From positions 1 to 64,000 of the forward strand of contig JAICTZ010000036.1 of assembly GCA_025936115.1 (NCBI GenBank): a stretch of DNA of 64,000 nucleotides, written 5' to 3'. Shown one piece after another: positions 1 through 64,000 of the stretch. Position numbers and translations under genes: made by a program. The notes beneath the pieces were generated by a model that was not told the origin of the DNA, did not search any database, and was given only the letters and a program-made list of their open reading frames with translations. Each line of letters starts with the position of its first letter. Positions within the stretch are counted from its first letter, which is position 1. Source of the stretch: Polyangiaceae bacterium (GTDB taxonomy: Bacteria; Myxococcota_A; Polyangia; Polyangiales; Polyangiaceae).

Positions 1-113
1 AGAACGACCAGCGACGCGAGAACGACCAGCGACGCGAGAACGACCAGCGACGCGAGAACGACCAGCGACGCGAGAACGACCAGCGACGCGAGAACGACCA
101 GCGACGCGAGAAC
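1..113. repeat. 18-bp tandem repeat, six copies
   Basis: Six perfect copies of the unit AGAACGACCAGCGACGCG plus five further bases. The array starts at the window edge, so its true length is unknown. Read in frame 1 it would encode a hexapeptide repeat (RTTSDA) and stays open to a TGA near 181-183. The end of a repeat-rich gene entering from the left therefore cannot be excluded, but no homology supports it. A RAYT-type transposase lies 150 bp downstream. Confidence 0.95.
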
Positions 114-265
114 CACGCTCGTGGCGCACTATTGTTCGCTCGTGTCTCTCTCTCGTTATGTCACTACACGCGGGTGGTGGTGAAACATCGCTTGACGAAC
201 AAGTGGATATCGATTAGCCTCTTTCAAGGTTCAGGGCGGCAGTCGGTGCGCCGCTCCATGCCATC

Positions 266-1192
266 GTGAAGATGCGGCGCAAGAACGAGACGCAAATCGC
301 TCTGCCATTTCCGAATAGATGGGGCGGGGCACGTCCGAACGCCGGTCGTAAGCGTTCGGCGCGCTCGAACACGCCTCACCGCGCGCGTCCCATGCATCGC
401 GCGGGCGAGCCGGTGCACGTCACGATGCGAGCGCGGCTTGCTCCGCTACGGAGTCAGTTCGTGTTTCCGACGGTCCGCTTGGCCATCGTGCGGGCCGCGC
501 GACGCGAGCCGGAGCGCTTTCGGATCGTGCATTACTCGGTGCAACGGGATCATCTGCACCTCATCGTCGAAGCTACGGATGCCCATGCGCTTTCCCGCGG
601 GGTTCGAGGCCTGGCGATTCGGACGGCACGCTACGTCAATGACTTACTGGGACGGCGCGGGGCGCTGTGGGCGGATCGCTGGTACGGTCGCGCGCTCCGC
701 TCGCCGCGGGAAGTGCGAACTGCTCTCGTCTACGTGCTTGCGAACTTTCGCAAGCATGGGGCAAACGTCGTGCGACCCGGAATCGATCCCTACTCGTCCG
801 CGCGCTGGTTCGACGGCTGGCGCGCATGGCATCCTGGTTCGGGCGTTCCCCCGCCATTTGCCGAACGGGACGTAGCCGCCGCGGAGAGTGTGCAGCGCTC
901 AAACGCAGGGGAAATTCTACTTGGCGACGCGCTGCAGTCACGTACGTGGTTAGGAACGTGCGGGTGGAAACGCGCCGGCCTCCTTACGCTTGCCGAGAGC
1001 CCCCGCGGCGAGAATCACCGACGGCATGAGCGGACGTCGTTGGCCTGCCGCGTGCAGCGTCGTCCGCGCGCGCCGCGGAATAAAAGCGCGATGTGGCGGC
1101 GTCGCGCACCAGCGCAAGGCGCGTTACGACGCGCCACGCGCTTCGACAGTCGCACGCTGTCTCGCGTGTACCTCAGAGCTTCGTGCCCTTGA
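266..1192 (+). CDS. RAYT / Y1-type transposase (IS200-like)
   Basis: Probable REP-associated tyrosine transposase, a single-strand DNA transposase of the HUH superfamily. The HUH motif is visible as DHLHLIVEA (His96 and His98). A candidate catalytic tyrosine is Tyr156 in VYVLANFRKH. The N-terminal GGARPNAGRK stretch and the segment around residues 227-245 (RTWLG..GWKRAGL) match the layout of this family in myxobacteria. The start is GTG 266, with ATG 272 as an alternative. The recognisable family ends near residue 250, at about nt 1015. The last 60 residues are Arg-rich, unlike the family, and overlap the 3' end of the next gene tail to tail, which suggests that the original stop was lost. 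No flanking IS ends were identified. Confidence 0.75.
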   Translation: MKMRRKNETQIALPFPNRWGGARPNAGRKRSARSNTPHRARPMHRAGEPVHVTMRARLAPLRSQFVFPTVRLAIVRAARREPERFRIVHYSVQRDHLHLIVEATDAHALSRGVRGLAIRTARYVNDLLGRRGALWADRWYGRALRSPREVRTALVYVLANFRKHGANVVRPGIDPYSSARWFDGWRAWHPGSGVPPPFAERDVAAAESVQRSNAGEILLGDALQSRTWLGTCGWKRAGLLTLAESPRGENHRRHERTSLACRVQRRPRAPRNKSAMWRRRAPAQGALRRATRFDSRTLSRVYLRASCP

Positions 1193-1664
1193 GCGCCGCC
1201 TGGAGGCGCGCTTCGTCTTCGTGCGAGAGGGAGGTTTTGAGGACGGTGCCGCCCGTGCCGGCGAGCTCTTCGAGGACTTTGTCGGGGGTGGCTTTGCGGA
1301 CGAGAACGAAGAGGGCGGAGCTGCCGGGTTTGAGGGTGGAGGCGAGGTCTTTCATGAAGTTGTCGTCGATGCCGATGTCGGCGAGTGCTCCGGAGACCGC
1401 TCCGGACGCGGCGCCCACGGCGAGGCCCAAGAGCGGATTGAGAAAGATGAGACCGATGAGTGAGCCCCAGAAGCCGCCACTCAGAGCGCCCGCGGCCGTG
1501 AGGTTGACTGCCTGGTTGAGCTTGACCTTGCCTGCGTCGTCCTTGACGGCGACCACGGCGTCTTCGATGTCGAGCAGGTATTCACGCTGGAGCTTGCGGA
1601 GCTTCAGGCGTACCTCCTCGGCGGTGAACTGGTTATCGTAACCGATGACGACGAGCGTGCTCAT
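1173..1664 (-). CDS. DUF1269-family membrane protein
   Basis: 163 residues. The N-terminus reads MSTLVVIGYDNQFTAEEV and is followed by a hydrophobic Gly/Ala-rich hairpin at about residues 55-95 (GGFWGSLIGLIFLNPLLGL, then a second small-residue-rich segment). The C-terminal domain is soluble (SSALFVLVRKATPDKVLEEL). This arrangement is characteristic of DUF1269 predicted membrane proteins. Their function is not established; a glycine-zipper-like membrane hairpin is plausible. An AGGGA ribosome site lies about 10 nt upstream of the ATG. It shares its orientation with the small secreted protein upstream (95 nt gap). Confidence 0.85.
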   Translation of the reverse strand: MSTLVVIGYDNQFTAEEVRLKLRKLQREYLLDIEDAVVAVKDDAGKVKLNQAVNLTAAGALSGGFWGSLIGLIFLNPLLGLAVGAASGAVSGALADIGIDDNFMKDLASTLKPGSSALFVLVRKATPDKVLEELAGTGGTVLKTSLSHEDEARLQAALKGTKL

Positions 1665-1759
1665 GCGGCGGTCCCTTTCTCGCCTCCTTGCGAGAGGCGC
1701 GCTCGTTATGGTTCCGCTTCGCGCGAGGCGTCAATGCGGCGAGGTGTCACGGCGGGGCG

Positions 1760-2071
1760 TCACATGAGCTCCACGCTCTTCAAGAGCTCGGGGACGAAGT
1801 GGGTGCGCGGGCGCGTGAGCAAGCCGAGGCCTTTGACCGGCCGGCAGACGATGCGCGGAATCGTCCCGTCTTCGAGCGTGGCGTCAAGGGCGTCCGCGTC
1901 GAACGTCACGCTGTAGTCGGGCCCCGTGCCTTCCGAGACCATGGGATTTGCCACGGATGCAGGCGCCGTTCGCGCGTCGGGACCACGCTCCTGGGTGATT
2001 TGCGCCGCGGCTGAACGAGGTAAAAGAAACCATGAGCTCAACGCGAGCGAGAGCATGAGCATGCGCTGCAT
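1760..2071 (-). CDS. small secreted protein, unknown function
   Basis: 103 residues. An evident signal peptide (MQRMLMLSLALSSWFLLPRSAAA) is probably cleaved near AAA-QIT. The mature part is about 80 residues with one Cys and ends in HFVPELLKSVELM. The start at ATG 2071 is fixed by GGAGGT seven nt upstream. The frame stays open far upstream of this, but that part is antisense to the flavoprotein gene and is not credible. I do not recognise a family. It is divergent from the SthA-like gene and separated by about 78 nt, so a shared control region is possible. Confidence 0.75.
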   Translation of the reverse strand: MQRMLMLSLALSSWFLLPRSAAAQITQERGPDARTAPASVANPMVSEGTGPDYSVTFDADALDATLEDGTIPRIVCRPVKGLGLLTRPRTHFVPELLKSVELM

Positions 2072-2149
2072 AGTGCGACCTCCACGCATTTGACACCCGT
2101 CAGGCGACGGCCTTGGCTCGCAGGGCCGAAGCGGATAGCCTCGCAGCGA

Positions 2150-3586
2150 ATGACCGACACGTCCTCGTACGATCTCGTGGTCATCGGCGCCGGGCCGGCT
2201 GGTGAGAAGGCGGCGGCACAGGCCGCATTCTTCGGAAAACGCGTGCTCATCGTCGAAATGGAGCCGAAGCCGGGCGGGGCGGCGGTCTTCACCGGTACGT
2301 TGCCGAGCAAAACCCTGCGCGAGACGGCTCTGTATCTCTCGGGCTATCGCTCCCGCGAGCTCTACGGCGTCGCCGTGCACCTCGATCCCATGGCGACGCT
2401 CCAGCACCTGATGTCGCGCAAAAAGGAGATTTCCGAGGCGGAGGCCGACGCGTTTCGGCGAAATTTCGAGCGGCACCACGTCGAGTACGTGCGCGGCCGC
2501 GGCCGCGTGGTCGACGCGCACGATGTCGCCATCACGAATGATAGCGGCGAGCGTCGCGTGCGGGCAGAATTCATCCTGATCGCGACGGGCTCGAAGCCGT
2601 TTCGGCCCGCAGACATGGATTTCTCCGATCCGTGGATTCACGATAGCGACGAAATCCTCACGATCGACAGCCTGCCGACCTCGATGACCGTGCTCGGCGC
2701 GGGAGTGATCGGTTGTGAGTACGCGTGCATGTTCGCGGCGCTCGGCTGCAAGATCACGCTGGTCGACGCTCGTCCCGAAATCCTGCCCTTCTTGGATCTC
2801 GAAATCGTCGGCCGACTCAAGCAGGCCATGGACAGGCTCGGCATCGAGCTCGTTCAAAATCAGCGCTGGCTGGGCGCGCGGCGAGCAGGCGCCGGCATCG
2901 AAGCGACGCTCGAGGACGGGCGCGTGCTCAAGGCAGAGCAGCTTCTTTACACCGCCGGGCGCACGGGATGCTCCGCCGAGCTCGGGCTCGAGGCTATCGG
3001 CGTGACGATCGACAAGCGCGGTTACCTCCCCGTGGACGCGCACTTTCGCACCAACGTGCCGCACGTGCTCGCGGCGGGTGACATCGTGGGCTTTCCAGCG
3101 CTCGCCTCCGTCTCGATGGAGCAAGGCCGCGTCGCGGTGTGCAACGCGTTCGGCTTCGCCTACAAGACGTCCGTCGCGCCGGTCATGCCCTACGGCATTT
3201 ACACGATCCCCGAAGTGTCGAGCTTTGGCGAGACCGAGGAGACGTGCAAGGAGAAGGGCATCGACTACGTGATCGGCCGCGCGCTCTTCCGCGACAATCC
3301 GCGCGGTCTCATCGCCGGGGATCTCGAAGGCGCCGTCAAGCTCGTGGTCGAGGCGGGAACGCGGAAAATCATCGGCGTGCACGTGATCGGCGAGCGCGCG
3401 AGCGACCTGGTTCACATCGGTCAGGTCGCGGTCACGCTCGGTGCCAAGGTAGACCTCTTCATCGACATGGTCTTCAACTACCCGACGCTCGGCGACAGCT
3501 ACAAATACGCCGCGTACCACTGTTTGATTTCGCTCTCCGCGCGCGAAGCGGATTCGAAACGCTCGGCGCCGCCGCGTCCCGTCTGA
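2150..3586 (+). CDS. sthA: SthA-like pyridine nucleotide transhydrogenase, redox Cys absent
   Basis: FAD-dependent flavoprotein of the SthA/dihydrolipoamide dehydrogenase family. It probably exchanges electrons between NADPH and NAD+ in the cytoplasm. Visible are the FAD-binding GAGPAGEKAA (residues about 12-21), the second GxGxxG (GAGVIGCEYA), the FAD motif VLAAGDIVGFP and the C-terminal dimerisation domain with GDSYKYAAYHCL. The segment that normally holds the active-site cysteine (E. coli SthA GGCTHWGTIPSK) reads GGAAVFTGTLPSKTLRE, so neither cysteine is present. The frame is open from TTG 2090, but ATG 2150 matches the family N-terminus MTDTSSYDLVVIG. A role next to the cytochrome cluster is speculative. 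Confidence 0.9.
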   Translation: MTDTSSYDLVVIGAGPAGEKAAAQAAFFGKRVLIVEMEPKPGGAAVFTGTLPSKTLRETALYLSGYRSRELYGVAVHLDPMATLQHLMSRKKEISEAEADAFRRNFERHHVEYVRGRGRVVDAHDVAITNDSGERRVRAEFILIATGSKPFRPADMDFSDPWIHDSDEILTIDSLPTSMTVLGAGVIGCEYACMFAALGCKITLVDARPEILPFLDLEIVGRLKQAMDRLGIELVQNQRWLGARRAGAGIEATLEDGRVLKAEQLLYTAGRTGCSAELGLEAIGVTIDKRGYLPVDAHFRTNVPHVLAAGDIVGFPALASVSMEQGRVAVCNAFGFAYKTSVAPVMPYGIYTIPEVSSFGETEETCKEKGIDYVIGRALFRDNPRGLIAGDLEGAVKLVVEAGTRKIIGVHVIGERASDLVHIGQVAVTLGAKVDLFIDMVFNYPTLGDSYKYAAYHCLISLSAREADSKRSAPPRPV

Positions 3587-3598
3587 ATCGAAACCACG

Positions 3599-5293
3599 TC
3601 ACTCGAGCTGGAACGTCACGACGCCGTCGACGTGCAGCTCGGGGTGCGTGAACGTCACGCCGTCGTCCGCGATGTCGCCATGACAATGGCTGCAGGGATA
3701 GCTCGGGAGCGGGTGCGGCGTGGGCGGTGGCACGCCGTGGCAGCTGCCGCACTTGGCCTGGCTGCCGTCGACGCGGGTCCACGTCGGCGTGGTGTTCGAG
3801 CCGCCCGAAGGGTCGTCGGGGAAGACGGCGCCGTGGCAGCTCGTGTTTCGGCAGCTGCCGTTTCGATATTCGGGCTTTGCGCCGTGAGCGAGCGCGACGC
3901 CCGAGAAGGCGAGCTCGGCGGGGAGATCCGAGTCGATGTGCCCGGCGTCGAGCACCTTCTTCGGCACGACGTGGCATTCTCCGCACGGCACGGCGCGCGA
4001 ACGCTCGGTGCCGAGCACGTGCGTCTGGTGAGCGCCGACGCCGGCCGCGCTCGTCTTCGTGTGGCCGAGGGTGTCGGAGGGGGGCGCGGGATTGACCGAA
4101 CCGTGGCAGCTCGTGCAGTCGCTCGTGACTTTCACGTCGACGGTGCCGTTTACATGACGACTTCGGTCGATGATGGTGTGGTCGTCGGAGCCGACGACGT
4201 CGCCGTGGCAGGCCGAGCAAGTCGTGGTCTGCGGGTGCGGTAGCGGCGGCGGGGCGCCGTGGCACGACGTGCAGTCGAGTGGCTTTTCGACGTTCCACTC
4301 AGGTGAGCTGCGCTCGTCGCCTGGCGAGGGCGCGTGACAGTAGCCGCCGGCGCACGTGGCGCTCGCGCGATCCCAGCTCGGGTGATGCCCGGCGGTCTCC
4401 GCGACGCCGCTGAACGTCACTTCGGCGGGCAGTCCGTCGATGTGCGTCGGATCTTCGACGTGTTCGGGCACGACGTGGCATTCGCCGCACGCGAGCGGCC
4501 GGCCGAACGCGCCACCCTGCAAGTGCACTTGGTGAGCTCCCACACCGATCGCGGCGACATCGACGTTGCCGAGCGTATCGGCGGGCGGCGCCGGGTTCTC
4601 GTCGCTGCCGTGGCAGTTCTTGCAGTCGCCGGCTTTGTACTCGACGACGCCGTCGACGTGCAGCTCGGGCGCGATGATGTGCCCCGCCGCATCGATCACG
4701 TCAGCGTGGCACGTCGAGCAGCGGTCGGACTGCGGATGCGGCGACGGCGGCGGTAGCGCGTGGCACGTCCCGCAGGCGTCAGCGCTCGTGCGCGGCAGGC
4801 TCCAGACGGCGTCGGAGCTCCGGTGGCAATACGTGTTCCCGCAGCTCTGCGTCGCGGCGTCGAACACCGGCTCGCGCTCGCCCGTCTTGCCGAGCGTTCC
4901 GAACACGACCTCCGCCGGGAGCGCGCTATCGGCGTGACCGGGCGAATCGACTGCCGCGGGCACGACGTGGCACTCGTCGCAGGCTATCGCCGCGTGCGTG
5001 CCACTCGCGTTCAAATGGATGTCGTGCGCGCCGACGCCCGGATAGCTCGGGTCGGTGTTGCCGCCGAGGTCGACGGGTGGCGCCGCGCGGCGCACGAAAT
5101 CGCCCGCCCGGTGCGGGTCCCCGTGGCAACTCGTGCAGCGGGCGACGTCGGCGTTCGTCACCGGTTCGTCGCGTCGTTCGAGGCACGCGGGCGCGCTGAG
5201 CGCTGCGATCACGGCGCCCGCGAGCACGACTCCGAGCGAAAGCGTCGCGCCGCGGGCGAACGCCCGACCCCGTCGTGGCCGCGGCTCAGCCAT
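3599..5293 (-). CDS. 15-motif multiheme c-type cytochrome (3 x 5 repeats)
   Basis: 564 residues. An Arg-rich N-terminus and a hydrophobic segment end in SAPAC, a possible but non-canonical lipobox. The rest carries 12 CxxCH and 3 CxxxxCH motifs. They form three successive repeats in the same order: CxxCHG, CxECHVVP, CxxxxCH, CxxCHxxPPPxPHP, CxxCHxD. This matches the Geobacter-type CxxxxCH/CxxCH family of exported cytochromes. ATG 5293 overlaps the stop of the 12-heme gene by 8 nt, so the two genes are translationally coupled at the end of the minus-strand operon. Probable role: an outer-surface or periplasmic electron carrier. The partner and final acceptor are unknown. Confidence 0.88.
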   Translation of the reverse strand: MAEPRPRRGRAFARGATLSLGVVLAGAVIAALSAPACLERRDEPVTNADVARCTSCHGDPHRAGDFVRRAAPPVDLGGNTDPSYPGVGAHDIHLNASGTHAAIACDECHVVPAAVDSPGHADSALPAEVVFGTLGKTGEREPVFDAATQSCGNTYCHRSSDAVWSLPRTSADACGTCHALPPPSPHPQSDRCSTCHADVIDAAGHIIAPELHVDGVVEYKAGDCKNCHGSDENPAPPADTLGNVDVAAIGVGAHQVHLQGGAFGRPLACGECHVVPEHVEDPTHIDGLPAEVTFSGVAETAGHHPSWDRASATCAGGYCHAPSPGDERSSPEWNVEKPLDCTSCHGAPPPLPHPQTTTCSACHGDVVGSDDHTIIDRSRHVNGTVDVKVTSDCTSCHGSVNPAPPSDTLGHTKTSAAGVGAHQTHVLGTERSRAVPCGECHVVPKKVLDAGHIDSDLPAELAFSGVALAHGAKPEYRNGSCRNTSCHGAVFPDDPSGGSNTTPTWTRVDGSQAKCGSCHGVPPPTPHPLPSYPCSHCHGDIADDGVTFTHPELHVDGVVTFQLE

Positions 5294-6347
5294 GGCAATA
5301 CCTGCACATCTCGGCGTCGACACCCTGCGAGCTCTTCCAGCCGCGCGGGTGCGGGTTGCCTCCGTTGCCGCCCACTTTGTGACAACGAATGCAGTTGGTG
5401 GCGGGACCCGCTTCGTGGCAGCCGGCGCAAGCGACGACAGAGCGCCGCGCGACCGTGCCGTGGAAGCTCGGCGAGCTCGTATCCGGGCCCACCCAGCCGA
5501 TCGGGTGTGGATTCTGCGGATTGGCGACGTTCGCGCTCACGCCGCGCGCCACGTGACAGGAGTCGCAGGTCTCGACCGTGTGGCAGGAGAGACAACGCGC
5601 CGGCTCCGAGCGCGCTTCGATCGCATGGCGTGTGACGAAGTCGCCGCGGTGCACTTGTCCCGACTCGAGCGCCTCCGGCCGGCGTGCTTCCACGGTCATA
5701 GCCTGCGTCACGTCGTGGCACTGCTGGCACTGCGATTGCGTGTGGCAGCTCTGGCACAATACGGCTTGTTGGCGCTGCGCGAGCACGTCGCCGTGGTGAC
5801 GCAAGAAGGCGGTGTCGTGCTTGAGGAAGCTCACGGGCATCGTTTGGCGTAGCGCCACCGGGTCATGGCAGGGCGTGCACTCGCCGCGCTCCCATTGCTC
5901 CTGGTGCTCGTGGCAGCCGAAACATTGGCTCATCGGCGGTAGCGGGGGACGCTTCGCATCCACGACGCCGGCGTGGCACGGCACGCACTGGCCGCGGATC
6001 TCGGGCAGCGCCAAGTGCTGGTCGTGATCGATCGTGATCTCTCCGCTCACGCGTACGGGCGCGACGGCGAGCACGGCGCGCGTCTCGTGCGCGTCTTTGT
6101 GACAGCGGTCGCACACGGCCGCATCGGGCATGCGGTGGTTCGTGTCGTTTTCCGCGACCGAGTGGCAGCTGACGCAGTTCATGCACGCCGGCTTGCCGGG
6201 CGCGCCGCACGCAATGCCCGTGAGGTGCTTTTGATGGGGGAAGCGCGGCGGCGCCGAGGCGCCCTGGCAAGCGATGAGCGCGGCGAGCGCGACGGTGAGC
6301 CACAAGACGAACGTCGCGGACAATGAGAGCGCGTGGCGGCCGTTCAT
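5286..6347 (-). CDS. 12-heme c-type cytochrome lipoprotein
   Basis: 353 residues. The signal peptide ends in LAALIAC, a plausible lipobox. Twelve CxxCH motifs are spread over the whole mature protein, with many free histidines between them that could be distal ligands (NDTNHRM, HQKHLTG, HDQHLAL), suggesting bis-His hemes. The ATG overlaps the stop of the barrel gene as ATGA, and its own stop overlaps the next cytochrome start by 8 nt. It sits between a putative outer-membrane barrel and a 15-motif cytochrome. It is likely the periplasmic or barrel-embedded wire of a porin-cytochrome conduit; this role is inferred from context. Confidence 0.88.
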   Translation of the reverse strand: MNGRHALSLSATFVLWLTVALAALIACQGASAPPRFPHQKHLTGIACGAPGKPACMNCVSCHSVAENDTNHRMPDAAVCDRCHKDAHETRAVLAVAPVRVSGEITIDHDQHLALPEIRGQCVPCHAGVVDAKRPPLPPMSQCFGCHEHQEQWERGECTPCHDPVALRQTMPVSFLKHDTAFLRHHGDVLAQRQQAVLCQSCHTQSQCQQCHDVTQAMTVEARRPEALESGQVHRGDFVTRHAIEARSEPARCLSCHTVETCDSCHVARGVSANVANPQNPHPIGWVGPDTSSPSFHGTVARRSVVACAGCHEAGPATNCIRCHKVGGNGGNPHPRGWKSSQGVDAEMCRYCHG

Positions 6348-7804
6348 CGGATCCTCGGGCGCACCGGCGTGTCGAAGCGGTAGGTCACGCGCAGCATGGT
6401 CTGGGCATCGAGCTCCGCGTACGGTGAGCGCGCCAGCGAAACGCTCCACAGCACGTCGAGCGGATCGAGCACGCGGTACGACGCCGTCCCCGCATACATC
6501 GACGACGTGCGGTAGCCCGCGACGGGCGCATCGTAGAAGTAGCCGTACCCTTCGAGCGTCGCCGACAGCCGCTCGAAGAGGCGACGACTGAGCGAGATCC
6601 GCATGGCTTGATAGCCGTTCTGCGGCGCGATCACTCGCGCGTAGGCGATGCGCACGAACGTCGCGTGGCCTTGGTCGAGCCTGAGGCGCGTGGCGATTTC
6701 CCCGCGCGCGCCCGGCCCGGTGTCGCGATAGGCTTCGACGTAGCCGTTCGCTTCCAGTCTGAGCCAGCGCCGTAGCTTCGCGCCGAACGTGCCGCCCACT
6801 TCTTCGTACGTGTTCGTCGAAAATACCGACAAGACGGACTGGCGCGAAAGCAGGAGCGACGGCTCGGAATGCAGGTATTCGGCGCCGAGATCGATGATCG
6901 GGTGCGGCGTGGCATCGACCCACACGCGCCCCTGCGCGACGCGACCGCTGTCGAGGTCGAGGATGGCACTCCCTCCCGACGAGACTTCGTCGATGGGCTG
7001 GACCCCCACGTCGAGGCCGAGATTGCGGTGCTCGACTTGGCCTCTTGCCTGCTCGTCGTGAAACGACACGCTGCCGCTCACGCGGCCGAGGGTGTACCCG
7101 ACGCGCGCGCCGGCGAGAAAGTGATTCTTGCGTTCCGGCGGCGGCAGCGGCGCCGTGAGCAGCGTGTCTTCGGCGGCGCCGAGCTGATGGTACCCGAGCC
7201 GATCGTCCCAGCGCGGCAGCACCGTGAACCCGCCGTAGCCCTCCGCGAACAGGCCGCCGACCTTGCCGCCCGCCATGACGCCGTCGAAACGTGCGTAGCG
7301 CGCGGCGCCGCCCGCGATCTGCTGCCGGCCGAGCCGCGCCCAAGCCGGCCCCGCGTCGAGCCTGACGCTCGCGGTTTGCACGTCGCCGTCGAACGGTCGC
7401 TCGAGCGCCGTGCTCGTCGGCCAGAGTTGGCCCCAGGCCGCGAATTCGAAGCTGATGGCGTCTTTCTGCCAAGGCGCGTCGACGTCGCGTGCGTTCGCGT
7501 ACAGGTATTCGTTCACGGGCACGGCCGTCTCCGTCGGCACCGCCGTTCCGTTCTGCCCGGGCACGAGCGCGCGGCGATAGAGCTGCACGTACGTCTCGCT
7601 GCGCCCGCTCACGCTGAAGCGATCGGGCGTGTCACTCGGCGCTTCCTTACCTACAGTCGCGCTCGTGCCAGCGGCCGTGCGCGTGCTCGCGCCCGTGCTC
7701 GTCGTTGCCTGCGGCTCTGCGGCTCGGGCGCGCCCCGTCACGAGCACGAGCAACACCTGCGACGAGGTCGCGAGCACTCGTCGAAGCCCAGCCGCGCGCC
7801 TCAT
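6344..7804 (-). CDS. putative outer-membrane beta-barrel of a porin-cytochrome conduit
   Basis: 486 residues. A signal peptide (LVLVTGRARAAEP) is followed by a low-complexity Thr/Ala linker. The rest shows alternating hydrophobic/polar segments with aromatic girdles typical of beta strands (SFEFAAWGQLW, HFLAGARVGYTLGRV, LDLGAEYLHSEP, MYAGTASYRVLDPLDVLWS). The C-terminus MLRVTYRFD resembles a last strand with extra residues after it. It has no heme motif. It is coupled by ATGA to the 12-heme cytochrome gene and lies 114 nt downstream of the 27-heme gene. By analogy with MtrB or Geobacter porin-cytochrome loci it may be the sheath of an electron conduit. Sequence similarity to MtrB was not evident by eye. 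Confidence 0.7.
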   Translation of the reverse strand: MRRAAGLRRVLATSSQVLLVLVTGRARAAEPQATTSTGASTRTAAGTSATVGKEAPSDTPDRFSVSGRSETYVQLYRRALVPGQNGTAVPTETAVPVNEYLYANARDVDAPWQKDAISFEFAAWGQLWPTSTALERPFDGDVQTASVRLDAGPAWARLGRQQIAGGAARYARFDGVMAGGKVGGLFAEGYGGFTVLPRWDDRLGYHQLGAAEDTLLTAPLPPPERKNHFLAGARVGYTLGRVSGSVSFHDEQARGQVEHRNLGLDVGVQPIDEVSSGGSAILDLDSGRVAQGRVWVDATPHPIIDLGAEYLHSEPSLLLSRQSVLSVFSTNTYEEVGGTFGAKLRRWLRLEANGYVEAYRDTGPGARGEIATRLRLDQGHATFVRIAYARVIAPQNGYQAMRISLSRRLFERLSATLEGYGYFYDAPVAGYRTSSMYAGTASYRVLDPLDVLWSVSLARSPYAELDAQTMLRVTYRFDTPVRPRIR

Positions 7805-7918
7805 ACCCGGCGGCCAGCATTAGTGCCGGCGCCGCCGCGGAGCAACCGCATACTTTGCGGCAACGCAGCACGATCAGCCGGCGTTTCGGCGCGCGGCCAC
7901 GCGACGACAGCCGCCTAC

Positions 7919-9721
7919 TCACGGTGTCTTCGTGAAGAGATGACACCCGACGCAGCGCGGGCTTTCGGGGAAGTGCTGGTCGCGGTCTTTGTGGCACGTC
8001 ACGCATACGCTGCGAGCCATCGCTTTGGGGTCGTTGTGACCGCTGTGGCACTGGGTGCACGGCTGGTGTTTCGACTCGGCGTGCAGACCCGGCAGCTCGC
8101 TCGGTTTGTGGCAGCTCGCGCAGGCCGGAACGGCGGCGACGCCCTTCGGACCGTGCGGGCGATGACAGGTTTGGCAGCCGCTGCCGATTTGGCCGTGAGC
8201 GCTGTGCTGTTCGCTCTGGTGGCAGTCGGCGCAGGCTTTCAACGTGGGCAGGCCGGCATGCGGTTCGTGGCAGTTCGTGCACGCTTGGTGGCCGGTAGAT
8301 GCGGTCTGACGTTCTGTTTTATGGCAACTCGCGCACGCAGTGCCTTGCGCGCCGGAGTGCGGCTCGTGACAACCGATGCACTGCTTGTGACCTGCGTTGA
8401 CGAGGCCTGCTTCTTTGTGGTGACAACTCGAGCAGGCGACTTTGTCGACCTCAGGATGGTGGGGAAGGCCGGCGTGGCAATTGGTGCAGGCTTGATGGCC
8501 CTTGTTTGCGGCCGTCTCGTGGACGCGTTCGCTGTGGCAGTCGGAGCAAAGCGTCGTGCTCGCGAGCTCGAGGCCGAAGGCGTGCGGCTTGTGGCACTTC
8601 GTGCAGTCGGTGTTGCGGTGAGCGCCGTCATCGCTGTTCGCGATTTTGTGGCACGTCGTGCAGCTGCGGACGTCGACGGTCGCGGCGACGCGCGCGGGGT
8701 GCGGGTCGTGGCACGTGACGCACGCGCCTTGCTGCGCGGGATGATCGGAGTGCACGTCCTTGTGGCAGTTGGCGCACGCGCCGAACGCGCTCGCTTTGAC
8801 GTTGTGCGGCGAGTGGCAGTTGGTGCAGCCGTTGTGCGCGCCGATGCGGCCGCCGCCGATGACGTTCAGTCGTTCGTGGCAGGAGCGGCAGGCGACCGCT
8901 TGCTTGGCGTCGAAATCGTGAGGTTTGTGACAGCCCGTGCACGCCGTGTGACCTTTGTCGAAGAGCGCCGTCGCCGGGATGATGGGTTCGTGCGTGGCGT
9001 GGCACGCGGTGCAGGTGCCGAGCGCATCCTTGGCCGGGGCATGTCGATGCTCGTGGCACGTGGAGCAGACTTCGACGAGCGTCTTGCCGGCCGACGCGTG
9101 CGTGGTCGCGATGTCCTTATGGCAGCCGTCGCAGGGCGCCGACGTTGGCGCGCCTTCGTGCGGTTTGTGGCAGCTCAGGCACGGCTGCGTGCCGTGGACG
9201 ACGACGGCAGGGGTGTTGCCCTGCGCGGTCGCATGACAGCGTTTGCAGTCACTCGCTTCGTAAGATTCGATACCGAGCGCGAAGTTGCCGGCGCCGCCGT
9301 CCATGGGAACACGGGGCGGCGCGCCCTTGAGCATGGCCTCGTCGTGTTTGGTGCCCTCGAGCGTGAAAGCGTGACAGGTGGTGCAAACCGCCTTCGTTCC
9401 AGGGCCGAAGCGCCGCTCGGCTTCGGCGTGGGCGTGCTCGATACGGCCCTCCTTTTCGTGACAACTCACGCAGCGATCGGGCGTCACCGGGCCCATACCG
9501 CTCTCGGTCGGCGCGTGGCACTTGGTGCACTCGAGCTTGTTCTTGACGACGTGGATACGGTGTCCGGTCACCTCGCGCGCGACGGCGAACGCCTTGTCGA
9601 TGTAAACACCCTCGCCCCACTGACCCTTCTTCGAGGGTTCTTTGTCCGCGCACGCAGCGAGCACGGCGATGACGAGCATCGCGACGAGCGCCCACGTGGA
9701 AACGGCTTGCCGCTGCTCCAC
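7919..9721 (-). CDS. 27-heme c-type cytochrome lipoprotein
   Basis: 600 residues. The signal peptide ends in VLAAC followed by ADKEP, a clear lipobox. I count 27 CxxCH motifs, one per about 22 residues. Most lie in a repeating pattern of GHxxCxxCHxPH alternating with xACxxCHxxE, so nearby His residues can provide sixth ligands. No other domain is visible. The start is GTG 9721. This is the first gene of the minus-strand cytochrome operon and is divergent from the NapC-like gene (69 nt between starts). High heme density and lipidation fit a cell-surface electron wire or capacitor; this is inference. A long open frame on the opposite strand is a shadow of the Cys/His codon repetition. Confidence 0.9.
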   Translation of the reverse strand: MEQRQAVSTWALVAMLVIAVLAACADKEPSKKGQWGEGVYIDKAFAVAREVTGHRIHVVKNKLECTKCHAPTESGMGPVTPDRCVSCHEKEGRIEHAHAEAERRFGPGTKAVCTTCHAFTLEGTKHDEAMLKGAPPRVPMDGGAGNFALGIESYEASDCKRCHATAQGNTPAVVVHGTQPCLSCHKPHEGAPTSAPCDGCHKDIATTHASAGKTLVEVCSTCHEHRHAPAKDALGTCTACHATHEPIIPATALFDKGHTACTGCHKPHDFDAKQAVACRSCHERLNVIGGGRIGAHNGCTNCHSPHNVKASAFGACANCHKDVHSDHPAQQGACVTCHDPHPARVAATVDVRSCTTCHKIANSDDGAHRNTDCTKCHKPHAFGLELASTTLCSDCHSERVHETAANKGHQACTNCHAGLPHHPEVDKVACSSCHHKEAGLVNAGHKQCIGCHEPHSGAQGTACASCHKTERQTASTGHQACTNCHEPHAGLPTLKACADCHQSEQHSAHGQIGSGCQTCHRPHGPKGVAAVPACASCHKPSELPGLHAESKHQPCTQCHSGHNDPKAMARSVCVTCHKDRDQHFPESPRCVGCHLFTKTP

Positions 9722-9790
9722 GCGCCCATCCTAGTGCAGCGTGTCCCAAACTAGCGACGTACTTTACCGCTTGCCTGCGCGCGGCTTTCC

Positions 9791-10537
9791 TTGGAGTATC
9801 CCCGTGCCGTGCCTCATGCTGGCCCTTGGCTTGGCTACGTTGCGCTCGTCAGCGGGGCGATCGCTGCGAGCATTTTGCTCTATTTCTTGATCAAGCGGCC
9901 GCCGCTCGATCTGGGGATGAAACTCGCGCTCTTGCTCGGACTCGGCGTGTTTCCGGCCGTTTGCGCCGCGACGTCGACCGTCGCGGGCATGGAGCAGACC
10001 ACGCACCGCGAATTTTGTGGCTCCTGTCACACGATGGACGAGCACTTCGAGAACGCGACCGATCCTCATGCCCAGTCGCTGGCGGCTCGCCACACCAGAA
10101 ATCCCTTTTTCGGCGAAGAGAGCTGCTACGTCTGCCACGCCGATTACGGCATGTTCGGCTACGCCCTCACGAAGTTCGGGGGCATGAAGCACGTTTACTA
10201 TTACTATCTGGGCGGTTATCGGGGGATGACGAAAGACGAATCCCGGCGCGACGTCCATATCGCCAAGCCCTACGACAACACGAACTGCCGGCAGTGCCAC
10301 ACGACGACGGCGCACGTTTGGCGTTCAGTGCCCGATCACACCGCGCTGCAAAAAGAGCTCGCCGCAAACAAAGTGAGCTGCGCGAGCCCCGGCTGCCACG
10401 GCTTTGCCCATCCCTTCACGAAAGGTCCGAATGGGCTCGGGGCACTGCCGCCGGCGTCCTCGAGCGCCGCCCCGGCTGCCGCCGCGGATTTTGCGCCGAG
10501 CGCGTCCGGCCGACCGGCAACGGGACACGCGCCGTGA
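9791..10537 (+). CDS. NapC/NirT-like membrane-anchored tetraheme cytochrome
   Basis: 248 residues. Two N-terminal hydrophobic segments are visible (LGYVALVSGAIAASILLYFL and LALLLGLGVFPAVCAATSTV). They are followed by CGSCH, CYVCH, CRQCH and a CxxxxCH (CASPGCH), with the NapC-like context HREFCGSCHTMDEH. This family oxidises membrane quinol and passes electrons to periplasmic cytochromes (NapC, NrfH, CymA). The Ala/Pro-rich tail is extra. The start is uncertain: TTG 9791 gives the longest product, while GTG 9809 has GGAG 12 nt upstream. Its stop overlaps the next gene (GTGA). It is the likely electron entry point for the cluster. Confidence 0.85.
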   Translation: MEYPRAVPHAGPWLGYVALVSGAIAASILLYFLIKRPPLDLGMKLALLLGLGVFPAVCAATSTVAGMEQTTHREFCGSCHTMDEHFENATDPHAQSLAARHTRNPFFGEESCYVCHADYGMFGYALTKFGGMKHVYYYYLGGYRGMTKDESRRDVHIAKPYDNTNCRQCHTTTAHVWRSVPDHTALQKELAANKVSCASPGCHGFAHPFTKGPNGLGALPPASSSAAPAAAADFAPSASGRPATGHAP

Positions 10538-10842
10538 GCGTCTTTCACCGCGTTCGCGAGTGGGCGATCCATCGTTTGCGGCAGCGTTCGATCGTGTTCA
10601 CGGCGCGCGCTGCGTGTTGGGTGGCGCTCGTCGGCCTCGCGGTCATGTGCTCCTCCATCATCTATCCGATGCCGCTGCTCATCATTTTCGCGATGAGTGT
10701 CGGTCAGGTGATTGGCATCGTCGCAGTGCTGCTGTACTTGGTGTCCATCTTGGGAGATGTGATCCGCGGCAGTGATCACTCACCAGACGCTCCTGGCCCC
10801 GCGCGCAAATTTCGCGCGTCGGACGGGACCAACGCGCCATAA
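10534..10842 (+). CDS. small membrane protein coupled to NapC-like gene
   Basis: 102 residues, starting at GTG 10534 that overlaps the preceding TGA by three bases. It has a basic amphipathic N-terminus ([16 protein letters not shown]), two hydrophobic helices (about residues 27-48 and 52-74) and a polar tail. No heme motif and no recognised domain. Tight coupling suggests a subunit or assembly partner of the NapC-like quinol dehydrogenase. I do not recognise the family. Confidence 0.7.
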
Positions 10843-10964
10843 CTCGACACGATTTCCGGCGCCGCCGAGTGCACTCGAAGGTTGACGCTCGGAGTCTCGT
10901 CTGCGAGCATCCCGCCCGCGCTCGCTACTCGAAGCGCAGTGCTTGTCGGAATCGGAGGAAGCGC

Positions 10965-12350
10965 ATGAAGAAGTCTTGGGGCATGGCAATCGTTTTGGGC
11001 TTCGTTGTCCTCGGTTGCTCGGGTGAAGACGGCAAGCAAGGCGCCACTGGCCCCGCGGGTCCCAAGGGCGCGAAGGGCGATACCGGCGATACCGGTCCGG
11101 CAGGGCCGGTAGGCAAAACAGGACCTGCGGGACCCGAAGGTCCTGAAGGTCCTGAAGGCCCCGCGGGCCCGGCGGGCGAACCCGGCGGTGAAGCGGGTGC
11201 AGGCGGACAAGGAAACACGACCGTCCCCACGGGCACCTTGAACGCGAGCTGCATGATGCCGTGCCACACGTTCTCCGGCATCGTCGAACAATGGAAGACG
11301 AGCCGCCACTACGCGACCTACGTCGCGAACCTCGGCGGGGACGAAGCCGAATCCTGGACGGGACCCAAGGCTTGCGGCAACTGCCACGCCGTCGACGGTG
11401 TGCAGCAGCGGACCACCGGTAACGTCGCGTACAACAACGCCACGGGCTCCGAGGATCCGGAACACGGGCAGCTGAACTACAAAGACTCCGTCTCGGGCAA
11501 GGTGAGCGAGACTACGTACGCAGGTCAAGCGACCGTGGCTCAGGTCGGCTGCGCCACGTGCCACGACAATTCACTGGAGCATGATCCGCACGTGACCGGG
11601 GCTGACTACGCCAGGGGCGATTTCCCGCTGCGAGTCCCCTCGGATACGGACGACTACGTCCTCATCGAAAAGAGCTCCGCCGTTGGTACGGTCGACGGCA
11701 CGGCGATCAAGTACACCGCAGGCAACGCCTGCATGTGGTGCCACAAATCGCGCAAGGACGTGACGAACTACATCCTCGCGGGTGACACCAGCAATAACAT
11801 CACGAGCAACACCTGGGGCCCGCACGAGGGGCCCGCCGCCGACGTCTACTCGGGCAAGGGCGGCTACGAGTGGTCCGCTCAAGGGGACTACAGCAACTCC
11901 TCGCATCAGGGCTTTTCGAACGGCTGCGTGCGGTGCCACATGCCCCCCGTCGCGGACAACATGAACATCGGTGATCACTCGTTTTATCCGCAGCTCCAAG
12001 TCTGCACGACGTGCCATGCCGGCGCGAAAAGCTTCGACGTCTCTGGCGGACAGACCTACATCAAGCAAAGCCTGCAAAAGCTGCGCGTCTTGCTGAACAC
12101 GGACGGGCTCCTCACGCGCGACGGCACGAACCCGCTGAATTCCACCGATCTCAACGATCAAAACTGGAACCAGGACAACGCGCTGCCGAAGAGCGGCGTC
12201 TCGGCCGATCACGCGGGCGCCCTGTACAACTACTTCTTGATCGCGCGCGCCTCGGGCTACGGCGTTCACAACCCGAACTACGCGAAGGATCTGCTCTTCG
12301 ATTCAGTCGCCAAGATGGGCGGCAGCACGAGCGGTATGGTGCGGCCCTAG
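10965..12350 (+). CDS. collagen-like lipoprotein multiheme cytochrome
   Basis: 461 residues. The signal peptide ends in VVLGC (lipobox, Cys18). It is followed directly by about 19 Gly-X-Y triplets (residues about 20-76, e.g. [19 protein letters not shown]), a collagen-like stalk. The C-terminal domain carries five CxxCH motifs (CGNCH, CATCH, CMWCH, CVRCH, CTTCH) and one unusual CMMPCH with three residues between the cysteines. The tail [15 protein letters not shown] resembles the end of other decaheme-type cytochromes. ATG 10965 is supported by GGAGGA five nt upstream. The upstream in-frame extension has no signal peptide and is rejected. Expected on the cell surface, with the heme head held away from the membrane by the stalk. 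Confidence 0.88.
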
Positions 12351-12546
12351 ACGGGCTTTCACCGCCTCGGTCGCCTGCTGACCCGCACGGGGCGCGCGCC
12401 ATGGAGCGCGCGCTCGACGAGGATGCGCCGCCACGCCCGATATCTCGCTGAGTGCTCGCTCGTGTCGTGAGCTTCTGCGCCGCGTGCTGCGTCCGGAGGG
12501 CAACTTCGTGGTAGTGACGACGCCCCGAGTTGCTGGAGGTACGAGC

Positions 12547-13413
12547 GTGGCCAAGAAGGACAAGAAGAAGCACAAGAATCAGCGCCACGAAAACGGGCAG
12601 GTCGAGCCGCTCGTGGCGAGCCCGTCGAGCGCGCCGGCGAACTTCGGACGTAAGGAGTACGACGCGGAGCTGAAGAAGCTCCACGTCGAGCTCGTGCGCC
12701 TGCAGCGCTGGGTCGTGCACCGCGGGCTCAAAGTGTGCATCGTGTTCGAGGGGCGCGACGGCGCCGGTAAGGGCGGCACGATCAAGGCGCTCAGCGAGCG
12801 CGTGAGTCCGCGCGTATTTCGCGTCGTCGCGTTGCCTTCGCCGACGGAGCGCGAAAAGAGCCAGATGTACGTGCAGCGCTACGTGCCGCACCTGCCGGCC
12901 GCGGGAGAAATCGTGATTTTCGACCGCAGTTGGTACAACCGCGCTGGGGTCGAACGCGTGATGGGCTTCTGCTCGGACAAGGAAGTGCGCTGGTTCTTAC
13001 AGACCGTGCCGCAGTTCGAGTTCGCGATGGTCAAATCCGGCATCATCCTGCTCAAGTACTGGCTCGAGGTGAGCCCGGAGGAGCAGGAGCGGCGGCTCAA
13101 GGCGCGCATCGACGACGGCCGCAAGATCTGGAAGCTCTCGCCCATGGATCTGAAGTCGTTCGATCGCTGGGACGACTACACTGAGGCGCGCGACGACATG
13201 TTCCAGGTGAGCGACACGGAGTGGGCGCCCTGGTTCGTCGCCCGCTCCGAGGACAAGAAGCGCGTGCGGCTCAACGTGATCTCCCACATCCTTTCGCGCG
13301 TCCCGTACGAGAGCGTGCCGGAAGACGACGAGCGCATCGAGCTGCCAGCGCGCAAAATCGGCCGTCACGCGCCGAAGGACTTGCCGCTCAAGTACGTGCC
13401 GGAACGCTTCTGA
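12547..13413 (+). CDS. ppk2: polyphosphate kinase 2 family
   Basis: 288 residues. PPK2 enzymes transfer phosphate between polyphosphate and nucleotides in the cytoplasm. Walker A is FEGRDGAGKGGT (about residues 68-79). The Walker B/lid region is IVIFDRSWYNRAGVERVMGF. The typical C-terminal SFDRWDDYTEARDDMF and WFVARSEDKKRVRLN follow. The N-terminus is Lys-rich. The start at GTG 12547 is set by GGAGGT seven nt upstream. It is a stand-alone gene 196 nt after the collagen-like cytochrome and convergent with the AI-2E permease gene. Confidence 0.92.
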   Translation: MAKKDKKKHKNQRHENGQVEPLVASPSSAPANFGRKEYDAELKKLHVELVRLQRWVVHRGLKVCIVFEGRDGAGKGGTIKALSERVSPRVFRVVALPSPTEREKSQMYVQRYVPHLPAAGEIVIFDRSWYNRAGVERVMGFCSDKEVRWFLQTVPQFEFAMVKSGIILLKYWLEVSPEEQERRLKARIDDGRKIWKLSPMDLKSFDRWDDYTEARDDMFQVSDTEWAPWFVARSEDKKRVRLNVISHILSRVPYESVPEDDERIELPARKIGRHAPKDLPLKYVPERF

Positions 13414-13458
13414 CGAGGAGCACGACGCGGAACGGCACGTCCGCGCTGCGACGCCGCC

Positions 13459-14565
13459 TTACTTGACGGCGTCTGCCGTGATGCTCGGCAGCTCCACGGG
13501 CGGCGTGCTCGCGTCCGGCTCGTTGCGCACCCAGGCGGCAAAGAGCTCGTAGCCGACCGCGAGCACGACGGAGCCGACGAAGAGCCCGATGATGCCCGAG
13601 CTCAACATGCCGCCGATGGCGCCGATGACGATCACGAGCATCGGTACACCGGCGCCGCGCCCGAGCACGAGGGGTTTCACGACGTTGTCGATGAGTCCCA
13701 CGACGACCGCCCACACCAAAAATCCAATCGCGACCGGCTTGCTCGCGGTCGCGAACAGGTAAATCACGACCGGTACGAGCACGAGCGCGGAAGGCAACTG
13801 CGCCACGGCCAGGATCAAGAGCACGAGCGCCCAAGCGCCGGCCCCCGGCACGCCCGCCACGGACATGCCGAGCCACGCGAGCGCGGCTTGCAACACCGCC
13901 ACGCCGAGCACGCCTTTCGCGACGGCACGCACCGTGGCGCTCGCGAGCGTCAAGATGTTCTCGCCGCGATGCGGCGCGATGCGGTTGAGCACCGGCAAGA
14001 GGGCGCCGACACTCGTGTCCGCCTTGACGAGGAACGCGATCGCGAGCGCGACGGCGAACAGCGATTGCAGGAGCGCGAGCGAAATCCCGCCGAGCGACTT
14101 GACGAGCCAGCGCCCCGCGTCGCGCAGCTGCGGCAAGTACGCTTCGACCACGGATTGCGGCGTGTGCACGGACTTCGTCCAGAAGGCGTAGAGCTTCGGC
14201 CCGATGATCGGCCAGCCGGCGACGTCGGCGCGCGGCGCCGGCAGCTTGAGCTCGCCTTGCGTCCACTGCTTGCCCACGCCAATCACGAAATCCGCGACCG
14301 AATCGAAGAAGAGCCAGGCAGGCGTCACGATCACGGCGAGCGCGACCACGCCGAAGCAGGCCGCGCCGAGCGATCGACGGCGTGGAAAGAGCCGCACGAC
14401 GAGCGGGTAGGCCGCCGTGGCGATGATGCCGCCCCACAGGATCGGCACGAGGAACGGCAAGACTATTTGCGCGCACCAGGCGAGCCAGCCGCCGAGCAGT
14501 ACGACGCGAATCGTCGCGGCAGTGACCTTGCCGAGAAAAGCTTGGTCGTCCGTGTCGCGATGCAT
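13459..14565 (-). CDS. AI-2E family transporter (YdiK/PerM-like)
   Basis: 368 residues with about seven to eight transmembrane helices. These are two near the N-terminus, a long soluble insert (about 95-150), and a hydrophobic second half with the family signatures IDNVVKPLVLGRG and GAIGGMLSSGIIGLFVGSVVLAVGYEL. This is the PF01594 permease family. Substrates are mostly unproven and the AI-2 name reflects E. coli TqsA only. The gene is 20 nt downstream of the RND outer-membrane factor on the same strand, so it may be the last gene of that transcript. Confidence 0.9.
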   Translation of the reverse strand: MHRDTDDQAFLGKVTAATIRVVLLGGWLAWCAQIVLPFLVPILWGGIIATAAYPLVVRLFPRRRSLGAACFGVVALAVIVTPAWLFFDSVADFVIGVGKQWTQGELKLPAPRADVAGWPIIGPKLYAFWTKSVHTPQSVVEAYLPQLRDAGRWLVKSLGGISLALLQSLFAVALAIAFLVKADTSVGALLPVLNRIAPHRGENILTLASATVRAVAKGVLGVAVLQAALAWLGMSVAGVPGAGAWALVLLILAVAQLPSALVLVPVVIYLFATASKPVAIGFLVWAVVVGLIDNVVKPLVLGRGAGVPMLVIVIGAIGGMLSSGIIGLFVGSVVLAVGYELFAAWVRNEPDASTPPVELPSITADAVK

Positions 14566-14585
14566 GGCGGGGCGCCGGAGGCCGT

Positions 14586-16040
14586 TCAGCCCGGGCTCTT
14601 CGGTGGGTTTTTTTGTGCGGCTGCGGCGTCTTCCGCCGCTTTGCCCGTGGGCCAGCCGCCGCCGAGCGCTTTGTACAAGCGCACGAGGGATTTCGAGTGT
14701 TCCGTCGTGGCACTCGCTTCGTCGAGCTCGGCCGTGAAGAGCGAGCGCTGCGCGTCGAGCACCTCGAGGTACTCGCTCACACCGCCGCGGTAGCGCATGT
14801 CGGCGAGCTCGAGCACGCGCTGCTGCGCCGTGACGCGGGCCTTTTGCGCGGTGCTCTCCTCGCCGTTCTTACGCAAGCTCACGAGGGCGTCTTCCACTTC
14901 GCGCAGCGCCTGAAGCAGCGTCTTTTCGTACGAGTAGAGCGATTGCCGATTTTGCGACTCGCGCATCTCCACGCGAGCTCGGTTCTTACCGGCGTTGAAA
15001 AGCGGCTGCAAAAGGCCTGCAAACACACGCCAGGTTTGGCTCGCCGGATCGAGGAAGCTGCTGAGATCGGTGCTCGCGAGGCCGTAGGACGCCGTGAGGG
15101 TGATCTGCGGGTAGAGCATCGCCTTGGCTTCGCCGATTTGAGCGTTGGTCGACATGAGCTCCATCTCGGCGCGCCGGACGTCGGGGCGGCGCTCGAGCAG
15201 CCGGGCGGGTAGATCCGCCGGCACTTGCGGCGGGACGGGCGGGTCTTCCGTCGCGGTGCCGCGCACGACGGCCTCGGGGTTGTGGCCGAGCAAGAACGAG
15301 ATCTCGTTTTCTTTCTGCACGGCGAGCTTCTCGAGGTTGAACGAGAGCGCTTCGACGCGGTGGAGCTCCGCTTCGGCTTGGCGCCAGTCGACTTCGTGCG
15401 TCACGGCGCCTTCGAAGCGCGTCTTCGAGTATTCGACGCTCTCTTTGCGTGAAGCGATGGTGCGCTGCGCGATCGCGAGACTGCGATCGAGGCCGCGCAA
15501 GTCCAGGTACGCGGTCGCGACGTCGGCGACGAGCGCCATCGCGACGGCGCGGCGCGATTCTTCGCTCGCGAGCAGGAGCGCGCGTTGCGCTTCGTTCGCG
15601 CGCCGGATGCGCCCGAAAAAGTCGAGCTCCCACGAGAGATCGAGCGTCGCGATGCCGAGGCCCGTCGTGGTCGTGTTCTCGTCGGGCAGGTGAGTGAGCG
15701 AGCCCTTGCTCGGATGCAGCGCGCCGAGGTCGAGATCCGCGGCGAGCTTCGGATACAGGTCCGCCTTGCTGATACCGAGCGCGGCGCGCATCTCCTCGAT
15801 GCGCTCGACCGCGATCTTCAAATCGCGGTTTTCCTGGAGCGCGATTTGGATCAGCCGCTTCAGCTGCGGATCCTGGAACAGATCCCACCACGGCACGTTG
15901 GCGATCGACGCGCCGGGCACGGCCGCCGGATCGCGCCACTTGGTCGGCATTGCGACCTCGGGACGCTTGTAGTCGGGACCCACGGCGCAGGCCGCGCTCA
16001 CCAAGGCGAAAGCTGCGAGACGGAACGAACGCGAGAGCAT
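14586..16040 (-). CDS. RND efflux outer-membrane lipoprotein (NodT/OprM type)
   Basis: 484 residues. The signal ends in LVSAAC and continues AVGPDYKRPEV, the standard OprM-type N-terminus (lipobox plus GPDYKRP). Two long coiled-coil/barrel repeats follow, with typical motifs DLSWELDFFGRIRRANEAQRA, LLERRPDVRRAEMEL and SEYLEVLDAQRSLF. It forms the trimeric exit duct of a tripartite efflux pump. ATG 16040 is chosen because it gives the signal peptide; 22 upstream in-frame residues are implausible. One nt separates it from the permease stop. Confidence 0.95.
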   Translation of the reverse strand: MLSRSFRLAAFALVSAACAVGPDYKRPEVAMPTKWRDPAAVPGASIANVPWWDLFQDPQLKRLIQIALQENRDLKIAVERIEEMRAALGISKADLYPKLAADLDLGALHPSKGSLTHLPDENTTTTGLGIATLDLSWELDFFGRIRRANEAQRALLLASEESRRAVAMALVADVATAYLDLRGLDRSLAIAQRTIASRKESVEYSKTRFEGAVTHEVDWRQAEAELHRVEALSFNLEKLAVQKENEISFLLGHNPEAVVRGTATEDPPVPPQVPADLPARLLERRPDVRRAEMELMSTNAQIGEAKAMLYPQITLTASYGLASTDLSSFLDPASQTWRVFAGLLQPLFNAGKNRARVEMRESQNRQSLYSYEKTLLQALREVEDALVSLRKNGEESTAQKARVTAQQRVLELADMRYRGGVSEYLEVLDAQRSLFTAELDEASATTEHSKSLVRLYKALGGGWPTGKAAEDAAAAQKNPPKSPG

Positions 16041-16041
16041 G

Positions 16042-19000
16042 TTAGTGCGCGACCTCCACCGAGTGCGCTTCGTCGGGAGTGACGGGTGGTGTCCCGCCGG
16101 GAGCAACCCCAGGCGCTCCCGCCTTCTGCTTGCCCTTGAAGAGCGACAGCACGAACACGAAGTTACCGGGGATCAGGAACACGCCGAACGCGGTCGCGAC
16201 GAGCATGCCCCAGAACACGGCGGTGCCCATCACGTTCTGAGCGCCGGCGCCGGCTCCCTTGGCGCGCATCAGCGGCACGACGCCGAGGATGAAGGCGAAT
16301 GCCGTCATCAAAATCGGCCGGAAGCGCAGGCGCGCCGACTCGAGCGCGGCTTCCACGAGTCCCATGCCTTCGTCGTGCTTCGCCTTCGCGAACTCGACGA
16401 TCAGAATGGCGTTCTTGGCGGCAAGTCCGATCAGCATGATGTTGCCGATTTGCACGTACACGTTGTTGTCGAAGCCCATGAGCCACACGCCGAAGAAGGA
16501 GCCGAGCGCGACGAGCGGTGAGGCGAGCAAGACGGCCCAGGGCAGGCGCCAGTTCTCGTAAAGCGCCGCGAGCAACAGGAACACGAAGACGATCGCGAGG
16601 ATGAGTGTCGGCGCAGACGGCGGCGCGGTCTTCTCCTGATACGACATCGACGAGTAAGCGAAGCTCATCTCTGGTGGCATCGACTGCTTGAACGTCTCTT
16701 CGAGCGCGGCGAGGGCCTGGCCGGAGGTGTAGCCGGGTGCGGGCGCGCCGCTGATTTCGACGGAGCGGAACAGGTTGAAACGGTTCGTGATTTCCGTGCC
16801 CTGCGTCGACTTCACGGTGACGAGCGTCGAGAGCGGGACCATATCGCCCGTCGATTTGCTGCGCACGTACACTTCCCCGATGTCGTCGGGCTTGAGGCGA
16901 TACTTCGATTCGCTCTGCACGTAGACGCGGAAGAGCCGCCCGAAGCGGTTGAAGTCGTTCACGTACGTGCCGCCGAGCGAGGCCGAGAGCGCTTGGAACA
17001 CGTCGTTCACGGGCACGCCGAGCTTGCGCGCCTTTTCGCGATCGAGCTCGACGCCGACTTGCGGGTAACTCGGGTTGAAGGACGTGAACAGGTTGCCGAG
17101 CTCGGGGCGCTGGCGCGCGGCCGTCAAGAAGGCGCCCGCTTGCTTGCCGAGATCGTCGATCGTCAGCGAGCCGCTGCGATCTTGTAAGAGGAAGTTGAAG
17201 CCCGAGGACGCGCCGAAGCCCGCGATGGTCGGGATATTGAACGGGAAGATGATGGCTTCCGGGATCCCGGCGAAGGCGCGCTGCAGCTTGCCCATGATCG
17301 CCCGCACGTGCAGGTCCTGGCTCTTGCGCTCCTCCCACGGCTTGAGCCGCACGAAGATCGAGGCGAAGTTCGGCTGGTAAGTGCTCGTGACGGCGCCGTA
17401 GCCGCCGATGGCCTGGAACGAGTCCACGCCGTCGGTCTTGGCGATGATCTGCTCGACCTTTTCCATCACCGCGCTCGTGCGCATGAGCGACGAGCCCGGA
17501 GGCAGCTGCATGTTCACGCCCATGATGCCCTGGTCTTCGTCGGGGACGAAGCCGGCAGGCAGCGCGCGACCGAACAGAGCGGCGCCGGCGATCACGCCGC
17601 CGACGAGGACGATCGTGATGAAGGAGTGGCGCACGAGGTGACGCGTGACGCCCACGTACCCGCTCGTCGCGCCGTCGAACGCGCGGTTGAAGCCGCGTGA
17701 AAACCAAGCGAAGGGCCCGCGCTTCTTGCCGGGCTTCGGCGCCTTGAGCAAGAGCGACGCGAGCGCCGGTGAGAGCGACAGCGCACTGAACGCCGAGAGC
17801 AGCACGCTGATGGCGATCGTGAGCGCGAATTGCTGGTACATGCGGCCGGTCAGGCCGGGGATGAACGCGACCGGTATGAACACGGCCGAAAGGATGAGGG
17901 CGATGCCGATCACGGGCGCCGACACCTCCTTCATGGCTTGGACCGTCGCGTCCTTCGGTGAAAGCCCGTGTTCGATGTGGTGCATCACGGCTTCGACCAC
18001 GACGATGGCGTCGTCCACGACGATGCCGATCGCGAGCACGAGCCCGAACATCGACAGCGTGTTGACGGAGAAGCCGAGCAGCGGAAAGAAGATGAACGTG
18101 CCGACGATCGAGACCGGCACGGTGAGCAGCGGGATCAGCGTGGCGCGCAGGTTCTGCAGGAACATCAGCACGACGATCGTCACGAGGATCACGGCCTCGA
18201 AGAACGTGTGCAGGATCGACTCGATCGACGCCTCGACGGCCGGCGTCGTGTCGTAGACGATCTTGTAGTCCATGTCCGCGGGGAAGAGCGCCTTCGCCCG
18301 CTTCATCGTGTCGTAGATGGCCTCGGACGCTTTGAGTTGGTTCGCGCCGGGCAAGAGGTAGAGCGCCATCGCGCCGGCAGGCTTGCCGTTCAAGCGGCCG
18401 AAGGAATCGTAATTTTGCGAGCCGAGCTCGGCGCGGCCCACGTCGCGGATACGGACCTGCGAGCCGTCCGCGTTCTCACGAATGATGATATTTTCGAATT
18501 CCTCCGGCTTGATCAAGCGACCGGGGGCGCTCACCGTCAGCGTGAATTTCTGATCGGCGGGCGTCGGCGCCTGGCCGATGCGGCCCGCGGGCGCTTCGAG
18601 GTTTTGCTCCTTGATCGCCGAGATCACGTCCGACGGTGTCAGCTTGAGCTGCGCCAGGCGATCGGGCTTGAGCCAGATGCGCAGGCCGTAATCGGTGCCG
18701 CCGAACAGATCGACCTGCGCGATGCCGGGGATGCGCAAGAGCTGGTCGCGCAGGTTGATGCCGCAGTAGTTGATGAGGAAGTTCGCGTCGTACGAGCCCT
18801 TCGGGCTGTAAAGGCCAATGAGCATCAAGATGCTCGGGCTCATCTTCTTGACGGTGACGCCCTGGGCAACGACCTCTTGCGGCAGCCGCGCTTGCGCGGA
18901 GGACACGCGATTTTGCGTGAGGACGTTGGCCATGTCCTGGTTCACGCCGACGGCGAAGTTCACGTCGAGCTGCATGCGGCCGTCGCTCGTGTTCGACGAC

Positions 19001-19236
19001 TTCATGTAAATCATGTTCTCGACGCCGTTCACCTCCTGCTCGACGGGCGTGGCGACCGACTGCTCGACGCTGAGCGCGGAGGCGCCCGGGTAATTGGCGG
19101 TCACGCGAATCGTCGGCGGCGCGAGAAACGGATACTGCTCGACCGACAGCTTGGTCAGCGAGAACGCACCGAGCAGCACCGTGAGGATCGCGATCACGAT
19201 CGCGACGATGGGACGCCGGATGAAGAAGTTCGCCAT
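16042..19236 (-). CDS. RND efflux permease, HAE1 family
   Basis: 1064 residues, the usual size. It starts MANFFIRRPIVAIVIAI and has 12 expected transmembrane helices with two large periplasmic loops. The proton-relay motif GIVVDDAIVVVE (around residue 405) is intact. GFVPDEDQGIMGVNMQLPPG and the C-terminal helices with GLAAKNAILIVEFAK are also present. This is an AcrB/MexF-like drug:proton antiporter for amphiphilic compounds. Its start directly abuts the stop of the adaptor gene (TAAATG), so the three pump genes form one operon. No adjacent regulator is seen. Confidence 0.95.
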   Translation of the reverse strand: MANFFIRRPIVAIVIAILTVLLGAFSLTKLSVEQYPFLAPPTIRVTANYPGASALSVEQSVATPVEQEVNGVENMIYMKSSNTSDGRMQLDVNFAVGVNQDMANVLTQNRVSSAQARLPQEVVAQGVTVKKMSPSILMLIGLYSPKGSYDANFLINYCGINLRDQLLRIPGIAQVDLFGGTDYGLRIWLKPDRLAQLKLTPSDVISAIKEQNLEAPAGRIGQAPTPADQKFTLTVSAPGRLIKPEEFENIIIRENADGSQVRIRDVGRAELGSQNYDSFGRLNGKPAGAMALYLLPGANQLKASEAIYDTMKRAKALFPADMDYKIVYDTTPAVEASIESILHTFFEAVILVTIVVLMFLQNLRATLIPLLTVPVSIVGTFIFFPLLGFSVNTLSMFGLVLAIGIVVDDAIVVVEAVMHHIEHGLSPKDATVQAMKEVSAPVIGIALILSAVFIPVAFIPGLTGRMYQQFALTIAISVLLSAFSALSLSPALASLLLKAPKPGKKRGPFAWFSRGFNRAFDGATSGYVGVTRHLVRHSFITIVLVGGVIAGAALFGRALPAGFVPDEDQGIMGVNMQLPPGSSLMRTSAVMEKVEQIIAKTDGVDSFQAIGGYGAVTSTYQPNFASIFVRLKPWEERKSQDLHVRAIMGKLQRAFAGIPEAIIFPFNIPTIAGFGASSGFNFLLQDRSGSLTIDDLGKQAGAFLTAARQRPELGNLFTSFNPSYPQVGVELDREKARKLGVPVNDVFQALSASLGGTYVNDFNRFGRLFRVYVQSESKYRLKPDDIGEVYVRSKSTGDMVPLSTLVTVKSTQGTEITNRFNLFRSVEISGAPAPGYTSGQALAALEETFKQSMPPEMSFAYSSMSYQEKTAPPSAPTLILAIVFVFLLLAALYENWRLPWAVLLASPLVALGSFFGVWLMGFDNNVYVQIGNIMLIGLAAKNAILIVEFAKAKHDEGMGLVEAALESARLRFRPILMTAFAFILGVVPLMRAKGAGAGAQNVMGTAVFWGMLVATAFGVFLIPGNFVFVLSLFKGKQKAGAPGVAPGGTPPVTPDEAHSVEVAH

Positions 19237-20454
19237 TTATTGCGCCTTCTTGTCGCCCTTACCGTCGAGGCTCGCGAGCTCGTCGAGCGGCACTGCTTCG
19301 GGCTTCACCTTGAGCCCCGCTTTGACCTTCTGAATCCCTTCGACGATGACGCGCTCGCCCGCTTTCAGTCCGGATTCGATGATCACCAGGTCGCCCACGC
19401 GGTCGGCGACTTTCACGGGGCGCACCTCGACGGTGTCGTCGGCTTTGACGACGGCGACGCTGCTGACACCCTGCGCTTCCGTCACCGAGCGCTGCCCGAC
19501 CAGGACCGCGTCCTTCTTCACGGAGACCGAAGCCCGCACCCGCGCGTACTGGCCCGGCCGCACCAGGCCCGTCGGATTCGGGAACGCGGCTTCCATGCGG
19601 ATCGTGCCCGTTTGCGGATCGACGTTGCGATCGACGAACACGAGACTGCCCGGGTAAGCATGCGTGGAGCCGTCGGCGAGGATCATCTGAAACGGCGTGC
19701 CGTCGGCGGCGCCTCCGTGCGCTCCGGCATCGGGCAGGGCTGCTCCGGCGTCGGTCGCTGCGGCCTGCGCGGCTTCGCGCCGGCGCGCGTACTTCAAGTA
19801 GTCGGCTTCCGGAATGGCAAACCGCACGTCGATGGGATCGATCTTGGACAGGCGGGTGAGCACGGTCGTCTGCCCGCGCCCCACGAGCGTGCCGGGGTGC
19901 ACTTCCGTGACGCCGATCAGGCCGTCCGTCGGTGCCGACACCGTCGTGTAACCGAGGTCGATGCGGGAACGATCGAGAGCGGCCTTGGCGGCGGCGACCG
20001 CCGACTGCTGGGCCTTTTCTTGCGCCACGGCAGTCTCGTACTCCTGCACGGACACCGCGTTCTTCGCGACGAGCGGCGCGTAACGGGCGACGTCCTGATG
20101 CTTACGCACGAGCTCGGCGTCGGATTGCGCGAGGTTTGCTTGTGCTTGAGCGACATTGGCTCGGAATGGGCGGCTGTCGATCGTGTAGAGCACCTGCCCC
20201 TTCTTCACGAAGCTGCCCTCTTTGAAACTCATGGTTTCGAGGAAGCCCTCGACGCGGGCCGAAATCTCAATTTCCTCGTTGCCGCGTGTCTGTCCGATGG
20301 CTTCGACGTAAATCGGCACGTCGCGGGTGACGGATTCCGCGACTTTCACGACCGGAGGCGGTGGCGCGGCCCGTTTGGCATCCTCCTTGTTGCAGGCGAA
20401 GGCTGCGAACAGGCTCAGTGCCGAGGCGAAAAACAGGCGTTGCGATAGGATCAT
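19237..20454 (-). CDS. RND periplasmic adaptor lipoprotein
   Basis: 405 residues with a lipobox (LFAAFAC). The order is: first lipoyl half (IEISARVEGFLETMSFKEGSFVKKGQVLYTID), alpha-helical hairpin (about 95-160, Ala/Gln-rich), second lipoyl half, beta-barrel (FVDRNVDPQTGTIRMEAAFPNP) and membrane-proximal domain. Within the barrel domain there is an Ala/Asp-rich insert of about 30 residues (REAAQAAATDAGAALPDAGA), which looks like a lineage-specific spacer. It is the first gene of the pump operon and lies 332 nt from the divergent AEC gene. Confidence 0.94.
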   Translation of the reverse strand: MILSQRLFFASALSLFAAFACNKEDAKRAAPPPPVVKVAESVTRDVPIYVEAIGQTRGNEEIEISARVEGFLETMSFKEGSFVKKGQVLYTIDSRPFRANVAQAQANLAQSDAELVRKHQDVARYAPLVAKNAVSVQEYETAVAQEKAQQSAVAAAKAALDRSRIDLGYTTVSAPTDGLIGVTEVHPGTLVGRGQTTVLTRLSKIDPIDVRFAIPEADYLKYARRREAAQAAATDAGAALPDAGAHGGAADGTPFQMILADGSTHAYPGSLVFVDRNVDPQTGTIRMEAAFPNPTGLVRPGQYARVRASVSVKKDAVLVGQRSVTEAQGVSSVAVVKADDTVEVRPVKVADRVGDLVIIESGLKAGERVIVEGIQKVKAGLKVKPEAVPLDELASLDGKGDKKAQ

Positions 20455-20786
20455 GGGGTTCTCTCACCCGAGCGGCGCGCGCAGTTCCGAGTAGCGGACA
20501 CGGCTCTGCCTGACGCGGCAGTCCGTTCTCGAACTTCCAGGCGGCGCCGGAGGCACCGCCTCGACCCAGGTGTGGCTGCTATGTGCGACAGGACGCCGCT
20601 GCGTGCAAGAGCCGTGACATCGAGATTTGGGTTCCGAACGAATTACGGCGGTTCGGCACGAAAAAACTGCGCGTCATCGGCCAATGGCGCGAAACGCGCT
20701 TTCAGCGCCGAGCTCGGGCGATTCGAGCGATTCGGCCCTCCGTTCGCACTTTGCGTGCGGCGAACCGTTGAGCGCGCCCGCTTTCG
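20455..20786. other. divergent intergenic region, RND operon / AEC permease
   Basis: 332 nt without a credible gene. The short open frames here are Arg-rich shadows. An imperfect dyad of CCGAAC and GTTCGG with an 11-nt spacer lies at about 20635-20660 and could be an operator. No convincing -35/-10 pair was found. Promoters for both divergent units are expected here. Confidence 0.4.
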
Positions 20787-21701
20787 ATGAGAAGAGCAGC
20801 AAACTGCATGATTTCGGCGCTGTTCACCTTGTTCGCGTTGCTCGTCGCGGGCTATTTACTGCGACGGCTCGGGCGGCTGCCGGACGACGCTGCGGACGTA
20901 CTCAATCGTTTCGTGATCGACATCTGCGTGCCGGCAACGATTCTCCGGCTGGTACCCAAGCTGACGCTCGGCAGGGGCCTCGTCGTGCTCGTGATTGTGC
21001 CGTGGGCGATGGCCGGCATCGCTTACGTAATCGTTCGGCTCGTCACGCGTCCGCTCGGCCTGGATCGGACGCAGCGCACGGCGCTGTTTTTGGCGACCGC
21101 GCTCGGCAACACGTCATTCATCGGATTTCCGCTGTGTAGCGCCCTGCTCGGCGAGCGCTCGCTTCCGCTCGCCGCCGTTTACGACCAGCTCGGTTCCTTC
21201 TTGCTCTTGAGCACCGTGGCGCCATTCGCGCTCGGCGCCGTCACGGCAGGCGCGCCTCCGCGGGCGAGCGAGATCGCGCGGCGCGTGCTCCTGTTCCCGC
21301 CCATGCTCGCGCTGCTGGTGGCACTCCTGCCTTTGCCGCACCCGGCGTTGCTCGAAGCGCTCTACGCCGCGGCGTCTTCGCCGCTCGTGCCGCTTGCCGT
21401 GGTCGCCGTGGGCTTGAAGATTCGGCTCACTCCGCCCCGGCCGCTGCGTGTCTTCGCGTTCGGCCTGACGCTGAAGCTCTTGCTCTTGCCGATCGCGGCC
21501 TGGGCCATCGCGCGGGTGCTCGGTGCGCCGGTCTTCGTCACCCAGGTGGCGGTACTCGAGAGCGCGATGCCCACGATGATCACGGCGGGTGCCTTGATGA
21601 TGGCCTACCGAGTTGCCGGCGAGCTCGCGGCGGCTTTCGTGGGCTGGGGGCTCCTCATCTCGCTCGTCACGGTCCCCGCCTGGTCGTTCGTCCTGCGCTG
21701 A
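20787..21701 (+). CDS. AEC (auxin efflux carrier) family permease
   Basis: 304 residues, about ten transmembrane helices in two halves. The N-terminus LFTLFALLVAGYLLRRLGRLPDDAADVLNRFVIDICVPATIL and the segments ALGNTSFIGFPL and LESAMPTMITAGALMMAYRV are typical of bacterial AEC/YfdV permeases of the inner membrane. They may export organic acids or other small anions, but the substrate is unknown. ATG 20787 and ATG 20808 are both possible; the second matches the usual family N-terminus slightly better. It stands alone. Confidence 0.88.
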   Translation: MRRAANCMISALFTLFALLVAGYLLRRLGRLPDDAADVLNRFVIDICVPATILRLVPKLTLGRGLVVLVIVPWAMAGIAYVIVRLVTRPLGLDRTQRTALFLATALGNTSFIGFPLCSALLGERSLPLAAVYDQLGSFLLLSTVAPFALGAVTAGAPPRASEIARRVLLFPPMLALLVALLPLPHPALLEALYAAASSPLVPLAVVAVGLKIRLTPPRPLRVFAFGLTLKLLLLPIAAWAIARVLGAPVFVTQVAVLESAMPTMITAGALMMAYRVAGELAAAFVGWGLLISLVTVPAWSFVLR

Positions 21702-21849
21702 ACCGCTGCGAGTTGGGCGGTCTTGGCAGGAAAGATCACGCGCTCGAGTTCGGCAGTCTGCACGGCGACCTCGCTCAAAGTCGAGCGTCCGTTGCCGACC
21801 ACTGACCCACAACGCACAGGTGCTCGCCGGTTTTTCACGTAGCTCTTGG

Positions 21850-23169
21850 TTACTCGTGCCGATCGCGATCTGGTCTTCCAAGACCGCCAAACTCGAGGCG
21901 CGCCCGCGCCCGCACGGTGCTCCACCACGCGCGCACGCGTTCCGCGGGAGGAGCCGACGGCGACGCGCCCCCGCGCGGACCGAGCAAGTTCAGCCCGAAC
22001 AACAGCAGTGCGGCCGTGAGCTTACTGTCGCGCAGCAGCCCTCGAAACAGCGGAAAAGCGTGCTCTGCGCCGCGTTGCCACGCGAGCGGCCAGCCCAGGA
22101 AAAACGCCACGACGAGCAGTAGAGGGCCCGGCCGCGTCGTCGCGGCGGCACCGAGCGCCACCATCAAAAAAACGAAATGATGCTCATAGGTATAGACGGG
22201 GAGTAGCGTCATGAGCACGAGCAGCGCTCCGATCGCGTTCGCGTCCGGATCACGGAGCGAGCGCCGAAAACGGTAGGCCCAGAGTGCGAGCAGCAGCACG
22301 GCCGTCAACGTGGTGAGGTGGCTCGCGGCCGGGGAGAGGTGATGGCCGTCAGGGCCGCGCCAAAGACCGTTCCAGAAGCCCGGGATCGAATGGTTGGACG
22401 TCATCCCAATCGGCAATGAAAGGCCGTGGTACTCGCCCGACGAAAAGCTCGGCAAGACCTCGAGGTAAAAGCGGCGTTGGGACTCGAACCCGACGAGCGG
22501 CAGCGTCGCCACGGAGAGCGCGAGCGCCGAAGCGGCGGCCGCCACGAGCGCCGACACGCGCCGTTTGAGCACGAGGTACGCGAGCATCAACGCCGGGCTC
22601 ATCTTCAACATGGCCGCGACGCCGACGAGCGCGCCACCGAGCCACGGCTTTTTTGGCGCGAGCGCGAGGCCGGCGAGCAGCGGCACGAGCACGAGTAGAT
22701 TCGCCTGGCCCATCTCGGCGTGATCGAAAATGGGCGAATACAGCGCGACAATCAGCGCCATCACCCAGAACGCCACGCCGTACCAGCGCACGCACATGAA
22801 CGCGCAAGCCGCGAGCAAGAGCTCGTTGAGCGCGAGCAGGCAGAGATAGCCCTGTCGCAACGTGAGCTTCGAAGCGAAGGCTTGCGTGAGCAGAAACGGC
22901 GGCGGGTAAAAGAAGGGATTGACGCGCTTGCGCGTGTGCTCCCGGCGCGCGAGTCGCTCGAGCGCGGCCGTGTCGTACGGATCTCCGCCCGCGCTCGCGA
23001 CGCGGAAGGCGTAGTAGTAGCTCGCGAAATCGCGGCCGTCGGTCGTGCGCGCGTGCTCGTAGACGGGACGCAGGCCGACGAAGACATGCACGAGGAGCGC
23101 CCCGACCAAGAGGACCCAACGCCACACGGGGCGCGAGTGTACGTCAGGCGAGAGCCGTGGCGAGCTCAA
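21850..23169 (-). CDS. GT87-like polyprenol-phosphate mannosyltransferase (DUF2029)
   Basis: Polytopic membrane protein with about 10-12 helices. The first periplasmic loop has [28 protein letters not shown], the acidic-loop signature of DUF2029/GT87 enzymes. Those enzymes use polyprenol-phosphate sugars in envelope glycan synthesis. [12 protein letters not shown] and the later [21 protein letters not shown] also fit. The frame stays open to 23292, but that part crosses the divergent ABM gene. The start is placed at TTG 23169 and remains uncertain; GTG inside PVWRW is an alternative. The C-terminal tail is basic. Confidence 0.78.
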
Positions 23170-23207
23170 TTGCGTCAGCGGCGAGCTTCGGGCACGCTCG
23201 GGTCGCC

Positions 23208-23534
23208 ATGTTGATCGTCCACATCGACGTTCGCGTGAAACCGGAGGGCGTCGAGACGTTTCGGCGCGCCACCATCGAAAACGCTCGGGCAAGTCTCGAG
23301 GAACCCGGCGTCGTGCGCTTCGATTTCGCGCAGGCGCTCGACGATCGGACGCGTTTCGTCCTCGTCGAAGTGTATCGCGACGAGGCGGCGCCCGCGCGAC
23401 ACAAGGAGACGCCGCACTATGCCAAGTGGCGCGACGCCGTGGCCGAGCTCATGGCGGCGCCGCGCACGCGTGTCGAATATCGCGCGGAATATCCGGAGCC
23501 GGCGCGCTGGGAGACCCCGCGCGGGACGCTATGA
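23208..23534 (+). CDS. antibiotic biosynthesis monooxygenase (ABM/LsrG-like) domain protein
   Basis: 108 residues. It begins [42 protein letters not shown] and continues [22 protein letters not shown]. This is the dimeric alpha-beta barrel fold of ABM-domain proteins. Members act as small cofactor-less monooxygenases or as isomerases such as LsrG. It is the first gene of a tightly coupled operon; its TGA overlaps the next ATG (ATGA). The frame is open for 17 more residues upstream, but ATG 23208 matches the family start. Confidence 0.88.
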
Positions 23535-24685
23535 ACGGCTTCGAGTTCGCGACGGCGACGGAAATCGTGTTCGGGCGCGGTCGTTCGGCAGAGCTCGGAG
23601 CGCGCGTGCGGGCGTTCGGTGCGCGCGCGCTGCTCGTGACGGGCGCGCATCCGGAGCGGGTGCGTCCGGTGCTCGAACGGAGCGGGGCCGCTGAGCTCGT
23701 CGTGGCACAGGTCGCGATCCCCAGGGAGCCGACCACGGCCGAAGTGGAACGCGGCGTCTTGCTCGCGCGCGAGGCCGGCGCCGAGGTGGTCGTCGGGCTC
23801 GGCGGCGGCAGCGCGCTCGATGCCGCCAAGGCGATTGCGGCGCTCACGACGAACCCGGGCGAGCCGCTGGATTATTTGGAGGTCATAGGTCGTGGCAAAC
23901 CGCTCGCGCTCCCGAGCCTTTCGTGCGTGCTCGTGCCGACGACGGCGGGAACCGGCGCCGAAGTGACCAAGAATGCCGTGCTCGCCGTCGAAAGCGAGCG
24001 CGTGAAGGTGAGTCTCCGCAGCCTTTTCCTGTTGCCACGCCTCGCGCTCGTCGATTCGGAGCTCAGCCACGGCGTCCCGCCCGACGTGACCGCCGCGACC
24101 GGTCTCGACGCGCTGACGCAGCTCATCGAACCGTACCTTTCGAGAGCGCGCGGCCCGCTGACGGACGCGCTGAGCGTCGAGGGCATGCGACGTTCGGCGC
24201 GTTCGCTGCGGCGCGCTTTCGAAGACGGCTCGGACGCCGAGGCGCGTGACGATCTCGCGCTCGCGAGCCTGTTCGGCGGCTTGTGTCTCGCCAACGCGAA
24301 GCTTGGCGCCGTGCACGGCTTCGCGGGCCCCCTCGGCGGCGCGCTCCACGCTCCGCACGGCGCCCTGTGCGCGCGCCTCCTGCCCGAGGTGATGGACAAA
24401 AACCTCGCGCGCGCCCGCCGAGCGGGCGACGCCGACGTACTCGGCCGCTTCGGAGTCGTGGCTCGTATCCTCTGCGGGCGCACCGACGCCGAACCGGAAG
24501 CCGGCTTGCTTTGGGTCCGCGAGCTCGTGGAGGCGCTCTCGATCCCACGGCTTTCGCACTACGGCCTCACGCCCGAGCGCACGGGCGACATCGTCGAGCG
24601 CGCCCGCGTCTCGAGCAGCATGAAGGGCAACCCGTTCGAGCTCGACGAAGACGAACTTTACGACATCCTGGAACGGGCAAGCTGA
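23531..24685 (+). CDS. iron-containing alcohol dehydrogenase
   Basis: 384 residues. NAD(P)-dependent Fe-ADH family. [17 protein letters not shown] is the nucleotide-binding signature and [17 protein letters not shown] follows. The metal site is represented by [18 protein letters not shown] (Asp and following region), [12 protein letters not shown] and [13 protein letters not shown]. The C-terminus keeps a typical [16 protein letters not shown]. It probably reduces or oxidises a small alcohol or aldehyde. ATG 23531 overlaps the ABM stop, and the Dph6-like gene follows with no gap. Confidence 0.93.
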
Positions 24686-25357
24686 ATGACACGCCCCAAA
24701 GCACTCGTTTCGTGGAGCAGCGGCAAGGACAGCGCGTATGCGCTCTGGGAAGCGCAGCGAGCGGGAGAGCTCGACATCGTCGGGGTCCTGACGACGGTCA
24801 CGGCGGAGTTCGAGCGTGTCTCGATGCACGGCGTGCGCGAGCTCCTGCTCGACCGGCAAGCGGCGGAGCTCGGCCTACCGTGCCAGAAGCTCCACATTCC
24901 TTCGCCGTGCCCGAACGAAGCGTACGAAAAAATCATGGGCCAAGCGCTCGCGGACGCCAAAGCACGCGGCATCACGCACTTCGTGTTCGGCGACCTGTTC
25001 CTCGCCGACATCCGCGCCTATCGCGAGCAAAAACTGGGAGCGGTGGGCGTCCACGCGGTTTTCCCGCTGTGGGGTCGCGACACCCACTTGCTCGCTCGCG
25101 ACATGCTCGCGCACGGGCTCCGCGCTCACACGACCTGTATCGATCCGCGCAAGCTCGCGCCGTCCTTTGCCGGGCGTGCATTCGATGCCGCGTTCTTGAG
25201 CGAGCTGCCGCCGGGGGTCGACCCCTGCGGTGAAAATGGTGAGTTTCATACCTTCGTGACGGGCGGGCCCATGTTCGCGCGGGAAATTGGCGTAGAACGC
25301 GGAGAAATCGTCGAACGCGACGGCTTCGTCTTCGCCGACTGGGTGCCGTCCGCGTGA
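24686..25357 (+). CDS. Dph6/DUF71-like PP-loop ATPase
   Basis: 223 residues. N-terminal PP-loop SSGKDSAYALWEA (residues about 10-22) for AMP-forming ATP hydrolysis. FVFGDLFLADIRAYRE and the C-terminal GENGEFHTFVTGGPMF are the signatures of the diphthine-ammonia-ligase-like DUF71 family. Bacteria lack diphthamide, so the bacterial members must amidate or ligate another substrate; a cobalamin-related role has been proposed for some. It is directly followed, with GTGA overlap, by a cobalamin-binding-like protein, which fits that idea. The ATG directly abuts the dehydrogenase stop. Confidence 0.88.
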   Translation: MTRPKALVSWSSGKDSAYALWEAQRAGELDIVGVLTTVTAEFERVSMHGVRELLLDRQAAELGLPCQKLHIPSPCPNEAYEKIMGQALADAKARGITHFVFGDLFLADIRAYREQKLGAVGVHAVFPLWGRDTHLLARDMLAHGLRAHTTCIDPRKLAPSFAGRAFDAAFLSELPPGVDPCGENGEFHTFVTGGPMFAREIGVERGEIVERDGFVFADWVPSA

Positions 25358-26349
25358 GTGGCGAGCGCGTGCGCGAAGAAGCTTCGCGCGAGCAACACGC
25401 GAACCGCCGTGGGCTCTGCGCCGATACGCTGCGCATCGTTTCGCTCTTGCCCTCGGCGACCGAGCTCGTTTGCGCGCTCGGTGCCGGTGAGCGGCTCGTC
25501 GGCGTCTCGCACGAGTGCGATTTCCCGGACGCGGTGCGAGGGCTGCCGCGCCTCACGCGCTCGCGCATCGACCCGCACGGGGCGAGCGGCGCCATCGACG
25601 CGGCCGTGCGCGAGGTGATCCGCGACGCGCTGAGTCTCTACGCCGTCGATGAGCGACTGCTCGGCGCGCTCGAGCCGGACCTCGTCATCACCCAGGATCT
25701 CTGCGCGGTGTGCGCCGTGTCGCTCGACGACGTGCGCGCCGCGGTCGCGCGGCTCAGCCGGCGTGACGACGTGCACGTCGTGAGCTTGCAGCCGACGCGG
25801 CTCGAGCACGTCTTCGGCGACGTCGAACGTGTCGCCGAGGCCACCCTTCGCCCGCAGGCGGGCCGCGACGTTCGGCGGACGCTCGAAGGGCGGGTACGCG
25901 CGATCGCGGAGCGCGCCAGAGCCTTGCCGGGGCGCCCGCGCGTGGTGTCGATCGAATGGCTCGAGCCGCTCATGCTGGGCGGCACCTGGATGCCGGAGCT
26001 CATCGAGCTCGCGGGCGGCGTCGCGGCGGGAGCGTCCCCGGGCGAGCCGGCTCCCACCGTCAGCGCGCGAGAGCTCGCGGCGCTCGAACCCGAGGTCATC
26101 GTCGTCAAACCTTGCGGCTTCTCGCTCGAGCGCGCGCTCGGCGAACGCGCGCTCATCGAACAGGCACTCTCTGCCGCGACGGCGCTCGCGCCCGGGGCAC
26201 GCATCTACGTGACGGACGGTTCGGCGTACTTCAACCGTCCCGGGCCCCGCTTGGTGGAATCGCTCGAGATCATGGCAGCGTGCGTCCACCCCGCCGCGTT
26301 CGGAGATTTCCGAGTGAAGCATCGCGCCGTCATCAGCGAGCTCGGCTGA
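25354..26349 (+). CDS. BtuF-like cobalamin-binding protein without signal peptide
   Basis: 331 residues. Periplasmic-binding-protein type III fold (PF01497). RIVSLLPSATELVCALGAGERLVGVSHECDFP is the first lobe and DLVITQDLCAVCAVS follows. The second lobe has PRVVSIEWLEPLMLGGTWMPELIELAGG and EVIVVKPCGFSLER. No signal peptide or lipobox is visible in the first 30 residues, so it may be cytoplasmic. It resembles the BtuF-like proteins encoded next to Dph6-like genes. It starts at GTG 25354, overlapping the previous stop. It is the last gene of the four-gene operon. Confidence 0.88.
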   Translation: MSGERVREEASREQHANRRGLCADTLRIVSLLPSATELVCALGAGERLVGVSHECDFPDAVRGLPRLTRSRIDPHGASGAIDAAVREVIRDALSLYAVDERLLGALEPDLVITQDLCAVCAVSLDDVRAAVARLSRRDDVHVVSLQPTRLEHVFGDVERVAEATLRPQAGRDVRRTLEGRVRAIAERARALPGRPRVVSIEWLEPLMLGGTWMPELIELAGGVAAGASPGEPAPTVSARELAALEPEVIVVKPCGFSLERALGERALIEQALSAATALAPGARIYVTDGSAYFNRPGPRLVESLEIMAACVHPAAFGDFRVKHRAVISELG

Positions 26350-26415
26350 GTTCCGCTCGGGTCCGTTGGCGCAGGAAACCTACGCGGTGGGTGCTCTTTC
26401 GCGCGCCGCGCGCCG

Positions 26416-26424
26416 TGCTAGAAT
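26416..26424 (+). promoter_or_regulatory. candidate extended -10 promoter
   Basis: TGCTAGAAT reads as an extended -10 element (TG, one base, TAGAAT) 34 nt before the ATG at 26458. GGAGGG lies between them at the ribosome-site position. No good -35 hexamer was found, which is usual for extended -10 promoters. Confidence 0.4.
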
Positions 26425-26457
26425 CGTTCTTTCTTGTGATCAGGAGGGTCCCTGACG

Positions 26458-27204
26458 ATGCGTAGTGTGGGAGTAGGTGTTCTCTTCGGTTTACTCGGGT
26501 TAGCTGCTGCCCGAACGGGCTCGGCACAGTCCGCGGCGCCGGCCGCTCCGGCAGCATCCGCTCCGAGCAGCACTGTCGCGCCGCCGCCGCCCGTGACTGC
26601 GGCGCCGGCAGCCGCAGCGGCACCGCCAGCGCCGGCCCCCGCCGCGCAGCCGGCGCCCGTTCCGCAAGGTTACATGTTGGTCCCGATTCCAAGCGGGACC
26701 GAGGCGCAGACCCGCTACGACGTGCAGTATCCGCAGACACGGGGCGCGCTGCCACCGGGCATGGAGCTGCCCTACGAAGAGGGCGATCCCATTCCGCCGG
26801 GTTACCGGCTCGTGACGCGCAAGCGGAGGGGTCTCATCATCGCGGGCTCGATCGTGACGGGCGTGCCCTGGGCCTTCGGCGTGATGGCGGCGGTCGGCAA
26901 CGACTTTCAGGACAACACGGGACTCTTGCTCATTCCCGTGATTGGACCGTGGGCGATGCTCGCGACCAATACGGCGCGCGACGGAAGCTGCGGGCCGACG
27001 GACGCCATCTGCGAGGGAAGCAAAGCGGGTTTGCGGAGCGTGCTCGTGTTCGACGGTATCGTGCAGCTCGCGGGGGCGAGCATGTTCGTGGCCGGTATGT
27101 TTTTCCCGCGCACGCGGCTCGTCCGCCGCGACGTCGTGGTGAGCGTCGTCCCCACGACACTCGGCCGCGGCGGCTACGGTATCGGCGCGGTCGGCACGTT
27201 CTAG
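26458..27204 (+). CDS. secreted/membrane protein with Pro-Ala linker, unknown function
   Basis: 248 residues. A signal peptide (VLFGLLGLAAARTGSAQ) is followed by a Pro/Ala-rich linker (residues about 23-70). A motif region PQGYMLVPIPSG, LPPGMELPYEEGDPIPPGYRLV leads into two hydrophobic helices (about 123-140 and 198-218) with a Cys pair between them. The layout is common among uncharacterised myxobacterial envelope proteins. AGGAGGG about 12 nt before the ATG supports the start. It converges with the hybrid kinase gene (1 nt between stops). The function is not recognised. Confidence 0.8.
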   Translation: MRSVGVGVLFGLLGLAAARTGSAQSAAPAAPAASAPSSTVAPPPPVTAAPAAAAAPPAPAPAAQPAPVPQGYMLVPIPSGTEAQTRYDVQYPQTRGALPPGMELPYEEGDPIPPGYRLVTRKRRGLIIAGSIVTGVPWAFGVMAAVGNDFQDNTGLLLIPVIGPWAMLATNTARDGSCGPTDAICEGSKAGLRSVLVFDGIVQLAGASMFVAGMFFPRTRLVRRDVVVSVVPTTLGRGGYGIGAVGTF

Positions 27205-27205
27205 C

Positions 27206-29842
27206 TCAATTCACCACCGAGAGGTTCGCCTCGAGTCTGGTCTTGGCACGCTCGAATTCGTGCTCGAGCTCACCCAGGAGCTCGGCGCGATTCGGCGGAT
27301 TACCCTCGAGCTGCACGCACACGCTCGCCATGCGCGGCACGCCGATGGCGAGGCAGCCGCCCTTCAGTCGGTGCGCGGCTTGGCGTACGAGCTCGGGATC
27401 GCCCGTCGTGATGGCGGCCTCGATCGCCTCGATGTCGCGTGGCGCGTTCTTCAAGAACAGGCGCGTCACGCGCTCGCTGCGCTTGACGTTGGGATCGAGC
27501 GCGGAGCCTGGGCCGGCGTTGGGACGGACCGCGTTGGGCGCGGGAGCTACGGCCTTCGGAGCAGGCTCCGCGCCGTCTTCCGGCCACCAGCGCTCGAGCG
27601 CGTCGGCGAGCGCCTGCTGGCTCACGGGCTTGGAGATGTAATCGTCCATCCCCGCGGCGATCACCTTGGCCCGCTCCTCGGCGAAGGCATGGGCCGTGCA
27701 GGCGATGATCGGCACTCGCTGCCCCTCGGCCTCGCGCCGGCGAATTTCAGCGGTCGTCTGGTAACCGTCGAGCACCGGCATCTGGCAGTCCATCAAGATC
27801 AGCGGGTAGGCACGCTCCTCGAGCAGCTCGAGGGCGAGCTGGCCGTTGTCGGCGAGGTCGGCCTCGTACCCGAGCTCGCGCAGGATTTCCGTCATCACCT
27901 CTTGGTTGATGGGGTTGTCCTCGACGACGAGCACGCGCCGGTCGTCCACCGGTCGCTGCACGCTCGACACGTTGAGCTTGCGCTTGCTGCTCTGGTACTT
28001 CGGCGCGTCGCTCGAAAGCAGGCGCCCGATGCACTGCGCCAGGTCGTCGGCGCGTACGGGCTTTTGCATGAAGCCGTCGACGAAGAGCGCCGCCTCCTCC
28101 GGCAGCGAGTCCTCGTTGTGCGAGGTGAGCAGCACGATCACCGGCTTTTTGCTGCCCTCGAGCTCGAGCACGCGACGCGCGAGCGTGAGCCCGTCGATCT
28201 CCGGCATGTTCATGTCGGTGACCATCAAGCCGAAGGGACGTGCCTCTTCGTCTGCGCGCGCGATGAGCTCGAGCGCGCTCTTCGCGTCCGCGGCGCTCGC
28301 GTGCTCGATGTTCCACGTCGTCAAGAGCTCCTCGAGCACGAAGCGGTTCGTCTCGTTGTCGTCGACGATCAACGTGCGCACCTGCGCGTGCGGTATCAGA
28401 TCCTCCGCGGCGTCCCCCGCCGCTTCGACGAGCGGGATCCAAAACCAGAAGGTGCTGCCCTTGCCGGGCACGCTATCGACGCCGATCTCGCCGCCGAGCA
28501 GGTGCACGAGCTGTTTCGAAATCGCCAAGCCGAGGCCGGTGCCGCCGTATTTGCGCGTGAGCGAGCCGTCCACCTGCGAAAAGGCGCCGAAGAGGCGGGC
28601 CTTGGCTTCCTCGGAAATACCGATGCCCGTGTCGGAGACTTCGACGCGCAGGGCCGGCTTGCCGTTCTGCGTGGCGCGCAGGGCGCGCAGCGCGACTTGT
28701 CCGCGCTCGGTGAATTTGACGGCGTTGCCCGCGAGGTTCGAGAGCACCTGTTTGACCCGGTCGCGATCGACCAGCATGTACGCCGGTAGCGTACGATCGG
28801 TGTGGCACACGAGCTCGACGCGTTTCAAATGCGCGCGCGCCGCGAACAGCTCACCGACTTCCTCGAGCAGGTCGCGCGTCTTGGTGGGCACCGGGTGCAG
28901 CTGGACCTTGCCGGCTTCGATCTTCGAAAAGTCGAGGATGTCGTTCAGCACGGTCATGAGCCCGTTGGCCGAAGCGTGCAGGGTCTTCGCGTAGCGTTTC
29001 TGCTTTTCGTTGAGCTGGGTGCCGTGCAAAAGCTCGATCATGCCGAGCACGCCGTTCATCGGCGTGCGGATCTCGTGGCTCATATTGGCGAGGAACTCGC
29101 TCTTGATGCGCGCAGCCTCGAGCGCCGCCGCCGTCGTCTTCTCGAGCCGCTCGAAGGCCCGAGCGGTGACGCCGAGGATCGGCGTAATGTAGAGCTTCAC
29201 GAACGCGAGCGCCGCGAACAGCCCGAACAGCGCGGCAATCCCGGCGCCGAACAAGATATTGCGCTCGAGACGACTGCCGGCGTCGAGCCGCGCGGTGGAA
29301 ATGGCCACGCCGACCCGTCCGACCGCGGCGCCCTCGATCACGACTTCGTCCCACGCGCCGTACCAGCCGGCCTGTTCGTGCACGCGCTGGGGCGGGCCGG
29401 CGAACAGACTCGCCGCGCCGTCGGGCAAGGTGCCGTACGTGTGGAGCACACGACCGCTCGCGTCCGCCGCGACCAGGGCGAGCACGTCGTGATCCTTGGC
29501 GTACGCTTGGAATTGTTTGTCGATTTGCGCCGTGTCCGCGAGCACGATGCCCACGTCGGCCGAGCGGGCGAGCTCGGCCGCGCCGTGCGCCGCTTTCCAT
29601 TCGAGATCGGCGCGGATCGACGGCGTCAGCCGTGCGAAAATGTGGGACACGAGCGCGAACACGAGCGCGGTGAGCGCCACGAGCACGGTGGCCGTGAAGA
29701 GCGTGAAGGCGATCCGAATTCGCGAGCCCGAAAGGATCTGCCCGTGACTTTCCATACTCTCGACCTGCCTCTGCGTGGTGGTGCGAGGAGCGCGCACCAC
29801 CTCGGTGCTTGGATGAGGGGAGGTGACAGGGGGCTTTTCCAC
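27206..29842 (-). CDS. BarA-like hybrid sensor histidine kinase (HK-REC-REC-Hpt)
   Basis: 878 residues. Domains in order: TM1 (about 43-68), periplasmic sensor (70-195), TM2 (196-218), HisKA with NMSHEIRTPMNG (His256), HATPase (N373, DTGIGI about 404-409, GTGLGL about 434-439). Then come a first REC (VTDMNMPEIDG, Asp543), a second REC (LMDCQMPVLDG, Asp685, with SKPV Lys738) and a C-terminal Hpt (AAHRLKGGC, His824). This allows an internal His-Asp-His relay. Both REC phospho-acceptors are intact. ATG 29842 or ATG 29755 could be the start. A single-domain REC gene lies divergently 108 nt away and is the obvious candidate output. Confidence 0.93.
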   Translation of the reverse strand: MEKPPVTSPHPSTEVVRAPRTTTQRQVESMESHGQILSGSRIRIAFTLFTATVLVALTALVFALVSHIFARLTPSIRADLEWKAAHGAAELARSADVGIVLADTAQIDKQFQAYAKDHDVLALVAADASGRVLHTYGTLPDGAASLFAGPPQRVHEQAGWYGAWDEVVIEGAAVGRVGVAISTARLDAGSRLERNILFGAGIAALFGLFAALAFVKLYITPILGVTARAFERLEKTTAAALEAARIKSEFLANMSHEIRTPMNGVLGMIELLHGTQLNEKQKRYAKTLHASANGLMTVLNDILDFSKIEAGKVQLHPVPTKTRDLLEEVGELFAARAHLKRVELVCHTDRTLPAYMLVDRDRVKQVLSNLAGNAVKFTERGQVALRALRATQNGKPALRVEVSDTGIGISEEAKARLFGAFSQVDGSLTRKYGGTGLGLAISKQLVHLLGGEIGVDSVPGKGSTFWFWIPLVEAAGDAAEDLIPHAQVRTLIVDDNETNRFVLEELLTTWNIEHASAADAKSALELIARADEEARPFGLMVTDMNMPEIDGLTLARRVLELEGSKKPVIVLLTSHNEDSLPEEAALFVDGFMQKPVRADDLAQCIGRLLSSDAPKYQSSKRKLNVSSVQRPVDDRRVLVVEDNPINQEVMTEILRELGYEADLADNGQLALELLEERAYPLILMDCQMPVLDGYQTTAEIRRREAEGQRVPIIACTAHAFAEERAKVIAAGMDDYISKPVSQQALADALERWWPEDGAEPAPKAVAPAPNAVRPNAGPGSALDPNVKRSERVTRLFLKNAPRDIEAIEAAITTGDPELVRQAAHRLKGGCLAIGVPRMASVCVQLEGNPPNRAELLGELEHEFERAKTRLEANLSVVN

Positions 29843-29950
29843 GATTCCGAGCTACGGCCGGCTCAGTCTATGAGATAACCAGAAAGCGAGGATTTGGTCG
29901 AACATTAATTCCGAACGAGAGTGGTCGTTCGGAGGGTGGATCGTACTTTG

Positions 29951-30355
29951 ATGGCAGGACCTGCGCGAATCCCTACGACACCTGTGGTGGTCGTCGTCGA
30001 TGACAGCGAGATCGCTCGCGAGGCAGTGAAGGACACGCTCGAGAGCTCCGGCTACGAGGTGGTGACGCTCGAGAGCGCCTTCGGCTTCATTCGCACCCTT
30101 CGCGAAAAGTCGCCGGCGCTCATCTTGCTCGATGTGGGGCTCGCCTCCATGAATGGCACGAAGCTCGTCCAGCTCGCGCGCCAGCACGTCGGTCCCGGTA
30201 CGCGCATCGTGCTCTACTCGGGCCGTTCGCCCGAGGAGCTCGCGAGTGACGCGCGTGGCTCGGGAGCCGATGGCTTCATCAGCAAGAGCACGACGGGTCG
30301 CGCTTTCGTGCTCGCCGTCCAGGGCTACCTCGGCGGCTTCCATCCGTCGGGCTGA
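29951..30355 (+). CDS. single-domain response regulator
   Basis: 134 residues, a REC domain only. The acidic pair is VVVVVDDSEIARE (Asp17, Asp18). The phospho-acceptor is Asp61 in ALILLDVGLAS and the conserved Lys is in GADGFISKST. No output domain. The frame is open upstream to GTG 29921; ATG 29951 matches the domain start. It is divergent from the hybrid kinase and may receive phosphate from its Hpt domain (inference). Confidence 0.9.
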   Translation: MAGPARIPTTPVVVVVDDSEIAREAVKDTLESSGYEVVTLESAFGFIRTLREKSPALILLDVGLASMNGTKLVQLARQHVGPGTRIVLYSGRSPEELASDARGSGADGFISKSTTGRAFVLAVQGYLGGFHPSG

Positions 30356-30380
30356 GCCTCGCGGGCGCGCGCCCGTCCGT

Positions 30381-30797
30381 TCAGCGCGCGGGAAGCGCGG
30401 TCACGAAGCTCACGAGCACCGGCGTCAGCGGATCGTCCGCCATGCCCATACGGACGATCATCTCGTTGTGTTCGAGGCCGGGAGAGCGGCGCGGAGCGTG
30501 GGCTCGGCGCGCGCCGTGCGCGTAGCCCGGGACGCTTCGCAGTCACCGTGCCCGTTCGGCCGGCGGTGCAGGAGCCTCTGGATCCCCGCCGTCGAGCTCG
30601 CCGCCGAGCGCCGTGCGTCCATCCGCGACCTGTCCCTGCCAGCTCGCCAGCTGAAGGCGCACGGCGTCTTGCGGGCGGAAACCGAGCGCGCGTGCCGGTG
30701 GAGCGAGCGCGAGCGCGCAGACGAACGGCATGCTTGCCACGCGATTCCGAGTTCGACTCCCGCGCTCGGTGTGTATGGGCCGTAGCTCTTCGGTCAT
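30381..30797 (-). pseudogene. possible broken gene, unrecognised product
   Basis: The first part is open from ATG 30797 to a TGA at 30543-30545. It reads MTEELRPIHTER...FVCALALAPPARALGFRPQDAVRLQL. Beyond that stop, in the same frame, coding-like sequence continues as GLEHNEMIVRMGMADDPLTPVL and on to VSFVTALPAR and a stop at 30381. Third codon positions are GC-rich in both halves, as in genuine genes here. It could be one gene of about 138 codons broken by an in-frame stop, or chance. No family was recognised. The rest of 30356-30984 holds no other credible gene. Confidence 0.3.
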
Positions 30798-30984
30798 GGG
30801 TTCAGCCTACTGGCGTCCGGCACGGGCGCGGTGGTGAAGCCCGCTGTGCGAGCGCATGGAGCGCCGATTTCCGGCACACCGGCGGCGGGGTTGCGACTGT
30901 CGTAAGACCAGCCGTCGGCAAAATGCGACGAACCGCGCACCAGGGGTGACGAACCGGACGCGTTCCTTGCCGACCCGCGCCGCG

Positions 30985-31875
30985 ATGAACATCATTTGGG
31001 GCATGGGCAGCGCCGTCAAAAGGCCTTCCGCAGAGCTCGAGCAGCTCGTCGCGCTGCTCGCGGCCGGCGACGTGTTCGTGCTCACGGGCGCGGGCGCGAG
31101 CACCGACTCCGGCAGTCCGGATTACCGCGACGAGCGCGGCGCGTGGAAACATCGCGCGCCCATGCTGTTCCGCGAGTTCACGGCAACCCTTGCCGCGCGC
31201 CGTCGCTATTGGGCTAGAAGTCTCGTCGGCTACACGCGTCTCACGCGCGCCCGTCCGAACGCCGCGCACCACGCCCTCGTCGAGCTCGAACGGCGCGGCG
31301 GCCTATCGCTCACCGTCACCCAAAACGTCGACGGTCTGCACGAGGCGGCGGGCAGCCGGGAGGTGCTCGACTTACACGGCCGCATCGATCGCGTGGTGTG
31401 CCTCGGTTGTCGCCGCGCCATGCCGCGCGCCGAACTCCAAACCGCTCTGCTACGCGAGAATCCCGACTGGGCGGAGCGACACGCGGACGTAACCCCGGAC
31501 GGTGACGCCGAGCTCGGTGCCGTCGATTATTCGGCCTTCCACATCGTCGATTGTGCGCATTGCGGCGGCATGCTCAAGCCGGACGTCGTGTTCTTCGGCG
31601 AAGGTGTGCCGCGGTCGCACGTCGAGCGCGCCTTCGGCGCTCTCGAACGTTCGCGCGCGCTGCTCGTCGTCGGCTCGTCGCTGATGGTGTTCTCCGGCTT
31701 TCGCTTTGCGCGGCGCGCCGCAGCGCTCGGCTTGCCGATCGCGATCGTGAATCGCGGCGTCACGCGCGCGGACGAGCTTTCGGGCCTGCGCCTACGGGGC
31801 AACGCGGGGGAGATCTTGACGAGCGCGATCGCGGGGCTTGCCGGAGCGGGAACCGCCGCTCAGCGCGTCTTCTGA
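30985..31875 (+). CDS. SIR2-family NAD-dependent protein deacetylase
   Basis: 296 residues from ATG 30985. NAD-binding GAGASTDSGSPDYRDERGAW (about 35-54), TQNVDGLHEAAGS (about 112-124) and the catalytic His131 in LDLHGRI are present. A four-Cys zinc site is visible as CLGC and CAHC, followed by LKPDVVFFGE and VVGSSLMVFSGF. These mark a class II sirtuin of the kind that removes acyl groups from lysines in the cytoplasm. The frame is open to 30856, but the extra part is Arg-rich and not family-like. It overlaps the convergent gene's 3' end by 16 nt. Confidence 0.9.
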   Translation: MNIIWGMGSAVKRPSAELEQLVALLAAGDVFVLTGAGASTDSGSPDYRDERGAWKHRAPMLFREFTATLAARRRYWARSLVGYTRLTRARPNAAHHALVELERRGGLSLTVTQNVDGLHEAAGSREVLDLHGRIDRVVCLGCRRAMPRAELQTALLRENPDWAERHADVTPDGDAELGAVDYSAFHIVDCAHCGGMLKPDVVFFGEGVPRSHVERAFGALERSRALLVVGSSLMVFSGFRFARRAAALGLPIAIVNRGVTRADELSGLRLRGNAGEILTSAIAGLAGAGTAAQRVF

Positions 31876-32576
31876 GCGCTCGCGTGCGCTGGACGCGACG
31901 CGCGAATCGCGCTGAGTAGTGCGCTCTTGCTGACCGGTACCGTCGAGGCCGACGAGACGTGGCGCGCGCGACGAGCTTCCGCCGGCACGACTTTGGGGCC
32001 GCTCGGCAGCACCTGAGTGACCGGGATTGCGGCCCGTAGCGCGACGCTGACGCTGTCGCCGACTGGCGCTGCTTCAGCCGGCTGGCTCGTGGGCGAGTCC
32101 AGCAGCGCCTTGTCGTCCGCGCTGGACATGAACAGCTCCGGTGGGTCTTCGATCGTGGTCTCGACGGCGATCTGTTGCGGCAGCGTGACGGCGCCCCCGG
32201 CGGTGATCGCTGCAGTCGCAGTTCCGTCGCGCGCTGAGACGTCCGAGGGACTCGCTTCGTTCCGTGACGCAGCGTGGAGCAGACTTGGCGGCGCTGTTTG
32301 CGCGAGCGCTCTCTCGTTCAGCTCGGTAAGCGTCGCGCGTCGCGTGAGGCCCACGAGCGTCAAGGCGCCGAGGACACCGAGCGTCACGGCTACGGGCCGG
32401 ATGAAGCGAGCGCGCCGTGCCTCGCGCTCGGAGCTCGGCGCTGCTTCGGCCACGAAAAATTCCTGGTCGAGCGTGACGGGACGCTCGCTCGTCAAGGCGT
32501 CATCCGGCGGCGGTACCGAATGGAAAAACTCCTCTTCGGAGTCGGAAAACGCGTCGGTGACCGGTTCGGGCGCCAT
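31860..32576 (-). CDS. single-pass membrane protein with acidic N-terminus, unknown
   Basis: 238 residues. The N-terminus is acidic and contains SDSEEEFFHS. One transmembrane helix follows a basic patch (REARRARFIRPVAVTLGVLGALTLVGL, about residues 53-78). A low-complexity Ala/Ser/Pro-rich region then runs to a basic tail. A similar SEEEFF start followed by a single helix recurs in uncharacterised myxobacterial proteins; the role is not known. Orientation predicts a cytoplasmic N-terminus. The tail overlaps the sirtuin 3' end by 16 nt. Confidence 0.7.
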   Translation of the reverse strand: MAPEPVTDAFSDSEEEFFHSVPPPDDALTSERPVTLDQEFFVAEAAPSSEREARRARFIRPVAVTLGVLGALTLVGLTRRATLTELNERALAQTAPPSLLHAASRNEASPSDVSARDGTATAAITAGGAVTLPQQIAVETTIEDPPELFMSSADDKALLDSPTSQPAEAAPVGDSVSVALRAAIPVTQVLPSGPKVVPAEARRARHVSSASTVPVSKSALLSAIRASRPAHASAQKTR

Positions 32577-32678
32577 GATCTCGAGCCAAGTACGTATGTA
32601 AGTACCACCAGCGAAGAAAACAAGGCTGCCGGGCCCGCGCGAGCTCTGCGGGCGCGCTGCTTCGAGTTGTCTGCTTTT

Positions 32679-32718
32679 CCTGTCGAGATTCTGACGACTC
32701 CTGTCGAGATTCTGACGA
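32679..32718. repeat. 19-bp direct repeat, 21-bp period (operator-like)
   Basis: CCTGTCGAGATTCTGACGA occurs at 32679-32697 and again at 32700-32718, a 21-bp period (two helical turns). Each copy contains an imperfect dyad (GTC...GAC). It sits in the divergent region between the SEEEFF protein and the jelly-roll lipoprotein, 50 nt before the latter's start. Confidence 0.7.
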
Positions 32719-32768
32719 TGCGCGTCGCAGGCGCTCGAGAAAACTGATGCTAGGTTGGACGCGCTTCG

Positions 32769-33959
32769 ATGTTGCGAACGTTTCCGTATGGGGCGCGTTT
32801 TTCCGTTTCACCCGCCGTGAGCCTCCTCGCAGTGCTCGTCGTGGCGTGTTCCAGTCAAAGCGCTCCGCCTGCAGGCGGGAGCGCAGGCGACACCAGCCAC
32901 GGCGCGAGCGGTGGCGCCATGAATGGTGCGGGTGGTCAGCTCGCGCAGGGTGGTGCTCCCGGCACGGCGGGCTCGTTTGCAGGTCGAACGAGCACAGGCG
33001 GTATGAGTGCCGCTGGTAGTGGCAACGGCGCCAGCGCTGGTAGCGGCGGCCAAAGTGCAGCTGGCGCGGGCGCCGCGCAAGCTGGTGCGTCGAGCGGCGC
33101 GGGTGGACGCGTCACGATGGCCGGCGGGGGCGGAATGACGATGACCGGGGGCGTATCAGGCTCGTCCATGATCGCGTCGGGCGGCGCTTTCGCGGGTGGT
33201 ATGGGCGGTAGCGCCGGCGCTGGAATCGGCGGTGGTTCTGCCGCTGGCGCGACGAGCAGCGACTGCGGCGCGCTGCCGCTGTGCGATTCATTCGAATCGA
33301 CGGCCGTCGGCTCGCCACCGAGCAGCACGCTCTGGACGCTCGTGCCCTCGAGCGCCTCCGGCATGGCGACGGTCGACTCGATGGGTGCGCACGGCTCCGC
33401 GCATTCGCTAAAGGTCGTGAGTCCCGATCGCCTGTACCTCCGAAACACCTCCGTCATCGGCACGCTCGGCAACGTCGTGCACGTGCGCTTCTACGTCCGC
33501 TTCGCCGCGGCGCTCGCGGCGGGACACGGCGCGCTCATCGTGACGCACCCGACGATGGTCGACCAATACAGCCAATCGAACGAGCTGCGCTTCGGCAGCC
33601 AAGACTCCGTCTTTCACTGGAACACGGACTCGGATGCGGCCAACATTCCCGACGTGAGCCCGAACGGCGACATGACGAGCTTCAAGCCCGTCGCCGACAC
33701 CTGGTATTGCGTCGAGCTCACCATCAACACGAACGGCAACTTGAACACCGCCGTCGACGGCACGGACGTGGCTGGCCTCACGGCGGACGGCATGCCCACG
33801 CCGAACATCGATCAGGCGTGGGTCGGCAGCACCGATTCGCTCGCGCGCTATAAGACGCTCGCCGACTTCAACTTCGGCTGGCAGAGCTACGGCGGCGGCG
33901 CCCTCACGCTCTGGTACGACGACGTGGCGCTCTCGGGTTCAGCCATCGGCTGCCAGTGA
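32769..33959 (+). CDS. Gly/Ser/Ala-linker lipoprotein with jelly-roll (LamG/Cip1-like) domain
   Basis: 396 residues. The signal ends in VLVVAC (lipobox). An extended Gly/Ser/Ala linker (about residues 30-160) is followed by a beta-rich domain beginning CGALPLCDSFESTAVGSPPSSTLW. The segments VVHVRFYVRFAAAL, WYCVELTINTNGNLN and LTLWYDDVALSG resemble concanavalin/Cip1-like jelly rolls that often bind polysaccharide. Expected on the outer surface. Ligand and catalysis are unknown. Several other genes here share the same lipobox-plus-linker architecture. Confidence 0.8.
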   Translation: MLRTFPYGARFSVSPAVSLLAVLVVACSSQSAPPAGGSAGDTSHGASGGAMNGAGGQLAQGGAPGTAGSFAGRTSTGGMSAAGSGNGASAGSGGQSAAGAGAAQAGASSGAGGRVTMAGGGGMTMTGGVSGSSMIASGGAFAGGMGGSAGAGIGGGSAAGATSSDCGALPLCDSFESTAVGSPPSSTLWTLVPSSASGMATVDSMGAHGSAHSLKVVSPDRLYLRNTSVIGTLGNVVHVRFYVRFAAALAAGHGALIVTHPTMVDQYSQSNELRFGSQDSVFHWNTDSDAANIPDVSPNGDMTSFKPVADTWYCVELTINTNGNLNTAVDGTDVAGLTADGMPTPNIDQAWVGSTDSLARYKTLADFNFGWQSYGGGALTLWYDDVALSGSAIGCQ

Positions 33960-34421
33960 CGCACGCTCGGGGGGGGCGGTCGCTCCCATTCGAGATCGTG
34001 AGCTCGCAGTGGCTGACTTGCTGGGCGATAGCCGCCAGCGCGGCGCCGACCTCGTGCTGGAAGTCGCTGCCCTCCAGGTACGCGGCTTTGGTGCCGCCGG
34101 CCGCCGCGATGCGATCGAGATTGTTCAATGCGCTCGCGTCGGCGCCCACCGGAGCCGGTCTTGCCGCTCGTGCCTCCATTCATGCTGCCGAGCCCTGCCG
34201 AGTCTGGCGCACCGCTCCCGCTCGAATCGCGTCCCGCGTCGTTCGAACGCCCGCCGCCATTCGCCGGGGCGCTCGCCTCGTGCTCCGTGCTTTCGCCGCA
34301 GCCGCCCGTGAGATTCAGCGCCCGCGACGGCGAGCGCGGCCGCCGCGCCTGCTCGCAGCCGTCCAGGCCGGGGCCGTCCCGGTCCAGCGCTCCCACCGTC
34401 CGCCGCTACTATTCGGCCCAC
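33905..34421 (-). pseudogene. VWA-type linker lipoprotein, frameshifted and internally deleted
   Basis: Pieces of one gene in different frames. A hydrophobic signal (GAAAALAVAGA) is followed, after a frameshift, by ALNLTGGCGESTEHEAS and a Gly/Ser linker ending NGGTSGKTGSGG. After a further frame change it joins NNLDRIAAAGGTKAAYLEGSD and FQHEVGAALAAIAQQVSHCEL. The last part matches the tail of the von Willebrand A domain in myxobacterial surface lipoproteins. The roughly 250 residues normally between linker and tail (including a MIDAS DxSxS motif) are missing. It fills the gap between the jelly-roll lipoprotein and the MarR gene. Confidence 0.7.
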
Positions 34422-34496
34422 CTTCGACGAATCACATCGACGGCCGACTTCGTCAAAAGTATTCGCTCGGCGCCCTCGTTCGCGCCGACTTCGGGG

Positions 34497-34934
34497 TCAG
34501 TCGGCGGCGCGCGTGAGCGCAATGAGCAGCCGCTCGAGTGTCGCGAGGCCCCGAGCACCGAGGCGCCGGCGCGCGCGCGCCGTGAGCGCCAGCTTGAGCT
34601 TGCGTGACTCCGCGAGCAGGCGGCTGCCGCGCGGCGAAAGCGTGACGCTCGTAGCTCGGCCGTCGCTCTGGGAGGCGGCGACGGAGACGTAGCCCGCGCG
34701 TTCGAGCTTCTTCACTTCGCGCGCCGCAAATTGCTTCGTCGTGCCGCTCGCGGCCGCGAGCGTCTGAATGCTCGCGGGTCCGTGCGCGAGGCGCGCGAGC
34801 AGGCGCGCTCCGGCAAGTCCAATGTCGTCGAAACCGCGCGCGGCGAGCTCGCCCACGAGCAGGCGGCGTTCCTGCTCGGTCGCGCGCGAGAGCAGGCTGA
34901 GGAGCGGCGGTGAAACAGGGGCTGGGTTTGACAT
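34497..34934 (-). CDS. MarR-family transcriptional regulator
   Basis: 145 residues with a winged helix. The helix-turn-helix is about residues 52-76 (SIQTLAAASGTTKQFAAREVKKLERAG) and the wing follows (VAASQSDGRATSVTLSPRG). The C-terminal helix is for dimerisation. It is divergent from the VOC gene, with 44 nt between the two starts. Two abutting 21-bp palindromes fill that gap, so auto-repression and repression of the VOC gene are expected. Confidence 0.9.
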   Translation of the reverse strand: MSNPAPVSPPLLSLLSRATEQERRLLVGELAARGFDDIGLAGARLLARLAHGPASIQTLAAASGTTKQFAAREVKKLERAGYVSVAASQSDGRATSVTLSPRGSRLLAESRKLKLALTARARRRLGARGLATLERLLIALTRAAD

Positions 34935-34975
34935 TCGACACCCTCGATGTCTAATTAGACACCGACGGTGTCTAA
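34934..34975. promoter_or_regulatory. two abutting 21-bp palindromic operators
   Basis: 34955-34975 is a perfect palindrome with arms TTAGACACC and GGTGTCTAA around a 3-nt centre. 34934-34954 is a second copy with arms TTCGACACC and GATGTCTAA (seven of nine positions symmetric). Together they cover almost the entire gap between the MarR start (34934) and the VOC start (34979). MarR regulators bind such dyads. Confidence 0.88.
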
Positions 34976-34978
34976 ACC

Positions 34979-35374
34979 ATGACCTACAAACCCCCGCAGC
35001 ACAACGCCGTTTCTCCGTTCTTGCGCGCGCGTGACGTGCCGCGGCTGCTCGCCTTCCTCGCTGCGACGTTCGAGGCGGAGGAGCTCATGCGCCTGGACGG
35101 CCCGGACGGCTCCGTGCGACACGCCGAAGTGCGCATCGACGACTCGATCGTGATGCTCGGCGAGCGTCCGCGCGGCGACCACGACGCCGTCTGCTCGGTG
35201 CACGTCTACGTGCCCGACGTCGACCGTGCCTACGCCGCGGCGCTTGCGGCGGGCGGCAGCAGCATCGTGGCCCCGCGCGACCTGCCCTACGGCGATCGTT
35301 CGGGCGGCGTGAAGGATCCCGAGGGAAACCTGTGGTGGCTCGGCACGCACCTCGGGCGGCGGAGCGCAGGCTAG
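34979..35374 (+). CDS. VOC-family (PhnB/glyoxalase-like) protein
   Basis: 131 residues. Vicinal-oxygen-chelate fold, PhnB-like: VSPFLRARDVPRLLAFLAATF, VRIDDSIVMLGE, VHVYVPDVDRAYAAALAAGG and the C-terminal YGDRSGGVKDPEGNLWWLGTHL. These small metalloproteins act as glyoxalase-like enzymes or bind toxic small molecules. Pairing with a divergent MarR regulator and tandem operators suggests an inducible resistance or detoxification function (inference). Confidence 0.9.
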   Translation: MTYKPPQHNAVSPFLRARDVPRLLAFLAATFEAEELMRLDGPDGSVRHAEVRIDDSIVMLGERPRGDHDAVCSVHVYVPDVDRAYAAALAAGGSSIVAPRDLPYGDRSGGVKDPEGNLWWLGTHLGRRSAG

Positions 35375-35394
35375 GCGCGCGCCGAGCCCCGAGG

Positions 35395-36153
35395 CTAGAC
35401 CCCGAGTACCGCCTTGAGCCGGGCCTCGCCGGAGCGGCTCACGGGCACCGTGCGCCCGTCGGCGAGCACGGCGACCTTGCTCGAGTGACCCCAGGGCTCG
35501 AGCCGGGCGACGCGCGTGACGTTCAAGAGGTACGAGCGGTGCACGCGCACGAATTGTCGCGGCTCGAGGCTCGTTTCGAGGCTCTGCAGCGTCTGCTGCG
35601 TGAGCGACGAACGGCCCTCGTGAAACACCTCGACGTAGTCGTCTTGGCCTTTGACGAAGTCGATCGAGCGCGTCGGAATGATGAGGATCTCGGCGCCGTC
35701 GCGAATGACGAGCCGATCGAGGAAGGTCCCGGGGGCGCGTGCAGCCTGCGCGAGCTCGGGCGCTCCGAGCGCTCGAGGCGCACCGAGACGCTTTTCCACG
35801 CGGGCGAGCGCCTGCGCGAAGCGCTCGGCCGTGAACGGCTTCAAGAGGTAGTCCACCGCGTGTACTTCGAAGGCGTGCACGGCGTACTCGTCGAAAGCCG
35901 TCGTGAAGACGACCGCAATTTCGGAGGGGATCAGCCCGAGCACCTCGAAGCCGTCGAGTTTGGGCATCTGCACGTCGAGCAGGATCAAATCGGGTTTCTC
36001 CGTGCTCGCGAGCGTGACGGCTTCGAGCCCGTGCTTGGCCTCGCCGACGAGGATGAAGCTCGGGTGCGCATGCAAGTACTCGACGACCAGACGCCGCGCC
36101 GGCTCTTCGTCGTCGGCGACGAGTACCCGGTGTTCGCTCGCGAGCTTCGTCAT
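35395..36153 (-). CDS. LytTR-family response regulator
   Basis: 252 residues. REC domain with VLVADDEEPAR (Asp14, Asp15), phospho-acceptor Asp60 in LILLDVQMP and a conserved LLKPF. A LytTR DNA-binding domain follows (about 145-250: VKGQDDYVEVFHEG, FVRVHRSYLLNVTRVARLEPW). The ATG overlaps the kinase stop (ATGA). It is the last gene of a four-gene operon that also encodes a LytS-type kinase and two LiaF-like proteins. Confidence 0.95.
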   Translation of the reverse strand: MTKLASEHRVLVADDEEPARRLVVEYLHAHPSFILVGEAKHGLEAVTLASTEKPDLILLDVQMPKLDGFEVLGLIPSEIAVVFTTAFDEYAVHAFEVHAVDYLLKPFTAERFAQALARVEKRLGAPRALGAPELAQAARAPGTFLDRLVIRDGAEILIIPTRSIDFVKGQDDYVEVFHEGRSSLTQQTLQSLETSLEPRQFVRVHRSYLLNVTRVARLEPWGHSSKVAVLADGRTVPVSRSGEARLKAVLGV

Positions 36154-37214
36154 CCTACGTCCTTGGTTTCCGGCGCGCGCGCCGGCACGTCGAGCACGAC
36201 GCGAAAGTGTGCGGGATCGCGTTCGATGCGCAAGACGGCGTCCGAGCCGTAATGGGCGACGAGCCGAGCCCGCACGTTCGCGAGGCCGACGCCGCCAGGC
36301 CGCCGGCGCGGCAGCGGATCGATGCCGTTCTCGAGCTCGATCAGGAGTCGAGCGGCGTGCCGGCGCGCTCGCACGCGGAGCGGCGCCGGCTCGTCGACTC
36401 TGGCAATACCGTGCGTCATGGCATTTTCGACGAGCGGCTGGAGCAAGAGCGACGGCACGAGGCACGTTCGCGCGTCCTCTTCGAGCTCGACGTCCACTTT
36501 GAGTCGCTCGCCGAGGCGCAGCGTCTCGACGCTGAGGTAGCGCTCGCAGAGCGCCCATTCTTCGCTGAGCGGCACGAGCGCGTGTTCTTGCGCGCCGAGC
36601 GTCCCGCGCAGGTAATCCGCGAGCAGCACGCAGGCTGCGCGTGCCTTCGCCGTGTCGTAGCCGATGAGCGCGTTCACCGTGTTCAGGCTGTTGAACAAGA
36701 AGTGGGGGTGCACCTGGGCGCGCAGGGCTTGCAGCTCGGCGCGCTGTGCGTTCAGCGCGAGCGCGCCTTCCCGTTCGATGGCGTCACGCCGGAGCTCGAG
36801 CTCGGAGAGCATGTAGTGGAAGGTCGCGACGAGCACGTAAAAGAGCGCGCCCACGCCGAGCAACGCGGGCTCCGCCGCGTCGATGTCCCCCGGCAGCTTG
36901 TGCCAGGCAGGCACGAGCGCGAGCACCTCGACGAACGCTTTCCAGCACACGAGGAACACGAGGCTCCACACCACCGCGGCCGCGCCCTGAGCCGAGACGA
37001 CGCGCCCGAGCCGCCCCGGGTCGAGCGGCAGCGCGCGGCAGAGGTACCAGGACGGCAGCGTCACGAGCGCGAACGCGAGCGTGCAAATCAGCGCGAGCAG
37101 GAGCGCTCCGAGCTCCGCCGTCGAATGCAAGAGCAGCCACGGGACCACCGAAAGGCCCGCCCAGAACGAGAGATAAGCCGTGAGCGAGCGGCGCTGGGCG
37201 AGCAGGGGATGCAC
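36150..37214 (-). CDS. LytS/YehU-type sensor histidine kinase
   Basis: 354 residues. Four hydrophobic segments (about 12-30, 36-58, 77-100, 115-135) precede the His_kinase domain. Its phospho-acceptor is His171 in QVHPHFLFNSLNTVNAL. The HATPase part has LVENAMTHGIAR and GVGLANVRARL. It senses an envelope or ligand signal and phosphorylates the coupled LytTR regulator. The gene is 36 nt downstream of the LiaF-like gene on the same strand. Confidence 0.93.
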   Translation of the reverse strand: MHPLLAQRRSLTAYLSFWAGLSVVPWLLLHSTAELGALLLALICTLAFALVTLPSWYLCRALPLDPGRLGRVVSAQGAAAVVWSLVFLVCWKAFVEVLALVPAWHKLPGDIDAAEPALLGVGALFYVLVATFHYMLSELELRRDAIEREGALALNAQRAELQALRAQVHPHFLFNSLNTVNALIGYDTAKARAACVLLADYLRGTLGAQEHALVPLSEEWALCERYLSVETLRLGERLKVDVELEEDARTCLVPSLLLQPLVENAMTHGIARVDEPAPLRVRARRHAARLLIELENGIDPLPRRRPGGVGLANVRARLVAHYGSDAVLRIERDPAHFRVVLDVPARAPETKDVG

Positions 37215-37250
37215 GGCAGAACCCGGGCGAAGTCGGCGGTACTCGGCAGC

Positions 37251-38045
37251 TCAGTGACGCACGGTGACGCCGCCGAGCGTCACCGTGCCGGTGATGCGCA
37301 GGCGCGGAGCGTCGGCGGAGCCCTGCGTCGTGCGCGTCGTGTCGTCGGCGCCGCCGAAGAGCGGCGTTACTTCGCAATACACCTGCCATGTGTCCGGCAC
37401 GCGAATATCGATGCCGCCCATCACGACGCGTAGATCGAGGACGGCGCCTTCGGGCGCGAGCCGCGCGTTACGCAGGTCGATTTCTACTCCGCCCGCCGTG
37501 ACGCCGAGCTCGCCCCCCCGCCAGGCCTGTGACTCGATGTTGAGCTGAGCTCCGGAAAACGTGTACTGCCGGCGCAGCTGGTCGGCGTCCGTGGTTTGCG
37601 TGTGCTGGTGGAATGATTCGTCCTTGCTGAGCCCGTGGCCACCGCCATTCGCGTCAGCGCCGGGGTCGCCGCTGCTGCGGTCGCCGCCGCACGCGTTCGG
37701 GTGCTCCCAGCGTCCGTGCCGGTGCCGCCCGCGCACGATGAACGAAAGCCCCATCAGCACGAGCAGCCCCGGCCAGAGGCGCGCCGCCGGGAACGCGATC
37801 ATACCCAGGTTTCCCGCGAGCAAGAGCGCGCCCATCGCCACGAACGCGAGCGCGAAGAGCCCTGCGATCAGGCCCCGTCCGCGCCCGAGGGCCGAAACAC
37901 CCATCACGACCACGAACAAGGGCCAGAAGTCGACGACGCGCACGTGGTGCGGCACGAGCCCGAACTCACGCGCGAGGAGGCCCGCGCCGACCAACACCAA
38001 AATGAATCCCGGCCAAATCCCGGGTCCACGCTTTCTGCGCATCAC
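37251..38045 (-). CDS. LiaF-like four-TM toastrack protein
   Basis: 264 residues. Four transmembrane helices (IWPGFILVLVGAGLLAREFG, FWPLFVVVMGVSALGRG, LIAGLFALAFVAMGALLLAG, LWPGLLVLMGLSFIVRG) are followed by a His/Gly-rich linker. A beta-helical LiaF C-terminal (toastrack) domain ends the protein (GGVEIDLRNARLAPEGAVLDLRV and GGIDIRVPDTWQV). LiaF proteins restrain envelope-stress kinases in Firmicutes. Here the partner is a LytS/LytTR pair. AGGAGGT precedes the start. Confidence 0.92.
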   Translation of the reverse strand: MMRRKRGPGIWPGFILVLVGAGLLAREFGLVPHHVRVVDFWPLFVVVMGVSALGRGRGLIAGLFALAFVAMGALLLAGNLGMIAFPAARLWPGLLVLMGLSFIVRGRHRHGRWEHPNACGGDRSSGDPGADANGGGHGLSKDESFHQHTQTTDADQLRRQYTFSGAQLNIESQAWRGGELGVTAGGVEIDLRNARLAPEGAVLDLRVVMGGIDIRVPDTWQVYCEVTPLFGGADDTTRTTQGSADAPRLRITGTVTLGGVTVRH

Positions 38046-38055
38046 GGCACACCTC

Positions 38056-38490
38056 CTATCGCACGCTCAGGCCGCCGGCTACGACCGTGCCCGTCACCCG
38101 CAGCCGTGGCCGCGACGTGTCGGCAGCCGCGACGAAGCGATCCTGGCTGATCCCGCCGCAGACGGCTTCCACGTCGCAAGAAACCTGCCAATCCTTGGGC
38201 ACCAAAATCGTGATCCCGCTGAGCGCCGACTGCACGTCGAGCGTTGCGCCCTCCGGGCTCGGCAGCGCCTCACGCAGGTCCACGGTCACGCCCGACAGCA
38301 CGGCGGTGACGCGCCCGCTGCGAAGCGCGCGCGACCTCACGACGATACGAAACCCGTCGAACGCCGCGCCCTGCTCGAAGCACTCGTCGTCCGTGACGAA
38401 CGGCTCGCTCAGTTCCTCGAACTCGTCTTCCTCGAACCAATCCTCCGCCGTCGCAAAGCGCAGATTCTTTTCCAATGCTTGAATTTGCAT
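38056..38490 (-). CDS. soluble LiaF-C / toastrack-domain protein
   Basis: 144 residues with no membrane helix. The acidic N-terminal half (AEDWFEEDEFEELSEPFV) is followed by a toastrack domain (GVTVDLREALPSPEGATLDV, GITILVPKDWQVSCDVEAVCGG). This matches the C-terminal domain of the adjacent LiaF-like protein. It is the first gene of the operon, with 10 nt to the next. It could compete with or dock onto the four-TM protein to tune kinase activity (inference). Confidence 0.88.
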   Translation of the reverse strand: MQIQALEKNLRFATAEDWFEEDEFEELSEPFVTDDECFEQGAAFDGFRIVVRSRALRSGRVTAVLSGVTVDLREALPSPEGATLDVQSALSGITILVPKDWQVSCDVEAVCGGISQDRFVAAADTSRPRLRVTGTVVAGGLSVR

Positions 38491-38866
38491 ACTGACCTCC
38501 GTGGGCGCTCTCCGGAGCGACCTTTCGTGAAGCTCAAACTAGGGGACGCGAGCGCCTCGAGCCCGCGCGCTTCGGCGAACGCTCCGGGCGTGCCGGTGAA
38601 TGACGGAGCCCTACCGGTGGACGGATGTGGCTGCCCACCCCCCGTCCGTGCTCGCCGCGTTGCGGCTGCGCGCGGGCGGCCCCTCCCAAACGCTCGCGGA
38701 CTCGCGTGGGAGGGGAACACGGACGTCCGCTCCGACGTCCGCGCGGACGTTCCACGCCGCGGTAGCGCGCGAGCAACGCCGAACATTCGCGCCAGTTCAG
38801 CGCAGGGCGCGCTCGGCACATCGGTTGCACTCCGCGTCCGTCGACTCGAACGCGAGAGGCGACCCC
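38491..38866. other. intergenic region with long hairpin
   Basis: 376 nt with no credible gene. At 38680-38715, CCCCTCCCA pairs with TGGGAGGGG around an 18-nt loop, a strong potential hairpin without a U-run. Just after it, GGACGTCCG-like palindromes recur (38720-38755). Promoters for the LiaF operon and for the lipoprotein at 38867 should lie here. Confidence 0.5.
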
Positions 38867-39769
38867 ATGCAGCGAAACCCAAGACGGCGACGCACGTCAC
38901 TGAAAACGTTGGCGCTCACGGCGCTCTACGGCGCAGCAAGCGCCTGCGCCAATCCGGCACCTGCCGATGACGGCGCATCGCCGCACGGCACGGCCGGCAC
39001 CGATGGCGGAACGAGCACGCCGAACGGCGAGCTCAAGCCCGACGCCTCCGGCTGGGTAGACCCAGCGAGTAACGACCTCGGCATCCAAGGCGCATTCTAT
39101 CCGTACGGTGATCGCTACGGTGTCGCCAAGTGCGTGAACGTCGGTATGCACGCGCCCGACGAATGCTCGCTCATCACGGCACCGCCGCCGCCTCCAGCCA
39201 CGGGCTTTCCAAATCAAGACGGTAAAATGTGCACTAGCGGCGCGACGGCCGTCATTCTGCCCTGTAAAGCGGGCGTGACGACTTCGGGTTGCCCCGAGCA
39301 CGACTTTTCCAACATGTGGGGCGCCGGCATCGGCTTCGACTTCAACGCACTCGGCGGCACGGACGGCGGAGTCACGCTCAAGAACCCCTGGAACCCCGAC
39401 GAACACGGCGTCGTCGGCATGGCGTTCGAGCTCGACGTCGTGCCGGCGCCCGGCCTGCGCGTCGAATTCCCCCTTCGCCTCACGGACAGCGAAGCACAAG
39501 CCGTCAACCTGCCGCCCGGCTCGACGACGGACGACCACCCCGACGGCGCGCCGTACTGGGGCGGCAACGCGAGCTTCTCGAACTCACCCGTTCAGGCCGG
39601 GCACAACGAGCTCCGTTGGGCCGACGTGAAGAAGCCCGGCACGACGCCCTCCTACGTCTTCGACAAGGCGCGCCTGCTCGGCATTCAATTTCACGTGCCC
39701 GCAGTGCAAACGGCTGCGCCCGGCGCGTACGCGTTTTGCGTGAGCCATCTGACGCCGCTCAGGCAGTAG
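38867..39769 (+). CDS. exported lipoprotein, beta-rich, unknown function
   Basis: 300 residues. A basic twin-Arg-like start (MQRNPRRRRTSLKTLALTAL) is followed by a likely lipobox (SAC-AN). A Gly/Thr/Asp linker leads to a domain with GWVDPASNDLGIQGAFYPYGD, four to six Cys residues and VVGMAFELDVVPAPGLRVEF. The domain layout suggests a jelly-roll carbohydrate-binding-like fold of a kind common in Polyangia. GAGAGG eight nt before ATG 38867 supports the start. The RRRRTSLKTLAL stretch resembles a Tat signal; this is uncertain. Confidence 0.75.
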   Translation: MQRNPRRRRTSLKTLALTALYGAASACANPAPADDGASPHGTAGTDGGTSTPNGELKPDASGWVDPASNDLGIQGAFYPYGDRYGVAKCVNVGMHAPDECSLITAPPPPPATGFPNQDGKMCTSGATAVILPCKAGVTTSGCPEHDFSNMWGAGIGFDFNALGGTDGGVTLKNPWNPDEHGVVGMAFELDVVPAPGLRVEFPLRLTDSEAQAVNLPPGSTTDDHPDGAPYWGGNASFSNSPVQAGHNELRWADVKKPGTTPSYVFDKARLLGIQFHVPAVQTAAPGAYAFCVSHLTPLRQ

Positions 39770-40166
39770 GCCCGGCGCGCGCGCTCTGCCCGCGCCGTGA
39801 TCCGCTCGACCGCCGCGCGGGAATGATCTCAGCGTCCTCGGTGAGTCAATCGGTCGGCGCCGGCGTGAGCCGGAGGCGCAAGCATTTTAGGTGGTGCACA
39901 GGTGGGATCGGCGGAGGCGGGCATCGGTGGAGGAGGGACTGGCCCCCGGGGGGGGCGGGCCGGTGCCCTCCCGATTACCCCGCCCCGTTGCGCAAGAAAT
40001 CGACGACTTCGGCGAACCGCGCGCGCAGGAAGCCGCGTGTGTCGGCGTCGAGCTGCTGGGCTTCGCCGCCGGGGCTTCGGGTGCTGGTCACCGTCGCCCG
40101 AGCTTAGCGCGGGACGGCGAGCGGACGACTCCGCGGCGGATGCAAGCCGTGCGTGACTGAGGTGAC
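39770..40166. other. intergenic region, low-complexity G/C tract
   Basis: 397 nt. A G/C-rich low-complexity stretch (39910-39965, with runs of five C and eight G) has no recognisable element. A short possible coding stretch at 39975-40091 is listed separately. Nothing else is supported. Confidence 0.5.
39975..40091 (-). CDS. possible 38-residue ORF or gene remnant
   Basis: GTG 40091 opens a frame reading TSTRSPGGEAQQLDADTRGF followed by LRARFAEVVDFLRNGAG and TAA. Codon use is GC3-rich like real genes here and the second half is a convincing amphipathic helix. No clear ribosome site. It could be a small protein or the tail of a lost gene. Confidence 0.3.
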   Translation of the reverse strand: MTSTRSPGGEAQQLDADTRGFLRARFAEVVDFLRNGAG

Positions 40167-40841
40167 TCAGTTCAACGTCATCTTGCCGGCGGGCGCGCGT
40201 ACGCCCAGCGCCACCACCGCTGCACGGAGTTGTTCGACGATGCGGCGTAGCCGCTCGCACGGATCCGGCTCCGCGAGTAGTGCCTGACTCGCGTCGGGGT
40301 CGCCCGCGAGCAGTGCCGCGATGCGATCGGCGAACTGGCCCGCGCCCGCCGCTCCGCGGGTCACCTCGCCGAGGTCACGCACCGCTTCGGGCAGACGCGG
40401 TGCGAGCGTGCGCCAAAGTGAGACGACCTCTTGCTCGAGGCCGGCGCTCAGGCGCGGGTCGAACGGTAAGTCCTGGATGAGCTCCGCACGCACGACGCGA
40501 TACGCTTGTGCGGCGGGCAGCTCCCGGACGAGGCGCACGCGCGCGAGGCCGAGCAGCATGACGTTGTAGCGGCCGTCGGGTAGCGCCGTGTGTTCCAGGA
40601 TGCGACCCGCGCCACACACGTCGAACACGGGCGGCCGGCCGCCGTAGTCCGATTCGAAGCCCGGCTTGAGACGCGCGACGGCAAGGGTGCGTGAGCCGGC
40701 GAGCGCGTCGGTGACGAGCGCGCGGTAACGCGGCTCGAACACGTGGAGCGGCAAGAGCGCTCCCGGAAACAACGTCGCTTCCGGCAGCGGAAAGATGGAA
40801 AGCGCCGCCAAGTCGGCGGGGGACAGCGACTCTTCGGGCAT
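40167..40841 (-). CDS. Lon substrate-binding (LON-N) domain protein
   Basis: 224 residues from ATG 40841. The start LAALSIFPLPEATLFPGALLPLHVFEPRYRALV is the classic LON N-terminal domain signature. VCGAGRILEHTALPDGRYNVMLLGLARVRL follows. No ATPase or protease domain is present, so this is a stand-alone peptidase-substrate-binding protein of the YcaR/LON-domain type with unproven role. A six-residue extension to 40859 is possible. Confidence 0.92.
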   Translation of the reverse strand: MPEESLSPADLAALSIFPLPEATLFPGALLPLHVFEPRYRALVTDALAGSRTLAVARLKPGFESDYGGRPPVFDVCGAGRILEHTALPDGRYNVMLLGLARVRLVRELPAAQAYRVVRAELIQDLPFDPRLSAGLEQEVVSLWRTLAPRLPEAVRDLGEVTRGAAGAGQFADRIAALLAGDPDASQALLAEPDPCERLRRIVEQLRAAVVALGVRAPAGKMTLN

Positions 40842-40991
40842 GCGGCGATCCTGCCACACGCGCTGCCCCCGGCGCGCTCACCTTGCCCTATACCCGTGCC
40901 ATTCCGGGATTCAGCGGCCAAAAACGCGCGCGCACTAAAGGGCGGCGCGAGGCTGACCGTTCGCGTGGGCAACCCGACTCGACGTGCCGCC

Positions 40992-41474
40992 GTGAGTAGC
41001 CCCAGTTTCGACTTCGTAGACGTATTGGTCGTGGACAGCGATCGCGGTCGCCTCGCACGCACCTGCGGCTGGCTGCTCGGCAAGGGCTACGACGTGACGA
41101 CGCGGAGCACGGGTCACGAGCTCACCGCCGCCGTGCGCGAGCTGCGGCCCGCGATCGTGCTCATCGACGTGATCGTTCCGGACCTCGGCAGTCAGGAGCT
41201 CCGGCAGTTTCTTCAACACTGTGAGGCGAACGCCGGGCCTCGGGTGATCGTCCATTCGCACCTGTTGCCGAAAATCTTGCGCGCGGTCGTCGATACACGT
41301 CTGATTCTCGGCGTCGTTCGTCCGACCGAGGACGAACGCGACTTCTTCCGGCAGCTCGACGCGCTCACCGGCCTTTCACCCGACGCGCGGCCGCGCCGCC
41401 CGACGAGCGGCACGCACCGCATCGATTTCGCCGAAGCGGCGGGGTCGTCGCGCGACCGGCGACAAGCGGGTTGA
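40992..41474 (+). CDS. REC-like receiver domain protein
   Basis: 160 residues from GTG 40992. VDVLVVDSDRGRLARTCGWLL supplies the acidic pocket (Asp15, Asp17). Asp59 in AIVLIDVIVPDLG is the probable phospho-acceptor. The usual Lys of the KP motif is replaced (GVVRPTED), so signalling may be atypical. The C-terminal tail is basic, with no output domain. It is divergent from the LON-domain gene. The longer open frame to 40743 is antisense overlap. Confidence 0.75.
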   Translation: MSSPSFDFVDVLVVDSDRGRLARTCGWLLGKGYDVTTRSTGHELTAAVRELRPAIVLIDVIVPDLGSQELRQFLQHCEANAGPRVIVHSHLLPKILRAVVDTRLILGVVRPTEDERDFFRQLDALTGLSPDARPRRPTSGTHRIDFAEAAGSSRDRRQAG

Positions 41475-41498
41475 GCCGCCGCGCCGAGCGGTTTTCGT

Positions 41499-43102
41499 TC
41501 AAGCCACGCGCGGCTCGACGGGAGTCGGCAAAGCGAAGGCGGCGGCGTTCGGTCCGCTTTCGGCTGCGTCTTGCAGGCGCTGTCTCAGCTCGTCACGCTG
41601 TTTCACGAACTCGGCGGGCAGCCGCTCGAGCATCGGCGCCAAGAGCTCGTCGTGCGACTCGGCTTCGGCCGTGGCGCTCGCGAGCTCGAGGCGCATGAGC
41701 CACGCGAAGTCCGCCTCCGAAAGCCCGAGACCGGCGACGACGAGATCGTCGTAGCGCGGCACCCAGCCGTACGGGCTCGAAACGGCGCCACCGCGTCCGT
41801 GAGCACGCTCGAGCATCCACACGAGCACGCGCGCGTTGTCTCCGAAGCCGGGCCAGAGGAAGCGCTGGTCGTCCCCGCGCCGAAACCAATTGACGCGGAA
41901 GACGGGCGGCGGCTGCGCGAGCTTTGCGCCGAGCGCGAGCCAGTGCGCGAAGTAGTCGGCCATGTGGTACCCGCAGAACGGCAGCATGGCCATGGGATCG
42001 CGGCGGATGGCCGGTAGTCCGCTCTCGGCGGCCGCGGTCGCTTCCGAGCCGAGCGTCGCCGCGGCGTACACGCCGTGCGCCCAGTCGAAGGTCTGGAACA
42101 CGAGCGGCATCGTGCGGCTCATGCGACCGCCGAACACGAAGAGCTCGAGCGGTACGCCGTTCGGATCGTCCCAGCGCGCGTCGAGTGACGGGCAGCGCGC
42201 GAGCGGAGCCGTGAAGCGGGCGTTCGGGTGCGCGGCGGGCTCGGGGCTCTTCGGCGTCCAATCGCGGCCGCGCCAATCGACGAGGTGCGCGGGCGGCTCG
42301 TCCGTCATGCCTTCCCACCAGACGTCGCCGTCGTCGGTGAGCGCCACGTTCGTGAAGATCGTGTCGGCGGCGATCGCGAGCATCGCGTTCGGATTCGTCA
42401 GCTCGCTCGTGCCGGGCGCGACGCCGAATAGGCCATTTTCCGGGTTGATGGCGTACAGTCGTCCGTCCGCGCCGGGCGTGATCCAGGCGATGTCGTCGCC
42501 GAGCGTCGTCACCTTGTAACCGGCGAGCGCGGGCGGGACGACCAGCATCGCGAAGTTCGTCTTGCCGCAGGCGCTCGGGAACGCTGCGGCGACGTAGCTC
42601 TTCTCGCCGGCCGGCGATTCGACGCCGAGCAGCGCCATGTGCTCGGCGAGCCAACCCTCGTCCCGCGCCATCACGGACGCGAGGCGGAGCGCGAAGCACT
42701 TCTTACCGAGGAGCGCATTGCCGCCGTAACCGCTGCCGAACGACCACACGGCGCGCTCCTCCGGGAAGTGCGCGGAAACAGCGCGCGAAGCCGCGCTTTC
42801 ATGGCCCCGGGCTCCTGCCAGTGGTTGGTGGGCCCGGCGTCTACTTCGTGCTCGGAGCAGATGAACGTGCGGCTTTCGACGCGCGCCACGTCGCGCGGAT
42901 CCGAGCGGCACAGGTAGCTATTCGGGCGCTTTTCCGGGTTCAGCGCGAGCAGGGTGCCGGCCGCGAGCATGTCTGCGACGAGGGTCTGGCGCTCCTCTTC
43001 GCTGCCGTCGCACACGTGCACGGAGCTCGGCGCACAGAGCTCCACGATCTCTTGGACCCACGCCGCCAGTGCCGCGTTTTCGAGGGAGAGATTCAGCGCC
43101 AT
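41499..43102 (-). pseudogene. pckG: GTP-type PEP carboxykinase broken by internal deletion/frameshift
   Basis: The N-terminal 109 codons run from ATG 43102 (MALNLSLENAALAAWVQEIV) to MKARLRALF near 42776. The C-terminal part is in another frame from [17 protein letters not shown] (42770) to the stop at 41499. It keeps the metal/GKK region, the kinase P-loop FPSACGKTN and GDDIAW. In GTP-dependent PEPCKs about 85-90 residues lie between these points (the YVIPFSMGP to PCNPE region). They are missing here and the join shifts the frame. The intact enzyme would convert oxaloacetate plus GTP to PEP. GAGGTG precedes the start. Either a true pseudogene or an assembly deletion. Confidence 0.88.
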
Positions 43103-43275
43103 GACACCTCGCTCCAACTTGGGTCTGGTGCATGCCGAGTGCCAGGGCGCACGTGCTCGATTTCGGCGCCGCCCGCTCGGGCCACGGGCGGCGACGACTG
43201 ACAGGCCGATCAGGGGCCGTAACGAATGCGCAACGACTGCGGGCGTTGCCTACATCCGCGCCTACACTGCGCGTC

Positions 43276-43887
43276 TCACTGCGCGCGCGCGTACCAGGCG
43301 ACGATCTTCGGGTGCGCGCTCACGTTGGCGCGCACGGCCTCGAGCTTGGCGAACGGCGAGAGGGCGTCGGCGGGCACGTGATCGAGCACACCCTTTTTGA
43401 ACCAATTCGCCAAAATGAAGAGCTTGATGTCCGCCACGCTGAGCTCACTGCCGCCCGCGAAGGGACCGGTGATTTGCTTTTCCATGTTGCCGGCCCAGGC
43501 GCGCAGCGGTCCTTCGACGAGCGCGGCGCGCCGGCGCTTGAGCTCGTCGGCGTCGGCGATGCCGAACGTGGCGCCGACGGCGGCGCGCAAATCCTCGCAC
43601 GCGCCCAGCAGGGATTCGAGACGTAGCGCCTCCCATTCGTCGGAGGGGAGCAGTCCAAAGCGACGCCCGACGTAGGCCAAAATCGTGTTCGACTGGCTGA
43701 TCGGCGGCTTGCCCTCGAGCTCGAGCACCGGTAGCGAGCCGAACGGCGTCGTCGGCTTGAGCGCGGGCCAATCGGCGCGCGCGACGCGATTGTCGACGAA
43801 ATCGACCCCGGCCGCGAAGAGCGCGAGGCGACATTCCTCGCCGCGGCTCGTGGGGGCGTCGAAATACGTGAGCTTGAACTTGGGCAT
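43276..43887 (-). CDS. glutathione S-transferase family protein
   Basis: 203 residues from ATG 43887. Thioredoxin-like N-terminal domain starting MPKFKLTYFDAPTSRGEECR (Tyr8 in the catalytic position of sigma/mu-type GSTs). LPVLELEGKPPISQSNTILAYVGRRFG binds glutathione. The C-terminal helical domain contains ELSVADIKLFIL. The frame is open upstream to 44061 but crosses a repeat region with no family match. It is 173 nt from the PEPCK start, same strand. Confidence 0.9.
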   Translation of the reverse strand: MPKFKLTYFDAPTSRGEECRLALFAAGVDFVDNRVARADWPALKPTTPFGSLPVLELEGKPPISQSNTILAYVGRRFGLLPSDEWEALRLESLLGACEDLRAAVGATFGIADADELKRRRAALVEGPLRAWAGNMEKQITGPFAGGSELSVADIKLFILANWFKKGVLDHVPADALSPFAKLEAVRANVSAHPKIVAWYARAQ

Positions 43888-43989
43888 GCGGCGGAGCCTA
43901 GGGCCCGGCGCTCCGAATGTCACGGGTGCGCATCGGTGCGATATGTCGTTTCCGAACCTTCGGCGCTCGAACGCGTATCGCTCTCCAAC

Positions 43990-44152
43990 GGGCCCGTAAA
44001 CGTGCCCGTGCCCGTGCCCGAAGAGACGTGCCCGTGAACGTGCCCGTGCCCGAAAATGCAACAGCGTGCCCCGTCGCGCGGATGAAGCGCGATGCAGCGA
44101 CTCCTTACGGATCCTCGGGCACGTTTACGGGCACGTTTACGGGCACGTGGGG
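43990..44152. repeat. GTGCCCGTG-type repeats in inverted arrangement
   Basis: 43990-44060 carries several copies of GCCCGT-AAACGT, GTGCCCGTGCCCG and ACGTGCCCGTGAACGTGCCC. 44115-44152 carries the complementary form (GGGCACGTTTACGGGCACG twice). The two blocks can fold into a long imperfect hairpin with an approximately 55-nt loop. They fill most of the 289-nt gap between the GST and KefB-like genes. I see no gene in this gap. Confidence 0.8.
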
Positions 44153-44176
44153 GATGAGTGGCGACGCCCCGAGCGT

Positions 44177-46030
44177 TCAGCTTGCGAGCGGTGAGCTCTT
44201 GGCGCGTTCCTCGTCGGCGCCTTCGATTTCCGACTGCCAGCCGAGGGCCGAGTGACGGTGGATGTCCCTACGATCCTGCTCCATTTGGCGCTCGAGTTGT
44301 TCGCGAGCCGTGCGCGCGAAGTTGGTGCGTTCGGTCTCGTCGCGCCAGAGCGGCAGCATGCCTTCGAGCGTGCTCACGTTGTGGTTGCGGAAGAGATCGG
44401 CTCGCTCGCGCGCTTCGTACGGGCGCACGCCGAGGCTCTCGAGCGCGTGCCGTCCGACGACGAGGGCCGATTCGAACGTCTCGCGTTCGACGACGCGCAC
44501 GCCGAGGGAACGGAGCGCTTGCCAGTGCGTCACGTTGCGGGCGCGCGCGACGATCGTGAGCGCGGGGAAATTCTCCCGCACCGTTTCGGCAACTTTGGTG
44601 CTCATCATGGGATCGTCGATGGCGAGCACGAGCAGCTTGGCTTTTTCGGCGCCGGCGGCGCGCAGCAGGTCGAGGCGCGTGGCGTCGCCGTAGTAGACGC
44701 GAAAACCGAAACGCTTGAGCGCTTCGATTTGATCAGGGTCGAAGTCGAGGACGGTCGCCTTCACGCCGCTCGCGAAGAGCAGCCGGCCCACGATCTGACC
44801 GAAGCGCCCAAAACCAGCGATGATCACGGGAGCATGCGCGTCCTCGATCGTGTCCGCCGTTCGCTCGCTTTGCGTTCGGCGCAAGAGGACGCGATCGTGA
44901 ACGATGAGCAAGAGCGGTGTGAGCGCCATCGAGAGCGCAACGGCGAGCGTGAGCATGCCGTCCCAGTCCCCGGGCAAGAGGCGCGCTGCTTTGGCGACGC
45001 CGAACACGACGAACGCGAATTCGCCGCCTTGAGCGAGCAGCGCCGCGAAGAGCCAGCGGTCACCCGGAGCCACGCCGAGCGGCTTGCCGATGAGACGCAG
45101 GACCAGCGCTTTGACGAGCTGAAAGCCGAGCACGAGCCCGAGCACGAACCAGGGCCGATGCACGAGTAGGCCGAAATCGACGCTCATGCCGACGGCGATG
45201 AAGAACAAGCCCATCAAGAGGCCGCGAAAAGGCTCGATATCCGTCTCGAGCGCGTGCCGGTACTCCGAGCTCGCGAGGAGCACTCCCGCGAGGAACGCGC
45301 CGAGCGCCATCGAAATGCCCGCGCTCGCCATCAGGAACGCGACGCCGAGCACGAACAGCAACGTGAACGCACTGAACACCTCGCGCAGGCCGGTCTTGGC
45401 GAGCGCGCGCAAGACGGGCCGCGTGAGAAAGCGGCCGATCACGAAGACGGCCGCGACGGCGCCGAGCACCTCGAGCGCCGCCATCCCCCGCGAGCCGTGC
45501 TCATTGCCGGCGGGCACGCCGAGTAGCGGGACCACGGCGAGCAGCGGGATCGCCGCGATGTCTTGGAACAACAGGACAGCGAACGCCGTGCGTCCGACGG
45601 GAGTGGGCGTGAGGTTCTTCTCCGCCATCGTCTGCACGCTGACGGCCGTCGATGAAAGTCCGAGGGCGAGGCCCACGACCAGAGCCGTCTGCCACGGCAA
45701 ACCGAGCGCGATCGCGCCCGCGCCGAGCGGCACCGCGCAAGCGAGGAGCTGCAGCGTTCCGCCCCCGAACACGGCGCGCCGCATCGAGACGAGCTGCGCC
45801 GGATCGAGCTCGAGGCCGATCACGAACAGCATGAGCACCACGCCGAGCTCGGCAAAGTGCAGCGTTTCTTGTGGGTTTTGGATCAGGTGCAAGCCGAACG
45901 GGCCGATCACGAGCCCGGCTGCGAGGTAGCCGAGCACGGAGCCGAGCTTGAGCCGACTCGCGAGCGGCACGCAGACGACGGCGGCGCCCAGGTAGATGAT
46001 GGCGCGGAGGAGCGGGGACTCCGTGCTCAC
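44177..46030 (-). CDS. KefB/KefC-type K+/H+ antiporter (CPA2) with TrkA-N domain
   Basis: 617 residues. About 12 transmembrane helices (SRLKLGSVLGYLAAGLVIGPFGLHLI; GLALGLSSTAVSVQTMAEKNLTP) are followed by a Rossmann RCK/TrkA-N domain (about residue 400: VIIAGFGRFGQIVGRLLFASG, VYYGDATRLDLLRAAGAEKAKLLVLAID). In E. coli, KefB/KefC efflux potassium in response to glutathione adducts. The start overlaps the stop of the upstream KefF/KefG-like gene (4 nt). A glutathione S-transferase gene lies downstream on the same strand, which fits electrophile defence (inference). Confidence 0.93.
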   Translation of the reverse strand: MSTESPLLRAIIYLGAAVVCVPLASRLKLGSVLGYLAAGLVIGPFGLHLIQNPQETLHFAELGVVLMLFVIGLELDPAQLVSMRRAVFGGGTLQLLACAVPLGAGAIALGLPWQTALVVGLALGLSSTAVSVQTMAEKNLTPTPVGRTAFAVLLFQDIAAIPLLAVVPLLGVPAGNEHGSRGMAALEVLGAVAAVFVIGRFLTRPVLRALAKTGLREVFSAFTLLFVLGVAFLMASAGISMALGAFLAGVLLASSEYRHALETDIEPFRGLLMGLFFIAVGMSVDFGLLVHRPWFVLGLVLGFQLVKALVLRLIGKPLGVAPGDRWLFAALLAQGGEFAFVVFGVAKAARLLPGDWDGMLTLAVALSMALTPLLLIVHDRVLLRRTQSERTADTIEDAHAPVIIAGFGRFGQIVGRLLFASGVKATVLDFDPDQIEALKRFGFRVYYGDATRLDLLRAAGAEKAKLLVLAIDDPMMSTKVAETVRENFPALTIVARARNVTHWQALRSLGVRVVERETFESALVVGRHALESLGVRPYEARERADLFRNHNVSTLEGMLPLWRDETERTNFARTAREQLERQMEQDRRDIHRHSALGWQSEIEGADEERAKSSPLAS

Positions 46031-46569
46031 GCCGCGGCTCCCTGCTTCACGAGCGCGGCGACGCGTGCGCGATAGTTCTGCGCGTACTCATTCAGCGCCG
46101 GCTCCGGCACGCGGTGTGCCCCTTTGATGATGAGCGGCTCTTGCCAGCGCATCCCGCAGAACACGGCCGTTTGCTCGACGACGGGCGTGTACGCTTCGAA
46201 CGGACGGTTGTGCATGCCTTCGGGACGGTAGGCGTCTTCGTCGCCGCCGGTCGTGGCGACCCAGAGGCAACGCTTGCCGCGAAGCGCCGTACCACCCTCA
46301 CCGTACGCCCAGCCGCGGAGCAGCACTTTGTCGAACCAGTGTTTCAGAAGGCTCGGCGTCGAATACCAGTAGATCGGGTGTTGCCACACGACGGCGTCGG
46401 CACGCGTGAGCGCCGCCTGCTCGCGTGGCACGTCGATGTCGAACGTCGGGTACTCGTCGTAGAGCGAGCGCACCTCGACCCCTTCGAGATCGGAGACGGC
46501 GTCGAGCAAGTGCCGGTTCGCGCGCGAGCGATCGGGGTAGGGGTGAGCGAACACCAAGAAGACCATCAC
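46027..46569 (-). CDS. KefF/KefG-like NAD(P)H oxidoreductase
   Basis: 180 residues. Flavodoxin-like quinone-reductase fold: MVFLVFAHPYPDRSRANRHLLDAV, WQHPIYWYSTPSLLKHWFDKVLLRGWAYG and WVATTGGDEDAYRPEGMHNR are the family signatures. In E. coli, KefF/KefG bind and activate the KefC/KefB antiporters. Coupling to the antiporter gene by a 4-nt overlap supports this assignment. The start is ATG 46569 or the next codon ATG 46566. Confidence 0.92.
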   Translation of the reverse strand: MMVFLVFAHPYPDRSRANRHLLDAVSDLEGVEVRSLYDEYPTFDIDVPREQAALTRADAVVWQHPIYWYSTPSLLKHWFDKVLLRGWAYGEGGTALRGKRCLWVATTGGDEDAYRPEGMHNRPFEAYTPVVEQTAVFCGMRWQEPLIIKGAHRVPEPALNEYAQNYRARVAALVKQGAAA

Positions 46570-46691
46570 TGTCCGCCTACCATCTAGCAGCTAAAGGCGC
46601 GGGAAAGCCGCCCCGTGATGTCGTTGGGCGGCCGCTGGATTACACTCGGCTGCTGGCGGGTGTCCCTTTCCAGCGATAGGTAGTGTTGCGC

Positions 46692-47714
46692 ATGACTTAC
46701 GGACGCGAGCGGCAGCGATGGATCGTGGTAGCGGTGCTCCTCGTGAGCGGGGCGGCTTGCGGTGGGCGGTCGACGGAAGAGGAGTCGGGCGGTACCGGCG
46801 GGCAAGCCGGGTCCAGGTCAGGCAGCGGTGGGGCCAAGTCGAGCGGCGGGACGACGCTGGGCAGCGGCGGGTCGAAATCGACCGGCGGTACGACGTCGAG
46901 CACCGGCGGTACCGGCGGTACGACGGTGGGCAGGGGCGGTACCACCACGGGCGTGGGCGGTACGACGACCACGGGTGGCACGACGAGCGTCGGCGGCACC
47001 GATTCCGGCAGCGGTGGCTTCGCGGGCGAGGGCTGCGTCGACGGTACCGGCACGTACCAAGACCTCGGCGTCACCTGGGTGACGCCTGACGGCTGCAACA
47101 CCTGTACTTGCACCGAGACCGGGAATGTATGCACGACGCGCGTCTGCCAGGCGGCCCTCTGCGACGCGCTGACAATGAAGTTCAATGACGCCGCGACGCG
47201 CGCCATGCAGTGCATGCCGGGCGTCGATACCTGCGGTCAGGTTGCTAAGTCGCTCACCTGCGGTTGCCCCTTTTACGTAAACGATGCAACCGAGCTCGAT
47301 CAGATCGGCGCGGAATATGCGATGCAAGGCTGCCCGATGAGCGCGTGCCCTTGCGTCGCACCCCTCCCCGAGCACGTGTGCACCGTGGACGGTTATTGCG
47401 CGGCCGTTGCTTCCGGCGGCAGCGCGGGCACGGGCTCGAGCGGTTTCGGCGGCATGGCGGGCACGACGGCAGCGGCCGGCTTCGGTGGTCTTGCGGGTGC
47501 CTTCTCGACGGGGGGCTTCGCTGGTTTCAGCGGCGGCTCACCCGACGCAGGCTTCGGCGGTTTTGCGGGCAGCGTCGCCACGGGGGGCTTCGGCGGCTTC
47601 GCGGGCGACGCGCCGACCGCAGGCTTCGCCGGGGGTATACCGGCTGCGGGGTTCGGCGGGCTCGACGGCGCGTCCGGCTCGAGCTCGACGGCCGCGGGCG
47701 GCCTCGCCAATTAG
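46692..47714 (+). CDS. Gly-rich lipoprotein with VWC-like Cys domain
   Basis: About 340 residues. The lipobox is LLVSGAAC. A Gly/Ser/Thr linker (residues about 30-110) leads to a Cys-rich von Willebrand C-like module (CVDGTGTYQDLG, then CNTCTCTETGNVCTTRVC). A second Cys-rich part (CGCPFYVNDATELDQIGAEY) follows. The C-terminus is a repeat of GFGGFAG-like units (about 255-335), possibly a flexible or adhesive tail. Expected at the cell surface; function unknown. ATG 46692 is preferred to TTG 46683. The LigD gene begins 6 nt after its stop. Confidence 0.8.
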   Translation: MTYGRERQRWIVVAVLLVSGAACGGRSTEEESGGTGGQAGSRSGSGGAKSSGGTTLGSGGSKSTGGTTSSTGGTGGTTVGRGGTTTGVGGTTTTGGTTSVGGTDSGSGGFAGEGCVDGTGTYQDLGVTWVTPDGCNTCTCTETGNVCTTRVCQAALCDALTMKFNDAATRAMQCMPGVDTCGQVAKSLTCGCPFYVNDATELDQIGAEYAMQGCPMSACPCVAPLPEHVCTVDGYCAAVASGGSAGTGSSGFGGMAGTTAAAGFGGLAGAFSTGGFAGFSGGSPDAGFGGFAGSVATGGFGGFAGDAPTAGFAGGIPAAGFGGLDGASGSSSTAAGGLAN

Positions 47715-47719
47715 CGTCC

Positions 47720-48652
47720 GTGATCACGCATCCCGACAAGCTGCTCTTTCCGGCCGACGGCATCACGAAAGGCGAGCTTGCTCGCTACTACGAGAGCGTC
47801 CAAGCCGTGCTGCTCCCGCACCTGCGCGGTCGCCCGGTCACGCTCGAGCGCTTTCCCGCGGGCATCGCGCAGAAGGGCTTCATTCAAAAGGACATCGGCC
47901 GCGGCGCGCCCGCGTGGCTCGAGCGCGTCGAAGTCCCGAAGAAGGGCGGCAAGACGACCTACGCGCTCGTCGATGACGAGCGCGCGCTCCTCTGGCTCGC
48001 CAATCTGAACACCATCACGCCGCACGTCTGGGTTTCCCGCGTCCCCGAGCTCGACTGGCCGGACCTGTGCGTCTTCGATCTCGATCCAGCGCGCGAAGAC
48101 GACGGCGCGCTGCGCGACGCGGCGCTCGGCGTGCGGGCGTTGCTCGAGGAGCTCGGGCTCACGAGCGCGATCAAGACGTCGGGTTCGAAGGGATTTCACA
48201 TCGTCGTTCCGCTCGACCGCACGGCGAATTACGACACCGTTTGGCGCTTTTCCCACGCGTTCGGCGCGGCGCTCGTGAAGCGTCACCCGGACGTTTTCAC
48301 GCAAGAGTTCAGCAAGGCCGATCGCGGAGGGCGCATTCTGATCGACACGGGTCGGAACGGCTACGGCGCAACGTTCGCCGCAGCGTACGCCGTGCGCGCG
48401 CGACCGGGCGCGCCGGTATCGATGCCGTGCACGTGGGACGAGGTCGCGCGCGGCTCGGTGCTGCCGCGCACCTTCACGCTGCGGAACGTGCCAGCGCGAA
48501 TCGCCGAGTCCGGTGACGCTTGGGCGGAGCTTCACGCGCGTCCGTATGCACTCACCGTCCCGCTCGAACGGCTCGCGACGTGGCTCACCGCGGACGATCT
48601 CGCCGCCGCGCACGCAGCATCCGTTCGCCGTCCGAAAGCGCGGAAGCGATGA
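47720..48652 (+). CDS. LigD-type polymerase (PolDom/primase) domain protein
   Basis: 310 residues. Archaeo-eukaryotic primase-like PolDom of bacterial NHEJ: ITHPDKLLFPADGITKGELARYY, RFPAGIAQKGFIQKDIG, VFDLDPARED (catalytic DxD), KTSGSKGFHIVVPL and ILIDTGRNGYGATFAAAYAVRARPGAPVS. It adds nucleotides to DNA ends and fills gaps. No ligase or 3'-phosphoesterase domain and no Ku gene are visible nearby, so this is a stand-alone PolDom. GTG 47720 is the natural start. It lies 6 nt after the lipoprotein stop without a clear ribosome site. Confidence 0.93.
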   Translation: MITHPDKLLFPADGITKGELARYYESVQAVLLPHLRGRPVTLERFPAGIAQKGFIQKDIGRGAPAWLERVEVPKKGGKTTYALVDDERALLWLANLNTITPHVWVSRVPELDWPDLCVFDLDPAREDDGALRDAALGVRALLEELGLTSAIKTSGSKGFHIVVPLDRTANYDTVWRFSHAFGAALVKRHPDVFTQEFSKADRGGRILIDTGRNGYGATFAAAYAVRARPGAPVSMPCTWDEVARGSVLPRTFTLRNVPARIAESGDAWAELHARPYALTVPLERLATWLTADDLAAAHAASVRRPKARKR

Positions 48653-48728
48653 AGCCGCGCGCTTTGGCACTCGCGCTCGTCGGCTCAGTGCAGTGGCTTG
48701 GCCGAGCGCTCGACCCGTGCCAAGGTCG

Positions 48729-49673
48729 TTGACCGCCATCGTGCAACCGAACACGGGTTTGCCCGTCCCCCAGCCGCCCCGGCCCGAGCCACGCTTCGAG
48801 GAACGCGCGGCCGGCTTGCCGGTCCCCGCGAGCGCGCCGCCCCAACGCCGTGGGCTCGGCGCGGCCGGTGCCGTGCTCTTGGCGCTGCTCGCCAAGGGCA
48901 AGGGGCTCTTGCTCCTCGTCAAGGGCTTGCCACTCGCGAAGCTCTTGCTCACGAGCGCCTCGATGTTCGCGATGATCGCGTTCGAGGCGCGCCGCTCCGG
49001 CGTCTGGTTCGCGGTCGGATTCGTGCTCACGATTCTCGTGCACGAGCTCGGCCACGGCTACGCCATGAAGCGCAACCGCGTGCAGGCGGGCTGGCCCGTG
49101 TTCATTCCGTTTTTCGGTGCGATGATCGCCATGAAGGGGGAGCCGCAGGATCGCGAAATCGAGGCTCGCATCGCCTACGGCGGGCCGCTCGCCGGGACGG
49201 CCGCGTCGCTCGTCGCCGCCGGCCTCGGCCTCGCCACCGAATCGCGCGTGCTCTTGGCGATCGCCTACACGGGCTTCTTCCTGAACCTGTTCAATCTCAC
49301 GCCGTTGTCGCCGCTCGACGGCGGACGCGTCGCGCAGGCATTTTCACGACGCGCTTGGATCTTGGGCGCTCTCGTGATGGGCGGCATGTTCCTTTTGACG
49401 CGCGCGCCCCAGCTCGCGCTGATCGCGGTCCTCGCGCTGCCGCGCCTCTTCGGTCGCAACACCGACACGCGCGAGCTCTTGCCGCGCTCGCGGCAAATCG
49501 GTTGGGCGGCGCGCTACTTCGGCCTCGCCGTCTTCCTCGCCTTCGGGCTCTACTTCACCTCTGCGCTCCTGCATCCGGCGGCACGCGACGACCAGGACGG
49601 CGTCATGGCGGGGCACGCCCAGCCCGCGAGCCCGTATTCGGCCACCTTGTCCTTCTTGGCGTCGAAGTCTTGA
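48729..49673 (+). CDS. site-2 protease family (M50) membrane metalloprotease
   Basis: About 314 residues. The N-terminal Pro-rich region is followed by hydrophobic helices. HELGH at residues 105-109 (TILVHELGHGYAMKRNR) and NLTPLSPLDGGR are the zinc-binding motifs of intramembrane M50 proteases. Six or so helices are expected. The start is TTG 48729 or GTG 48741. The last about 17 residues (AQPASPYSATLSFLASKS) are translated from sequence antisense to a DUF2167 remnant, so the native C-terminus seems to have been replaced. Confidence 0.88.
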   Translation: MTAIVQPNTGLPVPQPPRPEPRFEERAAGLPVPASAPPQRRGLGAAGAVLLALLAKGKGLLLLVKGLPLAKLLLTSASMFAMIAFEARRSGVWFAVGFVLTILVHELGHGYAMKRNRVQAGWPVFIPFFGAMIAMKGEPQDREIEARIAYGGPLAGTAASLVAAGLGLATESRVLLAIAYTGFFLNLFNLTPLSPLDGGRVAQAFSRRAWILGALVMGGMFLLTRAPQLALIAVLALPRLFGRNTDTRELLPRSRQIGWAARYFGLAVFLAFGLYFTSALLHPAARDDQDGVMAGHAQPASPYSATLSFLASKS

Positions 49674-49759
49674 TACCGCGCGCCGTTCACGAAGTGAGCG
49701 CTCGCGAGTAGCGCGCTCGCGTCGGCGCGGTGCGCTGCGAGCTGCTCTGGATCGGTCAC
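49622..49759 (-). pseudogene. DUF2167-family C-terminal remnant
   Basis: The reading SAHFVNGARYQDFDAKKDKV followed by AEYGLAG matches the conserved tail of DUF2167 membrane proteins (approximately GxxYxDFxxxxDKVAxYGLAG). It runs from about 49759 down to 49622, where the match stops and the frame enters the M50 gene's 3' end. Only the fragment remains; the membrane part is gone. Confidence 0.6.
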
Positions 49760-49805
49760 GACACCAGCATCAGCGCACCGCCGGTGGGCGCGTTACAATC
49801 TCGCG

Positions 49806-50114
49806 ATGCCGAAGCAGAACTCGATTGATGCGGCGCTGGCAGAGCTCCGAGCTTTCGGACTCCGCTATGCCGGCGCGCATCTGAAAAGCCCGTGGCCCGG
49901 TCATCTCGACCTGGCGGTGAAGGACAGGACGTTCGCCTACCTCAGTGCCCCCCGGCGAGCCGTTCTCGATCAGGAACCCGAGCCGCCGAACACCGAGCGC
50001 AGGGCTCCGACCAAGGCGACTTCGACCAAGGCGACGACGAGCCCGAGCCGGCGCGCTTGCTCGGTGAAGACGCGGGCCAGCCGCACGCGCGCGAAAGCAA
50101 AGCGATCTAGCTGA
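49806..50114 (+). pseudogene. MmcQ/YjbR-family protein, truncated and frameshifted
   Basis: The first about 48 residues (IDAALAELRAFGLRYAGAHL, then HLDLAVKDRTFAYLS) match the N-terminus of YjbR-family proteins. The next expected motif, PGEPFSI, is found immediately after but in another frame (near 49960). The frame then reads low-complexity Thr/Lys/Arg sequence to a stop at 50114, and the second half of the domain is missing. TACAAT at 49794-49799, 7 nt before the ATG, could be a -10 giving a leaderless transcript. Confidence 0.6.
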
Positions 50115-50268
50115 ACTCCGGGCCGCCGGGGTGGGGCCCGGGGGGGCGGGGGGCCCGGCGGGAGCGACCGGCTTTCGTACGACGCAGGGGGGCCGATGGG
50201 CGCAAAGGTGCGACAGTTCTTTGGGGGTTTAGTTGCACGTCAAACGATCACGGTGTTAATGTTCTTGG

Positions 50269-53200
50269 TTGGCTCGAGTGACCCGCTTCAGCACGGCAAC
50301 GAGGACGAGAGCGCGCGAGAGCGCGCGTGGCGGGCTCCGGCGAGCTTGCCACGGGATCGGCTGTGCACTCTGGCTGTCCCTGCTCGTGCTCTCCTGCGGC
50401 CAGAAGGACGCGAGCGTGTTCGGCATCGGCGTCGCTGCGCCCGGAGACGGACACGGCGTCAATCCGTGCGCGACGCCGCGGTCGGGTTGCGCGTGTGACG
50501 AGCCGGGGCGCGTGGTTCCGTGCGGCGAGACCGCAGCGCGGAGCGAAAGCTCGCTCACGTGTTCGGTTGGCGAACGGACGTGCGACGCGGGGACGTGGGG
50601 AGAATGCGTGGCAGGCCACACGCGAGTGCAAGCCGTGAGCCGCCCGAGCGCGGCCGCGGGTAGGCTCACGCCGCTCGGGTTTTCGCCGAGCAGCGTCGGC
50701 TGCGACGAACCGTGCGACCCCTACTGCCGCAAAGTCGACGACACCCCGGACGGACTCGCGCTCGGCCCCGGACTCGACTCGAGTCCAGACGGCGTGACGC
50801 TCACGCAGGGCGAAAACGCCGGCAACTGCCCGGAGCTCACGCTCAGCCCCGCCATGGCGACGATCACGATCACCCGCATCAACGCCGACGGCACGCTCGT
50901 GGCGTCGCCTTCTCAGGCCGCTTCGTTCACGGCCACGTGCGAGGCGAGCGGCACGGTCGTGGTGCCGAGCTGGTCGCTCGACGCCTACGATCGCGCGGTC
51001 GTCGATCAGGACGGCAAAGTAACGGTCTTCTCGGGCACGGCGGGGTCGATCACCCTCACCGCCTCGAACGCGCTCACGAGCGCGACTGCGACCGTCAACG
51101 TCGTCGTCAGCATAGCGGATCCCGGGACCAGCCCGACCGTGGCTGCCGATTTCGTCGGCACGGGCCCGACGGGCAGCGCCAGCACGCTCTATCCCTACGA
51201 AAATACCGTCTTTCCCTTGGATTTGAAAGCACCGCTCGTGCAGTGGATGAGCGGCGGCAACGCCGCGACGGACGTCGAGGTCGCGTTGCGCTACCCATCG
51301 GGCACGGCCGCGCCCACCTTCTCGTACTCCAAGATCTACAACGGCGGGCCGCCCAAAGAGGGCACGCTGGATCCGAGCACGCCCGCGTGGCGCCCGCCGC
51401 AGGAAGTATGGACCGCGTTCGGTCGCAGCGCGGCGCAGGGCGCGACACCCGCGGCGCGCACGGCGGACATCGTGGTGCAGCGACGCTATTCGAGCACCGT
51501 GCACGCCGAGCTCGTGATCCCCGTGACGTTCGCCACCGAACCCCTGCGCGGCACGGTGTACTACACGCAGTACCTGCGCTCGCTGTTTACGACGAGCTCC
51601 TCCTCGTCGATTTGCTCCGGCCAGACGGATCTCAACCCGGCGAGCTACACGCCTGGCTTCGTCTGCCCCGTCGGCAATTGCACCCACCCGGGCACGTCGG
51701 GCACCTCCTCCACGCGCGCCATCGACCTCTCGACGCCGAGCGCGCCGAACCTCGACCCCTTCAACGGCATAGCGGGTTGCCCAGTCTGCCATTCCGTGTC
51801 GGCCGACGGTCAAACCTACGTCTCCGGCAATCAGTTCTGGCAGACGAGCGGCGGCGGCACGAGCCTCGGCATCGACGCCATCGGGCTCACGAGCGGCGCC
51901 GCGCCGTCGTTCTCCGCGCTCGACAAGGCCCCGAGCTACGCAGCGTCTGGCAACGACTTCGACGCCAATTGGCCGACGGAGCAGAGCCGCGGCTTCGCCT
52001 ATTCGGCGTTGAGTCCGGACGGCGCGCTCGCGCTGCAAGCGTCGTCCTTCTGGGGCAACACCGCGAACACGCCGTCCTCCAACAACACGCAGGACGCAAC
52101 CGTCAAGGGCGTGACCGGACACGTGAAGCCCATCTTTGCCGTCCCGACGGACACACCCGGTCTCGGTGTCATGTTCGCGACCACCGGCACGCTGCCCAGC
52201 AACAGCGCGAGCGGCAGCACGCTCACCGCGAGCTCCAACGGCGCCCTCACGATCGACGGGCAGGTGATGGCCACGGGTTACTCGGTGCTGGTCAAGAACG
52301 AGACCGGCACGAACGCGAAGAAGAACGGCGTGTACGTCGTTTCGGCAGCCGGCGGATCCAGCGCGAAGTGGAAGCTCACGCGTCGCAACGACGCGGACGC
52401 GAACGGCGAGCTCGTGAGCGGCATGGACGTGCGCGTGTCCGACGGCAACGTCAATCGCGGGGGCGTCTTCTCGATCACGACCACCGGCGCCATAACCATC
52501 AACACGACGGCCGTCACGTTCGCTGCCGGCACGGCGCCGAGCTTTCCGGCCATGATGGTGCCCGCGTTCTCTCCCGACGGTACGAAGGTCGTGTACGTCA
52601 ACGCCGACAAGGACTCGATCAGCGGCTATCCGGACACCGGCTGGCGTCGAGGGTTGTCGATGTTCAGCTTCGATCCGGCCACGCTCGCGGTCTCGAACCG
52701 CAAGCGGCTGCTCAACACCTACCGCTCTGCCACTGCGGGCACGCCGATGAAATGGCCGTTCTTCGAAAGCGACAGCCGCAGCATCGTCTACGTCGAGACC
52801 GACCCGAGCGAGTACTGTGCATCGAATAGCCCCGGAACCGGCAGCCCTCAGTCGCGCGCCTGTCAGGAAGCGGCGTATGGCAGCATGAGCCCGACCACCC
52901 GCGGCTACTGGCCGGGTAAAATCTACTCGATCGACAGCCAGAATCCCGCCGCCACCCGCGTCGAGCTCTCGGCGCTCACCAACGGTGAAGACGCGAACGA
53001 TTTCGGGAAGAGCTATCAGCCGACGGTGCTGCCCTTTGCCGTGGGCGGCTATCGCTGGGCAATTTTCACGAGCCCACGCGCCTACGGCAACCAGTTCAAC
53101 GCGCGCGCGTCGGCGGGGAGCTCGCTCACGGGTACGCCGACCGATTTCACCTGCTCGGCATCGATGCTGTGGGTCGCGGCCATCGATGACGGCACCGCCG

Positions 53201-53919
53201 ACGGCACTGACCGCAGTCACCCCGCGTTCTTCTTGCCGGGCCAGAACGTCGCGCCGATCACGAGCCAAAACCACTACGTGAACGAGCGTGGCTATCTCGT
53301 CCCGTCGCTGTGCAAGGCGGCGGGCGAAAGCTGCACGCTGAGCGGGGAATGTTGCGGCGCCGGTGACTCGCCGCCCTCGGCAGCGTGCCGCGTGGTGAGC
53401 GGTTGGACTCCGAGTGCGGGCGCGCCGGCGCGCACGTGCCAGGCCCTCGGCGGCGCGTGCGCCAGCGCCGGCGACAGCTGCGACACGTCGGCTGATTGTT
53501 GCGCGGGCGCCACCTGCGTCAACTTCAGCTGCTCGGCGCCGCCGAGCTACGAGCCGGCGAGCTTCAGCCGTGACTATTCCGCGGACTGCGGGCCCGGCGA
53601 TCACCCGCGCTGGCAACTCTTCAGCTATCACCTGGACACCCCCGGTGACAGCTCGATTCAATTCGAGGCTCGCACGGCGGAGACCAGCGCGGATCTCGAC
53701 AGCGCCGAGGTGGTGAGCCTTGGTGCCTCGACCGCCACCGTACAGAGTCCGGCCAATCCGGAAGGCAAGGACGTCGGCAGCGCGCTCGAAGCGGCCAACC
53801 TCTCTGCGAATTTGGGCTGGCTACGTATCTCGATCACACTCTCGCCCTCGAGCGACGGCCTCGCGACGCCCGTGCTCGAGGACTGGAATCTGAGTTACGA
53901 CTGTGTTCCCGCTGAATGA
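50269..53919 (+). CDS. large surface lipoprotein: Ig-like, single heme motif, phage-tail-like insert, PD40
   Basis: 1216 residues. The lipobox is SLLVLSC (Cys43). An N-terminal Cys-rich part is followed by an Ig-like region (about 185-285). One c-type heme motif GCPVCHSVSADG lies at 504-508. A segment at about 640-757 (LTIDGQVMATGYSVLVKN, KKNGVYVVSAAGGSSAKWKL, GELVSGMDVRVSDG) resembles a repeat of phage tail fibres. PD40/TolB-like FSPDGTKVVYVNADKD and two CCAG-type Cys modules end the protein. It starts at TTG 50269 or GTG 50278; upstream 50115-50268 is G-rich and gene-free. The next gene overlaps its end by 17 nt. Confidence 0.8.
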   Translation: MARVTRFSTATRTRARESARGGLRRACHGIGCALWLSLLVLSCGQKDASVFGIGVAAPGDGHGVNPCATPRSGCACDEPGRVVPCGETAARSESSLTCSVGERTCDAGTWGECVAGHTRVQAVSRPSAAAGRLTPLGFSPSSVGCDEPCDPYCRKVDDTPDGLALGPGLDSSPDGVTLTQGENAGNCPELTLSPAMATITITRINADGTLVASPSQAASFTATCEASGTVVVPSWSLDAYDRAVVDQDGKVTVFSGTAGSITLTASNALTSATATVNVVVSIADPGTSPTVAADFVGTGPTGSASTLYPYENTVFPLDLKAPLVQWMSGGNAATDVEVALRYPSGTAAPTFSYSKIYNGGPPKEGTLDPSTPAWRPPQEVWTAFGRSAAQGATPAARTADIVVQRRYSSTVHAELVIPVTFATEPLRGTVYYTQYLRSLFTTSSSSSICSGQTDLNPASYTPGFVCPVGNCTHPGTSGTSSTRAIDLSTPSAPNLDPFNGIAGCPVCHSVSADGQTYVSGNQFWQTSGGGTSLGIDAIGLTSGAAPSFSALDKAPSYAASGNDFDANWPTEQSRGFAYSALSPDGALALQASSFWGNTANTPSSNNTQDATVKGVTGHVKPIFAVPTDTPGLGVMFATTGTLPSNSASGSTLTASSNGALTIDGQVMATGYSVLVKNETGTNAKKNGVYVVSAAGGSSAKWKLTRRNDADANGELVSGMDVRVSDGNVNRGGVFSITTTGAITINTTAVTFAAGTAPSFPAMMVPAFSPDGTKVVYVNADKDSISGYPDTGWRRGLSMFSFDPATLAVSNRKRLLNTYRSATAGTPMKWPFFESDSRSIVYVETDPSEYCASNSPGTGSPQSRACQEAAYGSMSPTTRGYWPGKIYSIDSQNPAATRVELSALTNGEDANDFGKSYQPTVLPFAVGGYRWAIFTSPRAYGNQFNARASAGSSLTGTPTDFTCSASMLWVAAIDDGTADGTDRSHPAFFLPGQNVAPITSQNHYVNERGYLVPSLCKAAGESCTLSGECCGAGDSPPSAACRVVSGWTPSAGAPARTCQALGGACASAGDSCDTSADCCAGATCVNFSCSAPPSYEPASFSRDYSADCGPGDHPRWQLFSYHLDTPGDSSIQFEARTAETSADLDSAEVVSLGASTATVQSPANPEGKDVGSALEAANLSANLGWLRISITLSPSSDGLATPVLEDWNLSYDCVPAE

Positions 53920-55069
53920 GCTCGGGCGGCCGGCGCGCACGCTCGCGCGCTGGGCTATGACGGGGATCGGCTTGGCCGCGCTCGCGAACGGGTGTGGAAC
54001 GGAAGCGGAACGTGCGCCGTTCGGAAGCCGCCCGCCAGCGAGCTCGGCGGGAAGCGGAGCGAGCATGACCAGCGGCAGCGGCGCACATCCGGCGCAGTCC
54101 GAGGGCGGCGTCGACGCGAGCGGTAGCGGCGAAGGTGGCTGGTACGGCGGGGCCAGCTCGGGCAAGGGCGGTGGCCGAGACGCCGGGGGCGCTTCGGACG
54201 GCGGCGTGACCAACGCGGCCGGCACAGCTGAAATCGGCGGCGGAACGGGCGAGGCCGGCGCACCCACCGAAGCAGAGCCCCCGCCGGTTCCGATCTGTTC
54301 GCGCACGACGCGCTTCGGGCCTGGCCAGCCGCTCGCGCTTTCGACTTCGGACGACGACTTGCTCGAGGGCATCACGCCCGATGAGCTCACGCTCGTGTTC
54401 TCCACGGGCAACCACTTTTACGTGGCCGAGCGCGGCTCGGTTACGGAGGATTTCGGCGCAGCCGTCGAAGTTGCCGCCGGGCTCGACTTCCTGTCGCTGA
54501 CGGTGAGCTCGGACGGTCTACGCCTGATCGGCGCCCGCGTCTCGGGGTTCGCCGAGCTCGCACGGCCCGCGCGGAGCGAGGCGTTTGCGGGCGAGCCGAA
54601 CGATGCTGACTTCGTTCCCTTCAACGCGGCCGTGAACGGGACCCCCACCGACGAAATCGCGGTCGAACCCTTGCTCGCCCTGAGCGACACGCTGCTCATC
54701 TATTCATTCGTGTCACCGAGCAACGAGGGCTCACGGCCGACGCTCTACGCTTCGGAGTGGCTCGGCCAGTGGTCGTTCGGACAACCCTTGCTCGGCGCCG
54801 ACCGGCTCTGGGCGTCGGGGCAGGCGCGTCGGGTAGCGACGGGCGTCTCGAGCGACGGCCTCACGCTGTTTTATCGTGATGAAGTCGCAGGAGAGCTCCG
54901 GAGCGCTTGGCGCCGCCGTCTCAGCGCCGAATTCGACGCGTATCAGTCGCTCGGTGCTCTGGAGCGCGCCGCGCCGAACGGTGCGTGCGACGAGCTCTAC
55001 TATTCGGCCGAGAATGACGGCAGCCTCGATCTCTTCGTCGCGAGCACGGCCGGAACCGCCGCTGACTGA
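53903..55069 (+). CDS. linker lipoprotein with PD40/beta-propeller-like domain
   Basis: 388 residues. The lipobox is LANGC. A Gly/Ser/Ala linker (about 40-125) precedes a repeat-containing domain with SDDDLLEGITPDELTLVFST, LTVSSDGLRLIGAR, ATGVSSDGLTLFYRD and CDELYYSAENDGSLDLFV. Its SSDGL-type repeats resemble PD40 blades. It starts at GTG 53903, which overlaps the preceding gene by 17 nt, so the two are probably co-transcribed and may act together at the surface. Function unknown. Confidence 0.8.
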   Translation: MFPLNELGRPARTLARWAMTGIGLAALANGCGTEAERAPFGSRPPASSAGSGASMTSGSGAHPAQSEGGVDASGSGEGGWYGGASSGKGGGRDAGGASDGGVTNAAGTAEIGGGTGEAGAPTEAEPPPVPICSRTTRFGPGQPLALSTSDDDLLEGITPDELTLVFSTGNHFYVAERGSVTEDFGAAVEVAAGLDFLSLTVSSDGLRLIGARVSGFAELARPARSEAFAGEPNDADFVPFNAAVNGTPTDEIAVEPLLALSDTLLIYSFVSPSNEGSRPTLYASEWLGQWSFGQPLLGADRLWASGQARRVATGVSSDGLTLFYRDEVAGELRSAWRRRLSAEFDAYQSLGALERAAPNGACDELYYSAENDGSLDLFVASTAGTAAD

Positions 55070-55127
55070 CGCTCATTGCGCATCGGTATTGTGCATCGGC
55101 CGCCGTGGGACCTAGGCTTCGGAATCG

Positions 55128-56888
55128 ATGCTCGAGGACTCAGCTCGACCGCCGGACGTGAATTTCTGGGGTCGTCGCGGCGTGACGCTCGCGTGGGTCG
55201 CGACGGGCCTGCTCACACTGCCCGCGCTTCGCGCCGAATTTTCGCTCGACGACTTTTTGCAGCGACTCGTGCTCGAGGGACGTGCGCCCGAGCTCGGGCT
55301 TGGCCCGGCGACGCTCTACGATTTCACGGGCGGCGGCCTGCACATGAGCGACTGGCTCGAGCGCGGCTACGTGCCTTGGTTCACCGACCCGGGCTTCGCT
55401 CTGCGGTTTTTTCGGCCGCTCGGTAGCCTCGCGCTCGCGCTCGATCAGCGCCTGTTCGGCCGTGCGGCGCTGCCGTCGCACCTCGCCGGAGCCCTGCTTT
55501 TCGTAGCGGTGACGGCCATCGCCATTCACTTCTTTCGCCTGATCCTGCCGCAGAACCGTGCGGGGCTCGCGGCGCTGATTTTCGCGCTCGCGAGTGGACA
55601 CAACGCAAACCTCACCTGGGTTGCCGGGCGGCACGTGCTCGTGAGCGGGATTTTCGGCGCCCTCGCCGTCTTTGCGCACGTGCGGCACCGGGAGCGACCG
55701 GCGCAGCGCGGCGTCGCGAGTTGGTTCGCGCCGCTCGCGCTGCTCGTCGCGCTGCTCGCGAGCGAAGCGAGTCTGGCTGCGGCGGCGATCATCGCGGTCT
55801 ACGAGCTCTTGGTGCCGCCCGCTGAGCTGCGGCAGCGCCTGTTCCGGGCGGCGCCTTGGGTCGGGGCGATGCTGCTCTATCTCGTGCTCTACGCCGCAGC
55901 CGGCTACGGGGTGCGGCACAGCGCGCTCTACATCTCGCCCCTGTCGGCGCCGGCCGCGTTCCTGCGTGCGGCCCTCACACGCTGGCCGATCTTGGTCGGT
56001 GAATTGAGCTTTGCCTTACCGGCCGTCGTCTGGGGCGCCGCGCTCCACGCTCGGCCGCTATTCGCTCTCGCCGGCGTTCTGTCCACGGCGCTCGTGGTCC
56101 GGCTCGCTTGGCGCGCGGCAACGAGCGAGCCCGAACGGCGTCGCGTAGGGTGGCTGTTCGCGAGCGCCGTCTTCGGCACGCTGCCCATGGTCGGCGGCGT
56201 TCCCGACGGGCGGGTGCTCTTGATTCCGATGCTGGTGTCGGCGCCGCTCGTCGCGACCGCGATCGAGCACGCGTTCGGTGTCGCGACGCGGCCGCAGAAG
56301 CTCGTGCGGTTCGCCGGCGCCGCGCTCTGCTTCATGCACTTGATCTTTGCTCCGCTCGTGCGCCTCGCCATGACGGCGGTCATGACCGGCGTGGGGCAGA
56401 AGCAGCGAGCGTTGGCGGAGAGCGCGGATTTTTCGCAGTGCACCGCGGGTTCTCCGTTGTTCCTCGTCACGGGCTCCGATCCCGCGCTCTGCCTTTCGGG
56501 CGGCACCTCGCTGCGCTATTACCGCCCCGATTTGACCGAGCGACACCCGAGCTTGGCCGTGCTCTCGCTCGCGCCGCACGATCTCGAGCTCGAGCGGCCG
56601 AGCGAGCGTGAGCTCGTGCTCACGGTCGACGGCCGGCCTCGTCACGTCACGATCTTCGAGCGACTGTTCCGCGACACGCCGTTGATTGCCGGTCAAGGCG
56701 TGAGCTTCGAGCACTTTGGAGCCCGGGTGTTGGCCGTCGAGCAGGGGGTCTTTACGCGCGCTGCGTTCGAGCTCCCGCAAAATGCGTGCTTGCTCACGCT
56801 CGAACGGCAGAAGCTCGTGGGCCGACCGCAACCCGCCGTCGGCACGCGGGTCCGCGTCGTGCATGAGCCAGGCCCGCTCGGGCTCTGA
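55128..56888 (+). CDS. polytopic membrane protein, GT-C glycosyltransferase-like
   Basis: 586 residues. About ten transmembrane helices occupy residues 18-425 and a soluble beta-rich C-terminal domain follows (about 430-586). The first extracytoplasmic loop contains FSLDDFLQRLVLEG and FFRPLGSLALALDQRLFG, reminiscent of the acidic loop of GT39-type lipid-linked glycosyltransferases. No substrate can be named. It starts at ATG 55128, 58 nt after the lipoprotein gene on the same strand. Confidence 0.7.
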   Translation: MLEDSARPPDVNFWGRRGVTLAWVATGLLTLPALRAEFSLDDFLQRLVLEGRAPELGLGPATLYDFTGGGLHMSDWLERGYVPWFTDPGFALRFFRPLGSLALALDQRLFGRAALPSHLAGALLFVAVTAIAIHFFRLILPQNRAGLAALIFALASGHNANLTWVAGRHVLVSGIFGALAVFAHVRHRERPAQRGVASWFAPLALLVALLASEASLAAAAIIAVYELLVPPAELRQRLFRAAPWVGAMLLYLVLYAAAGYGVRHSALYISPLSAPAAFLRAALTRWPILVGELSFALPAVVWGAALHARPLFALAGVLSTALVVRLAWRAATSEPERRRVGWLFASAVFGTLPMVGGVPDGRVLLIPMLVSAPLVATAIEHAFGVATRPQKLVRFAGAALCFMHLIFAPLVRLAMTAVMTGVGQKQRALAESADFSQCTAGSPLFLVTGSDPALCLSGGTSLRYYRPDLTERHPSLAVLSLAPHDLELERPSERELVLTVDGRPRHVTIFERLFRDTPLIAGQGVSFEHFGARVLAVEQGVFTRAAFELPQNACLLTLERQKLVGRPQPAVGTRVRVVHEPGPLGL

Positions 56889-56916
56889 CGCGCACGCCGA
56901 CCAGCGACCGCCTCGC

Positions 56917-57588
56917 TCAAGCGTGGGCGTCGATGTCGAGCGTGAGTCTGCGTGCCGCGCGGCAGCACCGCTCACTTTGGTCGACGCCGATTGCGTCCAA
57001 GCCGAACGCATTGGCGACCGCGAGGGCGGTCCCTCGACCGCAGAACGGATCGACGATGGTGCGCGTGTTCGTCTCCGCGAGCACGAAACGAACGGCGAGT
57101 GCGCAAGCCTCGACGCCCATCGCCTTGCGTGACGGCTCGAAGCCGGCGTCCGGCAACACGTCCGGTAGCGCATGCCGGAAGGCGGGTCGCGCCTGACGCG
57201 CCAAACACAAGAGGTGCGAATAGCCGGCACGGCCAGCGCTCACGGCTCCGGGCGCCGTCCGACAGACGATCTTGTGCCAGACGAGGTGATGCCCGCTCGC
57301 CTGGGCAGCCGAGAGCACGAGAAAGCTCTTGTCGAGCCAGACGCCGCGCGAAAGGACGTCGGTTTGAAAGAAGATCGCGACGCCGTCGTCCTCTACCCAC
57401 GCGAGCACCGCGCGTGCGGCCGCGACGAACCAACGCCGCCATTGCTCGACGTCGCACTGCGTGAGCTCCGAAACGTCGGGCAACGACGTGATCACGCTCG
57501 TGCCCTGCGCGGTCGGATTGTTCGCGAGCCACGCGAGCGCGTCGCCACGGATCACGGTACGTCCTGGGACTTTCGCCGGGCTGGACAT
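56917..57588 (-). CDS. SAM-dependent methyltransferase (DNA/RNA N-methyltransferase-like)
   Basis: 223 residues from ATG 57588. The order is: motif IV-like TSLPDVSE (about 34-41), a central region, then the C-terminal SAM site TIVDPFCGRGTALAVANAFGLDAIGVD. This permuted order is that of beta-class N-methyltransferases. The catalytic DPPY/NPPY is replaced by SLPD, as in several uncharacterised COG0863-like enzymes. No restriction enzyme is adjacent. Target unknown. The frame continues upstream to 57717 without family match. Confidence 0.75.
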   Translation of the reverse strand: MSSPAKVPGRTVIRGDALAWLANNPTAQGTSVITSLPDVSELTQCDVEQWRRWFVAAARAVLAWVEDDGVAIFFQTDVLSRGVWLDKSFLVLSAAQASGHHLVWHKIVCRTAPGAVSAGRAGYSHLLCLARQARPAFRHALPDVLPDAGFEPSRKAMGVEACALAVRFVLAETNTRTIVDPFCGRGTALAVANAFGLDAIGVDQSERCCRAARRLTLDIDAHA

Positions 57589-57693
57589 GGGGAGACGGTC
57601 GTACTTACACCCAAAAGCGGCGCCGGGCGCCGGACCCGGCGTCGCGGCACCCGGCGCGTGTTCGCTGGCCGTCAGTCGTTGTAGAGTGCGCGA

Positions 57694-59469
57694 GTGACGA
57701 CGAGGCGGCCCGAGCATCCGGGGACAGCTGCGTCCGCCGCGAGTGGCGCGTCGGATGCGGCGGCTTCGGCCAAGCGCGTTTTCGCGGAAGCGCCGTCCGT
57801 CGCCGAGCTGCGCGAGGCCATCTTGCGTCGGATCATGCGCGCGGCGTGCATCGTGGGGGCGCTCGCGATGGCACTCGCCATCGCGTTCGTGCGTCCGTTC
57901 GAACTGCGCGCGGCGTTCGTCGGAGGTGCCGCGCTGGCGGTCGTGTTCGCCTCCACGCTCTTGCCGCGACGGCTCCGCGTGCTCTCGGTGATTTACCCGT
58001 GGGTGCTGACGCTGACGGGCGCCGGGTTGGCGCTCACCATGGGCCCCAAGGCCGAGCCTTTTCTGTTCCTGTGCGGTGGTCTGTTCATCGGCTCCCTCGT
58101 GCTCGAGAGCACGACGCTCGCGTTGCTCTCGCTCGTCACGCTCATTGCGACCGCCATCGCCATCGATCTCTCGGCGGAATCGTTCGTGCCTCCGTATCGC
58201 GCGGCTTGGCTCAACGGGCTCACCTCGCTCTTGTCCGTGGCACTACCCGCGGCGATTGCGGGCAGGATGCTCGTGAACGCCCTGACCTCGGCGCTCGCTG
58301 AACGCACGACGCTCTTGCGCGATTTGCTGGAGGAGAGCCGAGTGCGCGAAAGCACGGCGCGCGCGCTCGAAGAGACGCGAACGCAGCTCACCCACGCCCA
58401 AAAGATGGAGCTTATGGGGCAAATGGCGGGCGGCATCGCCCACGACATGAACAACGCGCTCACGGCCATCATGGGCGGCGCGTCGTTGCTCGACCGGGAC
58501 TCCGGTGAGATGCGCGAACAAATTCAAGAAGCCGCGGCCCACGCGGCAAAGCTCACGCAGCAGTTGATGGTGTTCAGTCGGCGCGATACGAGTCGGCCGC
58601 GGCCCATCGATTTGACCGCCACGATCGCCGAGCAGCTCAAGGCCATCCGCCGCTTGCTCACGAGCGACATCACGCTGAGCTCGGAGCTGCCGGGCGAGCC
58701 CGTCGCCGTGATCGCCGACCCGACGCACGTCTTGCAGGTGCTCTTGAACCTGACCACCAACGCGAAAGACGCGATGAGCGCGGGGGGGACGCTGAGCATC
58801 GCGCTACAGCACGACCGCGAGCGGCGCGAAGCCGTCCTGCTCGTGAGCGACACCGGCGCGGGCATTGCGCCCGCGCTCTTACCCCAGGTTTTCGAGCCAT
58901 TTTTCACGACGAAGCCCGCAGGCAAGGGCACGGGCCTCGGCCTCGCGAACGTCCAGCAGCTCGTCGAGGCGATGGGCGGTTCGGTCGTGGTCGAGAGCGA
59001 GCTCGGTCGTGGCACGACGTTCCGCCTGCGCATCCCGACGACGGAGGAGCCCGTTCGCCGGCAGATGCTGGAGACGCGGCGGCAGAGCGCGCGTTCGGGC
59101 ACGATCTTGGTGGTCGACGACGACGTGCGCGTGCGCGCGACCGTCTACGTTGCGCTCGAACGCATGGGCTATAGCGTGCTCGAGGCGTCCTCACCGGACA
59201 CGGTCGAGGCGTTGCTCGCGCGCCCGAACGTCAAACTCGATCTCTTGTTGACCGACGTCGTGCTGCCGGGCGGCGGCGGCGCAAAAGTGATCGGGATCGT
59301 ACGGGAAAAGTTCCCCGAAGCGCGCGTGCTCGTGATGTCCGGTTACAACGACGACGAGACCTTGCGGCGCGGGATTGCGCGGGGCACGTTTCCCTTCATC
59401 GCAAAACCGTTCACGGCCGAAGCGCTCGGCCTCGCCGTCGATGACGCGCTCGCGGCAAAACCCGACTGA
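57694..59469 (+). CDS. hybrid sensor histidine kinase with C-terminal REC
   Basis: 591 residues from GTG 57694. Five to six membrane helices (about 48-195) form an integral membrane sensor, followed by a coiled coil (200-235). HisKA has [17 protein letters not shown] (His250). The HATPase has N356 in [32 protein letters not shown] and [18 protein letters not shown]. The REC domain is at 468-590 with phospho-acceptor Asp521 ([12 protein letters not shown]) and FIAKPF. This is an NtrB-like hybrid kinase. Output partner unknown; the next gene is an MFS exporter with its own regulator. Confidence 0.93.
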
Positions 59470-59508
59470 CGCTTTTCTACACGAGAGGCGCGCTGCGGGG
59501 GGCATGAC

Positions 59509-59543
59509 CATTGTTGACACACAATGATTGTAGATCCACAATC
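59509..59543 (+). promoter_or_regulatory. promoter with two overlapping inverted repeats (MarR operator)
   Basis: TTGACA (59514-59519) and CACAAT (59537-59542) form a -35/-10 pair with 17-bp spacing. Two dyads overlap them: CATTGT with ACAATG (59509-59526) and GATTGT with ACAATC (59526-59543), each with a 6-nt centre. The coding region begins at GTG 59549, about where transcription should start, so the mRNA may be leaderless. The MarR gene at the end of the operon is the likely repressor. Confidence 0.75.
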
Positions 59544-59548
59544 GTTGC

Positions 59549-60985
59549 GTGATCACAAGGAATGCGCGCCCCGGCCTGGTCCTGGCCATTTGCTGCTTGA
59601 GCCTGCTCTTGGTCTCGATGGACGTGACGATCGTCAACGTGGCTTTACCGGCCATTCGTCGCGATCTCCGCGCCACGACCGCCGGTTTGCAGTGGGTGAT
59701 CGACGCCTACACGCTCGTGCTCGCGAGCTTGCTGATGCTCGCAGGCTCGCTCGCCGATCGCTTCGGCCGTCGCCGCGTGTTTCAGCTCGGTCTGGCCCTC
59801 TTTACGCTGGCTTCGGCCTCGTGCAGTCTGGCCCCGACCCTCGGCGTGTTGATCGCGTGTCGTATGTTGCAGGCCGTGGGCGCCAGCATGCTGAATCCCG
59901 TGGCGATGTCGATCATCACCAACGTATTCATCGAGCCCAAGGCGCGCGCGCGAGCCATCGGGACGTGGGGCGCCGTGGTCGGCGTCTCGATGGGGCTCGG
60001 CCCGCTCATCGGCGGCGCGCTCACGCAAGCAGTCGGCTGGCGTTCGATCTTTTGGGTCAACGTGCCGGTCGGCGTCGTCGCGCTCGTGCTCGCGCAAATG
60101 TTCGTGCCGGAGTCGAAGGCGCCTCGCCCGCGCCGGGCCGATCCGCTCGGCCAGCTCTTGATGCTGGGCGCGCTGGCCGCCGTGACCTACGCGGTGATCG
60201 AGGGCCCGACGCTCGGCTGGGGCTCGCCGTTCATCGTCGGCCTGTTCGCGGGCACCGTCGCGCTCGTGGCCGCGCTCCTCGCGTACGAGCCGCGCCTCGA
60301 GGAACCGCTGCTGGAGCTGCGATTTTTTCGCAGTGTGCCGTTCTCGAGCGCTGCGCTCGTCGCCGTGCTCGCGTTCGGTGCGTTCTCCGGGTTTCTGTTC
60401 CTGAACGCGCTTTACCTGCAGGAGGTGCGCGGTTTGCCGGCTTTCACGACCGGCCTCTACACCCTGCCGCTCGCGCTCGCGACCGTCGTGTGCTCGCCCA
60501 TTTCCGGCTGGTTGATCGGGCGGAGCGGCACGCGCACGCCGCTGTTCCTGGCGGGCGGCGGTATCGCGCTCAGCGCGCTCTTGCTCGCGAGTCTCGACGC
60601 GCGGACGCCGCTTTCGCTGGTCGTGCTCGCGTACGTCGTCTTCGGTATCGGCTTCGGACTCGTCAACGCACCGATCACGAACACGGCCGTCTCCGGCATG
60701 CCACGCGCGCGTGCCGGGCTCGCGGCAGCGATCGCCTCGACCAGTCGTCAGGTCGGCGCGTCGCTCGGTGTCGCGATCGGCGGAACGATCGCCCAGGGAC
60801 GGCACGGCGCCGCCGGTGGGCTCACGGGCGCGATGCACGTGTTTTTCGCGCTCGCCGCAGGGGCGGGGCTCTGTATCGTCGCGCTCGGCGCGCTCTCGAA
60901 CAGCGCGTGGGGTCGCGAGACGTTGCAACGCACGGCCAAGCTGATTGAAGACGGCGATCGCGCCGCTTCGGGAGCCGTCCGATGA
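59549..60985 (+). CDS. MFS drug exporter, DHA2 (EmrB/QacA) family
   Basis: 478 residues, 14 transmembrane helices expected. Motifs: MDVTIVNVALPAIRRDL (helix 1, Asp), LAGSLADRFGRRRVFQLGL (motif A), RMLQAVGASMLNPVAMSII (motif B) and GPLIGGALTQAVGWRSIFWVNVPVG (motif C region). These define DHA2 multidrug:proton antiporters. GTG 59549 is the start, without a ribosome site. Its stop overlaps the MarR gene (ATGA), so exporter and regulator are co-expressed. Confidence 0.94.
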   Translation: MITRNARPGLVLAICCLSLLLVSMDVTIVNVALPAIRRDLRATTAGLQWVIDAYTLVLASLLMLAGSLADRFGRRRVFQLGLALFTLASASCSLAPTLGVLIACRMLQAVGASMLNPVAMSIITNVFIEPKARARAIGTWGAVVGVSMGLGPLIGGALTQAVGWRSIFWVNVPVGVVALVLAQMFVPESKAPRPRRADPLGQLLMLGALAAVTYAVIEGPTLGWGSPFIVGLFAGTVALVAALLAYEPRLEEPLLELRFFRSVPFSSAALVAVLAFGAFSGFLFLNALYLQEVRGLPAFTTGLYTLPLALATVVCSPISGWLIGRSGTRTPLFLAGGGIALSALLLASLDARTPLSLVVLAYVVFGIGFGLVNAPITNTAVSGMPRARAGLAAAIASTSRQVGASLGVAIGGTIAQGRHGAAGGLTGAMHVFFALAAGAGLCIVALGALSNSAWGRETLQRTAKLIEDGDRAASGAVR

Positions 60986-61392
60986 GCGCCGCTGCCGACC
61001 GGGTGTGGAATGCGCTGGTCGCGGTCGTGATGGACACGCGCGGCGACTGGCGGCGCCGCGTCGTCGAGGCCACGGGTGTCTCCTTCGGAAGGCTGCGCGC
61101 GCTCAAGCGCCTGAGCGAGAAACCGCTGGCTCTCAACGAGCTCGCCGAGGCCATGGGCGTCGACGCGCCCGCCGCGACGGTCGCCGTGAACGCCCTCGAG
61201 AAACGCGGTCTCGTCGTGCGCACACCCCACCCCACGAACGGGCGCATCAAGCTGGTCTCCCTGACCGCGGCCGGTCGCGCGACCCTGGGTCGCATGAAAG
61301 CCGTGGTCGAGCACGCGCCGGCGCCCTTCGCGAGCCTGTCGGCGCGAGAGCTCGCAGCACTCGAGCGCGCCCTCGACGGCTTCAAAAAGTGA
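60982..61392 (+). CDS. MarR-family regulator of the MFS exporter
   Basis: 136 residues. Winged helix with LALNELAEAMGVDAPAATVAVNALEKRGLVVR (helix-turn-helix) and HPTNGRIKLVSLTAAGR (wing). The C-terminal dimerisation helices are present. It is translationally coupled to the exporter gene. It probably binds the two dyads at 59509-59543 and auto-represses the operon until a ligand is bound. Its 3' end overlaps the recombinase 3' end by 11 nt at the border of the mobile element. Confidence 0.92.
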   Translation: MSAAADRVWNALVAVVMDTRGDWRRRVVEATGVSFGRLRALKRLSEKPLALNELAEAMGVDAPAATVAVNALEKRGLVVRTPHPTNGRIKLVSLTAAGRATLGRMKAVVEHAPAPFASLSARELAALERALDGFKK

Positions 61393-63043
61393 ACGGGCGC
61401 GCAAAGGTCGGAGGTTCAAACCCTCCCCGCGCAACTACACGTGGACAACGCCCTCCCTCGGAGGGCGTTTCTACTTTGTCCGTGAGCAAGGCGAGCGGCA
61501 TGAAATCGCCGCGCGCGACGTAGGCGAAGCCGTCGCCGTGGGGCTCGGGCGTCATCGTGATGGTCCCGTCTTTGAAGTAGCTCCGGAGGGCGCTGCGGGC
61601 GCTTTGAACGTCGGTGGACTCGGTAAGGGCGCGGAGCGAGAGGACGCGCTCGGTGAGCAGGTCGATCGGCGGGAGGCGGATGGGCGCCGACGCAAGGGAG
61701 CGGAGGTCAGCGATGGCGGTGCGTTCCTGGGCGGCTTGGGCTTCGAGGTCGGCCCGCATCTGAGCGACCATGGGCGAACGGTCACCGTCGGCTTGCATGG
61801 TGATGAGGCCGCGGATGCGCTCTTCGGTGCGCTCGAGGCGGGCGGAGCGCTCGGTGAGCTCGCGGCCGGCGTTGCGGGAGGCCGAGCCGGCGCGCTCGGC
61901 TAGGCGTTGGCGGACGTAGGCAATGGCCTTCGGAGTCGCGAGGGCTTCGCTTATGGCGGCGAGGACGCGCGCCCGGGTGAGGCCTTCGCGCACGCTGAGT
62001 CGGTTCGAGCAGGTGCCGCGTTTTCGATTGGCGACGCAGCGGTAGTAGCGTTCAGAGCTGCCGCCCATGATCTGCATCGGTGCGCCGCAGCAGCCGCAGC
62101 GGAGAAGGCCCGTCAGCAGGTAGTTCGTCTTACCGTGTGGCGCGGCGCGCGCCTTGTATTGCTTCGTGTGCTCGGCGAGCAGCGACTGCACGGCGTCCCA
62201 CGTTTGACGATCGACGATTGCCAGCTCCGGCCGCACGGCGCGCAGCACGTCGGCCTCTTGATTGGCGCGCGCGACTCGTCTGCGCGTGGTCGGGTGTCGC
62301 TGCCACTTGCGGACGCCGAACGTGAAATCGCCCACGTACTTGGGATTGCGAAGCATCTCGCGGATGCACGAGTGCATCCAGCCGATACCTGCCCGGCGCC
62401 TTCCGCGCGGCGCCGGAACGGCGCGATCGTTGAGCTTCTGCGCGACCACCGCGTAGCCGTGGCCCTCGAGGTAGAGGTGGAAGATGAGCCGCACCGTGGC
62501 GGCCTCCACCGCGTCGATCTCGACCTTCCCGTCGACGACCTTGTAGCCGTAGCAGCGCCCGCCGGTGCTCTTCCCTTCGCGGTGCGCGCCGCGCAGCCCT
62601 CGGCGCGTCTTGGAGCCGAGATCGCGAAGGTACTGCGCAGCTCCGGCGCTCTGAAATGTGAACGCGAGCGACGCACCAACGGTCCCGTCGTAGGTCATGC
62701 CGTCGAGCGTGACGACGGAGACGCCGTAGTAGTCGAACGTCTTCTCGAGCCGCGCCGCGTCTTCCTTGTCACGCGACAATCGGCTCACATCCTCGACGAA
62801 GACACGACGGACACAGCCGGCCTCGACGGCGGCGAGCAACGCCTGGAGCCCGTCGCGTTGCCAAATCCCGCCGCTGACCTCGGCATCACGAAAGACGAGA
62901 TGATCGTCGAAGCGACCGCCGCGGCGCTCGAGAGCTTGGCGGAGCTCCGTGACTTGGTCATGGCAGGAGCGCGGGTTCTGGAGCTCGCTCGAGTAGCGGG
63001 CGTAGATCGCGTCGCCTGCGGCTACTGGTCCTCGCGTTGCCAT
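61382..63043 (-). CDS. large serine recombinase / integrase
   Basis: 553 residues. Catalytic N-terminal domain: AIYARYSSELQNPRSCHDQ with the nucleophile Ser in YARYSS, then VEDVSRLSRDKEDAARLEKT. The recombinase domain has GGRCYGYKVVDGKVEIDA and IREMLRNPKYVGDF. A zinc ribbon (CGCCGAPM...CSNRL) and a coiled coil (about 390-450) follow. The last 18 residues, ending ARGGFEPPTFARPFTF, are the antisense reading of a tRNA 3' end, so the gene runs into the attachment site. ATG 63043 has GGAG nine nt upstream; TTG 63070 is the longest start. It inserts or excises the element beginning here. Confidence 0.93.
   Translation of the reverse strand: MATRGPVAAGDAIYARYSSELQNPRSCHDQVTELRQALERRGGRFDDHLVFRDAEVSGGIWQRDGLQALLAAVEAGCVRRVFVEDVSRLSRDKEDAARLEKTFDYYGVSVVTLDGMTYDGTVGASLAFTFQSAGAAQYLRDLGSKTRRGLRGAHREGKSTGGRCYGYKVVDGKVEIDAVEAATVRLIFHLYLEGHGYAVVAQKLNDRAVPAPRGRRRAGIGWMHSCIREMLRNPKYVGDFTFGVRKWQRHPTTRRRVARANQEADVLRAVRPELAIVDRQTWDAVQSLLAEHTKQYKARAAPHGKTNYLLTGLLRCGCCGAPMQIMGGSSERYYRCVANRKRGTCSNRLSVREGLTRARVLAAISEALATPKAIAYVRQRLAERAGSASRNAGRELTERSARLERTEERIRGLITMQADGDRSPMVAQMRADLEAQAAQERTAIADLRSLASAPIRLPPIDLLTERVLSLRALTESTDVQSARSALRSYFKDGTITMTPEPHGDGFAYVARGDFMPLALLTDKVETPSEGGRCPRVVARGGFEPPTFARPFTF
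61395..61434 (+). other. tRNA 3'-end fragment, candidate attachment site
   Basis: The sequence contains a complete T arm, stem GGAGG, loop TTCAAAC, stem CCTCC. It is followed by the 3' acceptor strand CCGCGCA and discriminator A. The 5' half of a tRNA (which would begin TGCGCGG) is absent, since the sequence upstream is the MarR gene. A tRNA 3' duplicate next to an integrase is the usual att scar. The full tRNA and other att copy should lie beyond the right window edge. Confidence 0.75.
61447..61470. terminator. hairpin terminator after the tRNA fragment
   Basis: ACGCCCTCC pairs perfectly with GGAGGGCGT around a 3-nt loop (stem 61448-61456 and 61460-61468), followed by TTTCTACTTT. A short T-run after a GC-rich stem fits an intrinsic terminator, as often found after tRNA genes. 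It lies inside the recombinase 3' coding end. Confidence 0.7.
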
Positions 63044-63225
63044 CGCTTCAGCTCCTCGTCGACCAGCCAATCGAAGAGCGCGCGCACATTGTCGGCCAGG
63101 AGAACGGGGCGGTCATGGGGCGTCAAGCCTCGCGGGTTAGAGCATTCGATTTCGCTCCCTTGGCTATGCGCGCTGCGTTTGCCGTCGTCGCTACGGCGCG
63201 ACCGGCGACGTCCCGCGTGTGTCAC
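63022..63225 (-). CDS. small element-borne protein, unknown
   Basis: 67 residues. The ATG overlaps the Rep stop (ATGA) and the 3' end overlaps the recombinase start by 22 nt, so it is embedded in a coupled rep-orf-int operon. The N-terminal half is basic and polar (TTHAGRRRSRRSDDGKR-like) and the C-terminal half is helical (NVRALFDWLVDEELKRWQRED). An excisionase-like or recombination-directionality role is conceivable from position only. No motif is recognised. Confidence 0.6.
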   Translation of the reverse strand: MTHAGRRRSRRSDDGKRSAHSQGSEIECSNPRGLTPHDRPVLLADNVRALFDWLVDEELKRWQREDQ

Positions 63226-64000
63226 GGTGGCACCCTCGATCGCAACGCGCCGCGAACAACCGCCTCAATTTCTTCCGCTGCCTGCGACTGCTTCGGTGTC
63301 AGCTCGGCGACCTCAAGGAGGGTGCACGCGACGCCGCGCCTGTGTCGGATAGCGTCCCAGGCGGCACTCGTAATGATCGCCACCGGCTCGGCCGGTTCCG
63401 CCTCCTCCGCGATGACAAGCTCTTCATTCTCGCGTTCCGCACCGAGACCGACGAACTCGCGCAGCCCGCGCGACCACGTCAGCATCTTCGCACCGCGCAT
63501 ACCTTCGCAGTAGGAGCGCCATAGCGCCTCGTCGTTTCCCGATGCTGCTGACGCGGCGATCTGAAGCGGCGTTCGATTCTTGCCTCGAGCCTTCTTCGTG
63601 CCGGGGTCGGTCAGCTCGAAGGAAAACTTAGCGAGGTAGTCCGCGCGTTTCGCCGAGCGGATGTCGACGCCATGCTCGTTCGGGACGAAGGCGCCTCCCA
63701 ACGCGCGCTGTACACAAGCGGCCCAGCGCTTCTGAAGCCAAGCGCTTGCTTCGGCTTGTTCTTCATCCGTCAGCTTGGTTTCGAGGAAGAATAGAATGTG
63801 CAGGTGAGGGTGCCAGCCGTTCGCGCCGTGCGTGACCTCGATCGCGCGCACGTGATGCTGAATGCCAAGTTTCCTGCAAAAACGTTTCCACGGCGCGCCG
63901 TTGATCAACCGTCCAAAGCTGTGCGAGATGCCTTGCCGCACGGCGCGCAGGTCGTCCCCGAGACCGTGCCGAACGGTGAGCGAGAGCATCGCGACGGCGT
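63222..64000 (-). CDS. rolling-circle replication (HUH Rep) protein, 5' end beyond window
   Basis: At least 255 residues; the frame is open through the window edge and the N-terminus is cut off. HUH motif: EVTHGANGWHPHLHILFFLE. Upstream LSLTVRHGLGDDLRAVRQGISHSFGRLINGAPWKRF and downstream RADYLAKFSFELTDPGTKKARGKN match the plasmid Rep family that nicks single-strand origins. It is the first visible gene of the element's minus-strand operon. It suggests that the integrated element replicates as a circle after excision. The ATG at 63989 is probably internal. Confidence 0.85.
   Translation of the reverse strand, partial: AVAMLSLTVRHGLGDDLRAVRQGISHSFGRLINGAPWKRFCRKLGIQHHVRAIEVTHGANGWHPHLHILFFLETKLTDEEQAEASAWLQKRWAACVQRALGGAFVPNEHGVDIRSAKRADYLAKFSFELTDPGTKKARGKNRTPLQIAASAASGNDEALWRSYCEGMRGAKMLTWSRGLREFVGLGAERENEELVIAEEAEPAEPVAIITSAAWDAIRHRRGVACTLLEVAELTPKQSQAAEEIEAVVRGALRSRVPP

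Follow-up and report, generated by a model that had tools for sequence, protein, structure and literature searches.

The question raised by this locus is whether a compact set of genes in an uncultured myxobacterium (Polyangiaceae) provides a complete route for electrons from the quinone pool to the outside of the cell. The set comprises seven genes in two divergent arms and spans positions 3599-12350 of the window, as we call the whole 64-kb stretch of DNA that was analysed. From the content of these genes, we consider it quite probable that they encode a self-contained porin-cytochrome conduit, a candidate function in which the barrel would be of a type other than MtrB.

Gene layout and heme content

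On the minus strand lie the genes encoding a 27-heme cytochrome (7919-9721), a predicted outer-membrane beta-barrel (6344-7804), a 12-heme cytochrome (5286-6347) and a 15-heme c-type cytochrome (3599-5323, with an alternative start at ATG 5293). The plus strand carries the genes encoding a NapC/NrfH-like tetraheme membrane protein (9791-10537), a small membrane protein (10534-10842) and a 6-heme lipoprotein (10965-12350). Judged by position, the 69-base region between the arms (9722-9790) is the presumed site of both promoters. The start of the 12-heme gene overlaps the barrel stop by 4 bases, the NapC-like gene ends in a stop codon within which the small-protein gene begins (a 4-base overlap, GTGA), and the 12-heme and 15-heme genes share 38 bases, or 8 if counted from the inner ATG. 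Gaps of 114 bases (27-heme gene to barrel gene) and 122 bases (small-protein gene to 6-heme gene) separate the other neighbors. An initial reading of the locus, made from the sequence only, had described two divergent, translationally coupled operons; the three overlapping pairs agree with such coupling, whereas the two gaps do not. Its count of six exported proteins stands for the five cytochromes and the barrel, but it overlooked the seventh gene, that of the small membrane protein.

The same reading reported about 64 heme motifs, distributed as 15, 12, 27, 4, and 5 plus one CX3CH, and our recount gives the same figure: 64 motifs in five proteins (59 CXXCH, 4 CX4CH and 1 CX3CH). The less common spacings occur in the 15-heme protein (12 CXXCH and 3 CX4CH), the NapC-like protein (3 CXXCH and 1 CX4CH) and the 6-heme protein (5 CXXCH and 1 CX3CH). 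Because these five cytochrome frames are the only ones with two or more CXXCH/CX4CH motifs among the stop-to-stop frames in all six frames of the 64 kb, chance or a frame artefact was rejected as their origin.

The barrel and its 12-heme partner

AlphaFold2 predicts 22 long strands for the 6344-7804 product (mean pLDDT 75.6, pTM 0.71), and no plug domain was seen in the model. In a Foldseek comparison of this model with the PDB, the 50 matches listed were all outer-membrane barrels; among the matches listed, the similarity was generic (TM 0.23-0.45), the best matches were solute or polymer channels such as chitoporin and AlgE, and MtrB was absent. The two methods thus agree on a predicted outer-membrane barrel, the fold on which the initial proposal depended. 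None of 24 barrel family members matched any Pfam or NCBIfam model at E 0.01, and an MtrB/PioB identity was rejected by profile, consistent with the earlier remark that the barrel is not obviously MtrB-like. The MtrB/PioB profile itself (PF11854) had no match in the source genome and matched in 1 of the 79 other genomes searched (G109), on contig C25, the 12-heme-type match of that genome being on contig C129. By sequence profile, the barrel is therefore placed outside the MtrB/PioB family, a comparison limited to families that have public profiles or solved structures.

The 12-heme protein is a probable lipoprotein (Cys27), and 57 of 69 stretches carry a lipobox-like start in this family (crude test). 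All 12 motif histidines and 11 other histidines are invariant in the 24 aligned sequences; these numbers, like those of the 6-heme protein, would fit fully ligated transfer hemes. The protein has a weak profile match (E 1.2e-6) to chain A of 6r2q, which we take to be MtrA. Its AlphaFold2 model was unusable (pLDDT 47.5). We infer that this protein is the likely candidate occupant of the barrel.

The initial proposal also depended on conservation of the cluster, which we evaluated in 71 stretches, 50 of them fetched for a barrel match and 20 for 6-heme or 12-heme matches. These stretches do not count as independent samples (L118 overlaps L199, and some genomes supply two), and the part profiles were built iteratively on the same stretches that were later used for counting. 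The cluster is conserved. A 12-heme-type gene lies downstream of the barrel gene on the same strand in all 50 barrel-selected stretches. In 47 of them, the first aligned 12-heme residue lies between -21 and +48 bases from the barrel stop, and in the rest the distance does not exceed 357 bases. A 15-heme-type gene is present in 47 of the 50, and the full set of seven is found in 16 of the 71 stretches (3/50 among the barrel-selected). Outside the class, L110 has six of the seven parts together with a collagen-decaheme protein. At the level of genomes, the strong 12-heme type occurs in at least 27 of 32 genomes with the 6-heme protein versus at least 74 of 257 without it (Fisher's test, P = 1.5e-9), the counts being lower bounds because 4 to 8 candidates were scored per genome. 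In the 27 genomes with both, the two genes share one contig in 21 and are less than 5 kb apart in 17. The set also varies: 40 of the 71 stretches, some of which end at contig edges, have neither a 6-heme collagen protein nor one resembling the three collagen-bearing decaheme proteins described below, and at least five of these 40 (L030, L031, L041, L109 and L115) hold another collagen-repeat multiheme frame. In one case, a barrel/13-heme pair from the same superfamily stands alone, with no other multiheme gene nearby. A plasmid search returned no relatives of the barrel or the 12-heme protein, and the 13 named loci recovered with the barrel all come from metagenome-assembled genomes, ten in number.

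The other cytochromes

The NapC/NrfH-like protein, whose start is ambiguous (TTG 9791 or GTG 9809), carries four hemes, matches PF03264 (E 3.1e-13; 50.2 bits, cut-off 24.1) and is a candidate quinol dehydrogenase. Its family profile matches NrfH (2j7a, E 1.2e-7). The quinol-site residues of NrfH near heme 1 are presumably Lys82 and Asp89; in the alignment to NrfH, an invariant Lys of the family is displaced by one column from the NrfH Lys, and a His occupies the position of the NrfH Asp. The adjoining small membrane protein has about two hydrophobic helices by eye. Relatives of it are found in 24 of the 71 stretches, and the NapC-like gene is present in all 24.

The 27-heme protein contains cytochrome c7/c3 and Paired_CXXCH repeats and has an N-terminal lipobox recognized by eye (LAAC), and we regard it as a candidate periplasm-spanning or outer wire. 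The 15-heme protein has a signal sequence, a weak lipobox by eye and three CX4CH/CXXCH repeats, and matches TIGR01904 in three segments of its sequence (E 2.9e-30), a model without a match in any of 14 control genomes. Because the crude test called few lipobox-like starts in either family (9/44 stretches for the 27-heme and 25/64 for the 15-heme family), both proteins are placed tentatively.

For the 6-heme lipoprotein, ATG 10965, which follows GGAGG and stands just before the signal sequence, is a more likely start than GTG 10869, and 19 of 22 stretches have a lipobox-like start in this family (crude test). The protein contains 19 Gly-X-Y triplets, which would form a collagen-like stalk; a collagen-like repeat on a multiheme cytochrome was not found in the literature searched. 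In some related clusters, collagen repeats are borne by decaheme proteins larger than the 6-heme protein, and three of these match MtrC/MtrF domains (E 2.2e-53, 7.9e-48 and 2.6e-51). The combination of such domains with ten hemes is thus found in these three proteins of related clusters and not in the 6-heme protein of the window, which scores 17.1 bits against PF22113 (MtrC/MtrF; cut-off 30). This profile is not fully specific, because a 9-heme protein of L052 scores 32.3 bits and E. coli, alone among the 14 control genomes, also passes. In the source genome, PF22113 matches at three places on other contigs, each scoring 22-26 bits by itself, and two of these pass when counted with their neighbors (31.3 and 32.7 versus 30); no clear full MtrC-type protein was found there with this profile.

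A proposed conduit and its alternatives

We propose that the NapC/NrfH-like protein and its small membrane partner would take up quinol electrons at the inner membrane and that the 27-heme protein would bridge the periplasm. The 22-strand barrel and the 12-heme lipoprotein would be produced together, and the latter, seated in or against the barrel, would pass the electrons through the outer membrane. At the surface, two outer partners, the 15-heme protein and the 6-heme lipoprotein with its collagen-like stalk, would make contact with an external acceptor, for instance a mineral, humic material or a neighboring cell. The predicted barrel fold, the 12-heme gene encoded with it, the conservation of the set and the negative MtrB/PioB profile search support the complete conduit claimed by the sequence-only reading; we infer the transfer itself, its outward direction, the order of the chain, the identity of the cytochrome in the barrel, the exposure at the surface and the acceptor.

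The NrfA-like C-terminal region of the 6-heme protein brings up a nitrogen-oxide reductase system, in which this protein, at the surface or in the periplasm, would act as an enzyme of the NrfA/octaheme reductase superfamily and receive its electrons from the NapC-like protein and the other cytochromes. NapC/NrfH partnered with NrfA is a classical pairing. The 6-heme protein passes the cut-off of PF02335, the cytochrome c552 profile (32.7 bits, cut-off 24.1, E 5.3e-8), a score that would suit either an enzyme or a carrier, and the profile of its family finds NrfA and octaheme nitrite reductases, with 8bcx as the top match (E 2.4e-5). However, the PF02335 match spans profile positions 235-372 of 438 (138 positions, about one-third), two relatives remain under the cut-off (18.7 and 20.1 bits), the protein has no CXXCK motif, and a full-length cytochrome c552/NrfA match with a catalytic heme was not found for it. 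Six motif and six other histidines are invariant in all 15 aligned sequences, and six non-motif histidines for six hemes suggest that an open catalytic heme is unlikely. Nor would a reductase account for the barrel or for the 27-, 15- and 12-heme proteins, and the collagen repeat is carried by MtrC/MtrF-type proteins in some of the related clusters. A nitrite reductase is therefore the less likely identity of the 6-heme protein, and a reductase system appears improbable. Assignment to a nitrite- or tetrathionate-type pathway, the outcome that would have spoken against the sequence-only reading, does not hold for the set as a whole, with a qualification for this NrfA-like part.

We find it very unlikely that the barrel serves as an ordinary solute channel while the cytochromes store electrons in the periplasm or buffer oxidative stress, with nothing passing outside. 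The best Foldseek matches are of this kind and no family tested matches the barrel, but the invariable barrel/12-heme pairing (50/50), the lipobox-like starts of the 6-heme and 12-heme families, the collagen-like stalks and the MtrC/MtrF-type neighbors in some relatives argue against it. It is also unlikely that the same conduit runs inward, bringing electrons from Fe(II), a partner cell or a cathode to the quinone pool or oxidases, since NapC/NrfH-like proteins usually oxidize quinol. The parts of the conduit, however, leave the direction unfixed, and oxygen could be the final acceptor, given that six matches to heme-copper oxidases in the genome exceed the cut-off (two of them lie at contig ends and are perhaps fragments of one gene). 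Inward transfer has also been proposed for OetABI in ANME-partner bacteria, as described in PMC10553843.

These oxidases make it probable that the host respires oxygen too. To regard the lineage as purely aerobic would be too strong, as Anaeromyxobacter is described as capable of, or encoding cytochromes for, extracellular electron transfer (PMC10954620, PMC11495043). If the conduit is real, extracellular respiration would be a common fitting in a large, little-cultured part of the Myxococcota, the barrel may escape conduit searches based on MtrB, OmbB, ExtB/E or ExtI models, and the collagen-like stalk would be a new way to hold a redox protein off the membrane. Which aerobic-looking myxobacteria respire outside the cell thus becomes a directly testable question. 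Tentatively, and without expecting every element to hold, we conjecture that the barrel is a Myxococcota type, widespread and early and unrelated to all described ones, that in some lineages forms part of a complete quinol-to-surface locus. A collagen triple helix might there hold three 6-heme or MtrC-type 10-heme heads about 16 nm out as one bundle, with which soil-dwelling bacteria known as aerobic predators might respire minerals or draw on their neighbors.

Shewanella MtrCAB/CymA and PioAB/MtoAB follow the same plan of a NapC/NrfH-type quinol dehydrogenase, a wire in a barrel and a surface cytochrome, and some related clusters share MtrC/MtrF-type domains. Unlike in MtrCAB, the present barrel is by profile not MtrB/PioB, and the proposed wire has 12 hemes versus 10 in MtrA. 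A search of the accessible literature on porins, multihemes and extracellular electron transfer in Myxococcota, Polyangia and Anaeromyxobacter, a scope outside which subscription journals and preprints fell, found no description of the cluster. Geobacter ExtABCD, ExtEFG, ExtHIJKL and OmaB-OmbB-OmcB are likewise single clusters that encode a barrel and a periplasmic multiheme cytochrome, to which most add lipoprotein cytochromes on the outside, and ExtA, ExtD and ExtG have 12 hemes each (PMC6148476). As described there, these clusters lack a NapC-like, a 27-heme or a collagen-bearing cytochrome, and by description their barrels have 18 (ExtB) or 21 (ExtE/ExtI) membrane spans versus the 22 long strands predicted here. 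An ExtKL model is included in NCBIfam. The 16-/26-heme operon of Geobacter, Anaeromyxobacter (another myxobacterium) and SEEP-SRB1 resembles our locus in its very large multihemes and conserved operon, but its core, by description, is a beta-propeller protein and a prolyl isomerase without a barrel (PMC5539420). OetABI of ANME-partner sulfate reducers, also compared by description, combines a barrel with a periplasmic cytochrome and an outer lipoprotein cytochrome; additional outer cytochromes are frequent, and one of these has 6 hemes, as here (PMC10553843).

Layout and conservation of the multiheme cluster

The sequence-only reading had described about 64 heme motifs in two divergent, translationally coupled operons. 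The motif count holds (59 CXXCH, 4 CX4CH, and 1 CX3CH), and no further frame with two or more heme motifs was found among the stop-to-stop frames, in six frames, across the whole 64 kb. Genes encoding the 27-heme, barrel, 12-heme, and 15-heme proteins follow each other in that sequence on the reverse strand, from 9721 down to 3599, while the forward strand (9791-12350) encodes a NapC/NrfH-like tetraheme protein, a small membrane protein, and a 6-heme collagen-like lipoprotein. The operons are indeed divergent (69 bases apart), and three junctions overlap as coupling would have it (barrel/12-heme, 4 bases; 12-heme/15-heme, 38 or 8 bases; NapC-like/small membrane protein, 4 bases), but the remaining two intra-operon gaps, of 114 and 122 bases, do not fit that part of the description. 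As judged by eye, an ORF directly beyond the cluster (12484-13413) encodes a polyphosphate kinase 2-type protein, and another at 266-1192 is like a REP-type transposase.

With the own genome always counted, a search by the window barrel sequence alone found matches in at least 28 of the 183 genomes of the order, and the barrel profile did so in at least 77 of 377 genomes of the phylum; the 12-heme profile matched at least 147 of 377 genomes of the phylum (E 1e-25) and at least 101 of 289 genomes of the class (E 1e-44). We compared the window with 50 stretches selected by the barrel (30 of the 31 other places from the order query and 20 from the phylum profile) and with 20 further stretches picked for 6-heme or 12-heme matches. 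Conservation across relatives was borne out: a 12-heme-type gene lies downstream of the barrel gene on the same strand in all 50 barrel-selected stretches, and a 15-heme-type gene is present in 47 of them. Among all 71 stretches, window included, we detected the 12-heme protein in 69, the barrel in 68, the 15-heme protein in 64, the 27-heme type (20 to 36 motifs) in 42, the NapC-like protein in 26, the small protein in 24, and the 6-heme protein in 22. The complete seven-part set occurs in 16 of 71 stretches, a fraction biased by the choice of the last 20, and in 3 of the 50 barrel-selected ones (L026, L027, and L113). Six of the seven parts, plus a collagen decaheme protein, are found in L110, a stretch from a different class of the same phylum. 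In 17 stretches (L028, L033, L036, L037, L039-L042, L047, L048, L050, L052-L054, L099, L198, and L200), the place of the 27-heme protein is taken by one with 28 to 34 motifs, and in several of these a 9-heme protein adjoins it. In 40 of the 71 stretches, we detected no 6-heme protein and none of the decaheme type. All 13 labelled barrel loci, which come from ten assemblies, are from MAGs (Polyangiaceae, 4; Myxococcales, 3; Deltaproteobacteria, 3; Polyangia, 2; Sorangium sp., 1).

The 6-heme protein is present in at least 32 of 289 genomes. The strong 12-heme type occurs in 27 of these 32 genomes versus 74 of the 257 others (Fisher test, P = 1.5e-9), a comparison that ignores kinship and assumes that both profile searches covered the same 289 genomes. 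The two genes share one contig in 21 of the 27 genomes and lie within 5 kb in 17. No strong 12-heme match was found in five 6-heme genomes, and in two of them the 6-heme matches are only weak.

The predicted barrel and its probable 12-heme partner

The 486-residue product of 6344-7804 had been read as a barrel not obviously like MtrB, and both parts of that claim are supported. No Pfam match exceeded the cut-off (best, Romo1, E 0.027), no NCBIfam match was found, none of 24 family members matched either database at E 0.01, and no solved structure matched the barrel profile by sequence. The AlphaFold2 model, built from 14 sequences (mean pLDDT 75.6, pTM 0.71, 223 residues at 90 or higher), contains 22 long strands, as counted by hand from the listed strands. 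On one side, 9 of 10 turns have two residues, and the opposite loops have 2 to 34; residues 1-60 fall below pLDDT 50, and no plug domain is seen in the model. All Foldseek matches listed (50 of 384 at E 0.001) are outer-membrane barrels, with TM values of 0.23-0.45 to the query, and MtrB is absent among them. The prediction thus bears out an outer-membrane barrel fold. LSRQSVLSVFS (residues 319-329; window 6818-6850), the longest stretch conserved across the 14-row alignment, is a possible cytochrome contact site. Most of it falls within a low-confidence loop (316-328) predicted by strand counting to face the outer side, and only two of its residues are invariant in the wider 24-row set.

Alignment of 24 sequences of the 12-heme protein, with identities down to 32%, shows all 12 motif histidines and 11 further ones conserved in every row. 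This is the pattern expected for a bis-histidine wire in which one heme has a different ligand. A crude test detected a lipobox-like start in 57 of 69 stretches for the 12-heme protein versus 7 of 68 for the barrel, taken as a control. The 12-heme profile matches multiheme proteins in the PDB generally (best, 3ov0, E 1.2e-13), including 6r2q chain A (E 1.2e-6), which we take to be MtrA (the database entry prints another name); heme-motif spacing alone may explain part of these matches. The AlphaFold2 model of this protein is unusable (mean pLDDT 47.5).

Cytochromes of the forward operon

The NapC-like protein matches PF03264 at 50.2 bits, and its profile matches NrfH. Because of this family, quinol oxidation by the protein is likely. 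An invariant lysine lies one column off the NrfH quinol-site lysine, and a histidine stands in place of the NrfH aspartate, both NrfH residues belonging to its quinol site. As its final heme motif, the protein has CX4CH both in the window and in the 13 relatives aligned, of the 25 that have the gene; in at least one relative (L104), four CXXCH motifs are found instead. The small membrane protein (10534-10842), tied to the NapC-like gene, shows a weak, below-cut-off match to DUF2516 (E 0.0018) and is possibly a quinone-site or assembly partner.

Downstream of its lipobox, the 6-heme lipoprotein carries 19 unbroken Gly-X-Y triplets (PF01391, 28.4 bits; cut-off, 27.2). Folded as a triple helix, with a rise of 0.29 nm per residue, this stretch would reach about 16 nm. 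Six other histidines, like the six motif histidines, are invariant in 15 aligned sequences (the window and 14 of 21 other stretches), enough to supply a candidate second ligand for every heme. The C-terminal part exceeds the Pfam cytochrome c552 cut-off (32.7 versus 24.1 bits; profile positions 235-372 of 438), which two relatives miss, and a search with the family profile points to nitrite reductases (best E 2.4e-5); the protein has no CXXCK motif. Near the barrel/12-heme core of related clusters, three 10-heme proteins combine a collagen repeat with MtrC/MtrF-type domains (L088:5681-8176, L097:7276-9558, and L052:15894-18089; E 2.2e-53, 7.9e-48, and 2.6e-51). With a local profile trained on the three, collagen proteins carrying 9 or 10 hemes were detected in 9 of the 71 stretches, founders included. 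The MtrC/MtrF model also admits one 9-heme protein (32.3 bits; cut-off, 30) and an E. coli control, so it lacks full specificity and weight should be given only to the high scores (162-181 bits).

A candidate conduit and its host

Electrons would probably pass from quinol to the NapC-like protein, then to the 27-heme protein, to the 12-heme protein inside the barrel, and finally to the outer 15-heme and 6-heme proteins. Family knowledge and gene coupling suggest the quinol step and the transfer into the barrel; position and lipoprotein signals suggest the other two. The proposal of an electron conduit is well supported by architecture and conservation, as a candidate predicted from sequence. 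Weighing against it are the score of the 6-heme protein above the cytochrome c552 cut-off, the loose MtrC/MtrF model, and the stretches in which neither type of putative outer cytochrome was found. Plan and function are what mark out the porin-cytochrome class, whose members are already unrelated to one another; we therefore regard the cluster as a candidate member of this known class. The barrel models of one survey, as far as its available text goes, are MtrB, OmbB, ExtB/ExtE, and ExtI (PMC7399161). Multiheme proteins are reported in Myxococcota MAGs, with Anaeromyxobacter named, and the portions of that report available to us describe no cluster like the window's (PMC11495043). Within the accessible portions of the literature searched on myxobacterial conduits and multiheme cytochromes, we found no description of the seven-gene set (related papers, likewise available in part: PMC5539420, PMC10954620, PMC10553843, PMC12133095, PMC10367259, and PMC12403892).

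The host likely respires oxygen, since its genome yields six above-cut-off matches to heme-copper oxidases, two of them at the ends of contigs. The same genome also carries, on contig C80 (L149:9348-12232), a second pair made up of a distantly related barrel (E 5.7e-12) and a 13-heme cytochrome (E 7.7e-46); no further multiheme frames are listed in that 20-kb stretch. Such a lone pair is also found in L150-L155, and several of these genomes consist of one or two contigs.
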